A stretch of 64,000 nucleotides of DNA, from contig NZ_PVXQ01000012.1 of the NCBI RefSeq assembly GCF_002995745.1, positions 1 through 64,000 on the forward strand, in the 5' to 3' direction. The DNA is from Clostridium vincentii. Lineage in GTDB: Bacteria; Bacillota; Clostridia; Clostridiales; Clostridiaceae. The translations under genes were made by a program, and so were the position numbers. Positions 1-64,000 of this stretch are shown here, piece after piece (position 1 is the stretch's first letter; every line of letters begins with the position of its first letter). A model generated the notes under the pieces. That model saw only the letters and a list, made by a program, of their open reading frames with translations. It did not search any database and was not told the DNA's origin.

Positions 1-235
1 AAATAATATCTCCAATTTTTAATGAAATTGATGAAGTTTCAAATTTTTTAGGTATTGCTACGCTTCCCCATTCCAGGGTGTTTTCTCCAGCTACCGCTTC
101 GGATTTTTTTTTATAGGCGATAAAGGTGCCTTTGTTAATTCCTTTTTCTCTGCACCAGGCTGTTTGGTTAACTCCACTTACTTTATATTCTTTTAAAAGT
201 ATCATCCATTCTTCTTTAGATCTTCTTTCTGCCAT
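1..235 (-). CDS. tnpA: IS66-type accessory protein TnpA, partial
   Basis: The gene reads leftward from an ATG at 235 and runs off the window, so about 78 N-terminal residues are visible. They begin MAERRSKEEW and contain NQTAWCREKGINKGTF, a helix-turn-helix-like start typical of the small TnpA/OrfA accessory protein of IS66-family elements. In that family it accompanies TnpB and the TnpC transposase; its exact role is not settled. A strong TAGGAGGTAATT ribosome site lies just upstream (near 240-250). The family call rests on the protein start and on the GTAAGCG terminus found at 317. Confidence 0.7.
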   Translation of the reverse strand, partial: MAERRSKEEWMILLKEYKVSGVNQTAWCREKGINKGTFIAYKKKSEAVAGENTLEWGSVAIPKKFETSSISLKIGDII

Positions 236-317
236 GCAAATTACCTCCTACTAAGTATAGGAGTATTATCACATTAATTTACTGCCAGTCCTAGGTGATG
301 AGTTATTTGACGCTTAC
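1..317 (-). mobile_element. End of an IS66-family insertion sequence
   Basis: Read on the minus strand from 317, the sequence starts GTAAGCGTCAAATAACTC. GTAAGCG is the usual terminal sequence of IS66-family inverted repeats. It is followed by about 80 non-coding bases and then tnpA. The element continues left of the window, so its other end, the other transposase genes and the target duplication cannot be seen. IS66 elements usually duplicate 8 bp, so TATAATAT at 318-325 would be the expected flank. Confidence 0.6.
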
Positions 318-323
318 TATAAT

Positions 324-428
324 ATGAGTGAAAAACAGGATTCTTCTTGTTCAAGTCAACAAGAAAAAGAAAAGAAAGCAAATAATTCTGGACCTAAACA
401 TAGCAAAAAAATAAATAAAAAAGATTGA
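324..428 (+). pseudogene. 3' remnant of a gene cut by the IS66 insertion
   Basis: An open frame crosses out of the insertion sequence and ends at 428. The part outside the element encodes about 34 hydrophilic residues (starts MSEKQDSSCSS, ends KINKKD) rich in Lys, Ser and Gln. No ribosome site precedes the ATG at 324, because the bases upstream belong to the insertion sequence. It is best read as the C-terminal tail of an interrupted gene, followed by that gene's own terminator at 461. The original function cannot be recognised from this tail. Confidence 0.45.
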
Positions 429-460
429 TAATATCATATTGTAATTGAATAAGGTGGACG

Positions 461-507
461 AGGCTGTTGCAGAATGATTAAAAAAATCATTCTGCAACAG
501 CCTTTTT
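461..507 (+). terminator. Strong rho-independent terminator
   Basis: A perfect 19-bp stem (461-479 with 485-503, arms starting AGGCTGTTGCAG) with a short A-rich loop is followed by TTTTT. It ends the transcript of the disrupted gene remnant. Confidence 0.85.
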
Positions 508-842
508 CTATCCACATGCTAAAATATCTAAATAGAACACTTTAAAATTTTATGTATCTTAAAAGAAAATATGAATTAGATTTTAATTAAAAAAAGAAAT
601 ATTCCATAGGATATAACTTTTGAGTAATGATGGAATAATGTGTAGGGAAGAAAATTTATGAGAATTAAAGATAGAAAGATAACATATTTTGTTTTTTAGC
701 ATATGAATGTGCGGCGGCTGAAGAATATCTTGAACTAACGATTGTAAAAATAATAGGTATAAATGAAATCAATATCCTTTTTATGTAGAAAAAAAACTTG
801 GTATGGTATAAACTAGAAGTAGTTTAAAAAGGGGTTTGAGTT
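508..842. other. Gap, mostly empty, possible gene relic
   Basis: No intact gene is visible. A short open stretch on the plus strand at 675-785 (contains AYECAAAEEYLELT) has protein-like composition but no start or ribosome site. It may be a decayed gene. An extended -10-like GGTATAAACT lies just before the gene at 843. Confidence 0.3.
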
Positions 843-1727
843 ATGCTATTTACAAGCAAGTTAAATGATAAATATGAAGTAGTACAATCAAATGGTGAAT
901 GTTGCTATGAAGGCATATTAGCAGAGTTTAGAAATTCATCAAATATATATATAATGATGTTTAAGGATTTTAAAAGAAATCTCTTGGTATCGAAATTATT
1001 GAATAGAGTAGGTCCAGAAGTTAAGGTGAAATTTATATCAGATATTGAAAGTAAATATACAACTAATCCAATGCAATTTAAGGATCTTAAGGATGAATTA
1101 AATTTTGATGAACATTCTAAGATTATTATGACCGATAGGGTAGTGTATATAGGAACTGCAAATCATCCCTCAGAAGGAAATAAGCTTGAGTGTGGATTTA
1201 TAATAACAGATTCCAACATAATTCAGCTAATAAAGGAAAAGTTGTTTAAAGAGAAAAGTAAATTATCAACATTACATACTTTAGAAGTTATTGAACTTGA
1301 AATAAGTTTTATCAATTATTATTGTAAGGTTAATAGAGTATTAGAAAATATTATTTCTGGGGCCTTTAAAGAAGATGATAAGGGAAATGGATATTATAAT
1401 GAAACCGAAGCTAGAATTAATGGTGATGACTTAGTGATGTTAGCAAATGTTGTAGTTGATTATATTAATAAATTGGCTAAGATAGAGGATGCAAGTTTAA
1501 AAGAGCTATTAAATAAAGCAAATGATATGAAAAATTTAGAGTCTTTAAAAACCTTGTGTGATAAAGATGGAAAAATGAAAGAACTTTCGAAATTAGGGAG
1601 TATAGGCGGGCAAGCTAGAAGTGTTTTAGCAGAAGAATCTGCAGATGAAATACTTGATTTATACGAAAGAGTATCATTATTTTCTGAAGAATTATATTCA
1701 GTAATAGAAAAAATGGTAGAAGTTTAA
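843..1727 (+). CDS. Single-HKD phospholipase-D-like protein
   Basis: The protein has 294 residues, no signal peptide and no membrane segment. Residues 91-107 fit the PLD active-site pattern HxKx4D...GTxN: His91, Lys93, Asp98, Gly104, Asn107, within HSKIIMTDRVVYIGTAN. Only one such motif is present. Single-HKD members of this superfamily (Nuc-type nucleases, some restriction or repair proteins) form the active site by dimerising. The C-terminal 170 residues are helical, acidic and unfamiliar. The start has AAAAGGGG upstream. It precedes a tRNA thiolase gene by 74 bases with a separate promoter, so the two need not share a function. Nuclease, phospholipase and non-catalytic roles are all open. 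Confidence 0.55.
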   Translation: MLFTSKLNDKYEVVQSNGECCYEGILAEFRNSSNIYIMMFKDFKRNLLVSKLLNRVGPEVKVKFISDIESKYTTNPMQFKDLKDELNFDEHSKIIMTDRVVYIGTANHPSEGNKLECGFIITDSNIIQLIKEKLFKEKSKLSTLHTLEVIELEISFINYYCKVNRVLENIISGAFKEDDKGNGYYNETEARINGDDLVMLANVVVDYINKLAKIEDASLKELLNKANDMKNLESLKTLCDKDGKMKELSKLGSIGGQARSVLAEESADEILDLYERVSLFSEELYSVIEKMVEV

Positions 1728-1764
1728 ATAAAAAGTTATAAAGGTTTAATTATATAGACTAAAA

Positions 1765-1773
1765 TGATATAAT
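1765..1773 (+). promoter_or_regulatory. Extended -10 promoter of the ttcA-like gene
   Basis: TGATATAAT is a consensus extended -10 element 28 bases before the start codon. The -35 region (TTTAAT, 1745-1750) is weak, as is common with extended -10 promoters. Confidence 0.5.
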
Positions 1774-1801
1774 GGCATTTAAAATGAGGTGTTAAGAATA
1801 T

Positions 1802-2668
1802 ATGAGTGATATAGCAGGCCCTGGATGTGAAAGAATAATTCCAGAGGAAGAATTAAAACCCTTAAAAGAAATTGAAAGAAGTTTAATAAAAGCATATAGA
1901 AAGCCAATTTGGTCAAAGTTCACAAAAGCTGTCAAAGAGTACAGACTTGTTGAAGAAGGTGATAAAATCGCCGTTGCAGTATCAGGGGGCAAGGATAGCT
2001 TACTTATGGCAAAATTGTTTCAAGAATTAAAAAGACATGGAGAAGTGAATTTTGACCTGGAATTTATAGCCATGGACCCAGGATATCATCCCCAAATAAA
2101 GGAGTTACTAAAGAGTAATTTAGAGCATTTAGATATTCCAACTCATATTTATGATTCAGGAATATTTGAAGTAGTAGATAAAATGTCAAATGAGTATCCC
2201 TGTTATTTATGTGCAAGGATGAGACGCGGTTCATTATATGCTAAGGCCCAGGAATTAGGTTGCAATAAGTTAGCTTTGGGACATCATTTTAATGATGTCA
2301 TTGAAACTTCTTTATTAAATATTTTATGTGCAGGCAATTTTAGAACCATGTTACCAAAGCTTAAGGCAAAGAATTTTGAGAACATAGAGCTTATTAGGCC
2401 ATTGTATTATATTGAGGAAGAAGATATTAAAAAATTCATAAATTATAGTGGAATTTGGCCTTTAAATTGTGCATGTATGATTGCAGCTAAAAAAGTTGGA
2501 AATAAAAGAAATGAGATTAAAGAGCTTATTAAAGAACTTAAAAAAACCTTTGATGGAGTTGATAAATCTATATTTAAATCAGCTTCAAATATAAGCTTGG
2601 ATTCTGTATTAGGTTGGGAAAAGGATAAGGTTAAATATTCATTCTTAGACTTTTATGATGAAGAATAA
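1802..2668 (+). CDS. ttcA: TtcA-family tRNA 2-thiolation ATPase
   Basis: This 288-residue cytoplasmic PP-loop ATPase has the pyrophosphate-binding loop SGGKDS at residues 61-66. TtcA-type enzymes adenylate a tRNA base and replace oxygen with sulfur, using an Fe-S cluster held by cysteines. Here Cys134 and Cys137 form a CxxC (PCYLCARMRRG), and Cys223 and Cys225 sit in LNCACM, giving the expected cluster ligands. GHHFNDVIET is the usual downstream family motif. The length fits the family. The exact tRNA position modified (C32 in E. coli TtcA) cannot be read from sequence, and other TtcA-like subfamilies are possible. Confidence 0.75.
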   Translation: MSDIAGPGCERIIPEEELKPLKEIERSLIKAYRKPIWSKFTKAVKEYRLVEEGDKIAVAVSGGKDSLLMAKLFQELKRHGEVNFDLEFIAMDPGYHPQIKELLKSNLEHLDIPTHIYDSGIFEVVDKMSNEYPCYLCARMRRGSLYAKAQELGCNKLALGHHFNDVIETSLLNILCAGNFRTMLPKLKAKNFENIELIRPLYYIEEEDIKKFINYSGIWPLNCACMIAAKKVGNKRNEIKELIKELKKTFDGVDKSIFKSASNISLDSVLGWEKDKVKYSFLDFYDEE

Positions 2669-2757
2669 AAGAAATTATATGAACTTTTCAAAGGATTATT
2701 AAGGGGAATAGATATGTTGAAATTATCTTAAATGTTATGAATAAGGAGGATAAAATT

Positions 2758-2946
2758 ATGACTAGAGAGTCCTTATTGTCAATGGATCCTAATATTCTAT
2801 TAAGTATTGTGAATATGAAATTGAGAGATAGTTTTAGTTCTTTACAATCTTTATGCGATGATGTGGAAATTTCAGAAAATGAAATTTCAGAGAAATTAAA
2901 AATTACTGGACGAACTTATAATATAAAAGAAAACCAATTTAAATAA
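2758..2946 (+). CDS. DUF4250 domain protein
   Basis: A 62-residue soluble protein. The stretch DPNILLSIVNMKLRD followed by a helical SLCDDVEISENEI segment matches the DUF4250 family, which is widespread in Clostridia and has no known function. I start it at ATG 2758 because AAGGAGGAT lies directly upstream; an earlier in-frame ATG at 2737 has no ribosome site. It sits 22 bases before a tiny membrane protein and probably shares its transcript. Confidence 0.7.
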   Translation: MTRESLLSMDPNILLSIVNMKLRDSFSSLQSLCDDVEISENEISEKLKITGRTYNIKENQFK

Positions 2947-2967
2947 TTTGATATAGGAGGACATATA

Positions 2968-3075
2968 ATGAGTATAAAAAAAACCGGCAAACTTGTAGTT
3001 CTTATAGGTGCAACAGCAGCTTTGGTAGCTTCCCTCATAAAAGATAAAAAAGAAAAAAAGCATACAGAAAACTAA
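2968..3075 (+). CDS. Tiny single-span membrane protein
   Basis: A 35-codon open frame with an excellent TATAGGAGG ribosome site 7 bases before its ATG. It encodes MSIKKTGK, a hydrophobic span (about residues 9-24, VVLIGATAALVASLI), and a very basic tail KDKKEKKHTEN. This arrangement suggests a small inner-membrane protein with both termini charged. Nothing identifies a function. The ribosome site, the fit before the terminator at 3091, and close spacing to the DUF4250 gene support it being real. Confidence 0.55.
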   Translation: MSIKKTGKLVVLIGATAALVASLIKDKKEKKHTEN

Positions 3076-3090
3076 GCTTAAATAGAGTTT

Positions 3091-3140
3091 TAATATTAAG
3101 TAATATATTAATAAATAATATATTACTTAATATTATTTTT
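3091..3140. terminator. Bidirectional terminator between convergent genes
   Basis: A 17-bp AT-rich stem (3091-3107 with 3119-3135) is followed by TTTTTTCTT on the plus strand. It overlaps the last codons of the leftward deacetylase gene, so it probably serves both directions. Confidence 0.6.
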
Positions 3141-3840
3141 TCTTATAATGATATAACTCTTTAGTGGTATCATTAATTTCTTTGAATGTATATCCTTTAT
3201 CTTTATAAAACTTTATGATATCAGGAAGAGCTTTTACTGAATTTTTATTAGAATAACCACAATGCATTAATAAAAATATTTGATTTTCGTCACTTTTAGA
3301 TTTTTTAATGTAGGTAGACGGAGAAGCGGTATAATTTGCACCATCTGTACTATCAACATTCCAATCATAAATATTCAAATTATTTTCATGTAATAATTCA
3401 ACTAATCCTGGCTTTAGGCAATAGGAATTATTATTGCATCCAAAGGGAAATCGAAGGATATTTGAGGTTTCGCCTGTAATTTCCTTTATGATATTTTGAG
3501 CATCAAGCATTTCTTTTAGAAATCCTTCATCAGAGAAATAGAGATTAGCCTTCTTATGGCTCATGCTATGTAATCCGATTGAATGTCCTTCATTCTTCAT
3601 TCGCAATAAAATTTTATCTTGGCCCTTTATTTGATTTCCTATTAGAAAAAAGGTAGCAGGAACATCTTCCTTTTTTAATATATCAAGAACATCTGATGTG
3701 ACTTTTTTAGCAGGACCATCGTCAAATGTAAGATATATTGTTTTCTCATCCTCCATGCAAAAGGCCGGTATAGGTAAGATGTTTAAAAGTAATATAATAA
3801 ACAAAAGAGCTATAATATAATTACTAAATTTAGTTTTCAT
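3133..3840 (-). CDS. Secreted polysaccharide deacetylase (NodB domain)
   Basis: The 235-residue protein begins with a signal peptide or anchor (residues 1-28: basic MKTK, then a hydrophobic core ending PIPAFC). The NodB motifs follow in order: TFDDGP with Asp40/Asp41, the zinc-binding HSMSH at 91-95, RFPFG, DWNVDSTD and a late LLMHC. This family removes acetyl groups from peptidoglycan or other cell-surface glycans in a metal-dependent reaction. The length is that of the bare catalytic domain with no extra wall-binding repeats. Substrate (GlcNAc, MurNAc or another glycan) cannot be told. It is transcribed alone, toward the DUF4250 genes. Confidence 0.85.
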   Translation of the reverse strand: MKTKFSNYIIALLFIILLLNILPIPAFCMEDEKTIYLTFDDGPAKKVTSDVLDILKKEDVPATFFLIGNQIKGQDKILLRMKNEGHSIGLHSMSHKKANLYFSDEGFLKEMLDAQNIIKEITGETSNILRFPFGCNNNSYCLKPGLVELLHENNLNIYDWNVDSTDGANYTASPSTYIKKSKSDENQIFLLMHCGYSNKNSVKALPDIIKFYKDKGYTFKEINDTTKELYHYKKK

Positions 3841-4056
3841 TTTAGCCTCCTTATTAAAATATTGTATACTTATTATGTTCTCGAATTGAAAATTTATTCT
3901 AATTAACGTTGAGAAAATATTTTAATAATATAAAAAGCTAAATATAATTAAAATATTTCCTTATAATAGTGTAGTTAATTAAAGTATATGGTAATATTAG
4001 TATAAATTAATAAAAAATATTTCAGTAAAATCAAACATAAGGTTGTGATCATAGTT
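3841..4056. other. Intergenic region between divergent genes
   Basis: About 215 AT-rich bases must hold the promoters of the deacetylase (leftward) and the GGDEF-EAL gene (rightward). No clear -35/-10 pair or operator stands out. Confidence 0.3.
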
Positions 4057-6261
4057 GTGAAGAAGGTATATAGTATAGTAATAATAGTTTTAGGAATATT
4101 AGAATTATTCCTTTTAAAAAATCAAGAGTGGATTGGATCTGGTATATGTAGTCTAACGCTAATAATGACTGCTTTTTTAAGTTTACTCGACGGAAGAAAA
4201 GATAAGTCTATACAAGATGAGAGTAAGGATAATAGATATGAGATGGCACTTAATTCGTTAAATGTAGCAGTTTGGCAATGGAATGATATCGATAACAAAT
4301 TTTCAGCATCCGATAATTTTAATCTGATTTTAAAGTATGATGGAGATATTAATTCTTTAGAAGATTTATATTCAATTATATGTAAAGAGGACAAAGAGTA
4401 TATACAAAATTTCTTCATAGAAATGATTAATGAAAAAGTTCAAGAATCATTTTCATTACAATTTGTAGTAGAGGGTTGTAGGGGGAAATTAATTACAATG
4501 GAGTGTTCTGGTACAGGTGAGATAAAAGATAAGACTTATATAATGTCAGGATTAATAATAGATATCACAGAGAAGACAAAACAAGATGAACTTCTTAGAA
4601 TAAGCGAAAAAAAGTATAGACGAGCATTAGATGGAAGTCAAGACATAATGTTCATTATTAATATAGAAAATAATATTTTAACAGTTAATGGGAAAATAGC
4701 TTATCTTCTAGAATTAGAACAAAAGAATGAATACGCTTTCACTATGGAGGAATGGTTAAAGCATGTATTTACACAAGATAGAGAAAAATATATTCAGGAG
4801 TATAGTGAATTTCTTAATAATGATACGCCTTATTTTAGATGTGAATATAGGGTGTTAACTAAAAGTGGTAAAGTAGTATGGTTTAAAGTTAGAGGAAAAT
4901 GTATTGTAGAAGAGGATGGAAAATATATTTATGGATCAATAAATAATGATACTGATAGGAAGGAGAAGGAATTAAGAATTGATTATATGAGCAACTATGA
5001 TGATGTTACAGGAATACCTAATAGGAGGTATTTCACTGGAAGAGCTTATGATATGCTTAAAGAATCAAAGAAATCAAACAAAAAATTTGCACTTGTATTT
5101 ATTGACTTAGATAATTTTAAATATGTAAATGATACTTATGGACATACTGCTGGTGATAATCTTTTAGTAGAATTATGCAAAAAAATCATGGTCTTTTTAG
5201 AAGAAAATTGGTTGCTAGCTAGATTTGGTGGTGATGAATTTGTTACAGCCATTGAAAATATAGATGAAATAGATTCGGTTACAAATATCATAGAGAGAAT
5301 AGTAGAGGCGTTTAATGAACCTTTTTTAATAAATGGCAAGGAAATATATAATACTGTAAGTATAGGAATTAGTATATCTGAAAATGATGACGATAACGTT
5401 CAAAGCTTGCTAAAGAAAGCAGATATTGCTATGTATAATGCTAAAAACCATGGAAAAAATCAGTATTTTATTTTTAATGATGAGCTAGCTGAAAAATTAG
5501 ATAGAGAACTCTCCTTAAGTCTAGGTCTTAGAAAAGCAGTAGAAAATAAAGAAATTTATTTCGCACTTCAGCCTAAGTATTGGTCTAAGACACATAAAAT
5601 ACAGGGGTTTGAATGTTTAGCTAGATGGACAAGCAGTGAATTAGGGAATGTAAGCCCTATTGAATTTATTCCTATAGCAGAAAGTACCGGTCTTATAATC
5701 CCAATAGGTCAATATTTAATGGAAGAAGCCTTTACTATGTGTAATGAGTTAACAAATAGGCTAGATAGTGATTTTAAGATTGCTATTAATCTTTCCCAAG
5801 TTCAGTTAAGGGATGAAAATTTATTTGAGTATATTAAAAATAAAATGGTTGAATATAATATTAGTCCTAAGAATATTGAATTTGAAGTAACAGAAAGTTT
5901 AATAATGAAATCTGTGGATAAAAATATAGAAGTTCTTAGTAGATTAAAATCTTTAGGAGTATCAATAGCACTTGATGATTTTGGCACAGGGTACTCTTCA
6001 CTTAATTACTTAAAGATATTACCTATAGATACAGTAAAAGTAGATAAAAGTTTTGTGAAAGATATAGGCAAAGACTATAAGGATGAATGCATTATAGAAA
6101 AAATAATTGAATTATCACATCTTTTGGGATTGGAAGTAGTAGCAGAAGGGGTAGAGTACGAGGAACAATTAAGATATCTTAATGAAGTAAATTGCGATAT
6201 AATTCAAGGATATTATTTTAGTAAGCCCAAAGAATTCAGTAGAATTTTACAATCAATATAA
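4057..6261 (+). CDS. Membrane PAS-GGDEF-EAL c-di-GMP protein
   Basis: About 734 residues. Two short hydrophobic segments near the N-terminus are followed by two PAS-like sensory regions, a GGDEF domain and an EAL domain. RFGGDEF (Gly391-Phe395) is an intact diguanylate cyclase signature, but the four residues at the inhibitory I-site position read EENW, not RxxD, so product inhibition is not expected. The EAL signature is ECL (Glu519), with FEVTES, LDDFGTGYSS, VKVDKSF, AEGVE and the late Gln all present, so phosphodiesterase activity is plausible. Which activity dominates cannot be read. I prefer GTG 4057: the long AAGGTTGTGAT ribosome-site-like stretch lies 7 bases before it. GTG 4045 is an alternative. 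Confidence 0.8.
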   Translation: MKKVYSIVIIVLGILELFLLKNQEWIGSGICSLTLIMTAFLSLLDGRKDKSIQDESKDNRYEMALNSLNVAVWQWNDIDNKFSASDNFNLILKYDGDINSLEDLYSIICKEDKEYIQNFFIEMINEKVQESFSLQFVVEGCRGKLITMECSGTGEIKDKTYIMSGLIIDITEKTKQDELLRISEKKYRRALDGSQDIMFIINIENNILTVNGKIAYLLELEQKNEYAFTMEEWLKHVFTQDREKYIQEYSEFLNNDTPYFRCEYRVLTKSGKVVWFKVRGKCIVEEDGKYIYGSINNDTDRKEKELRIDYMSNYDDVTGIPNRRYFTGRAYDMLKESKKSNKKFALVFIDLDNFKYVNDTYGHTAGDNLLVELCKKIMVFLEENWLLARFGGDEFVTAIENIDEIDSVTNIIERIVEAFNEPFLINGKEIYNTVSIGISISENDDDNVQSLLKKADIAMYNAKNHGKNQYFIFNDELAEKLDRELSLSLGLRKAVENKEIYFALQPKYWSKTHKIQGFECLARWTSSELGNVSPIEFIPIAESTGLIIPIGQYLMEEAFTMCNELTNRLDSDFKIAINLSQVQLRDENLFEYIKNKMVEYNISPKNIEFEVTESLIMKSVDKNIEVLSRLKSLGVSIALDDFGTGYSSLNYLKILPIDTVKVDKSFVKDIGKDYKDECIIEKIIELSHLLGLEVVAEGVEYEEQLRYLNEVNCDIIQGYYFSKPKEFSRILQSI

Positions 6262-6298
6262 AAATATTTATTTAGTATAGATAAAAATTGGAACATAT

Positions 6299-6348
6299 CT
6301 CCTTAGTCTTTCATATTTTATTATAGAAGAAACTAAGGAGGTTTTTTT
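6299..6348 (+). terminator. Terminator whose 3' arm is the next gene's ribosome site
   Basis: CTCCTTAGT (6299-6307) pairs with ACTAAGGAG (6332-6340), followed by GTTTTTTT. The AAGGAG of the 3' arm is also the ribosome-binding site of the gene starting at 6352. The hairpin would end transcription of the c-di-GMP gene and hide the ribosome site in read-through mRNA. Confidence 0.6.
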
Positions 6349-6351
6349 GTT

Positions 6352-6666
6352 GTGAAAAGAATTAGTGGGGAAATAATAGTCTATTCAGTACTCCTATCAA
6401 AAGATGGGGTAGGGATAGAGGAGATTAAAATAAATTTATATAAGCTTTGTGGCCTTTCTCCTAAATTAGTAGATTCAAAATTTACTGACAGAGAAGGAAA
6501 GGTAGTTTTCTACAATTTGGAAAAGGGAAGTTATAGAGTAATTGAACTTATTGATAAAAAGCATTTTCAGAAACCAATATATTTAAAGTGGAATGAGGTA
6601 AGGATAGATGAATTTAATGGCGAAGGTCTAATATATGCTATTAATAAACCGAAAAATTTGATATAA
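6352..6666 (+). CDS. Small Cna-B/SpaA-like beta-sandwich protein
   Basis: A 104-residue protein starting at GTG with AAGGAGG 9 bases upstream. The pattern of a strand with INLYKL, then SKFTDREGKVVFYNLEKGSYRVIEL, resembles the prealbumin-like Cna-B/SpaA fold found in surface adhesins and pili. There is no signal peptide, sorting signal or membrane segment, so it appears cytoplasmic, which is unlike most members. It precedes dut by 31 bases and may be co-transcribed. Function unknown. Confidence 0.5.
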   Translation: MKRISGEIIVYSVLLSKDGVGIEEIKINLYKLCGLSPKLVDSKFTDREGKVVFYNLEKGSYRVIELIDKKHFQKPIYLKWNEVRIDEFNGEGLIYAINKPKNLI

Positions 6667-6697
6667 TGTAAAAAACTTAAGAAATAGGAGAATTTAA

Positions 6698-7135
6698 ATG
6701 GAAAAATATATATTAAAGGTAGAAAAGATTAGCGATAATGCTATCATACCCAATTATGCAAATAAAGGGGATGCAGGATTAGACTTATATTCAATAAATG
6801 AATTAATTTTAGAATCTGGTGAAAGAGGGCTTGTACATACTGGGATAAAAATAGAATTACCAGAAAATACAGAAGCTCAAATAAGACCAAGGAGTGGGTT
6901 AGCTCTTAAACATGGCATTAGCCTAGTTAACTCACCGGGAACTATTGATGAAGGTTATAGAGGGGAAATAGGAGTGATTGTAATAAATCATGGACAGGAA
7001 GTCTTCAAGGTTGAAAGTGGTATGAAGATAGCTCAAATGGTAATTAAGCCAGTTTGGAGAGTACAGGTTGATGAAGTGAAATCTCTATCAGATGCACAAA
7101 GAGGAGATAGAGGATTTGGATCTTCAGGAGTATAA
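6698..7135 (+). CDS. dut: dUTP diphosphatase
   Basis: The 145-residue trimeric dUTPase hydrolyses dUTP to dUMP and pyrophosphate, keeping uracil out of DNA and supplying dUMP for thymidylate synthesis. All five family motifs are visible: [31 protein letters not shown], a KIAQMVI strand, and the C-terminal [10 protein letters not shown] that closes over the active site. The length is standard. The ribosome site is AAATAGGAG. It ends at a shared terminator with the convergent ABC-F gene. Confidence 0.95.
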
Positions 7136-7183
7136 AAAATTCACAGTGTATTGCTTAATATAGCTATACACTGTGAATTTTTT
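7135..7183. terminator. Bidirectional terminator after dut
   Basis: The arms AATTCACAGTGTA and TACACTGTGAATT flank a 14-base loop, with A and T runs outside, so it can act for dut and for the leftward ABC-F gene ending at 7188. Confidence 0.85.
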
Positions 7184-7187
7184 TGAT

Positions 7188-9107
7188 TTATTCGCTAAGA
7201 TCTTCCCAATTAGCATAAAGGCTTTCAATTTTATGTTCTACCTCTTTAATTTCTTTATTTACTCTTTCACTTTCAATAGGATTAGAGTAAATTTTCTCTA
7301 GACACAGGGACTCTTGAAGGTCATTAAGTCTAGTTTCCATTAAACCTATTTCTTCCTCGAGTTTATTAAGATTTAGTTTTTTAAATTTTTCTTCCTTTAT
7401 GATATCGCGTTTTTTCTTCTTATTTTCATTTAGCTGAGTTTTAGTAGTTCCACCAGATAAATCCTCTAAGTTTTGAAATCTTTGAGGGTTTTGTTTTTTA
7501 TCAATATAATAGCTATAGTTACCTAGATATTCAGATAAGCCATCCTCTCTAAGCTCTACAATTCTATTAATAACTTTATTTAGGAAATATCTATCATGGG
7601 AGATTACAATTAAAGTTCCATCATAACTTAATATAGCATTCTCTAGGGCTTCCCTTGACATAATATCTAAATGATTAGTAGGTTCATCTAAAAGAAGGAG
7701 ATTTGATTTAGATAACATTAACTTTAATAGATTAACTCTACATTTTTCACCACCACTTAATTTATCCATAGTTTTAAATACATCATCACCAGTGAATAGA
7801 AATGAACCTAATGCCCCTCTTATTTTTGAAGTAGTTAATTCAGGAAAGTCATCCCATACCTCATCTATAATAGTCTTATCTTCAGAAAGATTTGATTGTT
7901 CTTGATCATAATATCCAACATTTACATTAACACCTAAGGATTTAACGCCACTATCTGGTTTAATTTTATTCATAATTATATTAAATAAAGTCGTTTTGCC
8001 TCTGCCATTTTCACCAATAAGAGCTATTTTTTCTCCTCGCTTGAGATCTAAGGAAATATTAGAAAATAAATGATTATCCCCAAAGTTTTTACTAAGCTTA
8101 TCAATATGAAGTACATCAAATCCACTCTGAACTGAAACTTCAAATTGTATGTTAGAGGAATCTTTTTCCTTGTCAGGAGCATCTACTTTTCCCATTTTAT
8201 CTAATGCTTTTTCCCTGCTTTCAGCCGCTCTAATACTTTTTTCTCTATTGAAGGATCTGAATTTTTCAATTATTGCTTCTTGCCTTTTTATTTCAGATTG
8301 CTGAAGGTTAAAGGCTTTTAATTGACTATCATAATCCTTTTGTCTTAAATCAAGATATTTAGTATAGGAAGCATTATAGGTATTAACATGTCCATTAATT
8401 ACCTGGAAAGTTCTATTAGTTACACAATCAAGGAAAAATCTATCATGGGAAATGACAAGAACAGTTCCTCTATATGATTTCAAATAGTCCTCTAGCCACT
8501 CGATAGCGTCAAGGTCCAAATGGTTAGTAGGCTCATCTAAAAGTAAAATATCAGGTAATAAAAGTAGTAATTTACATAATGCAACTCTAGTTTTTTGACC
8601 ACCACTTAATTTTACCACTTCTTTATCAAAGTCATCTTCTAAGAAACCAAGACCCTTTAGAATTCTACTTATTTCTCCTTTATATGTATATCCACCCCTA
8701 TGAGAATATAACTCCTGGCATGTTGTATAATCCTTAATAAGTTTACTATGATAATCTGCATTTTTTTCATCATAAGGTTCTTTCATTTTTTCTTCTAAGA
8801 GAATAATCTTTTCTTCTAGGCCAATCAAATCAGAAAATACTGTTAACATTTCAGAATATATACTATTTTCTGAATCTAAACCTAGATGTTGAGATAGATA
8901 ACCAAGTGTCTTATTTTTATCAACAAAGATTTCTCCATTATCGGAGGAGAGATCTTTTGAAATTATTTTAAATAAGGTTGATTTACCTTGTCCATTTTCA
9001 CCAATAATGCCAATTTTATCACCATCATTAATTGATATATTAACATCCTTAAGAATTTCGTCTACTCCATAACTTTTACTTATATTTTTACAACTTAATA
9101 CTATCAT
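7188..9107 (-). CDS. ABC-F family ribosome-associated ATPase
   Basis: The 639-residue protein has two ABC ATPase domains in one chain and no membrane segments. Each has a Walker A (GENGQGKST, GENGRGKTT), a signature (LSGGQKTRV, LSGGEKCRV) and a Walker B with DEPTNHLD, the ABC-F hallmark. A charged linker joins them, and the C-terminus (about residues 555-639) is a Lys/Glu coiled coil as in Uup/YdiF-type members. ABC-F proteins act on the ribosome in translation quality control or antibiotic protection; which applies here is not decidable. The promoter at 9181-9209 and a TCCGGAGGAAAA ribosome site drive it, divergent from a TetR regulator. Confidence 0.85.
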   Translation of the reverse strand: MIVLSCKNISKSYGVDEILKDVNISINDGDKIGIIGENGQGKSTLFKIISKDLSSDNGEIFVDKNKTLGYLSQHLGLDSENSIYSEMLTVFSDLIGLEEKIILLEEKMKEPYDEKNADYHSKLIKDYTTCQELYSHRGGYTYKGEISRILKGLGFLEDDFDKEVVKLSGGQKTRVALCKLLLLLPDILLLDEPTNHLDLDAIEWLEDYLKSYRGTVLVISHDRFFLDCVTNRTFQVINGHVNTYNASYTKYLDLRQKDYDSQLKAFNLQQSEIKRQEAIIEKFRSFNREKSIRAAESREKALDKMGKVDAPDKEKDSSNIQFEVSVQSGFDVLHIDKLSKNFGDNHLFSNISLDLKRGEKIALIGENGRGKTTLFNIIMNKIKPDSGVKSLGVNVNVGYYDQEQSNLSEDKTIIDEVWDDFPELTTSKIRGALGSFLFTGDDVFKTMDKLSGGEKCRVNLLKLMLSKSNLLLLDEPTNHLDIMSREALENAILSYDGTLIVISHDRYFLNKVINRIVELREDGLSEYLGNYSYYIDKKQNPQRFQNLEDLSGGTTKTQLNENKKKKRDIIKEEKFKKLNLNKLEEEIGLMETRLNDLQESLCLEKIYSNPIESERVNKEIKEVEHKIESLYANWEDLSE

Positions 9108-9180
9108 TTATTTTTCCTCCGGTTACTTTTTGAATAAACTTAATAAGTAATACTTTATGTTTATCCAAATATCTTATTTA

Positions 9181-9209
9181 ATTATACTATTTAAACTCTT
9201 TTATATCAA
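9181..9209 (-). promoter_or_regulatory. Sigma-A promoter of the ABC-F gene
   Basis: On the minus strand TTGATA (-35), a 17-base spacer and TATAAT (-10) form a near-consensus housekeeping promoter. It gives a leader of roughly 70 bases before the start at 9107. Confidence 0.65.
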
Positions 9210-9246
9210 TTTGGAATAAATAGGAATAAGGAAACGAAATAGTTCG

Positions 9247-9301
9247 TGTCAATATTGTTCATAAAGAGGTATAATATTGACATGAATGACTAAATGTCAA
9301 T
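9247..9301 (+). promoter_or_regulatory. Candidate TetR operator and promoter
   Basis: TGTCAATATT (9247-9256) and AATATTGACA (9273-9282) are perfect 10-base inverted arms, and a third TGTCAAT lies at 9295-9301, just before the tetR ribosome site. TATAAT at 9270-9275 lies inside the array and is the likely -10 of the regulator gene. The layout suits repression of the promoter by the TetR protein encoded next to it. The role as an operator is inferred. Confidence 0.55.
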
Positions 9302-9313
9302 AAGGAGAAGAAT

Positions 9314-9925
9314 ATGCTTAAAGAAAAAATAGTGTTTAGTAAAATTGGTGAAAATAAAAAAAGAAAAGAGAGAGAGTTGTATTCAGCAGCCTATGAATTA
9401 TTTACAACTAAAGGAGCAAATAATACAGCTATCGATGAAATAGTAAAAAAAGCTGGTGTGGCTAAGGGAACTTTTTATCTTTATTTTAAGGATAAGTATG
9501 ACATAATAGATAAATTGGTTTTATTAAAGAGTAGACAAGTTATTGAAGAGGCCGTGGCTGAAACTAGAAAACTTGGTCTTGAAAATTTTGAAGATAAAAC
9601 TATATTCTTCATTAATTATGTTATTAATTATTTCAAGGAAAATAAACTTATGTTAAAGCTTATTAATAAAGACTTCTCCTGTGGACTTTTTAAAAGAGCA
9701 AGGCTAAATCCAGATGAAAATAAAGAAATTGATGAAGTTGTAAGATTTTTCATAGAGGGATTAATAGAAAGAGGTATGGAAGAATTAGAAGCAGAGTTGA
9801 CATTGTTTATGATTTTTGAGCTAGTTGGTAATGTATGTTATAGTTCAATTATTCTAAAGCAACCTGTGGAAATAGATATAATAAAACCAGTCCTATTTAA
9901 TAAAATATTAGCAATGATAAATTAA
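9314..9925 (+). CDS. TetR/AcrR family transcriptional regulator
   Basis: The protein has 203 residues. The N-terminal helix-turn-helix is typical: ELYSAAYELFTTKG, then AIDEIVKKAGVAKGTFYLYFKDK (about residues 20-58, the recognition helix being AKGTFYLYF). The C-terminal helical domain would bind an unknown ligand. TetR proteins usually repress themselves and a neighbour; here the divergent ABC-F gene is the obvious neighbour, although that gene's own promoter lies 40 bases beyond the inverted repeats. Ribosome site AAGGAGAAG. Confidence 0.85.
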   Translation: MLKEKIVFSKIGENKKRKERELYSAAYELFTTKGANNTAIDEIVKKAGVAKGTFYLYFKDKYDIIDKLVLLKSRQVIEEAVAETRKLGLENFEDKTIFFINYVINYFKENKLMLKLINKDFSCGLFKRARLNPDENKEIDEVVRFFIEGLIERGMEELEAELTLFMIFELVGNVCYSSIILKQPVEIDIIKPVLFNKILAMIN

Positions 9926-9934
9926 GACACAATC

Positions 9935-9976
9935 AAAAAATCTCGTAATAATTATAATAATATTACGAGATTTTTT
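9935..9976. terminator. Bidirectional terminator
   Basis: AAAAAATCTCGTAATA (9935-9950) pairs perfectly with TATTACGAGATTTTTT (9961-9976). It separates tetR from the convergent DUF4397 gene. Confidence 0.85.
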
Positions 9977-9986
9977 ACATGATAAA

Positions 9987-10619
9987 TTATTTTCTAATGA
10001 TGTCTTCAGTAAACAAATAGCTAAGTCGTGGCTCTGAATTAAATGAACCAATAATAAAAATTGTATAAAAAATATTTTCATCTAATTTAATATTAGAAAT
10101 AATATCTTTTAATACAGGAGCTCCCGTGGTAGATAGCAGAAAATCATAAATTCCTGCAGATAAAGGGTAGTATCCTGTAGTTTCTAAATATTCAACTCCA
10201 TCAAACAAGGAATTTCCATTTGGAAGAGACAATGTCAAAAGAGGTGAATTAGCAGATAAATTAATAAATCTCAAAAATGCTAAATCTTTCAACTCTGCAG
10301 TTGTAGAATCTTTTAATGTGAATAGGGTCAAATTGTTTTCTAGGAATACTACACTTACTGTTGTTATTGAAAGTGGTATAATTTCTAAATCCTTAGTAAG
10401 GAGTGGAGTATCATAGGTACCTGTATTATAAATCTGAATTTCATATTTATCTGGTGCTAACTCTATATAAGGAGTAACATTACCAAGATTTAAATTACTA
10501 GCTAGCAGTATCCCATTTCCGTAAACATCTACGGCATTAGCTCCTACTGCGGCGTGAAGTAGCCGTAAATTGCCATTTAAATTAGGCAATGACTCTCTCA
10601 TAAGAGATAAATTATTCAT
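9987..10619 (-). CDS. DUF4397 domain protein
   Basis: The 210-residue protein consists of two similar beta-rich halves. The first half opens with LRLLHAAVGANAVDVYGNG and the second with LAFLRFINLSANSPLLTLSL; the pattern 'hhnaspda.vDvyv.g' followed by 'l.aG.Y' is that of DUF4397, often found on cell-surface or extracellular proteins. No signal peptide is present. Its start overlaps the end of the upstream gene by 8 bases, so the two are translationally coupled. A surface or spore-coat role is possible but not shown. Confidence 0.7.
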   Translation of the reverse strand: MNNLSLMRESLPNLNGNLRLLHAAVGANAVDVYGNGILLASNLNLGNVTPYIELAPDKYEIQIYNTGTYDTPLLTKDLEIIPLSITTVSVVFLENNLTLFTLKDSTTAELKDLAFLRFINLSANSPLLTLSLPNGNSLFDGVEYLETTGYYPLSAGIYDFLLSTTGAPVLKDIISNIKLDENIFYTIFIIGSFNSEPRLSYLFTEDIIRK

Positions 10620-11220
10620 CGTCTCTTTTACAATAATTCAACGAAATCTTAATTACCCTTCGTATTAGAAGCTTGAAAATAGGGTGTGGAATATTATAAG
10701 CTTTTACCAATGCACATATTTCAGGATGTTTTTTTTCGATTTTATCATATATTTTATCTATGCTTTTGTCAGAACAATTTCTAACTAAGTCAACATCCTC
10801 ATCAAGATCTAAATCAAAATCACTAAGTAACTGAATAATATTAGGAAGATCTCTACTTGAAGGAGCTAGTGAAGGATTACTAGGTGTATATGGATAATAA
10901 GTCTCTGGAGTTAAGGTGCCGTTAGTAGAATTCTTATTAAGTTCAGTACCAAGTTCAGTACTTGGACCGCTACCAGTACCAGTACTTGGATCGCTACCAA
11001 TACTTATACCTGGTCCCATGCCATTATTCATACTAGAGCCAATGGCGTTAGTTGGTGGGTTATCAAAAGCATATACAGGTATCCAACCCATTGGTGTCAT
11101 GTTCCCAGGCAATTGATCATTAGAAAGAGGTTGTCGACCAGTATTAAAAGGAACTAATTTTATATCATCCTCATCAGTTATATTTCTGTTGTTTGGCATA
11201 TATTTTTTAGATGGATTCAT
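10612..11220 (-). CDS. Low-complexity protein coupled to DUF4397
   Basis: I do not recognise this 202-residue protein. The N-terminal half is Pro/Gly/Ser/Thr/Asn-rich with short repeats (DPSTGTGSGPSTELGTEL, residues 76-93), encoded by degenerate AGTACC/GGTAGC repeats near 10940-11000. The C-terminal 70 residues are a compact helical domain beginning with the acidic run DFDLDLDEDVDLV and ending SLNYCKRDDE. There is no signal peptide. The ribosome site TCGGAGGTATAG precedes the ATG at 11220. It overlaps the DUF4397 gene by 8 bases, suggesting the two products work together. Confidence 0.6.
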   Translation of the reverse strand: MNPSKKYMPNNRNITDEDDIKLVPFNTGRQPLSNDQLPGNMTPMGWIPVYAFDNPPTNAIGSSMNNGMGPGISIGSDPSTGTGSGPSTELGTELNKNSTNGTLTPETYYPYTPSNPSLAPSSRDLPNIIQLLSDFDLDLDEDVDLVRNCSDKSIDKIYDKIEKKHPEICALVKAYNIPHPIFKLLIRRVIKISLNYCKRDDE

Positions 11221-11358
11221 TCTATACCTCCGAAAAAAATTATTTATTATAAATATATGAATTCAAAATATAGTTGTTACTTTCTATAATATGTTTGTAC
11301 ATATATTCATAGAACATTAAATAGGCAGAATGAATAGTATATAGTGGAGGAGATATGC

Positions 11359-12657
11359 ATGGATGGGGAAAATGATAATTTTCATGAACTTTTAATAGGA
11401 ATAGATTCTCAAGTTGATATCTTAGATGGCAGGAAGGTTAGATCTGTGAATTTTGATAATGCAGCAACTACTCCACCTTTCAAGAGTGTTGTTGAAAATA
11501 TAATTAATTCAAGTGATTATTATGGATCCATAGGTAGAGGTATGGGACAAAAAGCAGAAATAACTACACAGATATATAATCAAACAAGAACTTATCTTTT
11601 GGATTTCTTTAATATAAAAGAAAAAAATAAATATATTGTAGTATACGTAAATAATACTACAGATGGAATAAATAAATTAGCTAGAACCTTAATTCATCAT
11701 AGAAATGAAGTAGTAATATCTACGAGAATGGAGCATCATTCTAATGATTTACCTTGGCGAAGGCAATGTAATGTGGATTATATAGAGGTAGATAATTACG
11801 GAAGATTAAAGACTAATGAGTTAGAAAAAAAGCTTATTCACCATAAAGGAAAGGTTAAGTACGTTACCATTACTGGAGCTTCCAATGTATCCGGATACAT
11901 GAATGATATTCATCAAATTGCAAAAATTGTGCATAAGTATAATGCAAAAATAATTGTAGATGGAGCTCAATTAGTACCCCATGTAAAGATAGATATTGAA
12001 GGGAAATGTGAAGAAGAAAGCATAGATTTTCTAGTGTTTTCAGGTCATAAATTATATGCCCCCTTTGGCGGAGGCGTTATAATAGGCCTTAGAGAAGTTT
12101 TTGATAAAAATTTGCCGGATAATGAGGGTGGGGGAACTGTAAATCTCGTTATGGATAAAAAAGTGGAGTATCTTATGTCACCTGAAAGGACAGAAGCGGG
12201 AACACCAAATTTTTTTGGAACTATATCTATAGCAAGAGCCCTTAAACAACTCAATGAAATAGGATTTGATAATATACACAATAATGAAATTAAACTTCTG
12301 GATAGACTTTTAGATGGTCTTAAAGTAATACCTAAAGTCATAAATTATGGAGATATAAATAATATAGAAGATAGACTTGGCATAGGCGTCTTTAATATAG
12401 ATTCACTATATCATCAAGATGTTGCACAAATTCTTGCACAAAAATATGGAATTTCAGTTAGACAAGGGTGGTTTTGTGCTCATCCATATTGCAGGAGACT
12501 TATGAATTTAAGTGAAAAGTCTAACCGTACATTTATCCATAAGAATAATGGAAAATCGCCAGGTATGGTTAGGGTTAGCTTTGGAATTTATAATGATGAA
12601 AGGGAAGTAGATTATTTCTTAAATGCAATAGAGAGTATTGTTCATGGGCCTTATTAA
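11359..12657 (+). CDS. Class V aminotransferase / cysteine desulfurase-like
   Basis: About 432 residues of a fold-type I PLP enzyme. NFDNAATTPP near the N-terminus, TGASNVSGYMNDI, the PLP-aspartate in IIVDGAQLVPH, and the Schiff-base lysine in FSGHKLYAPFGGG are the class V signature set. A late RQGWFCAHPYC segment carries two cysteines near where SufS/CsdA-type enzymes place the catalytic Cys loop. It may release sulfur from cysteine or selenocysteine, but no Fe-S scaffold gene is adjacent. GTGGAGGAG upstream fixes ATG 11359; an in-frame GTG at 11344 overlaps that ribosome site and is rejected. Confidence 0.75.
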   Translation: MDGENDNFHELLIGIDSQVDILDGRKVRSVNFDNAATTPPFKSVVENIINSSDYYGSIGRGMGQKAEITTQIYNQTRTYLLDFFNIKEKNKYIVVYVNNTTDGINKLARTLIHHRNEVVISTRMEHHSNDLPWRRQCNVDYIEVDNYGRLKTNELEKKLIHHKGKVKYVTITGASNVSGYMNDIHQIAKIVHKYNAKIIVDGAQLVPHVKIDIEGKCEEESIDFLVFSGHKLYAPFGGGVIIGLREVFDKNLPDNEGGGTVNLVMDKKVEYLMSPERTEAGTPNFFGTISIARALKQLNEIGFDNIHNNEIKLLDRLLDGLKVIPKVINYGDINNIEDRLGIGVFNIDSLYHQDVAQILAQKYGISVRQGWFCAHPYCRRLMNLSEKSNRTFIHKNNGKSPGMVRVSFGIYNDEREVDYFLNAIESIVHGPY

Positions 12658-12677
12658 TATTATTTGGAGGAATTTTG

Positions 12678-12983
12678 TTGGGAAGAAAATGTACAAGATG
12701 TTACTATGATATAAAAAATAGTTATATACTAAAAGAAGAAACATCTAAGGAAATAATTTGTCCTAATTGCGGTAGAAAATTAGTTGTTACTAATATTAGT
12801 CGATTCCTTGCAATAACAATTTTTATTATGGGTTCTTTAATATTCACGATATTACCGATAAAAGCTGTTAATATAGTTATTATTGAAAGTGTTTGGATTG
12901 CTTTATCCTATTTTTTATTGCCAGCTATTATATATGATTATGAAGAGAAAGATATAAATAAAAAGAAAGATGATATGGAGTGA
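12678..12983 (+). CDS. Zinc-ribbon protein with two membrane spans
   Basis: About 101 residues from a TTG start 7 bases after GGAGG (TTG 12675 is possible but close). The N-terminus carries CTRC and, 24 residues later, CPNCG, a plausible zinc ribbon. Two hydrophobic helices follow (about residues 47-65 and 69-90), then a charged tail DYEEKDINKKKDDME. It starts 17 bases after the desulfurase-like gene and is probably in the same operon. The function is unknown. Confidence 0.6.
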   Translation: MGRKCTRCYYDIKNSYILKEETSKEIICPNCGRKLVVTNISRFLAITIFIMGSLIFTILPIKAVNIVIIESVWIALSYFLLPAIIYDYEEKDINKKKDDME

Positions 12984-13023
12984 AAACCCTATATCACCTT
13001 TTCCTTTTGGTAATTATTAAATT

Positions 13024-14241
13024 TTATTTATTAAATACTTTATAATTAGGAAGGGTACTACAAGTGGATAAATTAGAATTCCCTTGTAATAACGGTTTTA
13101 AATATTCATATCCTTCCTTAGTTACATGATTTCCAGATTCATTAATCCATTCTTTTGGGAAATACTTAATGTTATTGGCCACCTTATTAGCCTCAACAAG
13201 AGTGTAGGAAACAGTGTACGGTGAGTTTCCGTTTCTTTGTATAGATACCATAAATCCATTATTTTCATTAGAAGCAAATTTTAGAGCTTCGTATCCAACT
13301 TGAAAAGCTTCGTTTATATCAGTTTGAGAAGCACAATGCATGGCACATCTTTGAAGTATTCCAAGTTCAAGACTTTTAACTCTAGGAGTTATTCCAGCTT
13401 CTATAATTAAATCTCTTAGGTAATGACAAACTCCTCCAAGTTGTGGATGGGCAAAGTTATCTTGAGAAATATAATCTATTTCTGACAGGAATTTTCCATC
13501 TTTTGTTTTTAATCCTTCTGAAACAACTATAAATACTTGATTTTGTTCTTTAAACTTTTCTTTTACATCGTGAAGAAAAGCGTCTTTATCAAAAGTTATC
13601 TCAGGAAGATAAATAAAGTCTGCCACGGGTTTACCCTCATATGTAGCCATGCAAGCAGAAGCTGCTAGCCATCCAGTATCTCTTCCCATAGTTTCTAAAA
13701 TAAATACTCCGTTATATATGTATACTGAAGAATCTAAAAAAGTCTCGAAAACGGTGGTAGCAATAAATTTTGATGCACTTCCAAAGCCTGGAGTATGATC
13801 AATGTGCATTAAATCATTATCTATTGTTTTTGGGATTCCTATAAAATTAATATCAAGAGAATTTTTTTTAGCATACAATGCAAGTTTTGCTGTTGTATCC
13901 ATAGAATCATTTCCGCCTATATAGAAAAATGTTTTTATATCCAATTTTTCTAATATAGATATAAGCTTATCATATTCTTCAGTGGAAGTTTCTAAATCCT
14001 TCATTCTATATCTGCAAGAACCAAGACCAGATGATGGTGTATGTTGAAATAGTATAAGATCTTCTTCAGTGATTGAAGATAACTCCACTATATTCTCATT
14101 AAGAATACCTTCTATTCCATTTATTCCTCCATATACCTTGTCATATTTTTTTAATTCTTCATTGGCTTTTAGTAAGCCAACTACGCTTGAATTAATTACT
14201 GAGGTAGGACCTCCTGATTGTGCGATTATACAATTGGGCAT
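13024..14241 (-). CDS. pfp: 6-phosphofructokinase, probably PPi-dependent
   Basis: The 405-residue enzyme phosphorylates fructose 6-phosphate in glycolysis. IAQSGGPTSVINSS is the N-terminal phosphate loop, followed by GGNDSMDT and PKTIDNDLM. In this family ATP enzymes have GGDGS and PGTIDND; Asp in GGND and Lys in PKTIDND are the residues associated with pyrophosphate as phosphoryl donor. METMGRDTGW, which binds fructose 6-phosphate, is intact. I start at ATG 14241, after AAAGGAGAG, not at an upstream in-frame ATG without a ribosome site. Some plant-like or archaeal-type enzymes share these residues, so donor choice is inferred. Confidence 0.85.
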   Translation of the reverse strand: MPNCIIAQSGGPTSVINSSVVGLLKANEELKKYDKVYGGINGIEGILNENIVELSSITEEDLILFQHTPSSGLGSCRYRMKDLETSTEEYDKLISILEKLDIKTFFYIGGNDSMDTTAKLALYAKKNSLDINFIGIPKTIDNDLMHIDHTPGFGSASKFIATTVFETFLDSSVYIYNGVFILETMGRDTGWLAASACMATYEGKPVADFIYLPEITFDKDAFLHDVKEKFKEQNQVFIVVSEGLKTKDGKFLSEIDYISQDNFAHPQLGGVCHYLRDLIIEAGITPRVKSLELGILQRCAMHCASQTDINEAFQVGYEALKFASNENNGFMVSIQRNGNSPYTVSYTLVEANKVANNIKYFPKEWINESGNHVTKEGYEYLKPLLQGNSNLSTCSTLPNYKVFNK

Positions 14242-14426
14242 TATAACTCTCCTTTGTTGATTAAAATTACAAAAATAATTCAATGTGATATACAATACGA
14301 CAAATAATGTACTCTAATAAATACTATACAATAAAAATGAAAATTAAGAAAGTATTTTTAAAAAGTGCATATAATTTAAGAAGCTTTACTATTTATAAAT
14401 ATACAAATAATAAATGGATGTGTTTT

Positions 14427-14975
14427 ATGGGAATTTTCAGCGTTATTATAATTGGAATAGCCTTAGCTATGGATGCTCTTGGAGCAAGCGTAAGTATAGG
14501 TATTAACTCGTTTATTAAAAAAAGAAAGAAAATTGTTTATTTGATATCCTTTGGATTTTTTCAATCTAGTTTATTCTTACTAGGTGGAATGCTAGGGAAC
14601 TTTTGTAATACTTATGTAATTAGCATATCAAAGAATTTAGGCGGAATTATAATGGGGATTGTTGGGGCTTTAATGATAATTGATGGCTTAAAAAATAATA
14701 AAGACTCCATTTTAACTAAGAATAGCATGGTTATTATTATTGGAATTTCTGTAAGTCTTGATGCTATGGTAGTTGGTTTTACTGCGTTCTATGCGATTGG
14801 GTCATGGATAGTTTTATTTCTATATTCAATATTAATAGGATTAATTACTTTGCTTATATGCAGTTTAGGATTTTACATGTGCAAATACTTTAGAAATATA
14901 AATTTCATTCACAAATACGCAAATTTATTTGGTGGAATTACATTGATTTTATTTTCAATTATGATGATTTTTTAA
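14427..14975 (+). CDS. MntP/YtaF-family membrane exporter
   Basis: About 182 residues with six hydrophobic helices. Two repeats carry the family signature: ALAMDALGASVSIG near the N-terminus and SVSLDAMVVGFTA in the second half, each with the conserved Asp. This is the MntP (manganese efflux) family, which also contains the sporulation protein YtaF. Length fits MntP. The ribosome site is weak (GGATGTG). An upstream extension to 14307 would add a basic non-family segment and is not favoured. A Fur-family regulator follows 70 bases later, consistent with a metal role. Confidence 0.75.
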   Translation: MGIFSVIIIGIALAMDALGASVSIGINSFIKKRKKIVYLISFGFFQSSLFLLGGMLGNFCNTYVISISKNLGGIIMGIVGALMIIDGLKNNKDSILTKNSMVIIIGISVSLDAMVVGFTAFYAIGSWIVLFLYSILIGLITLLICSLGFYMCKYFRNINFIHKYANLFGGITLILFSIMMIF

Positions 14976-14998
14976 TAGAACCTTTGTAATAAGTATTG

Positions 14999-15007
14999 TG
15001 GTATAAT
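14999..15007 (+). promoter_or_regulatory. Extended -10 promoter of the fur-family gene
   Basis: TGGTATAAT is a perfect extended -10 element, predicting a transcript start near 15014. No clear -35 at the right distance. Confidence 0.5.
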
Positions 15008-15045
15008 AGAACTATAGTTATATCCTTGTGAATTGCGGTGATATT

Positions 15046-15459
15046 ATGGAATATAGTAATTTCTTAAAAAAATATGGATTGAAAAGAACTAAAGGAAGAA
15101 TTGCTATTTTAAAGGTCTTATCTAAAGGACATAAAAGCATTGAAGTTGATGCTATTTATGAGGACTGTAGAAATAGTGGAGTTCTTATTAATCTAAGTAC
15201 TGTATATAGAGCCTTAGAGTTGTTTGAAGAAAAAGATATAGTGGTTAAATTTGTTTCGAATGAAGGGATATCCTCCTATAAATTCAAGGGTGAGGAGCAT
15301 AAGCATTTACTTAAATGTAGTGTATGCAAAAAGGAAATAGAAGTACCTTGTCCCATACGACAAATAGAAGAACTTGTTGAAAATGAAACAGGATTTACAG
15401 TAGTAGAACATAATTTAGTTATGAAAGGCATATGTAAAGATTGTAAACACAATGAGTAA
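15046..15459 (+). CDS. Fur-family metal regulator (Zur/PerR-like)
   Basis: About 137 residues. The N-terminal winged helix (GLKRTKGRIAILKVL ... INLSTVYRALELFEE) binds DNA. The C-terminal dimer domain has EEHKHLLKC, CxxC (CSVCKK) and a second CxxC near the end (CKDC), forming the structural zinc site. Neighbouring zinc-type ABC transporter genes (15642-17102) and the operator-like palindrome at 17145 make a Zur role most likely; Fur and PerR remain possible. I use ATG 15046; GTG 15028 is an alternative and neither has a strong ribosome site. Confidence 0.8.
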   Translation: MEYSNFLKKYGLKRTKGRIAILKVLSKGHKSIEVDAIYEDCRNSGVLINLSTVYRALELFEEKDIVVKFVSNEGISSYKFKGEEHKHLLKCSVCKKEIEVPCPIRQIEELVENETGFTVVEHNLVMKGICKDCKHNE

Positions 15460-15507
15460 AAAAATAACTACCGACCTACTATTTAGTAGGTCGGTAGTTA
15501 TTTTTTT
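15458..15507. terminator. Strong bidirectional terminator
   Basis: A perfect stem of about 23 bp (15458-15480 with 15485-15507) has GC-rich core ACCGACCTACT, a 4-base loop ATTT, and A/T runs on both sides. Confidence 0.9.
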
Positions 15508-15508
15508 A

Positions 15509-15625
15509 ATTGAAAGTTGAAAGTTGAGAGTTAGGATTTTACCAGACATTTTCAATTCCCCGCACGGGGCACCCTTGGGTGTCAACTGTCAACTCCCCAC
15601 ACAGGGCGCCTTTCAGGTGTCAACT
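15509..15625. repeat. Dispersed repeat, copy 1 (GTTGAGAG/CCCC-GGGG type)
   Basis: It starts TTGAAAGTTGAAAGTTGAG and continues into AGACATTTTCAATTCCCCG-CACGGGGC-ACC-TTGGGTGTCAACT. The CCCC...GGTGTCAACT part is present twice in tandem (15558-15594 and 15595-15625). The outer arms GTTGA and TCAAC are in inverted orientation, and CCCCG/CGGGG and CACCC/GGGTG can form small hairpins. A related copy lies at 22270. It sits at the 3' end of the metal permease gene. Confidence 0.6.
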
Positions 15626-15643
15626 AACAAGCTGCAGCTTGTT
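15626..15643. repeat. 18-bp perfect palindrome at the permease stop codon
   Basis: AACAAGCTGCAGCTTGTT directly follows repeat copy 1 and overlaps the stop codon of the metal permease gene. It may be the edge of the repeat element or a weak hairpin for the leftward transcript. Confidence 0.4.
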
Positions 15644-16442
15644 AAGCTGTTTTAGTTTTAAAGTTAGAAATTATAATACAAATAATTAATACAAATACTG
15701 AAGTAAGAGCAATAGTTCCTCCTGGGGCACTATTACTATAGTAGGATAATAATAATCCTAACATAATATCTATAAAACCAAATAAGACCGAAAGTAAAAG
15801 GGTCTTATTAAAACTTCTTTTAAGCTGCATTGCAGTTGCAACTGGAACTACAAGTATTGACGATATAACTAATATCCCCATAATCTGTATTGATAGAGAA
15901 ATAGTTGCACCAACTAGTACAGAAAATAAATAGTTAATTGCTTTTACTTTAATACCTGCTATTTCAGCCCCTTCTTCATCGAAGATAACATAAATAAGTT
16001 TATTATAAATTAAAGCTAATATTATTAAACAGATAATTCCTGAAATAGTTATTATAATAAGATCCTGCTGAGATATAGTCAAAATACTACCAAAAAGTAT
16101 TGAATTTATCTTTACAGTAGTTTTACCTGTGCTAATTAATATAATTGCTATTCCTAAGCTTAAGGTAAGAACTATAGACATAACCATCTCAGCATATTTT
16201 TTGAAATAACCTCTTAAACATTCAATTACGATTGCACATATTGTTGTAAAAATAAATGAAGAGAAAAGAGGATTTATTCCTAGAACTAATCCTATAGCCA
16301 CTCCTGCAAAAGAGGAATGGGAAAGTGTATCTCCCAGCATTGAGTTACGTCTTAGAACAATAAATAAACCTATAATTGGACATAAAATTGAGATTATACC
16401 TCCTGCTAAGAAGGCATTTTTCATGAAATCATATTCAAACAT
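15642..16442 (-). CDS. znuB: Metal (zinc/manganese) ABC transporter permease
   Basis: The 266-residue membrane protein has about eight hydrophobic helices and belongs to the ABC-3 permease family (ZnuB/MntB/TroC). The N-terminal MLGDTLSHSSFAGVAIG segment and the late VGATISLSIQIMGILVISSILVVP stretch are family hallmarks. It starts at the base after the ATPase gene stops, so the pair forms one operon. No substrate-binding lipoprotein gene is in this cluster; it would have to be elsewhere. Zinc is favoured over manganese because of the Fur-type regulator and operator nearby, but the permease alone does not prove it. Confidence 0.85.
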   Translation of the reverse strand: MFEYDFMKNAFLAGGIISILCPIIGLFIVLRRNSMLGDTLSHSSFAGVAIGLVLGINPLFSSFIFTTICAIVIECLRGYFKKYAEMVMSIVLTLSLGIAIILISTGKTTVKINSILFGSILTISQQDLIIITISGIICLIILALIYNKLIYVIFDEEGAEIAGIKVKAINYLFSVLVGATISLSIQIMGILVISSILVVPVATAMQLKRSFNKTLLLSVLFGFIDIMLGLLLSYYSNSAPGGTIALTSVFVLIICIIISNFKTKTA

Positions 16443-17102
16443 CTAAGCACCTAAGAAGGGCATATTTTTTTTAAATTCTTCACAACTTTGAAGAGTGACC
16501 CGTCCTTCATCAAGTTTTAATATATGGCTTGAATATTTAGATGCCAAACTCATATTATGTTCTATGGAAATAATATTAATTCCACATTCTTCATTAATTG
16601 TTTTTAAAATAGAGTAAATTTCTTGTTGGGATTTATAATCTACACCTGTTGATGGTTCATCTAAGATAATTAAATCTGGATTTCCCATAAGAGCTCTTGA
16701 TATAAATACTCTTTGCTGCTGACCTCCAGATAAATTACCAATAAGATTATTTTTAAAGGAAGGTAAATTAACCTTCTTTAAGGAATCTTCCACAGCTTGA
16801 TTTACATTAAGATGTAATGCTTTAGCATGAGTTTTTAATACTTCAAAAACAGAAATAGGAAATTCTGAATTAAAGTCTTCAAGTCTTTGAGGAACATAAG
16901 CAACTTTTTTAGCTGCCACCTCAATTGAACCAGAATTTGGATGGAGTAATCCCAGCACAAGTTTTATTAAAGTTGTTTTACAGCTACCGTTTTCTCCTAC
17001 TATAGAAAGATAAGCTCCCTTAGGGATAGTGACATTAACATTATCTAATAATAAAGTAGAAGATTTTTCGTAGCTAAAACATAAATTTTCAATTTTAATC
17101 AT
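16443..17102 (-). CDS. znuC: Metal ABC transporter ATPase
   Basis: The 219-residue single ABC domain powers uptake with the permease encoded next to it. Walker A is GENGSCKTTLIK (Cys replaces the more usual Gly/Ala before Lys), the signature is NLSGGQQQRVFISRAL, and Walker B ends LIILDEPSTGVD, followed by the switch His in SIEHNM. The start at 17102 has AGGAGCTGATT upstream; a longer in-frame start at 17162 would read through the promoter and operator and is rejected. Confidence 0.85.
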   Translation of the reverse strand: MIKIENLCFSYEKSSTLLLDNVNVTIPKGAYLSIVGENGSCKTTLIKLVLGLLHPNSGSIEVAAKKVAYVPQRLEDFNSEFPISVFEVLKTHAKALHLNVNQAVEDSLKKVNLPSFKNNLIGNLSGGQQQRVFISRALMGNPDLIILDEPSTGVDYKSQQEIYSILKTINEECGINIISIEHNMSLASKYSSHILKLDEGRVTLQSCEEFKKNMPFLGA

Positions 17103-17132
17103 ATAATCAGCTCCTGAATCAAATCTAGCTCT

Positions 17133-17162
17133 ATTATACAATGAGTTGCAAACTATTTGCAA
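17133..17162 (-). promoter_or_regulatory. Promoter of the metal ABC transporter operon
   Basis: On the minus strand TTGCAA (17162-17157), an 18-base spacer, and TATAAT (17138-17133) form a good sigma-A promoter. The transcript would start near 17126, leaving a leader of about 25 bases. Confidence 0.65.
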
Positions 17163-17163
17163 C
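17145..17163. promoter_or_regulatory. Candidate Zur operator, perfect palindrome
   Basis: GTTGCAAA-CTA-TTTGCAAC has 8-base perfect arms around a 3-base centre. It covers the -35 and most of the spacer of the znuCB promoter, so a bound repressor would block RNA polymerase. A Fur-family gene lies in the same neighbourhood. The sequence differs from the B. subtilis Zur box, so the assignment is an inference from position and symmetry. Confidence 0.6.
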
Positions 17164-17167
17164 TAGT

Positions 17168-17554
17168 CTATATTTCTATCTTTGATGTACTTTCAAGATT
17201 CCAGGAATCCATAAATCCTTTTCTAAAAGAACCTTTGATTTTAGTGGTAGAATGTGGCTCTTTTTTACTTAGTCCAATAACTTCTACAACAGCAGCATCA
17301 GAATCATTAAAAAGCAAATCTATATTTTGAACCCTCAAAAGTCGATCGTCTGAATTGCCAGAAGTTAAACTTTGTTCTACTGCATACTGAAGGTCCTTCC
17401 GTTGATTTTTATTATAAAGTTGCCATAAGGAGTAACCTACAATAGAAATTAAAATTAAAAAAATTATTGCTAGACGTCTTTGCCGTTTCTTTTTCTTTTT
17501 GAATCGATCAATTCTACGAACTCTTTTGTTTCTCACATTTTCTTGTTTAATCAT
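17168..17554 (-). CDS. Small single-span membrane protein, unknown
   Basis: The protein has 128 residues. The first 28 are extremely basic (RFKKKKKRQRR), then one hydrophobic helix (about 29-43, LAIIFLILISIVGYSLW), then an 85-residue outer domain of mixed strands and helices that I do not recognise. The positive-inside rule puts the basic tail in the cytoplasm and the C-terminal domain outside. AGGAGGTATTTT precedes the start. It ends 66 bases before znuC, which has its own promoter. Confidence 0.6.
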   Translation of the reverse strand: MIKQENVRNKRVRRIDRFKKKKKRQRRLAIIFLILISIVGYSLWQLYNKNQRKDLQYAVEQSLTSGNSDDRLLRVQNIDLLFNDSDAAVVEVIGLSKKEPHSTTKIKGSFRKGFMDSWNLESTSKIEI

Positions 17555-17712
17555 AAAATACCTCCTTAACCTCTTAAGGAAATATTACCATAATTTTACA
17601 AATAAATAAACGACAAATCATGAAAAAAATATTTAAATATTTTATTGGTCATTTTACCTCATAAACTTTATAATAATAGAAGATACTAATTATTATAAAT
17701 GCAAGGAGAAGA

Positions 17713-18126
17713 GTGATTAATATGGATTTTTCAAGTTTAGTTTTAGTTGAGAAGGATAAGGAAACAGGATATATAACAAAGGAATTAGGAAGTTTTAGAG
17801 TTAGTGAAGGAGCAATTTTTGTAAGGAAGTTATATGTTATAGAGAATGAAGTCAGTTTATATTTTGATACAAATAAAGATGTAGAAGAATGGGAATACTC
17901 TGGTATATATGACTTATTTAATAGTGAGGTGTTCACAGAAAATCGATTTATTATTGAGGAGGATTTGGAAGAATATAATCCTACATTTATTTTAAAGTTT
18001 CAATACAAATCGGAACATTCTGAAATGAGGGACTTAATTAATAAAGCTGTAGACCTTATTAAAGATGAAATTGAAAAGGCACTAATATCTATAGAAGGTA
18101 AGGAAGAAGAATATAAGGAAAATTAG
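17713..18126 (+). CDS. DUF6762-like protein
   Basis: A 137-residue acidic soluble protein starting MINMDFSSLVLVEKDKETG and resembling the DUF6762 family of Clostridia, which has no known function. It has a predicted beta-rich N-terminal part and a C-terminal helix with many Glu and Lys. AAGGAGAAGA lies 4 bases before GTG 17713; ATG 17722 is an alternative start. It is followed closely by pepF, perhaps in one transcript. Confidence 0.55.
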   Translation: MINMDFSSLVLVEKDKETGYITKELGSFRVSEGAIFVRKLYVIENEVSLYFDTNKDVEEWEYSGIYDLFNSEVFTENRFIIEEDLEEYNPTFILKFQYKSEHSEMRDLINKAVDLIKDEIEKALISIEGKEEEYKEN

Positions 18127-18156
18127 AAGGGAGGGAGCCTAAAATTAGGCGCCAAT

Positions 18157-19953
18157 ATGGATGGTAATAAGATATTAAAAAAAAGAGATGAAATTTTAAA
18201 GGAAGATAAGTGGAAACTACACGAAATATATGAAAATGAAGAGCTTTGGGAAGAGGATTTTATATCTTTTAAGAAAGAAAGTTTAAAGCTAAAAGATTTC
18301 CAAGGAAAATTACAAGATAAAGAAGAGATATTAAAATATCTAGAGTTTAATGAGGAAATTTCAAGAAAAGGCGAAAAGGTTTATGTATATGCTCATATGA
18401 AATCAGATGAGGATACACAAAATCAAGAAAACCAGGGCCGTATGAATAAGGTTGATTCATTTATGGCTGAGTTTGGAAGCTATAATGCATTTTTTACTCC
18501 AGAACTTTTAGAATTAAAAGAAGAGTTCATTGAGGATTTAATAAATAATGATAAAAGATTTAAAATTTATGATTTTCTATTGAAAGATATTCTTAAAGAA
18601 AAGAAACATATATTAACAAAGGATATGGAGGAGCTTTTAGCTTTAGTTTCAGATTGTTTAGATGCACCTTCAAGTGTTCATAATATGCTAACAAATGCAG
18701 ATATGACCTTTGAGGAAATTGTAGATGAGGATGGAGATAAGGTAGAACTTACAGAAGGAAACTATTCCTCATTTATAAGAAGTAAGGATAGAAGAGTTCG
18801 CGCTGAGGCTTTTAAGAAGTTATTTAAGGAATATAAAAAATTAGAAAATACTTTAGCAACAACATTAACAGCCTCAGTTAAAAACTTTAATTTTAGTGCT
18901 AAGATAAGACATTATGATGAACCACTTAAAGCTTCATTAGAGCCAAATGAGATTCTTGTATCTGTATATGAAAAAGCTATAGAAACAATTAATAAAAACA
19001 TTTCATCACTTCATAGATATGTGAAGATTAAGAAAAATCTTTTAAAATTAGATGAAATGCATATGTATGATTTATATGTTCCAGTAATTGAAGTGGAAAA
19101 GGAAAAAGTTGAATTTGAAGAGGGCGTGAAAATTGCAAATGAAGGGTTAAAACCTTTAGGAAAGGAATATTTGCAAATATTCAATGAAGGAATAAAAAGT
19201 GGATGGGTAGATATTTATCAAAACAAGGGCAAAAAGGGAGGAGCTTATTCCTGGGGTGGATATGACACTATGCCATATGTTTTATTAAACTATAATTACG
19301 AACTTAATGATATATCAACTTTAGTTCATGAAATGGGTCATTCAATACACTCTTATTATTCAAGAAAAACTCAACCTTACTACTATGCAGGGTATACATT
19401 ATTCTGTGCAGAGGTTGCGTCAACTACAAATGAGGCCCTATTAATACATTATTTAATAGATAAGGAAACAGATAAAAAGAAAAAGTCATTTTTAATAAAT
19501 CAAGAACTTGAACAAATAAGAACTACTGTATTTAGGCAATTAATGTTCGCGGAATTCGAACTTTATACTCATAATGCTCTAAATGAAGGAAAGTCACTAA
19601 CCGCTGCTGATTATAATAAAAAGTGGCATGATTTAAATAAGACATACTTCGGAGACGATATGGTAATCGATGAGGAAATAGACATAGAATGGTCAAGAAT
19701 ACCACACTTCTACTCCGATTTTTATGTTTATCAATATGCTACTGGTTATGCAGCAGCTTCTGCTTTCGCTAATTCAATACTAAAGGGAAACGAAGAATCC
19801 GTAGAAAAGTATATTGCCTTTTTAAAGATGGGTGGAAGCAAGTATCCAATAGATATATTAAAAATTGCAGGAGTAGACATGACTACATCAAAACCTCTTG
19901 AAGCTACAATTAATAGATTCAATGAATTACTTGATATGTTAGAGAAACTTTAA
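18157..19953 (+). CDS. pepF: Oligoendopeptidase F
   Basis: The 598-residue cytoplasmic M3 zinc metallopeptidase cleaves short peptides. The zinc motif HEMGHSIHS begins at about residue 391, with the third ligand Glu in the downstream FCAEVASTTNEA segment; the substrate-gate YQYATGYAAA motif and IPHFYSDFYVYQY are also present. The length is typical of PepF. The ATG at 18157 is 20 bases from the GGGAGGGAG ribosome site, with a small hairpin (GCCTA/TAGGC, 18137-18150) between them that would shorten the effective distance. Confidence 0.9.
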   Translation: MDGNKILKKRDEILKEDKWKLHEIYENEELWEEDFISFKKESLKLKDFQGKLQDKEEILKYLEFNEEISRKGEKVYVYAHMKSDEDTQNQENQGRMNKVDSFMAEFGSYNAFFTPELLELKEEFIEDLINNDKRFKIYDFLLKDILKEKKHILTKDMEELLALVSDCLDAPSSVHNMLTNADMTFEEIVDEDGDKVELTEGNYSSFIRSKDRRVRAEAFKKLFKEYKKLENTLATTLTASVKNFNFSAKIRHYDEPLKASLEPNEILVSVYEKAIETINKNISSLHRYVKIKKNLLKLDEMHMYDLYVPVIEVEKEKVEFEEGVKIANEGLKPLGKEYLQIFNEGIKSGWVDIYQNKGKKGGAYSWGGYDTMPYVLLNYNYELNDISTLVHEMGHSIHSYYSRKTQPYYYAGYTLFCAEVASTTNEALLIHYLIDKETDKKKKSFLINQELEQIRTTVFRQLMFAEFELYTHNALNEGKSLTAADYNKKWHDLNKTYFGDDMVIDEEIDIEWSRIPHFYSDFYVYQYATGYAAASAFANSILKGNEESVEKYIAFLKMGGSKYPIDILKIAGVDMTTSKPLEATINRFNELLDMLEKL

Positions 19954-20007
19954 AAACCTTAGATCTTAAACTAAAAGAATTATTCATTAAAGAAGGGAAA
20001 ATAAATT

Positions 20008-20697
20008 ATGAGCTCATTAGGTAATGAAAAGATCAATATCCTCGTGGTGGATGATGAAAAAAGCATAGTAGATTTTATTAAAATGGGCTTAGAAGCAGAA
20101 GGATATTCAGTATATGAAGCTTATGATGGGAAAGAAGCTATTGAAGTAGCTAATAAAGTACATCCTCATATAGTTATACTGGATATCATGATACCTGAAA
20201 TTGATGGATATGAAGTATGTTCAAGGATTAAAAAAAGTATGAAGACTTCAATTATTATGCTTACTGCACGGGATGAAATAGATGATAGAGTTAAGGGACT
20301 AGATATTGGGGCTGATGACTATATGTCAAAGCCCTTTAGTTTTAAAGAATTATTAGCCAGAATTAACGCTAGATTAAGAACTGCTTTTCCAGAACTGAAT
20401 GAAGTAATTTGCATAGGAGATTTTTGTATAGATGATGGGGCCCATGAATTTAAGCATTGTGGACAAGTACTGGGATTATCACTAACTCAATATAACTTAT
20501 TGAAATTTTTACTTGTAAATAATGGGATGGCTCTAAGTAAGTCATTAATACTTGAAAAGGTTTGGGGCTATGACTTTAATGGTGAAGAAAATATTGTTGA
20601 GGTATACATAAGATATTTACGAGATAAACTTCAGGATAAAGATCATACAATAATAAGGACTGTACGTGGAGTTGGGTACAAAATGATAGCACAATGA
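20008..20697 (+). CDS. OmpR-family response regulator
   Basis: The 229-residue protein has an N-terminal receiver domain with VDDEKS, phosphoacceptor Asp in VILDIMIPEIDG (about residue 54) and Lys in SKPFS, then a winged-helix DNA-binding domain ending TVRGVGYKM. It would be phosphorylated by the histidine kinase whose ATG overlaps its TGA stop. Targets are unknown; the apbE/polyferredoxin pair downstream is the nearest candidate. Ribosome site AGAAGGGAAAA. Confidence 0.9.
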   Translation: MSSLGNEKINILVVDDEKSIVDFIKMGLEAEGYSVYEAYDGKEAIEVANKVHPHIVILDIMIPEIDGYEVCSRIKKSMKTSIIMLTARDEIDDRVKGLDIGADDYMSKPFSFKELLARINARLRTAFPELNEVICIGDFCIDDGAHEFKHCGQVLGLSLTQYNLLKFLLVNNGMALSKSLILEKVWGYDFNGEENIVEVYIRYLRDKLQDKDHTIIRTVRGVGYKMIAQ

Positions 20698-22211
20698 ATA
20701 AATTAAGGAAAAAATTTAAAATAAAAAGTTTACAATGGCAACTTATATTAGGATTTTTTGTAATTTTAGTTATTCTGTTATCTATAATGGGTATATCTCA
20801 ATATAAAAATCTGAAAAAATATTTGTATACAAGCAGAGTTGAGAGTTTGCAAGTGAAATTTCATAGCATAAATATGGATGAATTTCTGCAGGAAGAATTA
20901 AATAATACTGAAAGTAATAGCATATCTGTCTTAAATGGATTAAGTGATAGGGATACTAGTGTAGCCTTCATAGATAAAAATGGACAGGTTGAATATAAAT
21001 TTCAGACTCAAGAAGAAAATAAAGTTAAAAAACAATATAGTCAAGATTTAGATGAATATAAAGAAAAAGACAAACTGGTATCATCAATACCAGAGTTTTC
21101 TCAGGACGAGTATATAGAGATTCTTAATGAAAAAGGGAATTTAGAAAAAGAATATGAGATTATAGACGATGAGGAGGATAATTGCCAATTAATTGTATGG
21201 AGAAAAGTAGGAGATATGAATTCACCATCAGGTTTAATACAGATAAGTACCCCTGTAAATGACATTGGAAGTATATTAAATAAGCAAGTAAGTATATCTA
21301 TAATTGGGTCAATAATGGTTTTAGGAATAGGACTTATTCTAGGAAAAGCAATATTCAAGCGGACACTAACGCCTTTATATAATATTACGAGTACTGTTGA
21401 AGAGATAAATATTGAGGATTTAGATATAAGATTATCAGAAGAAAATGGTCAGCTTGAGATTGACAGATTGGCGAAGTCGTTTAATACTATGCTGGAAAGG
21501 ATAGAAATCTCCTTTAAAGATGAGCAATATATAAAAGAAAAGATGAGGAGATTTGTATCTGATGCATCCCATGAATTAAGAACACCATTAACTTCTATTC
21601 ATGGATTCATAGAAGTTCTTCTACGAGGTGCAGCAAAAAATAAAGATCAACTTAATTTAGCTTTAAATAGTATGTTAAGTGAAAGTGAAAGACTCACAAG
21701 ATTAGTAAATGATCTTTTACTTATAACTAAACTAGAACAAGAGCCTATAGTAGAGACAAATAGAGAAGATCTTAAGACTGTAATCCAAGAAATAGTTCCA
21801 CAACTTAGAATACTTGCTGAAAATAGAGAGATACGAATAGATCTTAAAGATAATATAATGGTCTATATTAATAAAGATCAAATTAAACAAGTTATATTTA
21901 ACTTAATACAAAATGCAGTGAGTCATACTGATAAAAAAGATGGAATCATAGCAATATCTACTAGTATGGAAAATACATCTGCTCAGCTCAAGATATCAGA
22001 TAATGGAACTGGAATAGATGAAAAGAATATAAGTAAAATATACGATAGATTTTTTAGAAGCGATTTTCACAGAGGACGAGGAGCAGGTGGATATGGATTA
22101 GGTCTTTCTATAGTTAAATCTATAATAGATAGTAATAGTGCTAAAATTGATGTAGAGAGTGAACTTGGAGTTGGAACTACATTTTTTATATATTTTAAAT
22201 TGAATAAGTAA
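20694..22211 (+). CDS. Membrane sensor histidine kinase
   Basis: The 505-residue kinase has a membrane helix at about 15-36, an outer sensor domain of about 150 residues, a second helix near 197-220, a HAMP linker (NITSTVEEINIEDLDIRL), the H-box VSDASHELRTPLTS carrying the autophosphorylated His, and a catalytic ATPase domain with NAVSHT, DNGTGI and GLGLSI. The sensor domain is acidic and unlike PAS or Cache by eye, so the signal is unknown. It overlaps the response regulator by 4 bases (ATGA). Confidence 0.9.
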   Translation: MNKLRKKFKIKSLQWQLILGFFVILVILLSIMGISQYKNLKKYLYTSRVESLQVKFHSINMDEFLQEELNNTESNSISVLNGLSDRDTSVAFIDKNGQVEYKFQTQEENKVKKQYSQDLDEYKEKDKLVSSIPEFSQDEYIEILNEKGNLEKEYEIIDDEEDNCQLIVWRKVGDMNSPSGLIQISTPVNDIGSILNKQVSISIIGSIMVLGIGLILGKAIFKRTLTPLYNITSTVEEINIEDLDIRLSEENGQLEIDRLAKSFNTMLERIEISFKDEQYIKEKMRRFVSDASHELRTPLTSIHGFIEVLLRGAAKNKDQLNLALNSMLSESERLTRLVNDLLLITKLEQEPIVETNREDLKTVIQEIVPQLRILAENREIRIDLKDNIMVYINKDQIKQVIFNLIQNAVSHTDKKDGIIAISTSMENTSAQLKISDNGTGIDEKNISKIYDRFFRSDFHRGRGAGGYGLGLSIVKSIIDSNSAKIDVESELGVGTTFFIYFKLNK

Positions 22212-22216
22212 ATTTT

Positions 22217-22243
22217 AAAAGGTGGCAATAGCCACCTTTTTTT
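22217..22243 (+). terminator. Terminator of the two-component operon
   Basis: AAAAGGTGGC (22217-22226), loop AATA, GCCACCTTTT (22231-22240), then more T. Confidence 0.9.
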
Positions 22244-22269
22244 ATTTATAGAGGAGATTTTTGGTAGAA

Positions 22270-22385
22270 ACGGGGTTGAGATTAGAGTTGAGAGTTGAAA
22301 GAGGAGAGTTGAGAGTTAGAGCTTTCTCCGACATTTTTAATTCCCCGTAAGGGGCGCCAAAGGGCGTCAACTATCAATTCTCCCT
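22270..22385. repeat. Dispersed repeat, copy 2
   Basis: Several GTTGAGAGTTGA-type units are followed by GACATTTTTAATTCCCCG-TAAGGGGC-GCC-AAAGGGCGTCAACTATCAA. This aligns with copy 1 at 15509 in order and spacing, with one CCCC/GGGG hairpin unit instead of two. Confidence 0.6.
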
Positions 22386-22421
22386 AAGGCTGGAGGATAG
22401 AGAATACTATCTTGCAGCCTT
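22386..22421. repeat. Long imperfect hairpin next to repeat copy 2
   Basis: AAGGCTG pairs with CAGCCTT, and after one mismatch AGGATAG pairs with CTATCTT around a 6-base loop. No T run follows, so it is not a classic terminator. Confidence 0.5.
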
Positions 22422-22426
22422 AAACT

Positions 22427-22490
22427 ATTAAGAAATTAAATAATTAAGAAATTAAGAAATTAAGAAATTAAGTAATTAAATAATTAAGAA
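22427..22490. repeat. 8-bp tandem repeat, eight units
   Basis: Eight consecutive 8-base units in register: ATTAAGAA five times with variants ATTAAATA (twice) and ATTAAGTA (once). It lies in the 420-base gap before apbE, which otherwise holds the terminator, repeat copy 2 and the hairpin. Confidence 0.8.
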
Positions 22491-22631
22491 GTTATAGGAG
22501 TAGCCGAGTTTTACTTGAGTTACCTGGAATATATTCTCTCAGCAAACTCTAAGCTTATATTCATAAAGTATTAAGCTTGATTTGTTATTGTATAAACAAG
22601 GAAATAGTTTATATAGGTAGGTGAAATAGAT

Positions 22632-23588
22632 TTGATTAAAGAAACTTTAACAGCTAGTAGCTATTCTCTTGGAACTTTAATAAATTTAAGAGTACAGGGA
22701 AATGAAGCACAGCGGGCAATTGAAGAAGCATTAGGAAGACTGAGCGATATTGATGATAAGATGTCGGCGTTTAAAGACACGAGCGAGATATCAAAAATAA
22801 ATTTAAAAGCAGGGAGAACTTCACAAATCGTAGGTAAGGATACTTATTTAGTTATAAAAGAGGCTATAAAATATAGCAGACTTTTAGAGGGAGCTTTTGA
22901 TCCTACAATACGACCTTTGGTATCACTTTGGAATATAGGAACAGAGCAGGAAGAGATGCCAGAAGAATGTGAAGTAGATAATATGTTGCAACTTGTGAAT
23001 TATAAAGATGTAATTTTAGATGAAAGCAATTCTTCTATAAGGTTAAGGCGTGAAAAACAAGCATTGGACCTTGGAGGAATAGCTAAAGGCTATGCAGCAG
23101 ATGAAGTTAGAGATATTTTTTATAAATATAATATCAGTAGTGCACTAATTGATTTAGGGGGAAATATTTTCGCCTTTGGGGGTAAAGAGGATGGAACTCC
23201 TTGGAGAGTTGGTATACAGGACCCCTTTAAAACTAGAGGAGAATTTATGGGAGTATTAAGTGTTACAAATAAATCTGTAGTTACTTCAGGTAATTATGAA
23301 AAATATTTTACTAAGGCTGGAAAAAGATTTCACCATATAATCGATCCTAAAACTGGGTATCCATCTATTAGTAAGATTATAAGCGCAACTATTATATCTG
23401 ATAATTCTATTGATGGAGATGGATTATCTACAGGAGTATATATTATTGGTATAGATAAGGCAATGAGACTTATAGAGTCCATAAGTGGAGTGGAGGCAAT
23501 ATTTATAACTCAAGATAAAAAAACTTATGTAACATCAGGAATTAATAATATTTTTACAATAACAAATAAAGAATTTTTAGGTAAATAG
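22632..23588 (+). CDS. apbE: FAD:protein FMN transferase, no signal peptide
   Basis: The 318-residue ApbE enzyme attaches FMN from FAD to a Thr/Ser of target proteins. YSLGTLINLRV at the N-terminus, the central ALDLGGIAKGYAAD, LIDLGGNIFAFGG, HHIIDPKTGYP and GDGLSTGVYIIG are its conserved blocks. The start is TTG after GTAGGTG. An in-frame stop at 22614 excludes a longer form, so there is no signal peptide or lipobox, unlike most Gram-positive ApbE. The next gene, 13 bases downstream, encodes two DTVSGAT flavinylation motifs, so this is its likely substrate. Confidence 0.9.
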   Translation: MIKETLTASSYSLGTLINLRVQGNEAQRAIEEALGRLSDIDDKMSAFKDTSEISKINLKAGRTSQIVGKDTYLVIKEAIKYSRLLEGAFDPTIRPLVSLWNIGTEQEEMPEECEVDNMLQLVNYKDVILDESNSSIRLRREKQALDLGGIAKGYAADEVRDIFYKYNISSALIDLGGNIFAFGGKEDGTPWRVGIQDPFKTRGEFMGVLSVTNKSVVTSGNYEKYFTKAGKRFHHIIDPKTGYPSISKIISATIISDNSIDGDGLSTGVYIIGIDKAMRLIESISGVEAIFITQDKKTYVTSGINNIFTITNKEFLGK

Positions 23589-23601
23589 AAGGAGATTTAA
23601 G

Positions 23602-25176
23602 ATGGGGAAAATAAAAAAAATACAAATTTTAAGGCACATTATACAAATAATTTTATTCTTGCTCTTGCCAGGGCTTTATGTCCTAACTTTTAGTGAATTA
23701 AAAACAGTTTATGAAATGATTATAAATGGGAATTTTAGTTTTATTCAAGCGTTTCCTAGCTTAATGGAATTTGCAGCAGTAATGTTTTTCACAATTTTAA
23801 TGGGAAGATTTTTCTGCGGATGGTTATGTGCCTTTGGAGCATATAATGATTGGATATATCTAATGTCTAGCAAAATATTTAAAATGAAATTCAAGGTAAA
23901 TGAAAAGGTTGATGCTCTATTAAAATATGTAAAATATATAGTTTTATTAGTATTATTAATTGTAACAGTGAATATGGGAAGTCTTGTTCTAGAGGGCACA
24001 AGTCCCTGGGATGTTTTTGGACAAATAACGGATTTATCTAATATTTTATCAAGTTTGTTAATTGGTTTTATACTTTTCATTTTAATAACTATAGGAGCAT
24101 TTTTTATTGAAAGATTTTTCTGTAGATATTTATGTCCTTTAGGTGCTGTCTTCGCTATAATTTCTAAAATAGGAATAGTAAAGATTAATAAACCTAGTGA
24201 TAAATGTGGTGAATGTAGAATTTGTACTAATAATTGCTCTATGGGATTAAATCTTTATAAAAAGGAAAAGATTAAAGGTGGAGATTGTATAAATTGTTTA
24301 AAATGCATAGAGGTATGCCCTATAAAAAATACAAATGTTAATGTTCTTGGGGAAGATGTGAATGCAACATTAGCTAGTACAGTAGCATTAGCTACCTTTG
24401 TAGGAGTTTATGGATTAACAAATTTAGGTGGAAAAATATTAACGGATACTGGTATAGCTACAAGTGCTGCCGTAACAAGTAGTGTGGAGGATAGTACTAG
24501 TACATCACAAACATACAAGGATGGAACTTATACAGGAAGCGCTTCAGGCTTTAAGGGTACTACTAAAATTTCAGTTACTATAGCTAATGGCAAAATATCA
24601 TCAATAGACACAGTATCTAAGCAAGATGATTCAAGTTATTACAATAAAGCTGAGAGTAAAATTTCTAATTCTATAATTTCAGAGCAATCAACATCAGTAG
24701 ATACTGTCTCTGGGGCTACTTATAGTTCTAAAGGGATAATTAATGCAGTAGAAAATGCTTTAAGCAAAGCAAAAAATTCAACTTCTGAAGTAGCTAGTAG
24801 TAGTACTACAGATTCATCAGAAGCAACAAGCTCAACTGAAAATTCAGGAAGTACAACATCAAATTCAACAAGTGCAGAAAGTACTACAACTGACAATACA
24901 ACTACGGGAACTTATACAGATGGAACTTATACAGGAAGTGGTACAGGATTTAAAGGTGGCACAACTAAAATATCAGTTACTGTAGCTGGTGGAAAAATAT
25001 CATCAATAACAACAGTATCCAATGAAGATACTCCAAAATATTATAGTAGGGTTGAAAGCACAATTACTAATTCTATAATTTCAGAGCAATCAACATCAGT
25101 AGATACTGTCTCCGGTGCTACTTATAGCTGCAAAGGAATAATAAGTGCTGTAGAAAATGCTTTAAGCAAAGCATAA
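23602..25176 (+). CDS. Membrane polyferredoxin fused to two FMN-binding domains
   Basis: The 524-residue protein joins a NapH/NosR-type membrane part to two FMN_bind domains. About four to five helices include the paired motifs FFCGWLCAFGA and FFCRYLCPLGA; two 4Fe-4S clusters are expected in CGECRICTNNC and CINCLKCIEVC (about residues 203-245). After another helix near 255-275, two FMN_bind repeats each end in DTVSGAT; Thr373 and Thr507 would carry covalent FMN. A Ser/Thr-rich linker separates them. Similar proteins pass electrons across the membrane in flavin-based extracellular transfer. The FMN domains should be outside, but the partner ApbE appears cytoplasmic. Confidence 0.85.
   Translation: MGKIKKIQILRHIIQIILFLLLPGLYVLTFSELKTVYEMIINGNFSFIQAFPSLMEFAAVMFFTILMGRFFCGWLCAFGAYNDWIYLMSSKIFKMKFKVNEKVDALLKYVKYIVLLVLLIVTVNMGSLVLEGTSPWDVFGQITDLSNILSSLLIGFILFILITIGAFFIERFFCRYLCPLGAVFAIISKIGIVKINKPSDKCGECRICTNNCSMGLNLYKKEKIKGGDCINCLKCIEVCPIKNTNVNVLGEDVNATLASTVALATFVGVYGLTNLGGKILTDTGIATSAAVTSSVEDSTSTSQTYKDGTYTGSASGFKGTTKISVTIANGKISSIDTVSKQDDSSYYNKAESKISNSIISEQSTSVDTVSGATYSSKGIINAVENALSKAKNSTSEVASSSTTDSSEATSSTENSGSTTSNSTSAESTTTDNTTTGTYTDGTYTGSGTGFKGGTTKISVTVAGGKISSITTVSNEDTPKYYSRVESTITNSIISEQSTSVDTVSGATYSCKGIISAVENALSKA
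24540..25112 (+). repeat. Internal duplication encoding two FMN_bind domains
   Basis: The two domains are offset by 402 bases (134 codons). A 46-base block is identical in both (24665-24710 and 25067-25112) including silent positions, and the segment encoding DGTYTGS is also nearly identical. This indicates a recent duplication or gene conversion. Confidence 0.8.
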
Positions 25177-25316
25177 GGCCTAAAATATAAGTATATAAGT
25201 ACAACTCCTTTAATGTATAATTAGAATAATGAAATAAATAAAGGCACAATCAAAAAAATAACAAAGGTATGCCTTGTCTATTTCTTTTCATGTGCCTAAG
25301 GCAATAGGAGATAAGT

Positions 25317-26291
25317 ATGAATAAAAACGAACAAAAAATATTTAATTATCTTACCCAAAATGAAGGCTTCTATATGAATCAATATAGAAGTTTACAAGGT
25401 AAGTCTGATAATTGGATAAGTCTAAAAAAATTAAATGAAGGACTCTATGCTGTTGTTATAACAGATGATAAGCATGCAGATAGTACTCAATCCGAAGCCG
25501 ACGAATATTTAAAAACTATAGGACAAAACTATAAATTACATATTATTGTTTTATCTGATGGAGAATACTTTTCCGCAACAAATGGAACTACCTCAAAGGC
25601 TGTAGTGAATATTAGAGAAAAAAGGATTATTTATTGTGATGAAGACTCTAAAAGTCTTGCTAATATCACTATGAGCTTATTGGTAAAAGAAAAAGAAACA
25701 CGAGAACTAAAAACAATGAGTATAACCTTAGGCATTATAGGGATTAATATAATTTTATTTATAGTGAGTGCCATAATGTCTAAGAACATCATGAATATAG
25801 ATGGGCAAGTTCTTTTAGATTTGGGGGGCAAGTTTGGTCCTTTAATTGACAAAGGAGAAGTTTATCGACTAGTTACTGCTAGCTTTCTTCATGGAGGTAT
25901 TATTCATATAGCCTTTAATATGTATGCTTTATATTCAATAGGACCCCAAATTGAAGAGATTTATGGAAAGTGGAAGTATATAGGTATATATTTCTTAGCT
26001 GGAATAGGATCTAGTTTTCTTAGTTATTATATGTTGCCAAATACATTGTCTATTGGAGCCTCTGGAGCAATATTTGGACTTTTAGGAGCATTATTTATAT
26101 TTGCAGTAAAGAATAGAGATTCTTTGAAAAAAGGTGCAATTAAGAGCTTGCTAATGGTTATAGGAGTGAATTTATATATTGGAATGACATTGCCTAATAT
26201 TGATAATTATGGACATATCGGAGGTCTAATAGTAGGAATAATAATAGGAACAGTTTTTCTAGGTGGAAGTTTGAAAAAGGGGTTAAAGTAA
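25317..26291 (+). CDS. Rhomboid intramembrane serine protease
   Basis: The 324-residue protein has a soluble N-terminal domain of about 135 residues and a six-to-seven helix rhomboid domain. The catalytic dyad is visible: Ser249 in GASGAIFG and His300 in NYGHIGG. The HGGIIHIAFNMYAL segment in loop/helix 2 is also a family hallmark. Rhomboids cut single-span membrane proteins inside the bilayer. The N-terminal domain is unassigned. It has a TAGGAGATA ribosome site and appears monocistronic. Substrate unknown. Confidence 0.88.
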   Translation: MNKNEQKIFNYLTQNEGFYMNQYRSLQGKSDNWISLKKLNEGLYAVVITDDKHADSTQSEADEYLKTIGQNYKLHIIVLSDGEYFSATNGTTSKAVVNIREKRIIYCDEDSKSLANITMSLLVKEKETRELKTMSITLGIIGINIILFIVSAIMSKNIMNIDGQVLLDLGGKFGPLIDKGEVYRLVTASFLHGGIIHIAFNMYALYSIGPQIEEIYGKWKYIGIYFLAGIGSSFLSYYMLPNTLSIGASGAIFGLLGALFIFAVKNRDSLKKGAIKSLLMVIGVNLYIGMTLPNIDNYGHIGGLIVGIIIGTVFLGGSLKKGLK

Positions 26292-26309
26292 TACTTTAGC
26301 CTCTTTTTT
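26279..26309 (+). terminator. Terminator of the rhomboid gene
   Basis: GGGGTTAAAGT pairs with ACTTTAGCCTC (one G-T pair), followed by eight T. The 5' arm overlaps the last codons. Confidence 0.75.
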
Positions 26310-26357
26310 TTAACTACTTTATTTGGATAAAATAGTTAAATATAATAAATAAAATTA

Positions 26358-26387
26358 CAATATAATAACATTTATGTTATTATATTG
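26358..26387. promoter_or_regulatory. 30-bp perfect palindrome before gdhA
   Basis: CAATATAATAACAT and its exact reverse complement flank TT. A terminator already ends the upstream gene, so this may be an operator or an attenuating hairpin in the gdhA leader. Confidence 0.45.
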
Positions 26388-26422
26388 TTTTGGAATGGTG
26401 TTTAGTTGGTGTATCATAGTAG

Positions 26423-27808
<1,386 letters not shown>

Positions 27809-27823
27809 AATAATTTAATTAAT

Positions 27824-27871
27824 AATACCAAAATAGGATCTTTTATTAGAATCTTATTTTGGTATTTTTAT
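27824..27871 (+). terminator. Terminator of gdhA
   Basis: AATACCAAAATA (27824-) pairs with TATTTTGGTATT (-27866) with an internal mismatch, followed by a T-rich run. The rest of the gap to 28163 shows only the promoter at 28072; 27880-28070 is AT-rich with nothing recognisable. Confidence 0.75.
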
Positions 27872-28071
27872 TTTTCTAGAATAAATCAGAAATCCAAGAG
27901 ATATATTTTAAAGAGAATAGTTATTTAATTTTCACAAAAACTGTAAAATACATATATACAGAGGGTAAACTACCATTAATATTTGTAATATGAAAAATAT
28001 TAATAGACAAACTATAAATAGAGATAAATTCACATAAAATTAAGATTTATATACTTGATTTTTTTTAGCAA

Positions 28072-28099
28072 TTGCACTATAGTAATATAGATGTATAAT
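28072..28099 (+). promoter_or_regulatory. Promoter of the glycosyltransferase gene
   Basis: TTGCAC, a 16-base spacer, and TATAAT. The predicted transcript start near 28106 lies after the in-frame ATG at 28098, which supports the downstream start at 28164. Confidence 0.6.
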
Positions 28100-28163
28100 G
28101 ACTAAAAAAAGGATAATAAGAGTAAATGAAATTATAATTTCATTTATAATAGGAGTGAATATA

Positions 28164-29555
28164 ATGGGAGATATTATATATACAGTAACAGCGACTTTTC
28201 AAATATTTGTCTTTCTAATTACAGGATATTACCTAGTATTGGGCTTTTTTGGAGTGTATAGAAAAAAGGATATAAAAGATTACACACCAAACAATAAATT
28301 TGCTATGATTGTATCAGCTCATGATGAGGAAATAGTAATAGGAAACCTTATAGAAAGTATGCAAAAACAAGACTACCCAAAGGAATTATATGATATATAC
28401 GTAATTGCCGATAATTGTACAGATAAGACCGCAGAAATAGCTAAAGGTTATAATGTTACAGTATGTGAAAGAAATGTAGATGATAAAAGAGGAAAAGGAT
28501 ATGCTTTGGAATGGATGTTTGAGAAACTTTTTAAAATGGATAAAAGTTATGATTCTATAGCTATATTCGATGCTGATAATTTAGTTCATTCGGACTTTTT
28601 AAAAGAAATCAATTCTAAAATGAACCAAGGGTATAAAGTTGTACAAGGTTACATAGATAGTAAAAATCCTAATGATTCTTGGATTGCAACTTCCTATTCA
28701 ATAGCCTTTTGGTCTCAAAATAGACTGTTCCAACTTTCAAGAAATAATATTGGATTATCTAATCAAATAGGAGGGACAGGTTTTTCCATAGCAACTGAAA
28801 CCCTTAAAGAATTAGGCTGGGGAGCTACATGTTTAACTGAGGATTTAGAATTTACTTGCAAAATAGTTTTAAGTGGTCAGAAAGTAGGATTGGCTTATGA
28901 TGCTAAAATTTATGATGAAAAACCATTAAAATTAAAGCAGTCTTGGATACAAAGAAGAAGATGGATGCAAGGTTTTACAGATGTAGCATCTAGGTATTGC
29001 TTGAAGCTTATGAAAAAAGCTGTAAAGGAAAGAAAATGGTATATATTTGATGCAGCACTTTATGTATTACAACCTTTTGTAACCTTATTAATAGGAGTTG
29101 CAGCTGTTCTTACAATAATACAAGCATACGCACCAAGTGGGGATCATATTTTTATTGTAAGTGATTTATTTAGTAATGTAGGGTTTCAAATATTTGCTTT
29201 AGTTCAATTTATAATTACACCAGTAATACTTATTTTAGATAAAAAGATATCTAAAGGATTTTTTGCTATGATGGTATTATTTTCAAGTAATATTATTATT
29301 ATGCCTTTAATAATAAAGGGACAAAGTGGAATGTTTATGATAGGAGCTAATTTTGCATTCTACGCAACATTTTTATTAGCTACTTTAATAATTTTAGGTA
29401 AGAAATCAGTGATATTTTTTATAAGATTTTTACTTTACAGTATTTACACAGTAACTTGGATACCAATAACTATTCAAGGAATATTAAGAAAGAATAATAA
29501 AGAATGGAATCCAACTAAACATGTAAGAAACGTAGAGGTATATGACGTTAATTAA
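28164..29555 (+). CDS. Processive family-2 glycosyltransferase, membrane
   Basis: About 463 residues: an N-terminal helix, a GT-A domain with IVSAHDEE, IADNCTDKT, DADN and TEDLEFTCK, the QRRRWMQG motif characteristic of processive enzymes, then about four C-terminal helices. This architecture is shared by hyaluronan, cellulose and poly-GlcNAc synthases, which polymerise a UDP-sugar and pass the chain across the membrane. No partner genes (deacetylase, bcsB-like) are adjacent, so the polymer cannot be named. Start chosen at ATG 28164, after AATAGGAGTG. Confidence 0.8.
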   Translation: MGDIIYTVTATFQIFVFLITGYYLVLGFFGVYRKKDIKDYTPNNKFAMIVSAHDEEIVIGNLIESMQKQDYPKELYDIYVIADNCTDKTAEIAKGYNVTVCERNVDDKRGKGYALEWMFEKLFKMDKSYDSIAIFDADNLVHSDFLKEINSKMNQGYKVVQGYIDSKNPNDSWIATSYSIAFWSQNRLFQLSRNNIGLSNQIGGTGFSIATETLKELGWGATCLTEDLEFTCKIVLSGQKVGLAYDAKIYDEKPLKLKQSWIQRRRWMQGFTDVASRYCLKLMKKAVKERKWYIFDAALYVLQPFVTLLIGVAAVLTIIQAYAPSGDHIFIVSDLFSNVGFQIFALVQFIITPVILILDKKISKGFFAMMVLFSSNIIIMPLIIKGQSGMFMIGANFAFYATFLLATLIILGKKSVIFFIRFLLYSIYTVTWIPITIQGILRKNNKEWNPTKHVRNVEVYDVN

Positions 29556-29565
29556 ATGAAATTTA

Positions 29566-29601
29566 AAGGCGAAGCACTGTTTAATCAGAAAGCTTCGCCT
29601 T
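29566..29601 (+). terminator. Weak terminator after the glycosyltransferase
   Basis: AAGGCGAAGC pairs with GCTTCGCCTT; only a broken T run follows. Confidence 0.55.
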
Positions 29602-29703
29602 AATTATTGCTTTGACATAATAGATAAAAAAAAGTATATTTTAAATTAGAGATTACACAAGCAGTTTTAAAGAGGATAACGCTAGATAATGTGGAGGAAT
29701 AAT

Positions 29704-31653
29704 ATGAGCAACGAAATTACTAATACCTATGATGTTACAGACTTAACTTCCTTAGAGAAGTTAGAGCCAGTAAGAGTTAGACCTGGGATGTATATAGGTT
29801 CTACTGGAAGTAAGGGACTTCATCATTGCGTTTGGGAAATACTGGATAACTCCATAGATGAAATAACAAACGGTTATGGAGATTTAGCAACAGTTATTTT
29901 GAATAAGGATAAAAGTTTAACTATAATAGATAATGGTCGCGGAATACCAACTGGAATTCATCCAATTAAGAAGACAAGTGGTGTAGAGATGGTATTTACC
30001 GAACTTCACACTGGAGGAAAATTTGATAATAAAAATTATAAGACTTCTGGAGGACTACATGGTGTAGGTGCAGCAGTTGTTAATGCCTTGTCAAAGTGGT
30101 TAGAAGTTGAGGTTCATCAAAATGGTAATGTTTATAGACAAAGATTTGAATATGCCTATGATAAAAAGTTGAAGAAAGAAATGCCAGGAACTCCAGTGAC
30201 AAAACTTGAAATAGTTTCAGAGGCTAATGATACAGGAACTATAATAACATTTATGCCTGATACAGAAATATTTTCGAATATCGATTTTAGATTAGATGTT
30301 ATAGATGAAAGGCTACAAGAGTTAGCATTTCAAAACAAGGGAATCAGACTTAAATTAATAGATAGAAGAAATGATGAAGAAACAAGTAAAGAATATTATT
30401 CTGAAAGAGGACTTTTAGATTTTATAGATTATTTAAATGAAAGTAAAATTACTATTCATCCAAATCCAATTCTTTTTGATGGAGATAGAACCGTTAACAA
30501 CTTGCAGCTGTATGGTGAAGTTTGTATGCAATTTACAGATTCAACAGCAGATTATATTGCAAGCTATGTAAACAATATCCCTACAACTGAAGCTGGAACT
30601 CATGAAACTGGTTTTAAGACTGGTATGACAAGAGCTTTTAAAGAAGGAGCTAAAAAATTAGGGCTTGTGAAAGAAAAGGACAAGGAATTTGAAGGTGACG
30701 ACTTAAGAGAGGGTATGACTGCCATACTTAGAATTAAAATAAATAATCCGATTTTTGAGGGACAAACAAAAACTAAACTTGGTAATAGTGAAGCTTATAC
30801 AATGATGAATGATCTTGCGTATACTAGATTATCAGAATGGATAGAGGATAATAAAACTCTTGCAACAAGCTTAATCAGTAATGCTCTTCAAGCAGCACAA
30901 AGAAGAGAAAAAATTAAGAAAATTAATGATGCTGAAAAGAAAAAAATAGGTAAGGGAACTGCACCATTAGCAGGGAAAGTCGCTGTCTGTACTCAAAAGG
31001 ATAGAACTGTAAATGAATTTATTGTAGTTGAGGGAGATTCAGCTGGAGGTTCTGCAAAGCAGGCTAGAGATAGAAGATTCCAAACAATAATGCCCTCTAA
31101 AGGAAAAATTATGAATACAGAAAAGCAGAAGCTTGAGAATGTACTAGCCTCAGAGGAATTGAAGATATTTAATACAGCAGTAGGAACTGGTACCTTAGAT
31201 AACTATAAGGAACGAGAGTTAAAATATGATAAAATAATAATAATGAGTGATGCTGATGTGGATGGATATCATATTAGAACGTTATGGATGACTTATATTT
31301 ATAGATATATGAAGCCCTTAATAGCTAATGGACATCTTTATTTAGCACAGCCACCTTTATATAAGGTATACAGAAATACTAAAAATGGAGAAGTTCATGA
31401 TTATGCTTATAATGAAGATGACCTTATAATAAGCAAGAAAAAGATAGGTAAAGGAGCTCTTATTCAAAGGTATAAGGGTCTTGGAGAAATGAATCCAGAC
31501 CAATTATGGGATACTACATTAAACCCAGAGAGTAGAACCCTTTTCCAAGTTACTATAGATGATGCAGCAAAAGCAGAAAGAATGGTATCACTTCTTATGG
31601 GTGATGTTGTTGAACCTAGAAGAAACTATATGTACAAGTATGGTGAATTCTAG
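29704..31653 (+). CDS. parE: Topoisomerase IV subunit B (GyrB paralogue)
   Basis: The 649-residue ATPase subunit of a type IIA topoisomerase. EILDNSIDE, DNGRGIPTGIH and TSGGLHGVGAAVVNAL form the GHKL ATP site; EGDSAGGSAKQARDR and the acidic SDADVDG are the TOPRIM metal site; PLYKVYRN and GLGEMNPDQLW are the C-terminal motifs. The subunit A gene follows 18 bases later and lacks a GyrA box, so the pair is most likely topoisomerase IV. GTGGAGGAAT fixes ATG 29704. Confidence 0.88.
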   Translation: MSNEITNTYDVTDLTSLEKLEPVRVRPGMYIGSTGSKGLHHCVWEILDNSIDEITNGYGDLATVILNKDKSLTIIDNGRGIPTGIHPIKKTSGVEMVFTELHTGGKFDNKNYKTSGGLHGVGAAVVNALSKWLEVEVHQNGNVYRQRFEYAYDKKLKKEMPGTPVTKLEIVSEANDTGTIITFMPDTEIFSNIDFRLDVIDERLQELAFQNKGIRLKLIDRRNDEETSKEYYSERGLLDFIDYLNESKITIHPNPILFDGDRTVNNLQLYGEVCMQFTDSTADYIASYVNNIPTTEAGTHETGFKTGMTRAFKEGAKKLGLVKEKDKEFEGDDLREGMTAILRIKINNPIFEGQTKTKLGNSEAYTMMNDLAYTRLSEWIEDNKTLATSLISNALQAAQRREKIKKINDAEKKKIGKGTAPLAGKVAVCTQKDRTVNEFIVVEGDSAGGSAKQARDRRFQTIMPSKGKIMNTEKQKLENVLASEELKIFNTAVGTGTLDNYKERELKYDKIIIMSDADVDGYHIRTLWMTYIYRYMKPLIANGHLYLAQPPLYKVYRNTKNGEVHDYAYNEDDLIISKKKIGKGALIQRYKGLGEMNPDQLWDTTLNPESRTLFQVTIDDAAKAERMVSLLMGDVVEPRRNYMYKYGEF

Positions 31654-31671
31654 ACAAGAGAGGAGAAAACT

Positions 31672-34584
31672 ATGGCTAAGAAAGTTAATATAATCCCTAA
31701 GGATAAAAATATAGTTGTAATACCATTAGAAGAGGCAATGCCAGATAATTATTTACCTTATGCCATTGAGGTAGCCAAGGAAAGAGCTCTACCAGATGTT
31801 AGAGATGGATTAAAACCTGTTCATAGAAGAATATTATATGGATCTTATCTACTTAAAGCATTTCCGGATAAACCATATTTTAAATCTGCAAGAATAGTTG
31901 GAGATATTCTAGGTAAGTTCCATCCTCATGGAGATTCATCAGTTTATGATGCCATGACAATATTAGCTCAAAGTTTTTCAACAAGAGAGCCCCTTATGGA
32001 TGGTCATGGTAACTGGGGATCAGTAGATGGAGATAGTGCAGCTGCTATGAGATATACAGAAGCTAGACTGTCTCCTATTGCCATGGAAATGATTAGAGAT
32101 ATTGATAAAGATACTGTTGATATGGTACCTAACTATGCAGATAGTGAGCTAGAACCCAAAGTACTTCCAAGTAGATACCCAAACCTTTTAGTTAATGGGA
32201 CATTTGGTATTGCTGTTGGACTTGCGACTAATATACCGCCACATAATCTTGGTGAGGTTACAGAAGGCGTACTAGCATACATAGATAACCATGAAATAAC
32301 AACTAAAGAACTTATGCAGTATATTAAAGGCCCAGACTTGCCAACAGGAGGCATTCTTATAGGAAAAAATTCTTTGCTTTCAGCATATGAAACTGGTGAG
32401 GGAAAAGTAACTTGTAGAGCTAAGACAGAAATTCAAAAATTAGAAAACGATAGAATGGGAATTGTAATTACAGAATTTCCTTATAAGAAAAATAAAGCAA
32501 GGCTTCTTCAATATATATCAGAAATGACAGGAGATAAGAGACATGCAAAGGTATTAGAATGTATAACTGACATTAGGGATGAATCTGATAGAAGCGGTAC
32601 ACGTGCAGTAATTGAATTTAAGAAATCTGTAGATGCAGTTACTGCTGATAAAATCCTAAAATATTTATTTAAAAAGACAGAACTTCAGTGTAATATAAGC
32701 TTTAATATGGTAGCACTTGCAGATGGTAAGCCTCAGACTATGAGTCTTAAGACAATAATAACTCATTATGTAAATCATAGACGAGATGTAGTAACTAGAA
32801 GGACTACAAAAGAGCTAGATATAGCTGAAAAAAGATTTCACATAATAGAAGGTTTTATAAAGGTTATTGAGGTATTAGATCAAGTTATTAAAACCATTAG
32901 AGAATCTAAGTCCAAGAAGGACGCAGGAGAAAATCTAATGGCGCAGTTTGGTTTTTCGGAGGCTCAAGCTACAGCTATTCTTGAATTAATGCTTTATAGA
33001 CTAACTGGGTTAGAAATAACTATATTCGAAAAAGAGTATAAAGAACTAGAAAAAACAATTAAAAGGTTAAAGAAGATTTTATCGCAGGATAAAGAATTAT
33101 TAAGGGTAATAAAAGAAGAACTTAGAGAAGTTAGTGAAAAGTTTAGCAATGCTAGAAGAACAAGGATAGTAGAGGATGATAGTGAAGCTAAAATTGATAT
33201 AGAGGATGTAATGGTGATAGAGGATGTAATGATAACTTTATCAAAAGATGGATTTATTAAAAGAGTTCCTCAAAAAAATTATATAAGATCGAATTCTAAA
33301 CCTGAAGATATAGATTATAGAGAGGGCGATGAATTAAAGTACCTTGTGAAATCTAATACCAAGGATACTTTTATAATTTTCATGGATAATGGGAATATGT
33401 ATCAGACTAGAGGTGTTAATATTCCAGAGTGTAAATGGAAGGATAAGGGGGAAAAGCTGGATGTTATAGTAAAAACTATTAATCTTGAAAAAGAAAAAAT
33501 AGTAGGTATTTCATCCGTAGATGTTTTTAGTCCTAATATGGTTATAAGCTTATTTACGAATAAGGGAAGTATGAAAAAGAGTTCACTTGATAAATTTGCA
33601 ACTACCTATTCAAAACTTCAAGGAACTAAGCTAAGACCGGAAGAGAAATTAATAAAGGTAGATTTCGCTCAAGATGAAAGAGAATTCCTAAAGGTTAAAA
33701 GTAAGTTAGGTCTAGAGTTTACCCTAGAAATACCTAAGCTTGAGGACTCCCCAAGAAATATATTAGGAACGCAGTTGTTTAATTTATCCATTAATGATGA
33801 AGTAGAAATTGTAGAATATGCGGATGCAATGGAATTTGTTGAATATACAGTAGGAGTTACAGCTAAGGGAGCATTAAAAGCTTTTGGAAAAGCTAATAAA
33901 AATCAATCTTTAAAAGTAAATACAGATTCAAAGAGTCAACTTGTGATGTTTACTAATAAGGGAAGAGTTATAAAAATAGCAGCATTTTTGATTCAAGAAG
34001 CGATAAAAAATGAAGTGTCAATTAATAATTTAGTTAATGGTTTAGAAAGCACGGAAAAAGTTGTAGCATTATTTTCACTAAAAAAATTCGATGAAACACT
34101 TGGAATATATATCTTTACTAAAAAAGGTTTTGTAAAGAAAACTATTTTAAAGGAATTTGATGGAGATTACTTAATTCAACAAGCATATAAATTTAAAAAT
34201 AAAGATGATGAGGTTGTTTCGGTAGATATTGCAAAGGAAAATATAGGCCATCTGGTTATGATAACTAAAAAAGGAATGGCTATAAGATTCCCAGTTAATA
34301 ATGTAAATGCTATGGGTAAAATTTCATCAGGAGTTACAGGAATGAGTCTTAAAGATGATGATGAGATTCTATTTGCGAAATGTTTTGTTACTATGGAACA
34401 AAAAGATACTGGGGAAATAGCAATAACCGCCCTTGAGAAGTATAAATTTCAAATAGTATCAAAAAATAAAGAACTTAATGAAGTATTCTTGTCTGATATA
34501 AAATTGCAAAATAGAGCAGGTAGAGGAAATAATATAATATTTGTTCTTATGGATGATGAAATTAAAAGCGTAAGCTTAAAATAG
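31672..34584 (+). CDS. parC: Topoisomerase IV subunit A
   Basis: The 970-residue DNA-breaking subunit. ALPDVRDGLKPVHRRIL and FHPHGDSSVYDAM are the quinolone-region motifs, and the catalytic Tyr is in AAAMRYTEARLSP (about residue 127). A long coiled-coil tower follows, then a C-terminal blade repeat region with recurring 'FTKKGFVKKT'-like units. No QRRGGKG GyrA box is present. At 970 residues it is long for ParC because of the extended C-terminal repeats. It decatenates chromosomes with the ParE encoded upstream. Confidence 0.88.
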   Translation: MAKKVNIIPKDKNIVVIPLEEAMPDNYLPYAIEVAKERALPDVRDGLKPVHRRILYGSYLLKAFPDKPYFKSARIVGDILGKFHPHGDSSVYDAMTILAQSFSTREPLMDGHGNWGSVDGDSAAAMRYTEARLSPIAMEMIRDIDKDTVDMVPNYADSELEPKVLPSRYPNLLVNGTFGIAVGLATNIPPHNLGEVTEGVLAYIDNHEITTKELMQYIKGPDLPTGGILIGKNSLLSAYETGEGKVTCRAKTEIQKLENDRMGIVITEFPYKKNKARLLQYISEMTGDKRHAKVLECITDIRDESDRSGTRAVIEFKKSVDAVTADKILKYLFKKTELQCNISFNMVALADGKPQTMSLKTIITHYVNHRRDVVTRRTTKELDIAEKRFHIIEGFIKVIEVLDQVIKTIRESKSKKDAGENLMAQFGFSEAQATAILELMLYRLTGLEITIFEKEYKELEKTIKRLKKILSQDKELLRVIKEELREVSEKFSNARRTRIVEDDSEAKIDIEDVMVIEDVMITLSKDGFIKRVPQKNYIRSNSKPEDIDYREGDELKYLVKSNTKDTFIIFMDNGNMYQTRGVNIPECKWKDKGEKLDVIVKTINLEKEKIVGISSVDVFSPNMVISLFTNKGSMKKSSLDKFATTYSKLQGTKLRPEEKLIKVDFAQDEREFLKVKSKLGLEFTLEIPKLEDSPRNILGTQLFNLSINDEVEIVEYADAMEFVEYTVGVTAKGALKAFGKANKNQSLKVNTDSKSQLVMFTNKGRVIKIAAFLIQEAIKNEVSINNLVNGLESTEKVVALFSLKKFDETLGIYIFTKKGFVKKTILKEFDGDYLIQQAYKFKNKDDEVVSVDIAKENIGHLVMITKKGMAIRFPVNNVNAMGKISSGVTGMSLKDDDEILFAKCFVTMEQKDTGEIAITALEKYKFQIVSKNKELNEVFLSDIKLQNRAGRGNNIIFVLMDDEIKSVSLK

Positions 34585-34608
34585 AATTTTAAAGGAGATA
34601 TTAATATT

Positions 34609-35154
34609 ATGAAAAGAGTAGCTGTATTATTAGCGGAAGGTTTTGAGGAAATTGAAGCTTTAACAGTAGTAGATATTATGAGACGTGCAAAAGTTAACTG
34701 TGATATGGTAAGCCTTGAAAAGTTAAGCGTTATAGGCGCTCATAATATAGAAGTGAAATGTGATAAGGTAATAAGTGATAATATAAAAGAATATGATTTA
34801 ATAGTAATGCCAGGCGGTATGCCAGGTTCTGTTAATTTAAAAAACAGTGAAAAAGTAATTAATGCAGTTAAATATTTTAATGAGAATAATAAATTAATGG
34901 GTGTTATATGTGCAGCCCCTATAGTTTTAGCGGCAGCTGATGTAATAAGTGGAAGAAATGTAACTTCTTATCCAGAGATTAAAGAAGAACTTAAGGGCTG
35001 TAACTATAAAGAAGATGAGGTTGTAGTTGATGGGAATATTATAACAAGTAGAGGCCCAGCTACAGCTATGAGTTTTAGTTACAAATTGTTAGAAGTTTTA
35101 GGATATGATAATTATAAAGAAATTAGTAAGGCAATGTTATATAAATTATATTAG
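34609..35154 (+). CDS. DJ-1/PfpI family protein
   Basis: The 181-residue cytoplasmic protein has LAEGFEEIEAL with the conserved Glu and the nucleophile Cys in GVICAAPIVLAAA (nucleophile elbow). DJ-1/YajL/ThiJ-type proteins have been linked to deglycation, chaperone and oxidative-stress functions; the true reaction is disputed. It lies between parC and recJ with short gaps, so it is co-transcribed with them. Ribosome site AAAGGAGAT. Confidence 0.85.
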   Translation: MKRVAVLLAEGFEEIEALTVVDIMRRAKVNCDMVSLEKLSVIGAHNIEVKCDKVISDNIKEYDLIVMPGGMPGSVNLKNSEKVINAVKYFNENNKLMGVICAAPIVLAAADVISGRNVTSYPEIKEELKGCNYKEDEVVVDGNIITSRGPATAMSFSYKLLEVLGYDNYKEISKAMLYKLY

Positions 35155-35184
35155 AAATAGTTAAATATGAAAGGTGGGGAGCTT

Positions 35185-36954
35185 TTGAAGGAAAAATGGA
35201 TGGTTATCAATAAAAAGAATGAGTTTGATATGTTAAAAAGTGAGATAGACTTAGACCTGTTAACCATAAGACTCTTAGCTAATAGGGGAATTAGAAATAA
35301 AGAAGAAGCTTCTCTTTTTCTTAATGGAACTGTTGATGATTTAGAAGATGGTATAGTCATGAAAGACATGAAAAAGGGAGTAGACATAGTTAAAGAAGGA
35401 ATTGAAAAACAAGAAAAAATCATAATTTATGGAGATTATGATTGTGATGGAGTATGTAGCACAACTATTTTATATAAAACTTTAGAGAGTCTTGGGGCAA
35501 AAGTAAGCTATTACATACCAAACAGAGAAGATGAAGGTTATGGTATCAATAGTAATAGAATAAGAAAATTAAGTGAAGAGGGTACAGAAATTATTTTAAC
35601 CTGTGATAATGGAATTTCCGCAATGGAGCAGGTTGATTTAGCTAAAGAATTAGGGATGAGGGTAGTAATAACTGACCATCATGATATACCATATAGAGAT
35701 GAAAATGGAGTAAGGGAATTTCTTATTCCTAAGGCAGACGCAGTTATAAACCCAAAGCAAGAGGATTGTGCATATCCATTTAAAGAGCTTTGTGGTGCAG
35801 GAGTTGCATTGAAATTTGCTAAGTGTCTAATTGAAGAAATAGGTAGAAGTTTTGATGATTATAATGAGCTGTATCAATATGCAGCTATAGCAACTGTTTG
35901 TGATGTGGTAGGACTTTTAGGAGAAAATAGAATAATCCTAAAAGAAGGATTAAGAATAATAAATAAGAATCCTAACATGGGATTAAAAGCATTAATTAAG
36001 GAAACTGCTTTAGAAGATAAAGTAATTGGAGAATATCATTTTGGATTTATTCTAGGTCCTACGATAAATGCTACAGGAAGGCTAGAAACAGCGGATTTAT
36101 CGGTGGATTTATTAATAACAAAGGATGAAAACAAAGCTTTAGAGCTTGCAAAAAAGCTATATAGTTTAAATAAGCTTAGGCAAGATTTGACATCTGAAAG
36201 TGTTGAGAGAGTTATGGAAAAAATAGAGAAGGAATTTAATGAGAAAGAAAGGGTTATACTTGTTTATGATGGAGAAGTTCATGAAAGTATAGCTGGTATA
36301 GTTGCAGGTAGGGTAAGACAAAGATATAATCGACCTACAATTATTTTAACTAGAGGAAAAGATATGCCTAAGGGGTCAGGTAGAAGCATTGAAGGTTACA
36401 ATATGTTTGAAGAACTTAATAAAAGTAAACAATACATAGAGAAGTTCGGAGGACACCCTATGGCAGCAGGTCTTTCTATTAAAGAAGAAAACATTCCCTT
36501 ATTAAAAGAATCATTAATTAAAAATTGTCCTTTAAGTAGTGAAGACATAATACCGGTTATAAGAATAGATTCACCTCTTCCTATAGAAAAAGTTAATGAA
36601 AGATTAATCCATAATTTAGAAAAGCTAAGGCCTTTTGGTAAAGAGAATAGTAGTCCTCTCCTTGCAGCTAAAGGGTTAAGGGTAACAAGAATGTTTTTCA
36701 TGGGACGAGATAAAACCTTTATTAAATTTAGATTTGAAAACTTAAATGGAAAAGGATTTATTGAAGGAATAAATTTTGATAAATATGAGGATTTTAAAGA
36801 GGGATTTATAGATAGGTTTGGAGAAGAAAGTTTTCTAAAGCTTATAGATGATGGTTATGCTAATTTTAATATGGATATAATTTATTATCCTTCAATTAAC
36901 GAATATAAAGGAAATAGGACAGTGCAATTAAATATAAAGAATTTAAGAATTTAG
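35185..36954 (+). CDS. recJ: Single-stranded-DNA exonuclease RecJ
   Basis: About 589 residues of a DHH-family 5'-3' exonuclease used in recombination and mismatch or base-excision repair. Metal-binding motifs are YGDYDCDGVCST, LTCDNGISA, TDHHD and, in the DHHA1 domain, SGRSIEGYNMF with GGHPMAAG. The C-terminal OB domain follows. Start: the run AAAGGTGGGGAG is the ribosome site for TTG 35185; an in-frame ATG at 35167 precedes that site and is less likely. Confidence 0.9.
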   Translation: MKEKWMVINKKNEFDMLKSEIDLDLLTIRLLANRGIRNKEEASLFLNGTVDDLEDGIVMKDMKKGVDIVKEGIEKQEKIIIYGDYDCDGVCSTTILYKTLESLGAKVSYYIPNREDEGYGINSNRIRKLSEEGTEIILTCDNGISAMEQVDLAKELGMRVVITDHHDIPYRDENGVREFLIPKADAVINPKQEDCAYPFKELCGAGVALKFAKCLIEEIGRSFDDYNELYQYAAIATVCDVVGLLGENRIILKEGLRIINKNPNMGLKALIKETALEDKVIGEYHFGFILGPTINATGRLETADLSVDLLITKDENKALELAKKLYSLNKLRQDLTSESVERVMEKIEKEFNEKERVILVYDGEVHESIAGIVAGRVRQRYNRPTIILTRGKDMPKGSGRSIEGYNMFEELNKSKQYIEKFGGHPMAAGLSIKEENIPLLKESLIKNCPLSSEDIIPVIRIDSPLPIEKVNERLIHNLEKLRPFGKENSSPLLAAKGLRVTRMFFMGRDKTFIKFRFENLNGKGFIEGINFDKYEDFKEGFIDRFGEESFLKLIDDGYANFNMDIIYYPSINEYKGNRTVQLNIKNLRI

Positions 36955-36989
36955 CAATTAATAGGTTTTAGATTTTAGGAGTGATTTTT

Positions 36990-38066
36990 TTGAGTAAATA
37001 TAAAATAATTATGACAGGGGGAGGAACGGCTGGACACGTTACTCCCAATTTAGCTTTAGTTCCAAGCCTTAAGAAAAATGGATTTGAAGTTTCATATATA
37101 GGAAGTAAGGATGGAATTGAAAAAGAAATAATAAAGAATGAAAAGATACCTTATTATGAAATTTCATCAGGTAAGTTAAGAAGGTATTTTGACTTTAAAA
37201 ATATATCTGATCCCTTTAAAGTTTTAAAGGGAATACTTGATGCTAGAAAAATATTATCAAAAGAAAAACCGGATATTATCTTTTCAAAGGGTGGATTTGT
37301 AGCAGTGCCTGTAGTAATTGCAGCATCTATGAAAAAAATACCTGTAATTTGCCACGAATCGGATATAACTCCAGGTCTTGCAAATAAAATAGCAGCACCT
37401 TTTAGTGATAAAGTTTGTGTGACATTTAGAGAAAGTTTGCAATATATAAAAGGAAATAAAGGTGTACTTACAGGAAGTCCTATACGCGAAGAAATATTTA
37501 AAGGCTCAAGATTAAAAGGTTTTGATATATGCGGATTTACAGGAAAAAAGGAAGTTCTTTTTGTTATGGGGGGAAGCCTGGGGTCTAAGGTTATTAATGA
37601 TGTTATTCGAGAGAATTTAGATGAATTGATTAATGAATGGGATATAATTCATATTTGTGGCAAGGGGAATATTGATAATAAGTTCATAAATGTTGTAGGA
37701 TACCTTCAATTTGAATATGTTAGTGAAGATTTGCCTCATTTAATGGCTGTAGCAGATTATATTGTTTCAAGAGCTGGAGCAAATTCTATTTTTGAGTTTT
37801 TAGCTCTTAAGAAACCTACGTTACTAATACCTTTATCAAGAAAAGCTAGCCGAGGAGATCAGATATTAAATGCAAATTCCTTTGAAAAAGAAGGCTACTC
37901 TTTAGTATTAGAAGAAGAAGATATAAGCAAGGAAAGTTTTATTCGTAAAATCAAAGAATTAAAAGAAAATAAAAGAAAACTAATAAAAAATATGAGTCAG
38001 GGTAAGGATAAGGTTGGTAATGATGCAGTAGTACAAGTTATTCTGCACGTTGTAAAAAATAATTAG
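36990..38066 (+). CDS. murG: MurG, lipid II synthase
   Basis: The 358-residue GT28 enzyme transfers GlcNAc from UDP-GlcNAc to lipid I on the inner membrane face. [14 protein letters not shown] is the acceptor loop (usual form GGGTGGH), [15 protein letters not shown] and [12 protein letters not shown] follow, [13 protein letters not shown] and [14 protein letters not shown] form the UDP-GlcNAc site. It sits alone after recJ instead of in a mur/fts cluster. AGGAG 8 bases upstream fixes TTG 36990. A paralogue elsewhere is possible. Confidence 0.88.
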
Positions 38067-38119
38067 GTTATTATAAGGTGAAAAAGTAGAGTAAGATTGT
38101 CTTACTTTGGCAAATTGAC

Positions 38120-38147
38120 TTGCAAAATTGAACCAGTGTTATATAAT
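38120..38147 (+). promoter_or_regulatory. Promoter of the pyruvate:ferredoxin oxidoreductase gene
   Basis: TTGCAA, a 16-base spacer and TATAAT. The leader is about 150 bases. A small hairpin (GTAAGA/TCTTAC, 38091-38105) lies upstream and may be a weak terminator for murG. The leader itself shows no riboswitch that I recognise. Confidence 0.6.
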
Positions 38148-38307
38148 ATAAGAGGTAGGTTTTATATTAGGAAACTAAAAGTTAATATTTTAACAATGTT
38201 TTATGGCTAGATTAGTAATAGCTTAAAATTAGTTTTAGGTATTTGAATTTATTATAGAAGTTGTTAAATATATTTATCTTTAATAATTTGAAAAGAGGGG
38301 TCACACG

Positions 38308-41300
38308 ATGAGAAAAATGAAAACTATGGATGGAAACACTGCAGCAGCTCATATTTCATATGCATTTACTGAAGCTACAGCAATCTATCCTATAACACCT
38401 TCTTCAGCGATGGCAGAATACGTTGATGAATGGGTAGCTCAAGGAAGAAAAAACATTTTTGGCCAAACAGTAAAAGTTATGGAAATGCAATCAGAGGGTG
38501 GAGCGGCTGGAGCAGTCCACGGTTCATTACAAGCTGGAGCATTAACAACAACTTACACTGCATCACAGGGATTATTATTAATGATTCCTAACATGTATAA
38601 AATAGCAGGAGAATTGCTTCCATGTGTATTCCACGTATCAGCAAGAGCTCTAGCTACTTCAGCTTTAAATATCTTTGGTGATCACCAAGATGTTATGGCA
38701 ACAAGACAAACTGGATTTGCATTGCTTGCTGAAGGATCAGTTCAAGAAGTTATGGACTTATCAGGAGTTGCTCATTTAGCAGCTATTAAGTCTAGAGTAC
38801 CTTTTTGTAATTTCTTTGATGGATTTAGAACATCTCACGAAATTCAAAAAATCGAAGTTTTAGAATATGATGAACTAGCTAAGCTAGTAGATTATGATGC
38901 GCTTGACGCATTCCGTGCAAGAGCATTAAATCCAAACCATCCTGTTACTAAAGGTACAGCACAAAATGCTGATATATACTTCCAAGAAAGAGAATCAGTT
39001 AATAAGTTCTACGATGCAGTACCAGATATAGTTGAAGGCTACATGGCAGAAATTACTAAGTTAACTGGTAGAGAATACCATTGTTTCGATTACTATGGTG
39101 CACCAGACGCAGATAGAATAATTATCGCTATGGGTTCAGTTACTGATGTATGTGAAGAAACAATAGATTACTTAAATGCAAATGGACAAAAAGTCGGAGT
39201 AGTTAAAGTAAGACTTTTCAGACCATTTTCAATAGAAAAATTACTTAAGGTTATTCCAAGCACAGTTAAGACAATTGGTGTTTTAGATAGAACTAAAGAA
39301 CCAGGATCTGCTGGAGAACCATTATACTTAGATATTAAAAATGCATTTTACGGAACACAGAATGCTCCAGTTATAGTTGGTGGTAGATTCGGATTAGGTT
39401 CAAAGGATCCAAATCCATCTCATATAGCAGGTGTTTATGATAATTTAGCTAAGGCTGAACCAAAAAATGGATTTACAATTGCTATAGTTGATGATGTTAC
39501 ACATACATCATTAGAAGCTACTGCAGATATAGATGCTACACCAGAAGGAACTACAGCTTGTAAGTTCTGGGGACTAGGATCAGATGGTACTGTTGGAGCT
39601 AATAAGAGTGCTATAAAGATTATTGGAGACCATACAAGTATGTATGCTCAAGGATATTTCTTCTATGATTCTAAGAAATCAGGTGGTATTACAGTATCTC
39701 ACTTAAGATTTGGTAAGAAGGCAATTAAATCACCATACCTAATAAACAAGGCTGATTTTATTTCTTGTTCTAATCAATCATATGTAAATAAATATAATGT
39801 GCTTGATGGATTAAAGCCAAATGGTAAGTTCTTATTAAATACAATATGGACTCCAGAAGAAATTGAAACTAAGTTACCAGCTGCATATAAGAGATATATG
39901 GCTGAAAACAATGTAGAATTTTATACATTAAACGCTGTAGGTATAGCTCAATCAATAGGTCTTGGTGGAAGAATCAACATGATAATGCAAGCTGCTTTCT
40001 TTACAATAGCAAACATTATTCCAGTTGAAGATGCAATCAAGTACTTAAAAGATTCTGTTATTTCTTCTTATGGTAAAAAGGGACAAAAAGTTATTGATAT
40101 GAATAATGGAGCTATAGATAAGGGTGTTGAATCCTTTGTTAAGATAGAAGTTCCAGCTTCATGGAAAGACGCTGTTGATGAAGAAGTTGTTGATACTAAG
40201 AAGAAGTCAGACTTTGTTAAAAATATAGTAATTCCAATGAACAGACAAGAAGGAGATTCACTTCCAGTTTCTACATTTATGGGAATGGAAGATGGTACTT
40301 TCGAAGCAGGTACTGCAGGTTATGAAAAAAGAGGAATCGCAGTTAATGTTCCAGCATGGCAATCAGATAAGTGTATACAATGTAACCAATGTGCATTTGT
40401 ATGTCCACATGCTGCAATTAGACCGGTACTTTTAACAGAAGAAGAAGCTAAAAATGCTCCAGCTTCATTAAAGGCTGTAGATGCCAAGGGATTGAAATCA
40501 GAAGAGCCATTAAAGTACTTCATGTCAGTTACGCCACTTGATTGTGTTGGTTGTGGAAACTGTGCTCAAGTTTGTCCAGTTAATGCATTAATAATGCAAC
40601 CTCAACATACTTTATCTGATCAAATGGAAGCTTTTGACTACGCTGTTGATGTAGTTACACCTAAAAAGAATCCAATGAACAGACTTACAGTAAAGGGTAG
40701 TCAATTTGAAAAACCATTACTTGAATTCTCAGGTGCATGTGCTGGTTGTGGAGAAACTGCATACGCTAAGTTAATTACTCAATTATTTGGTGATAGAATG
40801 ATGATTGCTAATGCAACAGGATGTTCATCAATTTGGGGAGGATCTGCTCCTTCAACTCCATACACTAAGAACCATAAAGGATATGGTCCAGCATGGGCTA
40901 ATTCATTATTCGAAGATAATGCTGAATATGGAATAGGAATGTTCCTAGGAGTTAAGGCTATTCGTGATAGAGTTGCTGGAAACTGTCAAGCTGCTTTAGA
41001 AGCTGGAATAGACGGTGAAGCTAAGGCTGCTACAGAAGACTGGTTAGCAAATGTTGATAACGGTGAAGGAACAAGAGATAGATCTGATAGATTAGAAGCT
41101 GCTCTTGCAAAACTTGACACTAAGGAAGCTAAGGCAATCTTAAAAGAAAAAGACTTCTTCGTTAAGAGATCTCAATGGATCTTTGGTGGAGATGGATGGG
41201 CTTACGACATCGGATACGGTGGAGTTGACCATGTGTTATCATTAGGAGAAGACGTAAATATATTTGTATTTGATACAGAAGTGTACTCAAATACTGGTGG

Positions 41301-41808
41301 ACAATCTTCTAAATCTACTCCAACTGCTGCAATCGCTAAGTTTGCTGCAAGCGGTAAGAGAACTAAGAAGAAGGATCTTGGTATGATGGCTATGACTTAT
41401 GGCTATGTATATGTTGCTCAAGTTAATATGGGAGCAGACAAGAACCAAACTCTTAAGGCTATAGCAGAAGCTGAAGCTTATAAGGGACCATCATTAATCA
41501 TAGGTTATGCACCATGTATTAATCATGGACTTAAAATTGGTATGGGTAACAGTCAATTAGAAGCTAAGAGAGCTACTGAATGCGGATATTGGTCAATGTA
41601 TAGATATAATCCACAATTAAAGGGTACTAAAAACCCATTCTCACTAGATTCTAAGGAACCAACTGCAGACTTTAAGGAATTCTTAATGGGTGAAGTTAGA
41701 TATGCTTCACTTGCAAAGGCATTCCCAGAACAAGCAGATGGGTTATTTGAAAAGACTCATCAAGACGCAAAAGAAAGACTAGCAGGATACAAGAAATTAG
41801 CTGAATAG
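38308..41808 (+). CDS. nifJ: Pyruvate:ferredoxin (flavodoxin) oxidoreductase
   Basis: The 1166-residue single-chain homodimeric enzyme oxidises pyruvate with CoA to acetyl-CoA and CO2, reducing ferredoxin. All domains appear in order: the N-terminal YPITPSSAMAEY domain, CoA-binding and gamma regions, a two-cluster ferredoxin insert (CIQCNQCAFVCP and CVGCGNCAQVCP, about residues 690-760), a fourth cluster with CAGCGET, and the TPP domain with GDGWAYDIGYGG and NTGGQSSKST. The length is complete. Its codon use is the most biased in the window (many AAG/GGA/ACA), suggesting high expression. Ribosome site AGAGGGG. Confidence 0.96.
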   Translation: MRKMKTMDGNTAAAHISYAFTEATAIYPITPSSAMAEYVDEWVAQGRKNIFGQTVKVMEMQSEGGAAGAVHGSLQAGALTTTYTASQGLLLMIPNMYKIAGELLPCVFHVSARALATSALNIFGDHQDVMATRQTGFALLAEGSVQEVMDLSGVAHLAAIKSRVPFCNFFDGFRTSHEIQKIEVLEYDELAKLVDYDALDAFRARALNPNHPVTKGTAQNADIYFQERESVNKFYDAVPDIVEGYMAEITKLTGREYHCFDYYGAPDADRIIIAMGSVTDVCEETIDYLNANGQKVGVVKVRLFRPFSIEKLLKVIPSTVKTIGVLDRTKEPGSAGEPLYLDIKNAFYGTQNAPVIVGGRFGLGSKDPNPSHIAGVYDNLAKAEPKNGFTIAIVDDVTHTSLEATADIDATPEGTTACKFWGLGSDGTVGANKSAIKIIGDHTSMYAQGYFFYDSKKSGGITVSHLRFGKKAIKSPYLINKADFISCSNQSYVNKYNVLDGLKPNGKFLLNTIWTPEEIETKLPAAYKRYMAENNVEFYTLNAVGIAQSIGLGGRINMIMQAAFFTIANIIPVEDAIKYLKDSVISSYGKKGQKVIDMNNGAIDKGVESFVKIEVPASWKDAVDEEVVDTKKKSDFVKNIVIPMNRQEGDSLPVSTFMGMEDGTFEAGTAGYEKRGIAVNVPAWQSDKCIQCNQCAFVCPHAAIRPVLLTEEEAKNAPASLKAVDAKGLKSEEPLKYFMSVTPLDCVGCGNCAQVCPVNALIMQPQHTLSDQMEAFDYAVDVVTPKKNPMNRLTVKGSQFEKPLLEFSGACAGCGETAYAKLITQLFGDRMMIANATGCSSIWGGSAPSTPYTKNHKGYGPAWANSLFEDNAEYGIGMFLGVKAIRDRVAGNCQAALEAGIDGEAKAATEDWLANVDNGEGTRDRSDRLEAALAKLDTKEAKAILKEKDFFVKRSQWIFGGDGWAYDIGYGGVDHVLSLGEDVNIFVFDTEVYSNTGGQSSKSTPTAAIAKFAASGKRTKKKDLGMMAMTYGYVYVAQVNMGADKNQTLKAIAEAEAYKGPSLIIGYAPCINHGLKIGMGNSQLEAKRATECGYWSMYRYNPQLKGTKNPFSLDSKEPTADFKEFLMGEVRYASLAKAFPEQADGLFEKTHQDAKERLAGYKKLAE

Positions 41809-41820
41809 TCTTAAAAATAG

Positions 41821-41852
41821 AAAGAAGTGGGCTTTAGCCCACTTCTTTTTAT
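41821..41852 (+). terminator. Terminator of nifJ
   Basis: AAAGAAGTGGGC pairs with GCCCACTTCTTT around a 4-base loop, followed by T. Confidence 0.9.
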
Positions 41853-41942
41853 TTATTAAAAGTTAAATAAAAATAGTGCTTTTATTTTATATTAATTAAG
41901 GTTACAATGAACAGACACTTGAAAATCTAGGAGGTAATGAAA

Positions 41943-42326
41943 ATGGATAAAGAATTAAATAAGGACTGTAATGGTCAAGAAGAAGAAAGTTGTAAATGTG
42001 GTAATGACCATAAGAATAACGAAGAAGGATGCAATTGTGGGAATGATCACGATCATAGCAATGAAGACTGCGATTGTGGAGAAGATTGCGATTGTGGACA
42101 TGATGATGATTTTGTAATTGATTTAGAAGATGATGATGGAAATATAGTATCTTGTCCGATTATAGACACTTTTGAATTTGAAAAAAATGAGTATCTATTA
42201 GCTCAAAGCCCAGAGGATGATTCTGTATACATGTTTAAATCAGTTGGAGAAGAATTAGTAGTTCCTGAAGAGGAAGAATTCAATAGAGTTTCAACTTATT
42301 ATAATGATGAATTAGTTGGAAAATAA
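41943..42326 (+). CDS. DUF1292 protein with Cys/His-rich N-terminus
   Basis: About 127 residues. The C-terminal half (DFVIDLEDDDGN ... FEFEKNEYLLAQ ... VVPEEEEFNRV) is the DUF1292 domain, common in Firmicutes and of unknown function. The N-terminal 50 residues are an unusual extension with repeated CxCG units (CKCGNDH, CNCGNDHDH, CDCGEDCDCGHDD) mixed with His and Asp, which looks able to bind metal. AGGAGG lies 8 bases before ATG 41943; ATG 41937 is too close to it. Transcribed alone. Confidence 0.75.
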   Translation: MDKELNKDCNGQEEESCKCGNDHKNNEEGCNCGNDHDHSNEDCDCGEDCDCGHDDDFVIDLEDDDGNIVSCPIIDTFEFEKNEYLLAQSPEDDSVYMFKSVGEELVVPEEEEFNRVSTYYNDELVGK

Positions 42327-42329
42327 AAG

Positions 42330-42358
42330 AAGAGTGGTATTTCCACTCTTTTTTTTGT
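42330..42358 (+). terminator. Terminator of the DUF1292 gene
   Basis: AAGAGTGG, loop TATTT, CCACTCTT, then eight T. Confidence 0.9.
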
Positions 42359-42481
42359 ATAAATTCATAAATATTTAGGTGAAAACGAAAACCTACATTT
42401 ACATTATTCAATAATAATGCTATATTTTTTATATATTAAAGAAGATAAATTTTCAATAAAAGTGATAATGGAGGAAAGAAA

Positions 42482-43678
42482 ATGGATTATTCAAGAAAGG
42501 CGGAACGTATTACGCCATCAATTACTTTAGCAATTACAACAAAGGCTAAAGAATTAATTGAAAAAGGAAATGATGTTGTAAGCTTTGGAGTAGGAGAACC
42601 AGATTTTAATACGCCAAAACACATTATTGATGCAGCCGTAAAAGCAATGGAGGAAGGAAAAACGAAATATACCCCTACTCCAGGAATTATTGAACTTAGA
42701 AAAGCTGTATGTGATAAGCTTAAAAAGGACAATGAATTAATATATAGTCCAAACCAGATTGTTGTATCAACTGGCGCAAAACAATCTTTAGCAAATGCCT
42801 TTATGGCTATTTTAAATCCTGGGGATGAAGTCTTAGTCGCAGAAGCTTATTGGGTTAGTTACCCAGAGCTGATAAGATTAGCAGATGGTATTCCAGTGAT
42901 TGTAAAAACTAAAGCTGAGGATAACTATAAATTTACATTGGAATCATTAAATAAATTTATATCAAATAAAACAAAAGCAATAATAATAAATAGTCCGAAC
43001 AATCCTACTGGCACAATATATTCTAAAGAGGAGTTAAAAATTATAGCAAAGTTTGCTAAAGAAAAAGAGTTAATAATAATTTCAGATGAAATATATGAAA
43101 AATTAATATACGATGGTGAAGAGCATATAAGTATAGCGTCTTTATCAGAGGATAGTTATAATCGAACAATAGTAATAAATGGTTTATCTAAAGCTTATGC
43201 TATGACAGGCTGGAGAATTGGATATGCTGCAGCAAATATGGATATAATAAAACTTATATCATCTATTCAAAGCCACATGACCTCTAATGCAAATTCAATA
43301 GCTCAATATGCTGCTGTAGCTGCATTAAATGGCTCGGATAGAGAATTAAATAAGATGGTAGTAGAATTTCAAAATAGACGAGATTATATGCTAGATAGAA
43401 TATCAAAAATAGAAGGATTAAGTTGTATTAAACCATCAGGAGCTTTCTATGTTATGATAAATATTGAAAATTTTCTAAATACAAAGTTTAATAATAAGGA
43501 AATTAACAATTCAGTTGATTTCTCTCAGGTGCTTTTAGAGGAAGAAATGGTTGCTGTGGTTCCTGGTGCCGGATTTGGAATTGATATGTATGTAAGATTA
43601 TCATATGCTACATCGATGGAACAAATAAAAGCAGGATTAGATAGAATTGAAAGTTTTTTAAATAAAATCAGAAAATAA
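42482..43678 (+). CDS. Class I aminotransferase, aspartate type
   Basis: A 398-residue fold-type I PLP enzyme. SFGVGEPDFNTP, NSPNNPTGTIY, the PLP-Asp in IISDEIYEKL, the Schiff-base Lys in NGLSKAYAMTGWRIGYA and the late Arg in MYVRLSYATS are all present. It resembles the AspC/Ib subgroup that transaminates aspartate, sometimes also aromatic amino acids or alanine. It is probably monocistronic: separate terminators flank it. Ribosome site ATGGAGGAA. Confidence 0.85.
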   Translation: MDYSRKAERITPSITLAITTKAKELIEKGNDVVSFGVGEPDFNTPKHIIDAAVKAMEEGKTKYTPTPGIIELRKAVCDKLKKDNELIYSPNQIVVSTGAKQSLANAFMAILNPGDEVLVAEAYWVSYPELIRLADGIPVIVKTKAEDNYKFTLESLNKFISNKTKAIIINSPNNPTGTIYSKEELKIIAKFAKEKELIIISDEIYEKLIYDGEEHISIASLSEDSYNRTIVINGLSKAYAMTGWRIGYAAANMDIIKLISSIQSHMTSNANSIAQYAAVAALNGSDRELNKMVVEFQNRRDYMLDRISKIEGLSCIKPSGAFYVMINIENFLNTKFNNKEINNSVDFSQVLLEEEMVAVVPGAGFGIDMYVRLSYATSMEQIKAGLDRIESFLNKIRK

Positions 43679-43683
43679 CAATA

Positions 43684-43709
43684 AATAGCGGAGCAAATGC
43701 TTCGCTATT
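43684..43709 (+). terminator. Hairpin after the aminotransferase gene
   Basis: AATAGCGGAGC pairs with GCTTCGCTATT (one G-T pair) around AAAT; no T run follows, so termination is uncertain. Confidence 0.55.
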
Positions 43710-43778
43710 AACATATAAAGAGTTATTTATATGTTATTTGGCATATAATAGATTTATAAGGATTCAGGAGGGAAGAGA

Positions 43779-44417
43779 ATGAAAAGATTAGCAATATTTG
43801 ATGTGGATTATACAATAACAAAAAAGGAAACACTTATGGAATTGTATAAATACACTATAAAGGAAGATAAAAGAAACATAAGATTTTTACCCAGGGCATT
43901 GTTTAGTGGTGGTATGTACATTTTAGGATTTTATGATGAGAAAAGAGTGAAAGAAAGCTTTCTTAAATTTTTAGAAGGTTTTAATGAAAAAGAGATGCAA
44001 AGACTTACAAAAAGATTTTATAAAAATAGATTAAGTAAAATTATTTATGGTGATGCATTGAAAATGATGAAAAAGTTGAAGAGCGAAGGATATGATGTTT
44101 ATCTGATATCTGCTTCTCCAGAATTTTATTTACAAGAATTATATGCAATAAATGATGTGGATATGGTTATAGGAACAAGGTTTGATTTTAAAGATGGTAA
44201 TTTTATTAGAAGTATGAATGGAAATAACTGCAAGGGTGAGGAAAAAGTAACTAGATTAAAGGAAGTATTAAAAGAAAAAGAAATAGAAGTAGATTTTAAA
44301 GAATCGTATATGTTTTCGGATTCTTTATCGGATAAGCCTTTGTTTGAATTAGTGGGTAAACCCTATTTAATTAATTATAAGAAGAAACATCAAATTGAAA
44401 TATTAAGATGGAAATAA
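43779..44417 (+). CDS. HAD-IB family phosphatase
   Basis: A 212-residue haloacid-dehalogenase hydrolase. The nucleophile motif is FDVDYTITKKET (Asp8, Asp10), motif II is LISASPEFY, and motif III/IV is FSDSLSDKPLFELVG. A helical cap lies between the first two, as in SerB and related subclass IB enzymes. Substrate not identifiable; phosphoserine and lysophospholipid-type phosphatases share this pattern. It is 28 bases upstream of a class IV aminotransferase and likely co-transcribed. Confidence 0.8.
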   Translation: MKRLAIFDVDYTITKKETLMELYKYTIKEDKRNIRFLPRALFSGGMYILGFYDEKRVKESFLKFLEGFNEKEMQRLTKRFYKNRLSKIIYGDALKMMKKLKSEGYDVYLISASPEFYLQELYAINDVDMVIGTRFDFKDGNFIRSMNGNNCKGEEKVTRLKEVLKEKEIEVDFKESYMFSDSLSDKPLFELVGKPYLINYKKKHQIEILRWK

Positions 44418-44445
44418 GGTACAATCAAAGAAAGAAGGAATAAAA

Positions 44446-45249
44446 ATGAAAGACGCAATAGGAATATTCTATATAGAAAATGGAAAGACAAGGGGTATTG
44501 ATAATTGGGAAAATCAAGAAGGAACAGATATTATATATGAAGTAATCCGTGTTATAGAGGGAAAAGTACTTTTTTATGAAAGTCATTATGATAGAATGGT
44601 AAACTCTTGTATATTAAGTAATACAGAATTTAAAATGACAAAATATTCTCTTAAAAAAGATATAGAACTATTAATAGAATCAAATAAGGTAAGAGAAGGA
44701 AATCTGAAAATTACTTTTAAGAGTAAAGAAAAAGTTTTAAGAATATTCTGCATAAAACACTCATATCCAACAACTGATATGTATAAGTTAGGAGTAAAGA
44801 CCATTCTTTACTATGGAGAAAGAACAAATCCAAATGCTAAAATAATAAATAATAATTTTAGAAAAGATGTTCAAGATAAGATTGAAGAGAAGAATGCTTT
44901 TGAAGCTATTTTGGTAAATAAAGATAATAATATAACAGAGGGAAGTAAATCTAATATTTTTCTAATTAAAGATGAAATACTATTTACATCTAGGGTTGAA
45001 TTAGTTTTGCCAGGGGTTACTAGGACAGAAATAATAAATGTAGCAAAAAAGAACAATATTAAAGTTTGTGAAGGAAATGTAAATGCAGATACAATAGAAG
45101 AATTTGACGCATTATTTATTTCAGGTACTTCACCTAATATACTACCTATTAGTGATGTTAATGATATAAAATATAATATTAATCATAAATTGTTACGACA
45201 ACTTATGATTTTATTTGAAGATACAATAAAACGACAAATCAATGTTTAA
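44446..45249 (+). CDS. Class IV PLP aminotransferase
   Basis: A 267-residue fold-type IV enzyme related to branched-chain aminotransferase, D-amino-acid aminotransferase and aminodeoxychorismate lyase. FYESHYDRM near the N-terminus, a probable catalytic Lys in NNNFRKDV, EAILVNKDNNITEGSKSNIF with the PLP Glu, and ISGTSPNILPI are the family blocks. The small N-terminal domain is shortened. Which of the three activities it has cannot be fixed from motifs. Ribosome site AGAAGGAAT. Confidence 0.75.
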   Translation: MKDAIGIFYIENGKTRGIDNWENQEGTDIIYEVIRVIEGKVLFYESHYDRMVNSCILSNTEFKMTKYSLKKDIELLIESNKVREGNLKITFKSKEKVLRIFCIKHSYPTTDMYKLGVKTILYYGERTNPNAKIINNNFRKDVQDKIEEKNAFEAILVNKDNNITEGSKSNIFLIKDEILFTSRVELVLPGVTRTEIINVAKKNNIKVCEGNVNADTIEEFDALFISGTSPNILPISDVNDIKYNINHKLLRQLMILFEDTIKRQINV

Positions 45250-45330
45250 ATTTATATTAATAGGGCATATTACAATATTAATTCTTATATGATATAATTA
45301 TTTAAAGAGATTTGTAGGAGAGGGTTGATT

Positions 45331-47280
45331 ATGGATTATACATATTTGGGTAAAAGTTTGGAAGAATGTTTAGAACAAGCTGAAAAGGATTTAGCTATAT
45401 CGAGAGAACAAATTAATTATGAAATAATTAAAGAAGAAAAAGGATTTTTGAGAAAAAAATGTGAAATTATTATCCATACTATAGATTTAAATACAGAAAA
45501 AAATATAAATGAAAAAGAAGTTATAAAAGAAGAAGAATTTATAAATAAAGTAGAAGAAAAAGATTTTACTATAGAAGAAAATCGTATTATTTTACATACA
45601 GACGATTCTTTAAAATTAGAATTTGAAAAAGATATAAAAGTCTTTGTAAACGATGAGGAGAGGCCTAATTTACAAGAAGTAACATCAAAGGATAATATTA
45701 GATTTCAATGTGAAAATATAAGTGGAATAAGAGAATTTAATATAGCTATAAGTAATAATAGAATGGAAGTTAAAGTATCATTGAATTATAGACCAGAAGA
45801 AATAATAGGTATTAGTTGTACAAAAGTAGCAAGTAGATTAAAGCTAGTACAAAAGAAGACCTCAGGAGAATTTCCACCTTTGTATACAAAAAATGAAATA
45901 AAGCTGGCGCTAAAGGAAAAAGGAGTAGTTTTTGGATTTTTAGAGGATGCTCTTGATGGAGTATGTACCCAAAGAGAAGTGGTTAATGAAATTATTGCAA
46001 AAGGAATTTTATCTATAAATGACGAAGATGACATAATAGATATAAAATTTGAAAATACAAAAAGAAACGTAAAACAAGATTCAAATGAAAAAATAGATTA
46101 CAGAAATGTGTATTCTATAGCTAATGTAAGTAAAGATGATATATTAGGAGAGATAATTAGAGGTAAAATAGGTATCAATGGAATAGATGTTTTTGGAACG
46201 GAAATTAAAAAGAAAAATAAAAAAAATCTAAAGATACAGACTAAAGAAGGATGTATAATAGATGGAAATAAAGTTATAGCAACCACAGAAGGTCGGCCTA
46301 CAGTTAAAAATGGAATATTTTATGTGAATAAAATATTTGAGGCAGCTCATGATGTAGATATTAAAAGTGGGAATATCTCTTTTATTGGCGATGTAAAAAT
46401 TACTGGTAGTGTAAAAGATGGGATGAGGGTTGAGGCAGGAAATATAATAGATGTAAGTGGAAATGTAGAAAATGCTAAGATAATAGCCCAGGGAGAAGTA
46501 CATATTAAGGGCAATTGTTTAAATGCTAATATATTAGTAGGGTCTAATAATCTTTCCGTTCAATTATATTTAAATGAATTGATAGAGTTTAAGAAAAATC
46601 TAGAAGATTTGATGAGCTCCTATGAAGATATAAGCAAACGAAACTTATTGGGGGCAGATAGATCTGTTGGGGAAATAATAAAAGTTTTACTTGAAACTAA
46701 ATTCAAAGATATACAGAAAGAATCTATGATGATTTTAGTGAATAATGAATCTACATTGGAGAATGGAACTAAGCTTAAGAAAATTTTAAGGACAAAATTT
46801 ATCGGATCTGGGCCTTTAAGTATAAAGTATTCTAGTGAAGTATACGAATTAATAAAGTATATAGATATAGAAATAGAACCATTGGCAAGTAAACTTATGA
46901 TTCCAGTTGATTTATATTTGAATTATTGTCAAGATACAACAGCAAAAGCTACTGGGAATATATTTATTACAGGCAAAGGTCAATATACTTCTAATTTATC
47001 TGCAGGTGGGAATATAGAATTTGAAACATCAGGAGCTATAGCAAGAGGTGGATGTTTAAGTGCTGGAAAGGATATAAAAGCAAAAATTGTTGGTAGTATA
47101 GCTGGTGTTACAACTTTTTTAAAAGTTCTAAAGAGTGGAGTTATTACAGCAGATATAGCATACCAAAATAGTGTTTTTATCTTTGAGGAAAGACAGTATT
47201 TATTAGAAATAGCATCTAAAGATATAAGGGCATATATTAATGAAAAAGGCGATATTGTAGTAGATAAATTTGTACTCTAG
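45331..47280 (+). CDS. fapA: FapA/DUF342 family protein
   Basis: About 649 residues. The N-terminus (YLGKSLEECLEQAEKDL ... EIIKEEKGFL) is a Jag-N-like domain; the centre and C-terminus form the DUF342 polymerising beta-helix region with repeated Gly-rich strands (KSGNISFIGDVKITGSVKDG, AGGNIEFETSGAIARGGCLSAGKDI) and a helical insert near 405-460. These proteins commonly lie just upstream of chemotaxis genes in Clostridia and are annotated as flagellar assembly protein A; their mechanism is not established. ATG 45331 follows TAGGAGAGGG; TTG 45325 is an alternative. It ends 14 bases before cheW. Confidence 0.75.
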   Translation: MDYTYLGKSLEECLEQAEKDLAISREQINYEIIKEEKGFLRKKCEIIIHTIDLNTEKNINEKEVIKEEEFINKVEEKDFTIEENRIILHTDDSLKLEFEKDIKVFVNDEERPNLQEVTSKDNIRFQCENISGIREFNIAISNNRMEVKVSLNYRPEEIIGISCTKVASRLKLVQKKTSGEFPPLYTKNEIKLALKEKGVVFGFLEDALDGVCTQREVVNEIIAKGILSINDEDDIIDIKFENTKRNVKQDSNEKIDYRNVYSIANVSKDDILGEIIRGKIGINGIDVFGTEIKKKNKKNLKIQTKEGCIIDGNKVIATTEGRPTVKNGIFYVNKIFEAAHDVDIKSGNISFIGDVKITGSVKDGMRVEAGNIIDVSGNVENAKIIAQGEVHIKGNCLNANILVGSNNLSVQLYLNELIEFKKNLEDLMSSYEDISKRNLLGADRSVGEIIKVLLETKFKDIQKESMMILVNNESTLENGTKLKKILRTKFIGSGPLSIKYSSEVYELIKYIDIEIEPLASKLMIPVDLYLNYCQDTTAKATGNIFITGKGQYTSNLSAGGNIEFETSGAIARGGCLSAGKDIKAKIVGSIAGVTTFLKVLKSGVITADIAYQNSVFIFEERQYLLEIASKDIRAYINEKGDIVVDKFVL

Positions 47281-47294
47281 GAGGATATATATAT

Positions 47295-47759
47295 ATGGAA
47301 ACAAAAAACATGAAAATACTAATCTTTAGTTTAAATGGAGAACATTATGCTACTGATATTTGCGATGTAGAAAGAATATTAGGATATGTTCATGCAACTG
47401 AAATGCCAGATGCTCCAAACTTTATAGACGGTGTACTTAACTACGAAAATAATATTTTACCTATAATAAACCTTGAGAAAAAGTTTAATTTCCCCACAGA
47501 TAAGGGACAAGCAATAAATGAAGATGAGACCACAAAAATAATAGTTATTAAAAAGGATGAAAAGAAATTCGGAATAATTGTTGATACAGTTTATGAAGTA
47601 TCAGATGTTAGTAGTGATTTGTTTGAAGAAGCACCACCTATAACTACTACTGTATCTAGAAGATATATGAAAGGTTTAATTAAACTAGATAATAGAATAG
47701 TAATTCTTTTAGATATGAAAGAAATATTATCAGAAGATGAAGAAGATTTAATTTTTTAG
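47295..47759 (+). CDS. cheW: CheW chemotaxis coupling protein (first copy)
   Basis: A 154-residue SH3-like CheW domain that links CheA to chemoreceptors. IFSLNGEHYATDICDVERILG, DAPNFIDGVLNYENNILPIINLEKKF and the late MKGLIKLDNRIVILLDMKEIL are the expected blocks. It differs from the second CheW (53120) in length and sequence, so the two may serve different arrays. The ribosome site is TAGGAGGATAT. Confidence 0.9.
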   Translation: METKNMKILIFSLNGEHYATDICDVERILGYVHATEMPDAPNFIDGVLNYENNILPIINLEKKFNFPTDKGQAINEDETTKIIVIKKDEKKFGIIVDTVYEVSDVSSDLFEEAPPITTTVSRRYMKGLIKLDNRIVILLDMKEILSEDEEDLIF

Positions 47760-47774
47760 GGGGAAAAGAGAAAT

Positions 47775-48257
47775 ATGGTGGAAGTAAAAGTTGGTATTGC
47801 AGATCTAAACTTAGTCATGCCACCAGGTAAGATTATGACCATAGGGCTTGGTTCGTGCATTGGAATATCTCTATATGATAGAATAACCCAAACAGCAGGA
47901 TTGGCTCATATAATGTTGCCTGATAGTACTCAGTTTAGAAAAGTCACTCAACCATTGAAATTTGCAGATTTAGCAATCCCTCTTCTTATTAAGATGATGG
48001 AAGAAAATGGATGTAGAAAAAGAAATCTAATTGCAAAGATTGCTGGCGGCGCATCTATGTTTAACTTTTCTGATAAAAGTATTATAAGCGATATAGGAAA
48101 GAGAAATGCTGAGTCAGTTAAAGTTGCTTTAGCGAAAGCCTCAATACCTATTTTAGCGGAGAATACAGGTGGAAATAAAGGTAGAACGATGATTGTAGAT
48201 TCCAGTGATGGAGTAGTAACGTTGAAAACAGTTGGGAAAGATATCATCACATTATAG
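47775..48257 (+). CDS. cheD: CheD chemoreceptor glutamine deamidase
   Basis: The 160-residue CheD deamidates Gln residues of receptors and, in Bacillus-type systems, binds CheC. The catalytic Cys is in IGLGSCIGISLYD and the His in AGLAHIMLPDS; KIAGGASMF and NTGGNKGRTM are further conserved blocks. It stops 13 bases before cheB. Confidence 0.92.
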   Translation: MVEVKVGIADLNLVMPPGKIMTIGLGSCIGISLYDRITQTAGLAHIMLPDSTQFRKVTQPLKFADLAIPLLIKMMEENGCRKRNLIAKIAGGASMFNFSDKSIISDIGKRNAESVKVALAKASIPILAENTGGNKGRTMIVDSSDGVVTLKTVGKDIITL

Positions 48258-48270
48258 GGGGTTGATATAG

Positions 48271-49308
48271 GTGACAAAAATAAAAGTAGCAGTAGTTGAT
48301 GATTCAGCGTTTATGAGGAAAATAGTTACAGATTGTATAAATACAAATAATGAAATGGAAGTAGTTGCAAAATTTAGAAATGGAAAAGATTTATTAGAAC
48401 AAGTTGATAGATATAATCCGGATATAATAACTTTAGACATAGAGATGCCGGTATTAAATGGATTAGAGACTTTAAAGGCGTTAAAAGAACTAGGAATGAA
48501 ATACCCAGTGATAATGTTAAGTAGTTTAACATCTCAAAATTCAGTGCATACACTAGAATGCTTAGAACTGGGGGCTATGGATTTTGTTGAGAAACCATCA
48601 GGTAGTTTATTATTAAGCAGTAATGAATTTAAAGATACATTAATTCAAAGAATATCTGAAATTGGAAAAAGTAGAAAAAATTCTAATAATACGGTTATAA
48701 TTCCAAAGAGAATAGATCCTGTTATAAAAAAAAGAACTAGCCAAATAAAGGCAATAATAATAGGAGCATCCACTGGTGGACCTAGGGCATTGCAAGCTGT
48801 ACTTACAAAAATTGATGGAGATATTGGAGTTCCAGTTTTTGTAGTCCAACATATGCCTAAAGGTTTTACAAAAGCCTTTGCTGACAGGCTTAATGGAATA
48901 TGTAAATTAAAGACTGTTGAGGCTGAAGATAACATGTTAATAGAAAAAAATACTATATATATAGCTCCAGGTGGATGTCATATGACTGTTGGAAGTGGAG
49001 ATAGAATAAAAAACAATGAAGAACCTTCTATATGGGGAGTTAGACCTGCTGTTGATAAACTTTTTGAATCAGCTGTAAAAGTTTATGGTGGAAATCTACT
49101 TTCGGTTATCTTAACAGGAATGGGTAAAGATGGATCAGCTGGTACGGTATTAGTTAAAGATGCTGGGGGGATAACTATATCGGAAGATGAATCAACATGC
49201 ACAATATATGGAATGCCCAAGGTTGCATATGAGACGGGAAAGGTAGATATAGTACTTCCACTACCAGATATTCCTGGCAAAATTAACAGTATAGTAAAAG
49301 GGAGATAA
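48271..49308 (+). CDS. cheB: CheB receptor methylesterase
   Basis: A 345-residue two-domain protein. The receiver domain has VVDDSAFMRK and phospho-Asp in ITLDIEMPVLNG (about residue 55). After a linker (about 140-165), the methylesterase domain carries the catalytic Ser in IGASTGGPRAL, His in VQHMPKGFTKAF and Asp in GMGKDGSAGT. It removes methyl groups added by CheR. GTG start after GGGGGTTGATATAG. Confidence 0.94.
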   Translation: MTKIKVAVVDDSAFMRKIVTDCINTNNEMEVVAKFRNGKDLLEQVDRYNPDIITLDIEMPVLNGLETLKALKELGMKYPVIMLSSLTSQNSVHTLECLELGAMDFVEKPSGSLLLSSNEFKDTLIQRISEIGKSRKNSNNTVIIPKRIDPVIKKRTSQIKAIIIGASTGGPRALQAVLTKIDGDIGVPVFVVQHMPKGFTKAFADRLNGICKLKTVEAEDNMLIEKNTIYIAPGGCHMTVGSGDRIKNNEEPSIWGVRPAVDKLFESAVKVYGGNLLSVILTGMGKDGSAGTVLVKDAGGITISEDESTCTIYGMPKVAYETGKVDIVLPLPDIPGKINSIVKGR

Positions 49309-49310
49309 GT

Positions 49311-50078
49311 ATGGAATTTAATGACTTTCACAAATGGATACACAAAGAACTAGGTATTAATCTTTTAGCTTATAAACCAGAGCAATTAAATAGAAGAATA
49401 AATAGTTTAATGGGAAGAATAGGGGTTAAAACTTTAGAGGAATACACAGTTCTTATCAAAAAGGATGAGATGCAAAGGCAAAAGTTTTTAGATTTTATAA
49501 CCATTAATGTAACTGAATTTTTTAGAAATCCAGAACTTTATGGTGATCTTGAGGACATTTTAAAAAGGGAGTTATTAATTAAAGGGAATCAGTTAAAAAT
49601 ATGGAGCGCCGCATGTTCCATAGGGTGTGAACCTTATACTCTAGGAATTATTTTAAATAAATTAAATAAAACCAGGAAACACAATATAATAGCTACAGAT
49701 ATTGATAATACAATACTTACTAGAGCCAAAAGTGGTGAATACGGAAAGCTTGAAATGAAAAATGTTAGTGCAGATAATTTGGCTGAGTATTTTACTGAAA
49801 AAGATGGTAAGTTTTATATAAATAGTAATATTAAATCTATGGTTACATTCAAGAAACATGATTTGATTCTTGGAAGTTATGAAAAAGACTTTGACCTAAT
49901 TTTATGTAGAAATGTTGTTATATATTTTAACAATGATATAAAAAATGAAATTTATAAAAAGTTTAGCGAATCTTTGAAAAAGGGTGGATTACTATTCGTT
50001 GGTGCAACAGAAAGCATTTATAATTATAAAGAATATGGCTTCGAAAAAGCGTCTACCTTTATTTATAGAAAATTGTAA
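49311..50078 (+). CDS. cheR: CheR receptor methyltransferase
   Basis: The 255-residue enzyme methylates receptor glutamates with S-adenosylmethionine. The helical N-terminal domain includes FITINVTEFFRNPELY; the SAM site is WSAACSIGCEPYTLG, where Cys replaces the more common Glu of GEEPY; FDLILCRNVVIYFN and GGLLFVGATES complete the fold. It starts 2 bases after the cheB stop. Confidence 0.92.
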   Translation: MEFNDFHKWIHKELGINLLAYKPEQLNRRINSLMGRIGVKTLEEYTVLIKKDEMQRQKFLDFITINVTEFFRNPELYGDLEDILKRELLIKGNQLKIWSAACSIGCEPYTLGIILNKLNKTRKHNIIATDIDNTILTRAKSGEYGKLEMKNVSADNLAEYFTEKDGKFYINSNIKSMVTFKKHDLILGSYEKDFDLILCRNVVIYFNNDIKNEIYKKFSESLKKGGLLFVGATESIYNYKEYGFEKASTFIYRKL

Positions 50079-50090
50079 GGAGGAATTTTA

Positions 50091-52094
50091 ATGGATACAT
50101 CACAATATATGAATATGTTTTTAGAAGAATCTATGGAGAATTTACAAACATTAAATGAATCACTTTTGGATTTAGAGCAAGATCCGAATGATGTAGATAA
50201 GTTAAATCAAATATTTAGAGTTGCACATACAATTAAAGGAATGGCTGCTACTATGGGATTTAGCGATATTGCAGAATTAACACATACAATGGAAGATGTT
50301 TTGGCTAAATTCAGAGAAGGTGAATTAAAAGTAACTCAGCAGGTTGTAACAGTTTTATTTGATTGTCTAGATACTCTAGAAAAAATGGTTACAAATGTTG
50401 AATCTGGTTCAGATGAAAAAATTGAAATAGGTGAAATAATGAAAGCCCTTCATGAAATAGTAGCGGTAGATGAAAAGACGGAAATAAAAGTGGAAAAGGT
50501 CAATAAGGTAGAAACGAGTACGAGTAAAGATACGAAAGTTATAGAACTAAATCAATATGATAAATCAGTTATATTGCAAGCTAATGAAAAGGGATATAAT
50601 GCTATTAATATAAGGATAACTCTAAGTCAAAATACTTTATTAAAATCTGCTAGAGCATTTTTAATAGTTAAGGATCTTGAAGAAGCTGGTGAAATTGTTA
50701 AATCAATGCCCGCTACTGAGGATATAGAAAATGAAGAATTCGATTTTGAATTATCATTCTTATTACTTACTGAAAATTCAGAGAGTCAAATAAAATCATT
50801 AGTTGAAAATATTTCAGAGGTTAGAGGTGTAGAAGTTGAAACAATAGTAGTTGAAGATGAAATTCCTGAACAAAAGGTAGAAGCACTTAAAATAGTTGAG
50901 CCTAAGGATATTGAAGAAAAGATTAAAGAGACAAAACCAGTAGTTAAAAAGGAAAGTCATAAAAAAGCTCACCAATCTGTAAGGGTTGATCTTGAAAGAA
51001 TAGATAAACTTATGAATATGGTATCAGAGCTTGTTATATATAGAACTAGATTAGAACAAATTGTTTTGAATTTTAAATCTCCAGAATTATCAGAAACTCT
51101 TGAACAAGTAGGTAGAACAACAACAGATCTACAAGATTTAGTTATGAAAATAAGAATGTTACCTCTTGACACTGTCTTTAATAGATTCCCAAGAATGATC
51201 AGGGATATATCTGTTGAATTAAACAAAGAAATAAACTTTGTTATTGAGGGAGCTCATACTGAACTTGATAGAACAGTAATAGATGAAATAGGGGAGCCTT
51301 TAATACATCTATTAAGAAATGCTGCAGATCATGGGGTAGAACCTCAAGAGGTAAGAATTGCTCAAGGAAAAACACCTGTTGGAACAGTTAAGCTTGTAGC
51401 ATATCAAGAAGGAACAAAGGCTTTAATAAAAGTAAGTGATGATGGAGCTGGAATCAATTTAGCAAGGGTAAAAGCTAAGGCAGAAAAAATGGGAATATCC
51501 ACTGACGGCTTAAGTGATAATGATATTAAAAACTTAATATTTGCTCAAGGGTTTAGTACAAATGAAGTAGTTACAGATATTTCAGGCAGAGGCGTAGGAA
51601 TGGATGTTGTTAAAACAAAAATATCTGCTTTAGGTGGAACTGTAGAATTAACAAGTGAAGAAGGAAAAGGATCTACCTTTGTAATACAATTACCTTTAAC
51701 GCTTCAAATTATACAAGCTTTATTGGTTAATGTAGGAAAAGAAACCTTAGCTATTTCTCTTGGATTTATAGATAGAGTAATAGATTATAAAGAAGAAAAC
51801 ATTAAAAGAACTAATGGAAGAGAAGTTATTATCTATAGGGAGAATGTTATTCCATTACTAAGATTAAATGAGATGCTTTCTATAGAAGCTCAAGAGTCAG
51901 AAAAGAAATTCGTAATAATTGTTAATGTAGGAAGTAAAACAGTTGGATTATTAGTAGATTCTCTACTAGGACAACAAGAAATTGTTATAAAACCACTAGG
52001 CAAAACATTGAAGTCTTTAAAGGAATATATAGGGGCTACGATATTAGGGAATGGTTTAGTAACATTAATACTTGATGTAGGAGCGTTAGTATAA
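50091..52094 (+). CDS. cheA: CheA chemotaxis histidine kinase
   Basis: A 667-residue five-domain kinase. The P1 phosphotransfer His is in FRVAHTIKGMAATMG (about residue 46); a P2-like CheY-binding region covers about 155-260; P3 dimerisation begins DLERIDKLMNMVSELV; the P4 ATPase has HLLRNAADHG, DDGAGIN and GRGVGMDVV; P5 is a CheW-like domain ending LVTLILDVGALV. It phosphorylates CheY and CheB. Ribosome site AAGGAGGAATT. Confidence 0.96.
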   Translation: MDTSQYMNMFLEESMENLQTLNESLLDLEQDPNDVDKLNQIFRVAHTIKGMAATMGFSDIAELTHTMEDVLAKFREGELKVTQQVVTVLFDCLDTLEKMVTNVESGSDEKIEIGEIMKALHEIVAVDEKTEIKVEKVNKVETSTSKDTKVIELNQYDKSVILQANEKGYNAINIRITLSQNTLLKSARAFLIVKDLEEAGEIVKSMPATEDIENEEFDFELSFLLLTENSESQIKSLVENISEVRGVEVETIVVEDEIPEQKVEALKIVEPKDIEEKIKETKPVVKKESHKKAHQSVRVDLERIDKLMNMVSELVIYRTRLEQIVLNFKSPELSETLEQVGRTTTDLQDLVMKIRMLPLDTVFNRFPRMIRDISVELNKEINFVIEGAHTELDRTVIDEIGEPLIHLLRNAADHGVEPQEVRIAQGKTPVGTVKLVAYQEGTKALIKVSDDGAGINLARVKAKAEKMGISTDGLSDNDIKNLIFAQGFSTNEVVTDISGRGVGMDVVKTKISALGGTVELTSEEGKGSTFVIQLPLTLQIIQALLVNVGKETLAISLGFIDRVIDYKEENIKRTNGREVIIYRENVIPLLRLNEMLSIEAQESEKKFVIIVNVGSKTVGLLVDSLLGQQEIVIKPLGKTLKSLKEYIGATILGNGLVTLILDVGALV

Positions 52095-52115
52095 TATAAT
52101 AATGGGAGGTATAGT

Positions 52116-52715
52116 ATGGAAGAGAACAAGTTGTCGGATATGCAGTTAGATGCGCTGCAAGAAGTATCTAATATTGGTGCTGGGAATGCAGCTACATCCT
52201 TATCTATTTTGCTAGGGAAAAAAATAGATATGGCTGTGCCTTCTGTTAATATGATTGAATTTGCCACATTAATTAATAGTGGTGGAGAAGAAGAAGTAGC
52301 GGGTATAGTTGTACGAGTCCTTGGCGATTTTTCAGGTAGTATATTAATCATTTTTGAAAAAGATATTGCAAAAAATATAATCGAGATGTTAACAGGAACA
52401 AGGGAAGAAGAATTTTCAGAACTTGGAGATTCAGTTTTGTGTGAGATAGGAAACATTCTTTCTGGATCTTATATGAATGCTATAGCACAATTTACAGGAT
52501 TAAGGGTTGTAGCATCAGTACCTGCAGTTGCAGTTGATATGCTAAGTGCAATTTTAGCAACAACATTTGTAGAATCTGGGCAATACGATGAATACATACT
52601 TGATATAGAAACAGTTTTCTTAGATGAAAACAACGGTAATGTAGGAGCACATTTTTACTACATACCTGTACCAGGTTCCATAGAGAAAATACTAAAAACT
52701 ATAGGTGTTAATTAA
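52116..52715 (+). CDS. cheC: CheC CheY-P phosphatase
   Basis: A 199-residue protein with the two CheC active-site repeats: DALQEVSNIGAGNAATSL and DSVLCEIGNILSGSYMNAI, each holding the Glu-x-x-Asn pair that hydrolyses phospho-CheY. It lies between cheA and cheY. In Bacillus-type chemotaxis CheC also binds CheD, whose gene is 4 kb upstream. Confidence 0.92.
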   Translation: MEENKLSDMQLDALQEVSNIGAGNAATSLSILLGKKIDMAVPSVNMIEFATLINSGGEEEVAGIVVRVLGDFSGSILIIFEKDIAKNIIEMLTGTREEEFSELGDSVLCEIGNILSGSYMNAIAQFTGLRVVASVPAVAVDMLSAILATTFVESGQYDEYILDIETVFLDENNGNVGAHFYYIPVPGSIEKILKTIGVN

Positions 52716-52731
52716 ATTGGAGGTATGAACA

Positions 52732-53094
52732 ATGGCTAAAGTATTAATAGTTGATGATGCAGCTTTTATGAGAATGATGATAAAAGATATTCTTCAAAAA
52801 AATAATTTCGAAGTAGTGGGCGAGGCTAGTAATGGAATAATCGCTGTAGAAATGTATAAAAAGGAAAGACCGGATGTGGTAACGATGGATATTACAATGC
52901 CAGATATGGATGGAATAGAAGCTGTTAAGGCAATTAAGGCATTTGATCCTTCAGCAAAAATAATAATGTGTTCTGCAATGGGGCAACAATCCATGGTTAT
53001 GGATGCAATTAAGGCTGGAGCTAGAGACTTTATTGTAAAGCCTTTCCAAGCAGATAGAGTTCTTGAAGCAATAAATAAAGTTGTTAATGCATAA
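52732..53094 (+). CDS. cheY: CheY response regulator
   Basis: A 120-residue stand-alone receiver. VDDAAFMR, phospho-Asp in VTMDITMPDMDG (about residue 54), the Ser in MCSAMGQ and Lys in VKPFQ are all present. Phospho-CheY would bind the FliM/FliY switch encoded just downstream and change flagellar rotation. Confidence 0.95.
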   Translation: MAKVLIVDDAAFMRMMIKDILQKNNFEVVGEASNGIIAVEMYKKERPDVVTMDITMPDMDGIEAVKAIKAFDPSAKIIMCSAMGQQSMVMDAIKAGARDFIVKPFQADRVLEAINKVVNA

Positions 53095-53119
53095 TTCTAA
53101 TGTATAGGAGGCGAGTTAA

Positions 53120-53515
53120 ATGCAAATAGTAGTATTTAACCTAGGTGAAGAACATTTTGCAGTAGAAACTGAAAAAGTTCAAAGTATAAATGATATGATG
53201 GAAATAACAATAGTCCCTAATGCTCCAAGTTATATAAAAGGATTAATTAACTTAAGAGGTAATATTAAATCATTAGTGGATATTAATTTATTATTAAATG
53301 CAAATTCAACAGGGGAACAACAAAATATAATAATATTAACTGTTGAAGATGAAGAAATTGGAATAACTGTAGATGAAGTTGAAGAAGTACTAGTAATTGA
53401 TGAAAATCTCATACAAAAAATGGATAATGAAGAAACAAGCCCATATATCAAAGGTATATTAAATTATGATAATATGTTATTAACTATTATTGATATTGAT
53501 AAACTTTTAAATTAA
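53120..53515 (+). CDS. cheW: CheW coupling protein (second copy)
   Basis: A 131-residue CheW domain: VFNLGEEHFAVETEKVQSIND, then APSYIKGLINLRGNIKSLVDINLLL and SPYIKGILNYDNMLLTIIDI. It is shorter than the first CheW and lies directly before fliM. It has no receiver, so it is not CheV. Confidence 0.88.
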   Translation: MQIVVFNLGEEHFAVETEKVQSINDMMEITIVPNAPSYIKGLINLRGNIKSLVDINLLLNANSTGEQQNIIILTVEDEEIGITVDEVEEVLVIDENLIQKMDNEETSPYIKGILNYDNMLLTIIDIDKLLN

Positions 53516-53536
53516 AAAATAAAGTGAGGGAAAAGT

Positions 53537-54529
53537 ATGGCAGATGTTCTATCCCAAAATGAAATAGATGCATTGTTATCTGCCTTATCGACAGGAGATA
53601 TAGAACCTGATCAGATTCAGGAAGAGGAAAAACATAAGATTAAGCTCTATGATTTTAAGAGTCCACAAAAATTCTCTAAGGATCATATAAGGACTCTTGA
53701 GTTAATTCATGATAACTTTGCCAGAATTATTTCGAACTATCTTACATCCCAGATAAGGGTTAATGTAAAGGTTAAAATACAAACTGTAGAACAGATAACT
53801 TATGAAGAATTTATTCACTCAGTACAAAATCCTACAATAATGACATTATTTAAAATGCCACCATTAACAGGTACAATACAGCTTGAGACTAATGATCAGT
53901 TTTCATTTCAAGTTCTTGACATCCTTTTAGGGGGAACAGGAGAAAGGAAAACAACTAGTAGTGAGTTCTCAGAAATAGATAAAAACATAATGTTAAATGT
54001 AACTACAGGAATACTTGCGAATTTGAAACTTGCCTGGGAAGATATATTAGATGTAGAACCAGAGGTTGACGGAATTGAAACAAATCCCGCAATAAATCAA
54101 ACCTTAGCACCTAATGAGCCTGTAGCCTTAATAACATTTTCTGTGGAAATGGGTAAAAGTAATACATTTATTAATTTATGCATTCCTTATTTATCACTTG
54201 AAAAAGTATTAGATAAGTTAGTAGTACAATACTGGTTCCACAATGAAAATGGAGATTTAATGGAAGAATCCAAGCATAAATTGGAGGTTGGACTTAACCC
54301 TGTTAAAATAGGGATTTCAGCAGAGCTAGGAGAGACTCATATAAGTGTTGATGATTTCTTGAAATTAACTAGCGGAGATATAATAAAGCTAGATAATAAA
54401 TTTACAAGTCCTATTAAAGTTTATATTGAGGATCAGGAGTGCTACTATGCTAAACCTGGTATTTTAGGCAAAAATATGGGAGTAGCAATACTAGACATAA
54501 TAGATAAGGATGTGAATGACTATGAGTAA
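53537..54529 (+). CDS. fliM: Flagellar motor switch protein FliM
   Basis: The 330-residue switch protein begins with LSQNEIDALLSAL, the CheY-P-binding peptide, followed by the CheC-like middle domain (YDFKSPQKFSKDHIRTLELIHDNFARI) and a C-terminal SpoA/FliN-like domain. It forms the C-ring of the motor base. Its end overlaps fliY by 14 bases. Confidence 0.95.
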   Translation: MADVLSQNEIDALLSALSTGDIEPDQIQEEEKHKIKLYDFKSPQKFSKDHIRTLELIHDNFARIISNYLTSQIRVNVKVKIQTVEQITYEEFIHSVQNPTIMTLFKMPPLTGTIQLETNDQFSFQVLDILLGGTGERKTTSSEFSEIDKNIMLNVTTGILANLKLAWEDILDVEPEVDGIETNPAINQTLAPNEPVALITFSVEMGKSNTFINLCIPYLSLEKVLDKLVVQYWFHNENGDLMEESKHKLEVGLNPVKIGISAELGETHISVDDFLKLTSGDIIKLDNKFTSPIKVYIEDQECYYAKPGILGKNMGVAILDIIDKDVNDYE

Positions 54530-55649
54530 CGGCTTTTTATCTCAAGAAGAGATTGATTCACTACTAGGTGGTGGAGATAATAAGCAATCAGAAGTTGATG
54601 CAAAGGATAGCAGTAAGGAAGAAGTATTATCTGATATAGAAAAAGATTTACTTGGAGAAATAGGAAATATATCTATGGGATCTGCATCTACTGCTCTTTA
54701 TCAGCTTATAAGTCAAAAAGTTAATATAACTACCCCAGTAGTTACTTCAACTACTTTAAATGAAATAAAAGATAGCTTTATAGCCCCAACAATTGTATTA
54801 GATGTTAAATATACAAGTGGAATTGTAGGAAGAAATATATTAATCATAAAAACTGAAGATGCTGCAGTTATTGCTAATCTTATGATGGGTGGGGACGGAA
54901 AACCTGAAACTCATGAGTTGTCAGAAATGGAAATAAGTGCTGTTCAAGAAGCTATGAATCAAATGATAGGTTCAGCAGCCACTTCTATGGCAACTATGTT
55001 TTCTAGAGAGGTGAATATTTCTCCTCCTGTGGCTAAAATATGGAAAACGAATGAAGAGGAGTTGTCTTCTGAAATCGCCGGTGATGAAAAGATAGTAAGA
55101 GTTAATTTTAATATGACTATTGGTGATTTAGTTGATAGTAGCATAATGCAAATTTTACCTCTCCCTACGGCTAAAAAGATCGTCTCTATTATGATGGGAA
55201 ATGAAGAACCAGAGGTTAAACCACCAGTTGTGGAACAACCAAAAACCATAGAACAAACTCCAGAACCCATCTATGAAACACCGTCACCACAAGTTCAGAA
55301 CAAACCTATTGTAGAAAGACCAGCTCCGCAAGTGGAAGTTCATGAAGCTAGTTTTGAACCATTAAAGGAGAGTAGATTTTCAGGATCTCCTAAAAATATT
55401 GATTTAATATTAGATGTTCCATTAGATATATCAGTTGTGCTAGGTAGAACAAAAAAAAGTATTAAAGAAATATTAAGTCTTGGAACTGGATCTTTAATAG
55501 AACTTGAAAAATTAGCTGAAGAACCAGTTGAAATTTTAGTTAATGGTAAGAAAATAGCATATGGTGAAGTTGTAGTAGTTGATGAAAATTTTGGTGTTAG
55601 AATAACTAATATAATAAGTAATGTGGAGAGAATTAAATCTCTTAAATAG
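54516..55649 (+). CDS. fliY: FliY (CheC-FliN fusion) motor switch phosphatase
   Basis: A 377-residue protein in three parts: an N-terminal peptide GFLSQEEIDSLLGGG like that of FliM, a CheC-type phosphatase domain with LGEIGNISMGSASTAL and MEISAVQEAMNQMIGSAATSM, a Pro/Glu-rich linker (about 235-285), and a C-terminal FliN domain (DVPLDISVVLGRTKKSIKEIL). In Bacillus-type motors it replaces FliN and dephosphorylates CheY-P at the motor. Start at ATG 54516 with AAGGA 5 bases upstream. Confidence 0.93.
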   Translation: MTMSNGFLSQEEIDSLLGGGDNKQSEVDAKDSSKEEVLSDIEKDLLGEIGNISMGSASTALYQLISQKVNITTPVVTSTTLNEIKDSFIAPTIVLDVKYTSGIVGRNILIIKTEDAAVIANLMMGGDGKPETHELSEMEISAVQEAMNQMIGSAATSMATMFSREVNISPPVAKIWKTNEEELSSEIAGDEKIVRVNFNMTIGDLVDSSIMQILPLPTAKKIVSIMMGNEEPEVKPPVVEQPKTIEQTPEPIYETPSPQVQNKPIVERPAPQVEVHEASFEPLKESRFSGSPKNIDLILDVPLDISVVLGRTKKSIKEILSLGTGSLIELEKLAEEPVEILVNGKKIAYGEVVVVDENFGVRITNIISNVERIKSLK

Positions 55650-55657
55650 ATTATTTC

Positions 55658-55688
55658 AAAAAAAGCGTAGGTTTCTACGCTTTTTTTT
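55658..55688 (+). terminator. Terminator of the chemotaxis/switch operon
   Basis: A7GCGTAG, loop GTTT, CTACGCT8. It separates fliY from the late flagellar genes. Confidence 0.92.
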
Positions 55689-55709
55689 GTGGAAATTTTC
55701 AAATAACAC

Positions 55710-55736
55710 TAAACTACAAAAAAATATATCCGATAA
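55710..55736 (+). promoter_or_regulatory. Sigma-28 (SigD/FliA) promoter of the late operon
   Basis: TAAA, a 16-base spacer, and CCGATAA match the flagellar sigma factor consensus. It lies about 34 bases before flgM. The same spacing recurs in front of flagellin. Confidence 0.75.
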
Positions 55737-55769
55737 TAAGAATAGAGTAAGTACTGGAGGACGATAAAA

Positions 55770-56054
55770 ATGGATGTTAAAGGGATTGGATCTCATAATA
55801 TAATTAATGTATATAATAAAAATGCTAATAATAAGGTGGTTTCTAAGGAAGTTATAAAACAGTCAACAGACAGGATAGAAATTTCTAGTCTGGGTAAAAG
55901 CTTAACAGATTTTTCTCTAGAAGGTTTAAGTATTAATGATCCTTCTAAGATTGCAGAGCTTAAGAATAAGGTGGAAAGTGGAAATTATAATGTAGATGCA
56001 AAGTTAACAGCTAAGAGTATGATAAATTATATTAAGGAGACTAAAATCAAATGA
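55770..56054 (+). CDS. flgM: Anti-sigma-28 factor FlgM
   Basis: A 94-residue protein. DRIEISSLGKSL, then DPSKIAELKNKVESGNYNVDA and the terminal KLTAKSMINYIKE helix match FlgM, which holds the flagellar sigma factor inactive until the hook is complete and it is exported. It is first in the operon behind a sigma-28-type promoter, the standard autoregulatory arrangement. Stop codon overlaps the flgN start (ATGA). Confidence 0.9.
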   Translation: MDVKGIGSHNIINVYNKNANNKVVSKEVIKQSTDRIEISSLGKSLTDFSLEGLSINDPSKIAELKNKVESGNYNVDAKLTAKSMINYIKETKIK

Positions 56055-56461
56055 TAAATAATTTAACAGGTACTTTAAGTTTGGAAAAAGAAAGTTTGCA
56101 GAATTTATTATCTTTACTAGAAGAGCAGTATATGTTAATTATGAAAAAACAATTATTTGAACTCGAGGATATAGTAGGAAAAATAAAGCTTTGCAATAAA
56201 GATATTGCAGAGCATGAAGTTAGTCGTAGAAAAATAGTTGGACCGAAAAGTATGAAAGATATTGTAGAGAATAGCAATAATCCACACTTAAATTCTGAAT
56301 ATAAAGATATAAAAAAGCTAATTGAAGTAGTAAGAATGCAAAAGGACACTAATGAGCTATTAATAAGACAACAGATTGGATTTAATGCTCAGATATTAAA
56401 CATAATTAATCCAAGAAGAGAAATAAAGACGTATAATTCTTATGGAAATTTATCTAAATAG
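56051..56461 (+). CDS. flgN: FlgN-like export chaperone
   Basis: A 136-residue all-helical protein starting NNLTGTLSLEKESLQNLLSLLEEQ. Size, heptad-like helices and position between flgM and flgK match FlgN, the chaperone for the hook-filament junction proteins FlgK and FlgL. Sequence conservation in this family is low, so position carries much of the call. Confidence 0.8.
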   Translation: MINNLTGTLSLEKESLQNLLSLLEEQYMLIMKKQLFELEDIVGKIKLCNKDIAEHEVSRRKIVGPKSMKDIVENSNNPHLNSEYKDIKKLIEVVRMQKDTNELLIRQQIGFNAQILNIINPRREIKTYNSYGNLSK

Positions 56462-56472
56462 GAGGAAAAAAG

Positions 56473-58281
56473 ATGTCAGGATTATTTTCTACATTTAATA
56501 TAGGAAGAAGTGGATTAAATACAGCCCAAACTACAATAGATGTAACATCTCATAATGTAGCTAACGTAAATACTGAAGGCTATTCTAGGCAACGAGCTGA
56601 AATAATAACTTCAAGACCTGCTAACGCAACAGTAGGCCAAGTTGGAACTGGATCTCAGGTTCAAGCTATAGAAAGGGTAAGAGACTCATTCTTAGACTAT
56701 CAGGTCAGAGGAGAATCAAGCGCACAAGGACAAGCGGATGTACGAAATGATATGTTATATCAAGTTGAGAATATATTTAATGAACCTTCAGATACAGGAA
56801 TATCAAGTCTTATGGGAAAATTCTTTGATGGATTTCAAGAACTTTCTAAGCAATCTCAAAATTCAAATGCAAGAACAGTTGTTGCACAACAAACTTTAGC
56901 TTTAACAGATGCCCTTAATCATGCAGCTACAAAGCTAGATGAGTTAAAGAGTAATGCACAGATGCTACTTAAGGCAAATGTTACAGATGTTAATAGTATG
57001 CTAGACCAAATAAATTCACTTAATAAGGAAATTATGAGTGTAGAAACAGCGGGACAAACTCCGAATGACCTTATGGACAACAGAGACAAGCTTCTAGATG
57101 AATTAAGTTATAAGTTCGGTATAAAAGTAGAAAGTGCAGTATTTCAAGGAGCAGATGTAAAGGCCACTGATGCAGGAGGGATGAAGAGTGCAAATCTTGT
57201 ATCATCATCTCCAAATACTGATGTAGCCAGATTTTCATATATTAGTTCTATTGAGGAAGACCCTAATTCTCTTAATACACAAGTAATTACGTATTACAAG
57301 TTAGGAGATATGAGTAATGAAAAAAACAAGCAAATAATTAGAGTTACAGGGTTAAGTGCTGAAGAAATCCAAAAAATCAGTGAAACCAGAGTCTTATGGG
57401 CAGATGAGAGTGGACAAGTAACTAAAGCTGATGGATATCCAATCAAGGATAATGATATTATATTAGCATCGGAATTAATGGTATTTACTCCAAAGAGTGG
57501 GGAAATCTCGGGGAATATTTCAGTTCAGGCAGATATAGAAAATTATAATGATCAATTAGACAAGCTAGCAATGTCAATTGCATTTTCAGTAAATGCTATT
57601 CATAGTGGATTAGCTAATCCAATAAATACAGGGGGAGACCCAGAGATAGATAATGTCCCTTTCTTTGTTAATAGTGATATTGCTCAATATGACTCTAATA
57701 ATAATTTAATAAATGTATTAGAAACCTTAAATGGAGAATCTGGAATAAGTGCTAAGAATATAACTATTAGTAAGGAAATTCTAGAAGATGTAATGAAGAT
57801 AAAGACAAAAACTCATGATAGTGATTATGGATATACTTCAGAAAACGAAGTTGACGGAGAAGGCGATGGAGCTAGAGCGTTAGCCATAGCACAATTAAGG
57901 GATACTCAATTAAAAGTACAATCATTTGGAGTAACAATATTATCTAGGTCGGATATGTTTAATACCTCAAAGGGTGGCACAACTCTGAGTAATCATGGTA
58001 TGGACATAGCAAGTGATACAAGTGGTATGCAATTAGATTCATATTACATGGATCAAATTGATAAACTTGGAATACAAGCTCAAGAAGCATCTAGAATTTC
58101 TGAAAATCAGGAAACTTTAGTAGGACAACTTGAAAATAACAGAGAATCTGTATCAGGAGTATCATTAGATGAAGAAATGGCGAACCTTATACAGTTCCAA
58201 CATGCCTATTCTGCAAATGCAAAGATTATATCAACCATTGATGAACTTCTAGATGTTGTTATAAATGGGTTAAAGAGATAA
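56473..58281 (+). CDS. flgK: Hook-filament junction protein FlgK
   Basis: The 602-residue protein has FSTFNIGRSGLNTAQTTID and SHNVANVNTEGYSRQRAEI at the N-terminus and NLIQFQHAYSANAKIISTIDELLD at the C-terminus, the paired coiled-coil ends of rod/hook/junction proteins. It caps the hook before filament growth. The variable middle domain is about residues 200-480. Confidence 0.95.
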   Translation: MSGLFSTFNIGRSGLNTAQTTIDVTSHNVANVNTEGYSRQRAEIITSRPANATVGQVGTGSQVQAIERVRDSFLDYQVRGESSAQGQADVRNDMLYQVENIFNEPSDTGISSLMGKFFDGFQELSKQSQNSNARTVVAQQTLALTDALNHAATKLDELKSNAQMLLKANVTDVNSMLDQINSLNKEIMSVETAGQTPNDLMDNRDKLLDELSYKFGIKVESAVFQGADVKATDAGGMKSANLVSSSPNTDVARFSYISSIEEDPNSLNTQVITYYKLGDMSNEKNKQIIRVTGLSAEEIQKISETRVLWADESGQVTKADGYPIKDNDIILASELMVFTPKSGEISGNISVQADIENYNDQLDKLAMSIAFSVNAIHSGLANPINTGGDPEIDNVPFFVNSDIAQYDSNNNLINVLETLNGESGISAKNITISKEILEDVMKIKTKTHDSDYGYTSENEVDGEGDGARALAIAQLRDTQLKVQSFGVTILSRSDMFNTSKGGTTLSNHGMDIASDTSGMQLDSYYMDQIDKLGIQAQEASRISENQETLVGQLENNRESVSGVSLDEEMANLIQFQHAYSANAKIISTIDELLDVVINGLKR

Positions 58282-58307
58282 AAAATTAAAGTAGAGGAAG
58301 TGAAATT

Positions 58308-59300
58308 ATGAGAATAACAAATAAAATGATGTCGAATAACTATTTAAGAGATATGAATAGTAACTTAAAAAGTCTAGATAAAATAAATGAGCAAATGGCT
58401 ACAGGCAAAGTTATGAGTAGGCCCTCTGATAATCCGTTTAAGGTTGCTAGGAGTATGCAGCTGACTACAGATATTAATGCTAATAAGCAATATAACGATA
58501 ATATAAAGGATGCTACAAATACATTAGACTCAACGGATCAAGCAGTATATCAAGCAACAAATGTACTGCAAAGAGTTAGAGAACTTATGGTTTCATCAGG
58601 AAATGCAGCCTATGGTAGTAATGAAAGTAAAGCAATCTTTGATGAAATAAAAGAGAGAGTATCTGAGCTAGGTCAGGTTTTAAATACAAATTTCGATGGG
58701 AAATATATCTTTGGTGGGACAAAATCTTCATCAAAGCCAGTAGATATAACTACTAATGCCGTTACTGGGAGTAATGACATTACTTTCGTAGATAAAGATG
58801 GAGGCAAGTTAGATATTAACAGTGCTGATCCAAGTGTAATTAATCAGCTAAATAATATTGGAGCTGATTTAAGTGTTGAAGTATCTCAAGGGGTTAAAAT
58901 GAATTACAATGTTAATGCTTTAGATATTTTGTCCTTTAATGATTCAGAGGGTAATAATGTGAATGTTATGGAGTTACTTTCTCAAATTCAAACAAACTTA
59001 ATTACAACTAATGAATCAGATAGAAGCAAAGTCTGTAATGAGAATTTAGAAAGTCTAGATAGTGTTATCTCTAATTTATTGACAAAAAGGTCAGAGATAG
59101 GAGCAAAACAAAATAGAATGGAATCTGCTCTAGAAAAAAATGAGGACGAAAGCTATAATATGACAGAAATATTATCTAAAACTGAAGATATTGATTTTAC
59201 AGAAAAAAGTATAGAATATAGCATGGCTCAAACAACATACACGGCAGCATTACAAGTAAGTGCTAAGATATTACCAGCAACTTTGCTAGATTATTTATAA
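58308..59300 (+). CDS. flgL: Hook-filament junction protein FlgL
   Basis: The 330-residue protein is flagellin-like at both ends: MRITNKMMSNNYLRDMN and MATGKVMSRPSDNPF at the start, and the late SIEYSMAQTTYTAALQVSAKIL. It forms the second junction ring between FlgK and the filament. Ribosome site AGAGGAAGTG. Confidence 0.94.
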   Translation: MRITNKMMSNNYLRDMNSNLKSLDKINEQMATGKVMSRPSDNPFKVARSMQLTTDINANKQYNDNIKDATNTLDSTDQAVYQATNVLQRVRELMVSSGNAAYGSNESKAIFDEIKERVSELGQVLNTNFDGKYIFGGTKSSSKPVDITTNAVTGSNDITFVDKDGGKLDINSADPSVINQLNNIGADLSVEVSQGVKMNYNVNALDILSFNDSEGNNVNVMELLSQIQTNLITTNESDRSKVCNENLESLDSVISNLLTKRSEIGAKQNRMESALEKNEDESYNMTEILSKTEDIDFTEKSIEYSMAQTTYTAALQVSAKILPATLLDYL

Positions 59301-59312
59301 AGGGGTGTTATT

Positions 59313-59690
59313 ATGAAAATTACTTTTAATAAAGGAATACTTGGATTACAAGAATATAAGGAATTTGATTTAGTAGATCTAGAAGGATTAGAACCTTATA
59401 AAATGTTAAAATCCGTTGAGGATAAAGAAATTGGATTAGTTGTTGGTTCACCTTTTGAAATGGATTTAGGATATGAAGCTAAAATTCCAAAAGAAACTCT
59501 AGAACATCTGCAAATATCCTCACAGGAAGATGTTTTGATTTTTACAACTATTAATGTGAATTCTGATGTAAGTAAGATTACAACAAACCTAAGGGCTCCA
59601 ATTATTATAAATGTTAAGAAATCCTTAGGAGAACAAATAATTTTAAATAATGAAATTTACAAAATAAAGCATCCTATGTATAAGGGGTGA
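59313..59690 (+). CDS. fliW: FliW, flagellin-binding CsrA antagonist
   Basis: The 125-residue FliW is recognisable by FNKGILGLQEYKEF near the start and ITTNLRAPIIINVKK near the end. In Bacillus-type systems FliW is held by free flagellin; when flagellin is secreted FliW binds CsrA and relieves repression of flagellin translation. It is 6 bases upstream of csrA. Confidence 0.93.
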   Translation: MKITFNKGILGLQEYKEFDLVDLEGLEPYKMLKSVEDKEIGLVVGSPFEMDLGYEAKIPKETLEHLQISSQEDVLIFTTINVNSDVSKITTNLRAPIIINVKKSLGEQIILNNEIYKIKHPMYKG

Positions 59691-59696
59691 AGATAA

Positions 59697-59912
59697 ATGT
59701 TAATTATTACGAGAAAAGAAGGAGAGTCCTTTTTAATAGGTGATGATATTGAAATTACTATAACTAAGGTAGCTGATGGTAATGTAAAAATAGGAATAGA
59801 GGCACCTAAAGAGATGTTAATACTTCGAAAAGAACTATATAAAGAGGTAGAAAATGAAAATAGAAATTCAGCAAAATTTGATTTAAGTTTATTAAAAGTA
59901 TTAAAAAAATAG
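59697..59912 (+). CDS. csrA: Translational regulator CsrA
   Basis: A 71-residue RNA-binding dimer. [20 protein letters not shown] and [18 protein letters not shown] are the conserved RNA-contact strands, with the key Leu/Arg (L4, R6 and R44-like) present. It binds GGA loops in mRNA leaders; the flagellin leader at 63464-63500 offers such sites. Confidence 0.95.
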
Positions 59913-59924
59913 GAGGAAGGATAA

Positions 59925-60281
59925 GTGGAAATAAAGGTTACTGGTCAAGGAAGGCAAAATAACCTAAATACTGGGGGTTATGAAATATCATTACCTCAAA
60001 ATAACATGGAAGTTACAAAAGATGTTAAAAACTACTACAAACAAGAAGAACCGTATACTGAGAAAGATTTGCAAAAGGCAGTAAATAAACTAAACAACTT
60101 TTTAAAGGATGAAAGTACTCATGCTGAATATTCTGTTCATGATAAGTTTAATATCATTTTAATTAAAATAATAGATGATAAAACTAAAGAAGTGATAATG
60201 GAAGTGCCACCTAGAAAGATCCTTGATATGGTGGCTAAAATGTGCGAACTTGTCGGAATAGTATTCGATAAGAGGGCATAA
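59925..60281 (+). CDS. flaG: FlaG family flagellar protein
   Basis: The 118-residue protein has a variable N-terminus and the FlaG domain: LQKAVNKLNNFLKDEST, EYSVHDKFNIILIKIIDD and EVIMEVPPRKILDMVAKM. FlaG affects filament length in several bacteria. GTG start after AGGAGGAAGG. Confidence 0.88.
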   Translation: MEIKVTGQGRQNNLNTGGYEISLPQNNMEVTKDVKNYYKQEEPYTEKDLQKAVNKLNNFLKDESTHAEYSVHDKFNIILIKIIDDKTKEVIMEVPPRKILDMVAKMCELVGIVFDKRA

Positions 60282-60286
60282 AGAAT

Positions 60287-60565
60287 ATGACTATACAACT
60301 AAATAGAGTCCATGTAGAAATAAGAGAAAACTTAAGGGCCGAAGTTAAAGATGATATTGTTAGTAAAAAAATTCAACTAGATATTGATAATAAGATGAAA
60401 AAACCTTTTGTCGAAACAAAAAATGACGATAAAGATAAAAAGAAAAAGTTTTTCACCATCAATGGAATAAAAAGTAATAAAAAGAATATAGAAGTTGAAG
60501 CGGAAATTAGGCATGAAGAATTTAAAGAGACTTCTACAGGCATATTTATAGATAAGATGAAATAG
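60287..60565 (+). CDS. Unrecognised small protein in the flagellar operon
   Basis: A 92-residue, very charged, Lys-rich protein (about 22 Lys) with no signal, membrane segment or cysteine. It begins MTIQLNRVHVEIRENLR, has a Lys/Asp run near the middle (NDDKDKKKKFF), and ends EETSTGIFIDKMK-like. It lies 5 bases after flaG and 10 before fliS, so it is translated with them. I find no known flagellar family; a chaperone or regulator is possible. Confidence 0.65.
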   Translation: MTIQLNRVHVEIRENLRAEVKDDIVSKKIQLDIDNKMKKPFVETKNDDKDKKKKFFTINGIKSNKKNIEVEAEIRHEEFKETSTGIFIDKMK

Positions 60566-60575
60566 GAGGCGGCAT

Positions 60576-60959
60576 ATGAATTCCAATGGATACAGTATAT
60601 ACAAAAATAATAGCGTTAATTATGCATCTAAAGATCAGTTGCTTTTAATGTTATTAGATGGAGCAGTAAGATTTGCAAAAAGAGCTGAATTAGCCCTGCA
60701 GGAAAATGATGTAAAGAAAACTCATGAAAATTTGGTGAAAACTCAAGATATATTTACAGAACTTATGGTGACATTAGATACAGATGCAGGAGAGTGGGCA
60801 AAGCAAATATTTAGAGTTTATAGATTTATAAATGAAAAATTAATTGAGACGAATATGAAAAAGGATATAAAAATATTGCAAGAAACAATACCTTTAATTC
60901 AAGATATAAGAGATATATGGTATGAGGCTCAAGGGAAAAATAAAGCTTCAGGACAATAA
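60576..60959 (+). CDS. fliS: FliS flagellin chaperone
   Basis: The 127-residue helical protein has YKNNSVNYASKDQLLLMLLDGAVRF and HENLVKTQDIFTELMVTLD, the usual FliS motifs. It binds the flagellin C-terminus to stop early polymerisation. In Bacillus FliS also takes part in flagellin homeostasis with FliW and CsrA. Ribosome site TAGGAGGCGG. Confidence 0.93.
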   Translation: MNSNGYSIYKNNSVNYASKDQLLLMLLDGAVRFAKRAELALQENDVKKTHENLVKTQDIFTELMVTLDTDAGEWAKQIFRVYRFINEKLIETNMKKDIKILQETIPLIQDIRDIWYEAQGKNKASGQ

Positions 60960-60977
60960 AAAAGGAGGAATGTTATT

Positions 60978-62483
60978 ATGACTACCAGAATTACAGGACT
61001 TGCGACAGGGCTAGATGTTGATGCTATTGTAAAAAGTTCTATGCTTAAATATACAATGAAAGTAGATACAGCAAAACAAAAACAAGAAGTACTAGAAATT
61101 AAACAAAAATTATATAGAGATGTTATTACTAGCGGAAAGGATTTTTATAATAAATATTTTGATATAGCTAAGGGTGATAGCTTGTTAAATACTAAAAGTT
61201 ATTCTTCTGTTAGCTTTGAGTCTACTGATGCATCTGTAGCTACAGCTACAGGTACATCAAGTGCTGTTAAAGATAATTATGAGGTCACAGTAAGTAGCCT
61301 TGCATCAGCTGCAAAAAAGTCGTTTTCAGCCGCTGAATTAAGTGGAGATCAGCCTATTATGGTTACTTACAATGGAAAAACTGTCACTATTCCTACAGCT
61401 GATATGACGGGTAAGACAGAACCGGAAAGAGCTAAAGTTATTAATACCGCGTTAAGTACAATAGGCTTAAAGGCTAGTACTTCTGATTTTACTGCAGGTA
61501 TTCTTATAGAATCAGCTACAACGGGTGCGCTTATAGGAACAGCAGAAAATAGTTTTACTGGAACAATTGGTGGAGTTGCTTTCTCTAAGTCTGATGTTGG
61601 AACAAATCTACAAGCTGCAGTTACAAGCTCTAAAGGGACCGTTACTTATGATGGCACTGGTGAACCGGTATCTGCAAGTAATACTATAACTTTAGATGGG
61701 GTACAATTTTCACTTAATGCTGTAGGAACAACAACTGTTAGTGGGAAAATTGATGTTACAGAAACTAAGGATAAATTGGTGAATTTTGTTAATGATTATA
61801 ACACCTATATAGAAAAGTTAAATACACTAGTTATGGATACCCATGATAGAAGTTATACACCTTTAACAACTGAGCAGAAAGAAGCTATGTCCGAGGATGA
61901 GATTACGCTATGGAATGCAAAGGTTGAAAAAGGTCAATTAACAAGAGATAGTGATTTAAGTAGAATAGTAAATAGTTTGAAAAGTTCTATGGCAAGTTCC
62001 GTAAGTGGGATAAGTTCAATTCTAGAGAAGATAGGAATTACTCCTGTAGAAGATTATCAAACTCCTAAAAATGGAACATTTACTATTGATGATAGTAAAT
62101 TAACAACAGCATTAGAGGCGAATCCACAGGAGATTATGAAATTATTTATTCAAGTACCTGAATCTGACACATTAAGTGATTCAGAAAAATTCAGCCAAAC
62201 AGGAATTCTATATAGAATGAAGGACATTTTAAATAATGAATTTGTATCATCAACAAATTCTCCTCTTATAAATAAGGCTGGAATAATGGGAACAGCATCT
62301 TTTACCCAAAGTTCTTTATCTAAAAGTATATCGGATTATAAATCAAAGATAACTGAGATGGAAACAGCTTTAGCTACTAGAGAGCAAGCTTTTTATTCCA
62401 AATATGCTAAACTTGAGGTTCTGATGAATAATTTTAATACTCAACAGTCCAGCTTAGCATCAATGTTAGGAACTTCGTCATGA
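60978..62483 (+). CDS. fliD: Filament cap protein FliD
   Basis: The 501-residue protein opens TTRITGLATGLDVDAIVKSSM and closes with a coiled-coil MNNFNTQQSSLASMLG, the two ends of FliD/HAP2. The Ser/Thr-rich centre (about residues 75-260) is the surface-exposed variable region. It caps the growing filament and folds flagellin. Its stop overlaps the next start (ATGA). Confidence 0.94.
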   Translation: MTTRITGLATGLDVDAIVKSSMLKYTMKVDTAKQKQEVLEIKQKLYRDVITSGKDFYNKYFDIAKGDSLLNTKSYSSVSFESTDASVATATGTSSAVKDNYEVTVSSLASAAKKSFSAAELSGDQPIMVTYNGKTVTIPTADMTGKTEPERAKVINTALSTIGLKASTSDFTAGILIESATTGALIGTAENSFTGTIGGVAFSKSDVGTNLQAAVTSSKGTVTYDGTGEPVSASNTITLDGVQFSLNAVGTTTVSGKIDVTETKDKLVNFVNDYNTYIEKLNTLVMDTHDRSYTPLTTEQKEAMSEDEITLWNAKVEKGQLTRDSDLSRIVNSLKSSMASSVSGISSILEKIGITPVEDYQTPKNGTFTIDDSKLTTALEANPQEIMKLFIQVPESDTLSDSEKFSQTGILYRMKDILNNEFVSSTNSPLINKAGIMGTASFTQSSLSKSISDYKSKITEMETALATREQAFYSKYAKLEVLMNNFNTQQSSLASMLGTSS

Positions 62484-62806
62484 TAAATGAAATCTTAAGA
62501 AGCTATGGTGAAACAACAAAAAAAATTATATCATTTTTAGAGGTCGATAAAGATGTGGATGAATTGATGGAAAAAAGAGAAATGATCCTAAAGGAATTAG
62601 ATGGGTTAAAGTATACGTCTGATGAAAAATTGGAGTGTTATAAGGCTTTAGAATTAGAAGAGTTAGACAAAATCTTTGAGTCTACCATTAAAGGTAATAT
62701 GTTAAAGCTTAAAGAGAAAATAAAAGATGCTCAAAATAGAAAAGCTGCTTACACTAGTTATTCTTCTAATGATACACAAGGGAGTTTGTTTGCTAGGAAA
62801 GTTTAG
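62480..62806 (+). CDS. fliT: FliT-like flagellar chaperone
   Basis: A 108-residue helical protein with three heptad-like helices (SFLEVDKDVDELMEKREMIL, LECYKALELEELDKIFES, NMLKLKEKIKDAQNRKAAY). Size, helices and the overlap with fliD match FliT, the chaperone for FliD. The family is poorly conserved, so the call is mainly positional. Confidence 0.7.
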   Translation: MINEILRSYGETTKKIISFLEVDKDVDELMEKREMILKELDGLKYTSDEKLECYKALELEELDKIFESTIKGNMLKLKEKIKDAQNRKAAYTSYSSNDTQGSLFARKV

Positions 62807-62812
62807 AATATG

Positions 62813-62997
62813 TATAGAGGTTTGAAATATTGAAACGAATAGGATATTGTAAAGAGCACATGCAAACAGTTGAGAGTTGAAAATTGAGAGTAGAGAGTTG
62901 GGAGAGTGACTTTTTATTTTGATATTTAGGCTTGAGTTTATTTGAAATCAACAGTTTAGTTGGAAGAAAAATACTTGAGAAAATATTTTGAATTAGG
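62813..62997. repeat. Flagellin upstream repeat, unit A
   Basis: First unit (185 bases) of a tandem array. It begins TATAGAGG, the most diverged form of the TATAAAGTTCT start, followed by GAAACGAAT, GTTGAGAGTTGAAAATTGAGAG and ATCAACAGTTTAGTTGGAAG. Confidence 0.8.
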
Positions 62998-63176
62998 TAT
63001 AAAGTTCTGAAATATCGAAACGAATATAATAGTGTAGAGGATGAATAGTTGAGAGTTGAAGATTGAGAGTGGAGAGTTGAGGAATTGGCTTTTGTAGCTT
63101 GAAATTTATACTTAAAGTTATGTAGAATCAACAGTTTGGTTGGAAGAAAAATACTTGAAAAATATTTTAAAATAGG
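62998..63176. repeat. Flagellin upstream repeat, unit B
   Basis: A 179-base unit: TATAAAGTTCT, GAAACGAATATAATAGTG, GTAGAGGATGAATAGTTGAG, then GATTGAGAGTGGAGAGTTGAGG, ATCAACAGTTTGGTTGGAAG and ATACTTGAAAAATATTTT. The sigma-28-like box reads TAAA-N16-ACGAATAT. Confidence 0.85.
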
Positions 63177-63355
63177 TATAAAGTTCTCGAATATCGAAAC
63201 GAATATAGTAGTGTAGAGGATGAATAGTTGAGAGTTGAAGATTGAGAATGGAGAGTTAAGGAATTGGCTTTTCTGAATTGGGATTTATACTTAAAGTTAT
63301 TTAGAATCAACAGTTTGGTTGAAAGAAAAATACTTGAAAAATATTTCAAATTAGG
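63177..63355. repeat. Flagellin upstream repeat, unit C
   Basis: A 179-base unit very similar to unit B over its whole length, with scattered single-base changes (for example GAATATAGTAGTG). The box is again TAAA-N16-ACGAATAT. Confidence 0.85.
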
Positions 63356-63385
63356 TATAAAGTTCTCAAATATCAAACCGAATAT
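63356..63385 (+). promoter_or_regulatory. Sigma-28-type promoter of flagellin (array unit D)
   Basis: The last, partial repeat has TAAA (63358-63361), a 16-base spacer and CCGAATAT (63378-63385). It is the only unit with CCGA, as in the flgM promoter. Transcription would start near 63391. An overlapping TATAAT (63384-) could also serve sigma-A. Confidence 0.55.
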
Positions 63386-63463
63386 AATAGTGTACAGAGA
63401 ATATGAAAGTTAAGATAATTCTCAATTAAAAAGCTAGTAGGCTCAAAGAGCTTAACTATAGAT

Positions 63464-63500
63464 AGTGGACAAGGAAGTTCACTTTAAAAATCAAGGAGGA
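63464..63500 (+). promoter_or_regulatory. CsrA-binding sites in the flagellin mRNA leader
   Basis: AGTGGAC (63464-63470) pairs with GTTCACT (63477-63483, one G-U pair), presenting GGA in the hexaloop AAGGAA, the preferred CsrA target. A second GGA-rich site, AAGGAGGA at 63493-63500, is the flagellin ribosome site itself. This two-site arrangement matches the known hag leader of B. subtilis. Confidence 0.7.
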
Positions 63501-63507
63501 AATTATT

Positions 63508-64000
63508 ATGATTATAAACCACAATTTAGGTGCAATGAACGCTAACAGAAACATGGGTATTAACGCAAGTAATGCTAGCAAATCAATGGAAAAACTTTCA
63601 TCAGGTCTTAGAATTAACAAAGCTGGGGACGATGCAGCAGGTCTTGCTATATCAGAAAAGATGAGAGGACAAATCAGAGGATTAGATCAAGCTTCAGCTA
63701 ATGCTCAAGACGGTATTTCCATGATTGGAACTGCTGAAGGTGCGTTAAACGAAACTACTTCAATTCTTCAAAGAATGAGAGAACTTGCAGTGCAAGGTGC
63801 TAATGATACTAATACAACTGAAGATAGAACACAAATACAAAAAGAAATGAATCAGTTAACTTCAGAAGTAAGCAGAATTGGTAATCATACTGAGTTTAAT
63901 ACTCAATCATTACTTGATGGTAAATCAGGAGTTGTAACATCAGCGGCATCAGGAACATCAGCATCATCAGCATTTACGTTCCAAATTGGTGCAAATCAAG
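63508..64000 (+). CDS. fliC: Flagellin, 3' end outside the window
   Basis: The first 164 codons of flagellin are present. MIINHNLGAMNANRNMG, SMEKLSSGLRINKAGDDAAG and LAISEKMRGQIRGLDQAS are the conserved D0/D1 regions, with EGALNETTSILQRMRELAVQ following. At about residue 149 a Ser/Ala-rich stretch (SAASGTSASSAF) begins the variable part. A strong CAAGGAGGAAA ribosome site precedes it, and its translation is the likely target of CsrA. The window ends mid-gene. Confidence 0.95.
   Translation, partial: MIINHNLGAMNANRNMGINASNASKSMEKLSSGLRINKAGDDAAGLAISEKMRGQIRGLDQASANAQDGISMIGTAEGALNETTSILQRMRELAVQGANDTNTTEDRTQIQKEMNQLTSEVSRIGNHTEFNTQSLLDGKSGVVTSAASGTSASSAFTFQIGANQ

Follow-up and report, generated by a model that had tools for sequence, protein, structure and literature searches.

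Flagellin genes are among the known targets of sigma-28 (SigD), an example being hag of Bacillus subtilis, whose promoter is SigD-dependent. The common picture of a sigma-28 promoter is that of a single element. According to the accessible portion of one report, SigD promoters of C. difficile follow a consensus in which TAAA and CG are separated by 15-18 bases; flgK has ACGA, and for fliC a single SigD start has been mapped, 68 bases ahead of the start codon, with the sequence CCGATAA (PMC3865298). The part available of a second report predicts for C. difficile fliC a CsrA site of the A-N-GGA hairpin form, TGACAAGGATGT (PMC8523840). No multi-copy sigma-28 promoter array at flagellin was found in the literature; subscription papers lay largely outside the search, and such an absence is unproven. 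Here we describe a stretch of 64,000 nucleotides from Clostridium vincentii (hereafter the window), in which duplicated promoter-type boxes form an array upstream of flagellin, with parts resembling dispersed heptad tracts and with a conserved leader below it, all of which is established at the level of sequence.

Layout of the array and its flagellar neighbourhood

A 108-aa ORF ending at 62806 is separated from flagellin (63508) by 701 bases, most of which are filled by the array. The array consists of head-to-tail copies of a promoter with its flanks, three full units being followed by a promoter-only copy:

62795..62979, + strand: unit 1 (U1), 185 bases, farthest from flagellin, its start overlapping the end of the preceding ORF
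62980..63158, + strand: unit 2 (U2), 179 bases
63159..63337, + strand: unit 3 (U3), 179 bases
63338..63416, + strand: unit 4 (U4), promoter-only, then the flagellin leader

A previous reading of the same DNA without database searches (the sequence-only reading) had noticed a tandem array before flagellin, and Tandem Repeats Finder recovered it as a repeat of period 179 at 62868-63394 (2.9 copies, 88% match, score 787). In-register copies start at 62795, 62980, 63159 and 63338, with spacings of 185, 179 and 179 bases; the starts 62813, 62998, 63177 and 63356 proposed earlier are equally correct and describe the same array in a different register. U2 and U3 are 92% identical, while U1 shows 77% identity to U2 and 74% to U3. 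U4 is 81% identical to U2 and 80% to U3 over 80 aligned positions, and aligns to them in the promoter part alone, in agreement with the earlier description of a promoter-only fourth copy. The longest exact match between U2 and U3 is 39 bases, in register, and is at most 20 bases for the other unit pairs. The only ORF of at least 80 aa within the array (62793-63131) is antisense and was regarded as open by chance. Because the assembly is a draft of 99 contigs, in which identical copies may have collapsed, four copies represent the minimum as assembled. The array was absent from the 67 other Clostridium genomes searched.

The following genes of the flagellar neighbourhood accompany the array:

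55770..56054, + strand: FlgM, the anti-sigma-28 factor, over the cut-off in both libraries, with a sigma-28-type box at 55710
59313..59690, + strand: FliW
59697..59912, + strand: CsrA
60978..62483, + strand: FliD as best family match, below the model's curated cut-off
62480..62806, + strand: 108-aa ORF separating fliD from the array, without a family match
63508..64000, continuing to contig position 64452, + strand: flagellin, 314 aa

An ORF weakly similar to the 108-aa ORF (33% over 46 residues) occupies the same position in the flagellin region of a relative (G022). The C. vincentii genome also encodes a FliA_WhiG sigma factor (257.9 bits against a curated cut-off of 189.6). A second flagellin-like gene was located on contig C66 (7373-7780); immediately before this gene lie its own canonical box, TAAA-N15-GCCGATAA, and a heptad/four-helix-bundle element. 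Downstream of the flagellin of the array, L030 4871-10632 is likely a glycosylation island; its NeuB-type synthase was over its cut-off, its PseF-like cytidylyltransferase was just below its cut-off, and its MptE-like protein matched the PseD model far below the cut-off.

Sigma-28-type boxes in the window and in relatives

Each unit carries one candidate promoter box:

62815..62842, + strand: box P1, TAGAG-N16-CGAATAG, damaged, matrix score 17.7
63000..63027, + strand: box P2, exact TAAAG-N16-CGAATAT, matrix score 28.3
63179..63206, + strand: box P3, exact TAAAG-N16-CGAATAT, matrix score 30.1, the best of the window
63358..63385, + strand: box P4, exact TAAAG-N16-CGAATAT, nearest flagellin, matrix score 26.8

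The sequence-only reading had assigned TAAA-N16-NCGAATA to every unit. This is accurate for three of the four (63000, 63179 and 63358), and the farthest instead reads TAGAG-N16-CGAATAG. All 12 core positions are intact in P2 and P3, and P1 has lost its TAAA box and part of its -10. A TAAA -35 and a CGA -10 at a distance of 15-18 bases, as expected of sigma-28 promoters, are thus found in P2, P3 and P4 and are damaged in P1. The boxes lie upstream of a late flagellar gene in its coding direction (flagellin at 63508), and the cognate sigma and anti-sigma factors (FliA_WhiG and FlgM) are encoded in the genome.

We built a matrix of 48 columns from 34 distinct proximal flagellin boxes of other Clostridium genomes, none of them from the window. 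With this matrix, which is biased towards TAAAG-N16-CGA by the pattern used to pick its training sites, the four boxes ranked 1, 2, 3 and 5 on both strands of the 64-kb window (30.1, 28.3, 26.8 and 17.7 bits). Rank 4 was the site at 55710 before flgM (18.9 bits), and the next-best site scored 7.5. The training boxes scored 25.5 to 47.4 on their own matrix and 19.1 to 45.7 with each left out; P2-P4 are therefore ordinary, and P1 falls under the range of the relatives' proximal boxes. This low score and the damage to P1 fit decay without selection. The earlier description of the boxes as sigma-28-like is upheld, since a matrix from other genomes ranks all four in the top five, and their promoter identity is well supported at the level of sequence. 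In the last 600 bases before 60 Clostridium flagellins, TAAAG-N16-CGA occurred 47 times in the forward direction and never in the reverse direction. The same motif precedes a fliD-like gene (G012) and an amidase-like gene (G039), the gene names being read by eye from the DNA.

Pattern searches gave results of unequal value. In the window, TAAA-N15-17-NCGAATA matched six times against 0.72 expected, a number reached by none of 100 shuffles; four of the six matches fall in the array, one overlapping another. The NCGATA form of the pattern matched three times in the window against 2.03 expected and is therefore uninformative by itself. Genome-wide, all three matches of TAAAGT-N14-16-CGAATAT were in the array; because a backward control pattern also gave three, it is their clustering, not their number, that exceeds chance.

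It had been proposed that the ACGA copies were weaker or decayed relative to the CCGA copy nearest flagellin. The base before CGA in 35 proximal boxes of relatives was A in 19, T in 10, C in 3 and G in 3, and the top matrix score belongs to an ACGA box, P3 at 63179; we therefore reject ACGA as a sign of decay. ACGA is the commonest form in the relatives examined, which speaks against a requirement for CCGA. The related proposal that the farthest copy is the most decayed agrees with our data, as P1 is the only damaged box and U1 the unit with only 74-77% identity to U2 and U3. None of the nine columns that vary among U2-U4 falls inside the boxes, which account for 12 of 60 positions; this distribution is not significant (P = 0.11), and selection on the boxes among these units is accordingly unsupported. 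Sigma-70-like matches numbered 16 against 7.6 expected, an excess that stems partly from the repeated units, so sigma-A starts are possible. Attenuation by inter-unit terminators was also considered, and no terminator-like site was found in 62300-64000, a weak test given the 0.3 expected from shuffles.

For comparison, boxes were counted in 39 other Clostridium genomes, picked by hand, over the 1000 bases that precede each of 60 flagellin starts, at a matrix threshold of 16 and with the proximal training box of each locus left out. No box was counted in 18 regions, one in 30, two in 12 and more in none, against four in the window; the reverse strands gave none. Nine of the 18 matrix-negative regions had TAAA-N14-19-CGA in the last 400 bases, among them L245 with two good boxes. 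Two boxes are thus present in 13 of the 60 regions (12 by matrix and L245 by looser spacing), a single counted box in 38 (30 by matrix and 8 by relaxed spacing), and more than two in the window only; nine regions were boxless by both the matrix and the relaxed pattern (last 400 bases). Second matches in L228 and L249 were doubtful and were left out of these counts. The distance between the two boxes of a pair is 75-107 bases for 11 of these 13 regions, 136 in L245 and 214 in L254. The pairs of L274 and L227 lie far upstream, ahead of a csrA gene and a four-helix-bundle gene. Among 93 further regions, a looser pattern matched at least once in the last 500 bases in 65, with 74 forward against 5 reverse matches in 800 bases; eight regions had more than one match, some of them probably chance matches in coding sequence. 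Three SigD-type boxes were found in L086 (Neobacillus massiliamazoniensis) at -416, -338 and -258, spaced by 78 and 80 bases.

Coordinate comparison showed that a direct repeat spans two boxes in each of five loci: L245 (150 aligned positions, 84%), L255 (63 positions, 79%), L076 (63 positions, 76%), L141 (58 positions, 79%) and L148 (77 positions, 79%). Because L141 and L148 look related, these loci represent fewer than five events. The boxes of L076 are about 600-700 bases ahead of flagellin, before frames that are csrA-like by eye. Apart from the leader, the sole match between the window and L245 is 39 bases long (82%) and precedes a -35 box. The repeats of the other loci are not copies of the unit of the window, a conclusion for which program comparison covered L245 and not L076, L141 or L148. 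The heptad tract described below was not found in L245 or L255, nor was one seen in the inspected parts of L076, L086, L141 and L148. Judging from these loci, the common factor of the duplicated repeats is the promoter, not the heptad, and the four-copy array is best described as a longer version of the doubled flagellin promoters of some relatives.

Heptad tracts and the flagellin leader

Downstream of its box, each full unit contains a run of heptads:

62869..62889, + strand: heptad tract of unit 1, GTTGAGA-type 7-mers
63048..63082, + strand: heptad tract of unit 2
63227..63254, + strand: heptad tract of unit 3
63396..63430, + strand: probable right-end remnant of an inserted four-helix-bundle-gene element, from its likeness to L152 and L153

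By BLAST, unit positions 62-105 (the heptad part) had five genomic matches outside the array at E 0.001 or better. The heptad pattern with up to three mismatches matched 37 places in the genome against 25 for a backward control, perhaps because the heptad is nearly identical when read backwards, and the count is therefore weak evidence alone. When 14 heptad places outside the array were folded, most appeared, by eye alone, to form long and imperfect hairpins, one arm of which holds 7-mers of GTTGAGA type; C14, C2 and C12:82493 gave no clear hairpin, and the C8 place was left out. Further heptad tracts occur in the window at 15509-15531 and 22287-22309, both predicted hairpins by eye, and on contig C12 at 82493. 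The C66 place adjoins a four-helix-bundle gene (PF05635) and the second flagellin-like gene.

Elements of this kind were also detected next to flagellin in relatives. G022 (L152 2710-3084) has a complete four-helix-bundle gene with heptad ends between its second sigma-28 box and the flagellin leader, an arrangement in which this gene and flagellin may share a transcript. The G022 stretch that runs from the -10 box to within the heptads matches unit 2 at 79%. A gene-less form of the element stands directly before the leader in G021 and at the second flagellin of G041; heptad tracts of at least three units were present in 3 of the 60 regions (G021, G022 and G041). The stretch 63396-63430 resembles the right end of the element before the first flagellin of G041 and in G022. 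No PF05635 gene was recognized within the element of the array, where the only ORF of at least 80 aa is antisense and was judged without a family search; the element is thus at most a remnant. These shared junctions suggest that an ancestral element landed between promoter and leader and was mostly lost, its left end being amplified with the promoter. Small csrA genes (PF02599) were seen between the sigma-28 box and flagellin in G021 (L226 468-629) and G041 (L153 3660-3818), and in G041 a second reading frame near csrA appears similar to it.

Counterparts of the leader (63417-63507), conserved at 75-83%, precede flagellin in G022, G041, G027 and G043. Two hairpins were predicted in it:

63435..63458, + strand: leader hairpin 1 (predicted)
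63464..63483, + strand: leader hairpin 2 (predicted), with A-A-GGA in the loop, a CsrA-type site

As in CsrA-type leaders, A-N-GGA in a hairpin loop is accompanied by a second GGA at the ribosome site. In 57 of the 61 regions, counting that of the window, an A-N-GGA site is located 30-48 bases before the start, for the most part within a hairpin of CsrA type. The fourth pair of this hairpin was standard in 42 of 48 distinct hairpins, whereas shuffles averaged 21.2 and never exceeded 32; this test leans towards the hairpin, because sites were selected for their best pairing and come from related sequences. The inner three pairs were too invariant to test, and the outer two were without clear pairing. 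Whichever of the four boxes a transcript was taken to start from, its predicted fold kept both leader hairpins. Rfam gave no match up to E = 1 in 62000-64000, the CsrA-type stretch included, and a covariance model could be built from the A-N-GGA hairpin of flagellin leaders.

Function and origin of the array compared with known systems

We consider that the array is a working multi-start sigma-28 (FliA/SigD) promoter that originated by tandem duplication and raises or tunes flagellin transcription, with a probability of roughly 60%. RNA polymerase carrying the flagellar sigma factor would start at P2, P3 and P4, and weakly if at all at P1; for the upstream copies we infer this use. All transcripts would head to flagellin, meet no recognised terminator and share the CsrA/FliW-type leader. 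After FlgM export, a step of the established pathway, the extra copies may raise or tune flagellin transcription by dosage, more starts giving more flagellin mRNA. The array may have grown by unequal exchange from an ancestor with one or two promoters. In the order of events that we propose, a heptad-ended mobile element first landed just downstream of the promoter; because this would have preceded the growth of the array, each full unit would carry the left end of the element.

It is also conceivable, though rather unlikely, that only P4 matters and that units 1-3 are neutral debris of duplication, tolerated in the gap and decaying from the far end. The damage to both the TAAA box and the -10 of P1, the mere 74-77% identity of U1 to U2 and U3, the non-significant conservation of boxes among U2-U4 and the single counted box in 38 of 60 relatives' regions are all consistent with such debris. 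However, P2 and P3 are intact in 12 of 12 core positions, P3 outscores P4, and promoter duplication recurs in other species with different units. This recurrence also bears on the idea that the heptad/hairpin element drives the repeat with promoter copies as passengers, which is akin to the earlier suggestion of a repeat that carried a promoter along. The idea draws on the heptad tract in every full unit, the dispersal of such tracts through the C. vincentii genome and the heptad elements before flagellin in 3 of the 60 regions (G021, G022 and G041). It appears improbable, since the dispersed copies match the heptad part of the unit only (all five outside matches are heptad-only, and exact promoter matches are confined to the array), and other species duplicate flagellin promoters without a heptad tract, as in L245 and L255, with none seen in the inspected parts of L141, L148, L076 and L086.

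We give still less credence to the extra boxes being a switch or decoy, in which recombinational loss or gain of units shifts the flagellin level or the boxes titrate the sigma factor. The 39 identical in-register bases of U2 and U3 should in principle suffice for occasional unit loss, but the identical stretches of the other pairs do not exceed 20 bases, four sites per chromosome seem few for titration, and a single assembly was seen.

Returning to the multi-start promoter, we tentatively suggest a wider view, possible though still doubtful, in which flagellin output in Firmicutes has been evolutionarily tuned by repeated sigma-28 promoter amplification, anew in several lineages and to four copies here, one conserved CsrA leader keeping translation control common to all transcripts. 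Should the additional copies increase output, the number of promoters would act as a simple, reversible dial for a highly abundant surface protein, and comparative box counts would make this dial testable across many genomes.

Like the SigD flagellin promoters of B. subtilis hag and C. difficile fliC, the locus has, ahead of flagellin, TAAA and CG(A) boxes at a distance of 15-18 bases, and the genome encodes FlgM and a sigma factor of the FliA type. It differs in having four copies in tandem, the far ones reading ACGAATA, whereas one start is mapped for C. difficile fliC in the accessible part of its report. The leader shares with CsrA/FliW-controlled leaders a GGA in the ribosome site and, about 37 bases ahead of the start codon, a hairpin with A-N-GGA; here the leader lies below four possible starts with extended 5′ parts, and CsrA binding is putative. 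Four-helix-bundle (23S rRNA IVP, PF05635 / TIGR02436) genes with heptad flanks provide a further parallel, one being intact at this very spot in G022 and another lying beside the second flagellin-like gene of C. vincentii, whereas in the array no more than the left heptad end persists, together with what is probably a remnant of the right end. The closest likeness in box arrangement is to the two-box flagellin promoters of Clostridium and other Firmicutes, in which sigma-28-type boxes also stand in tandem, some within local direct repeats; those promoters have two boxes, mostly 75-107 bases apart, whereas the window has four at 179-185 with a heptad tract.
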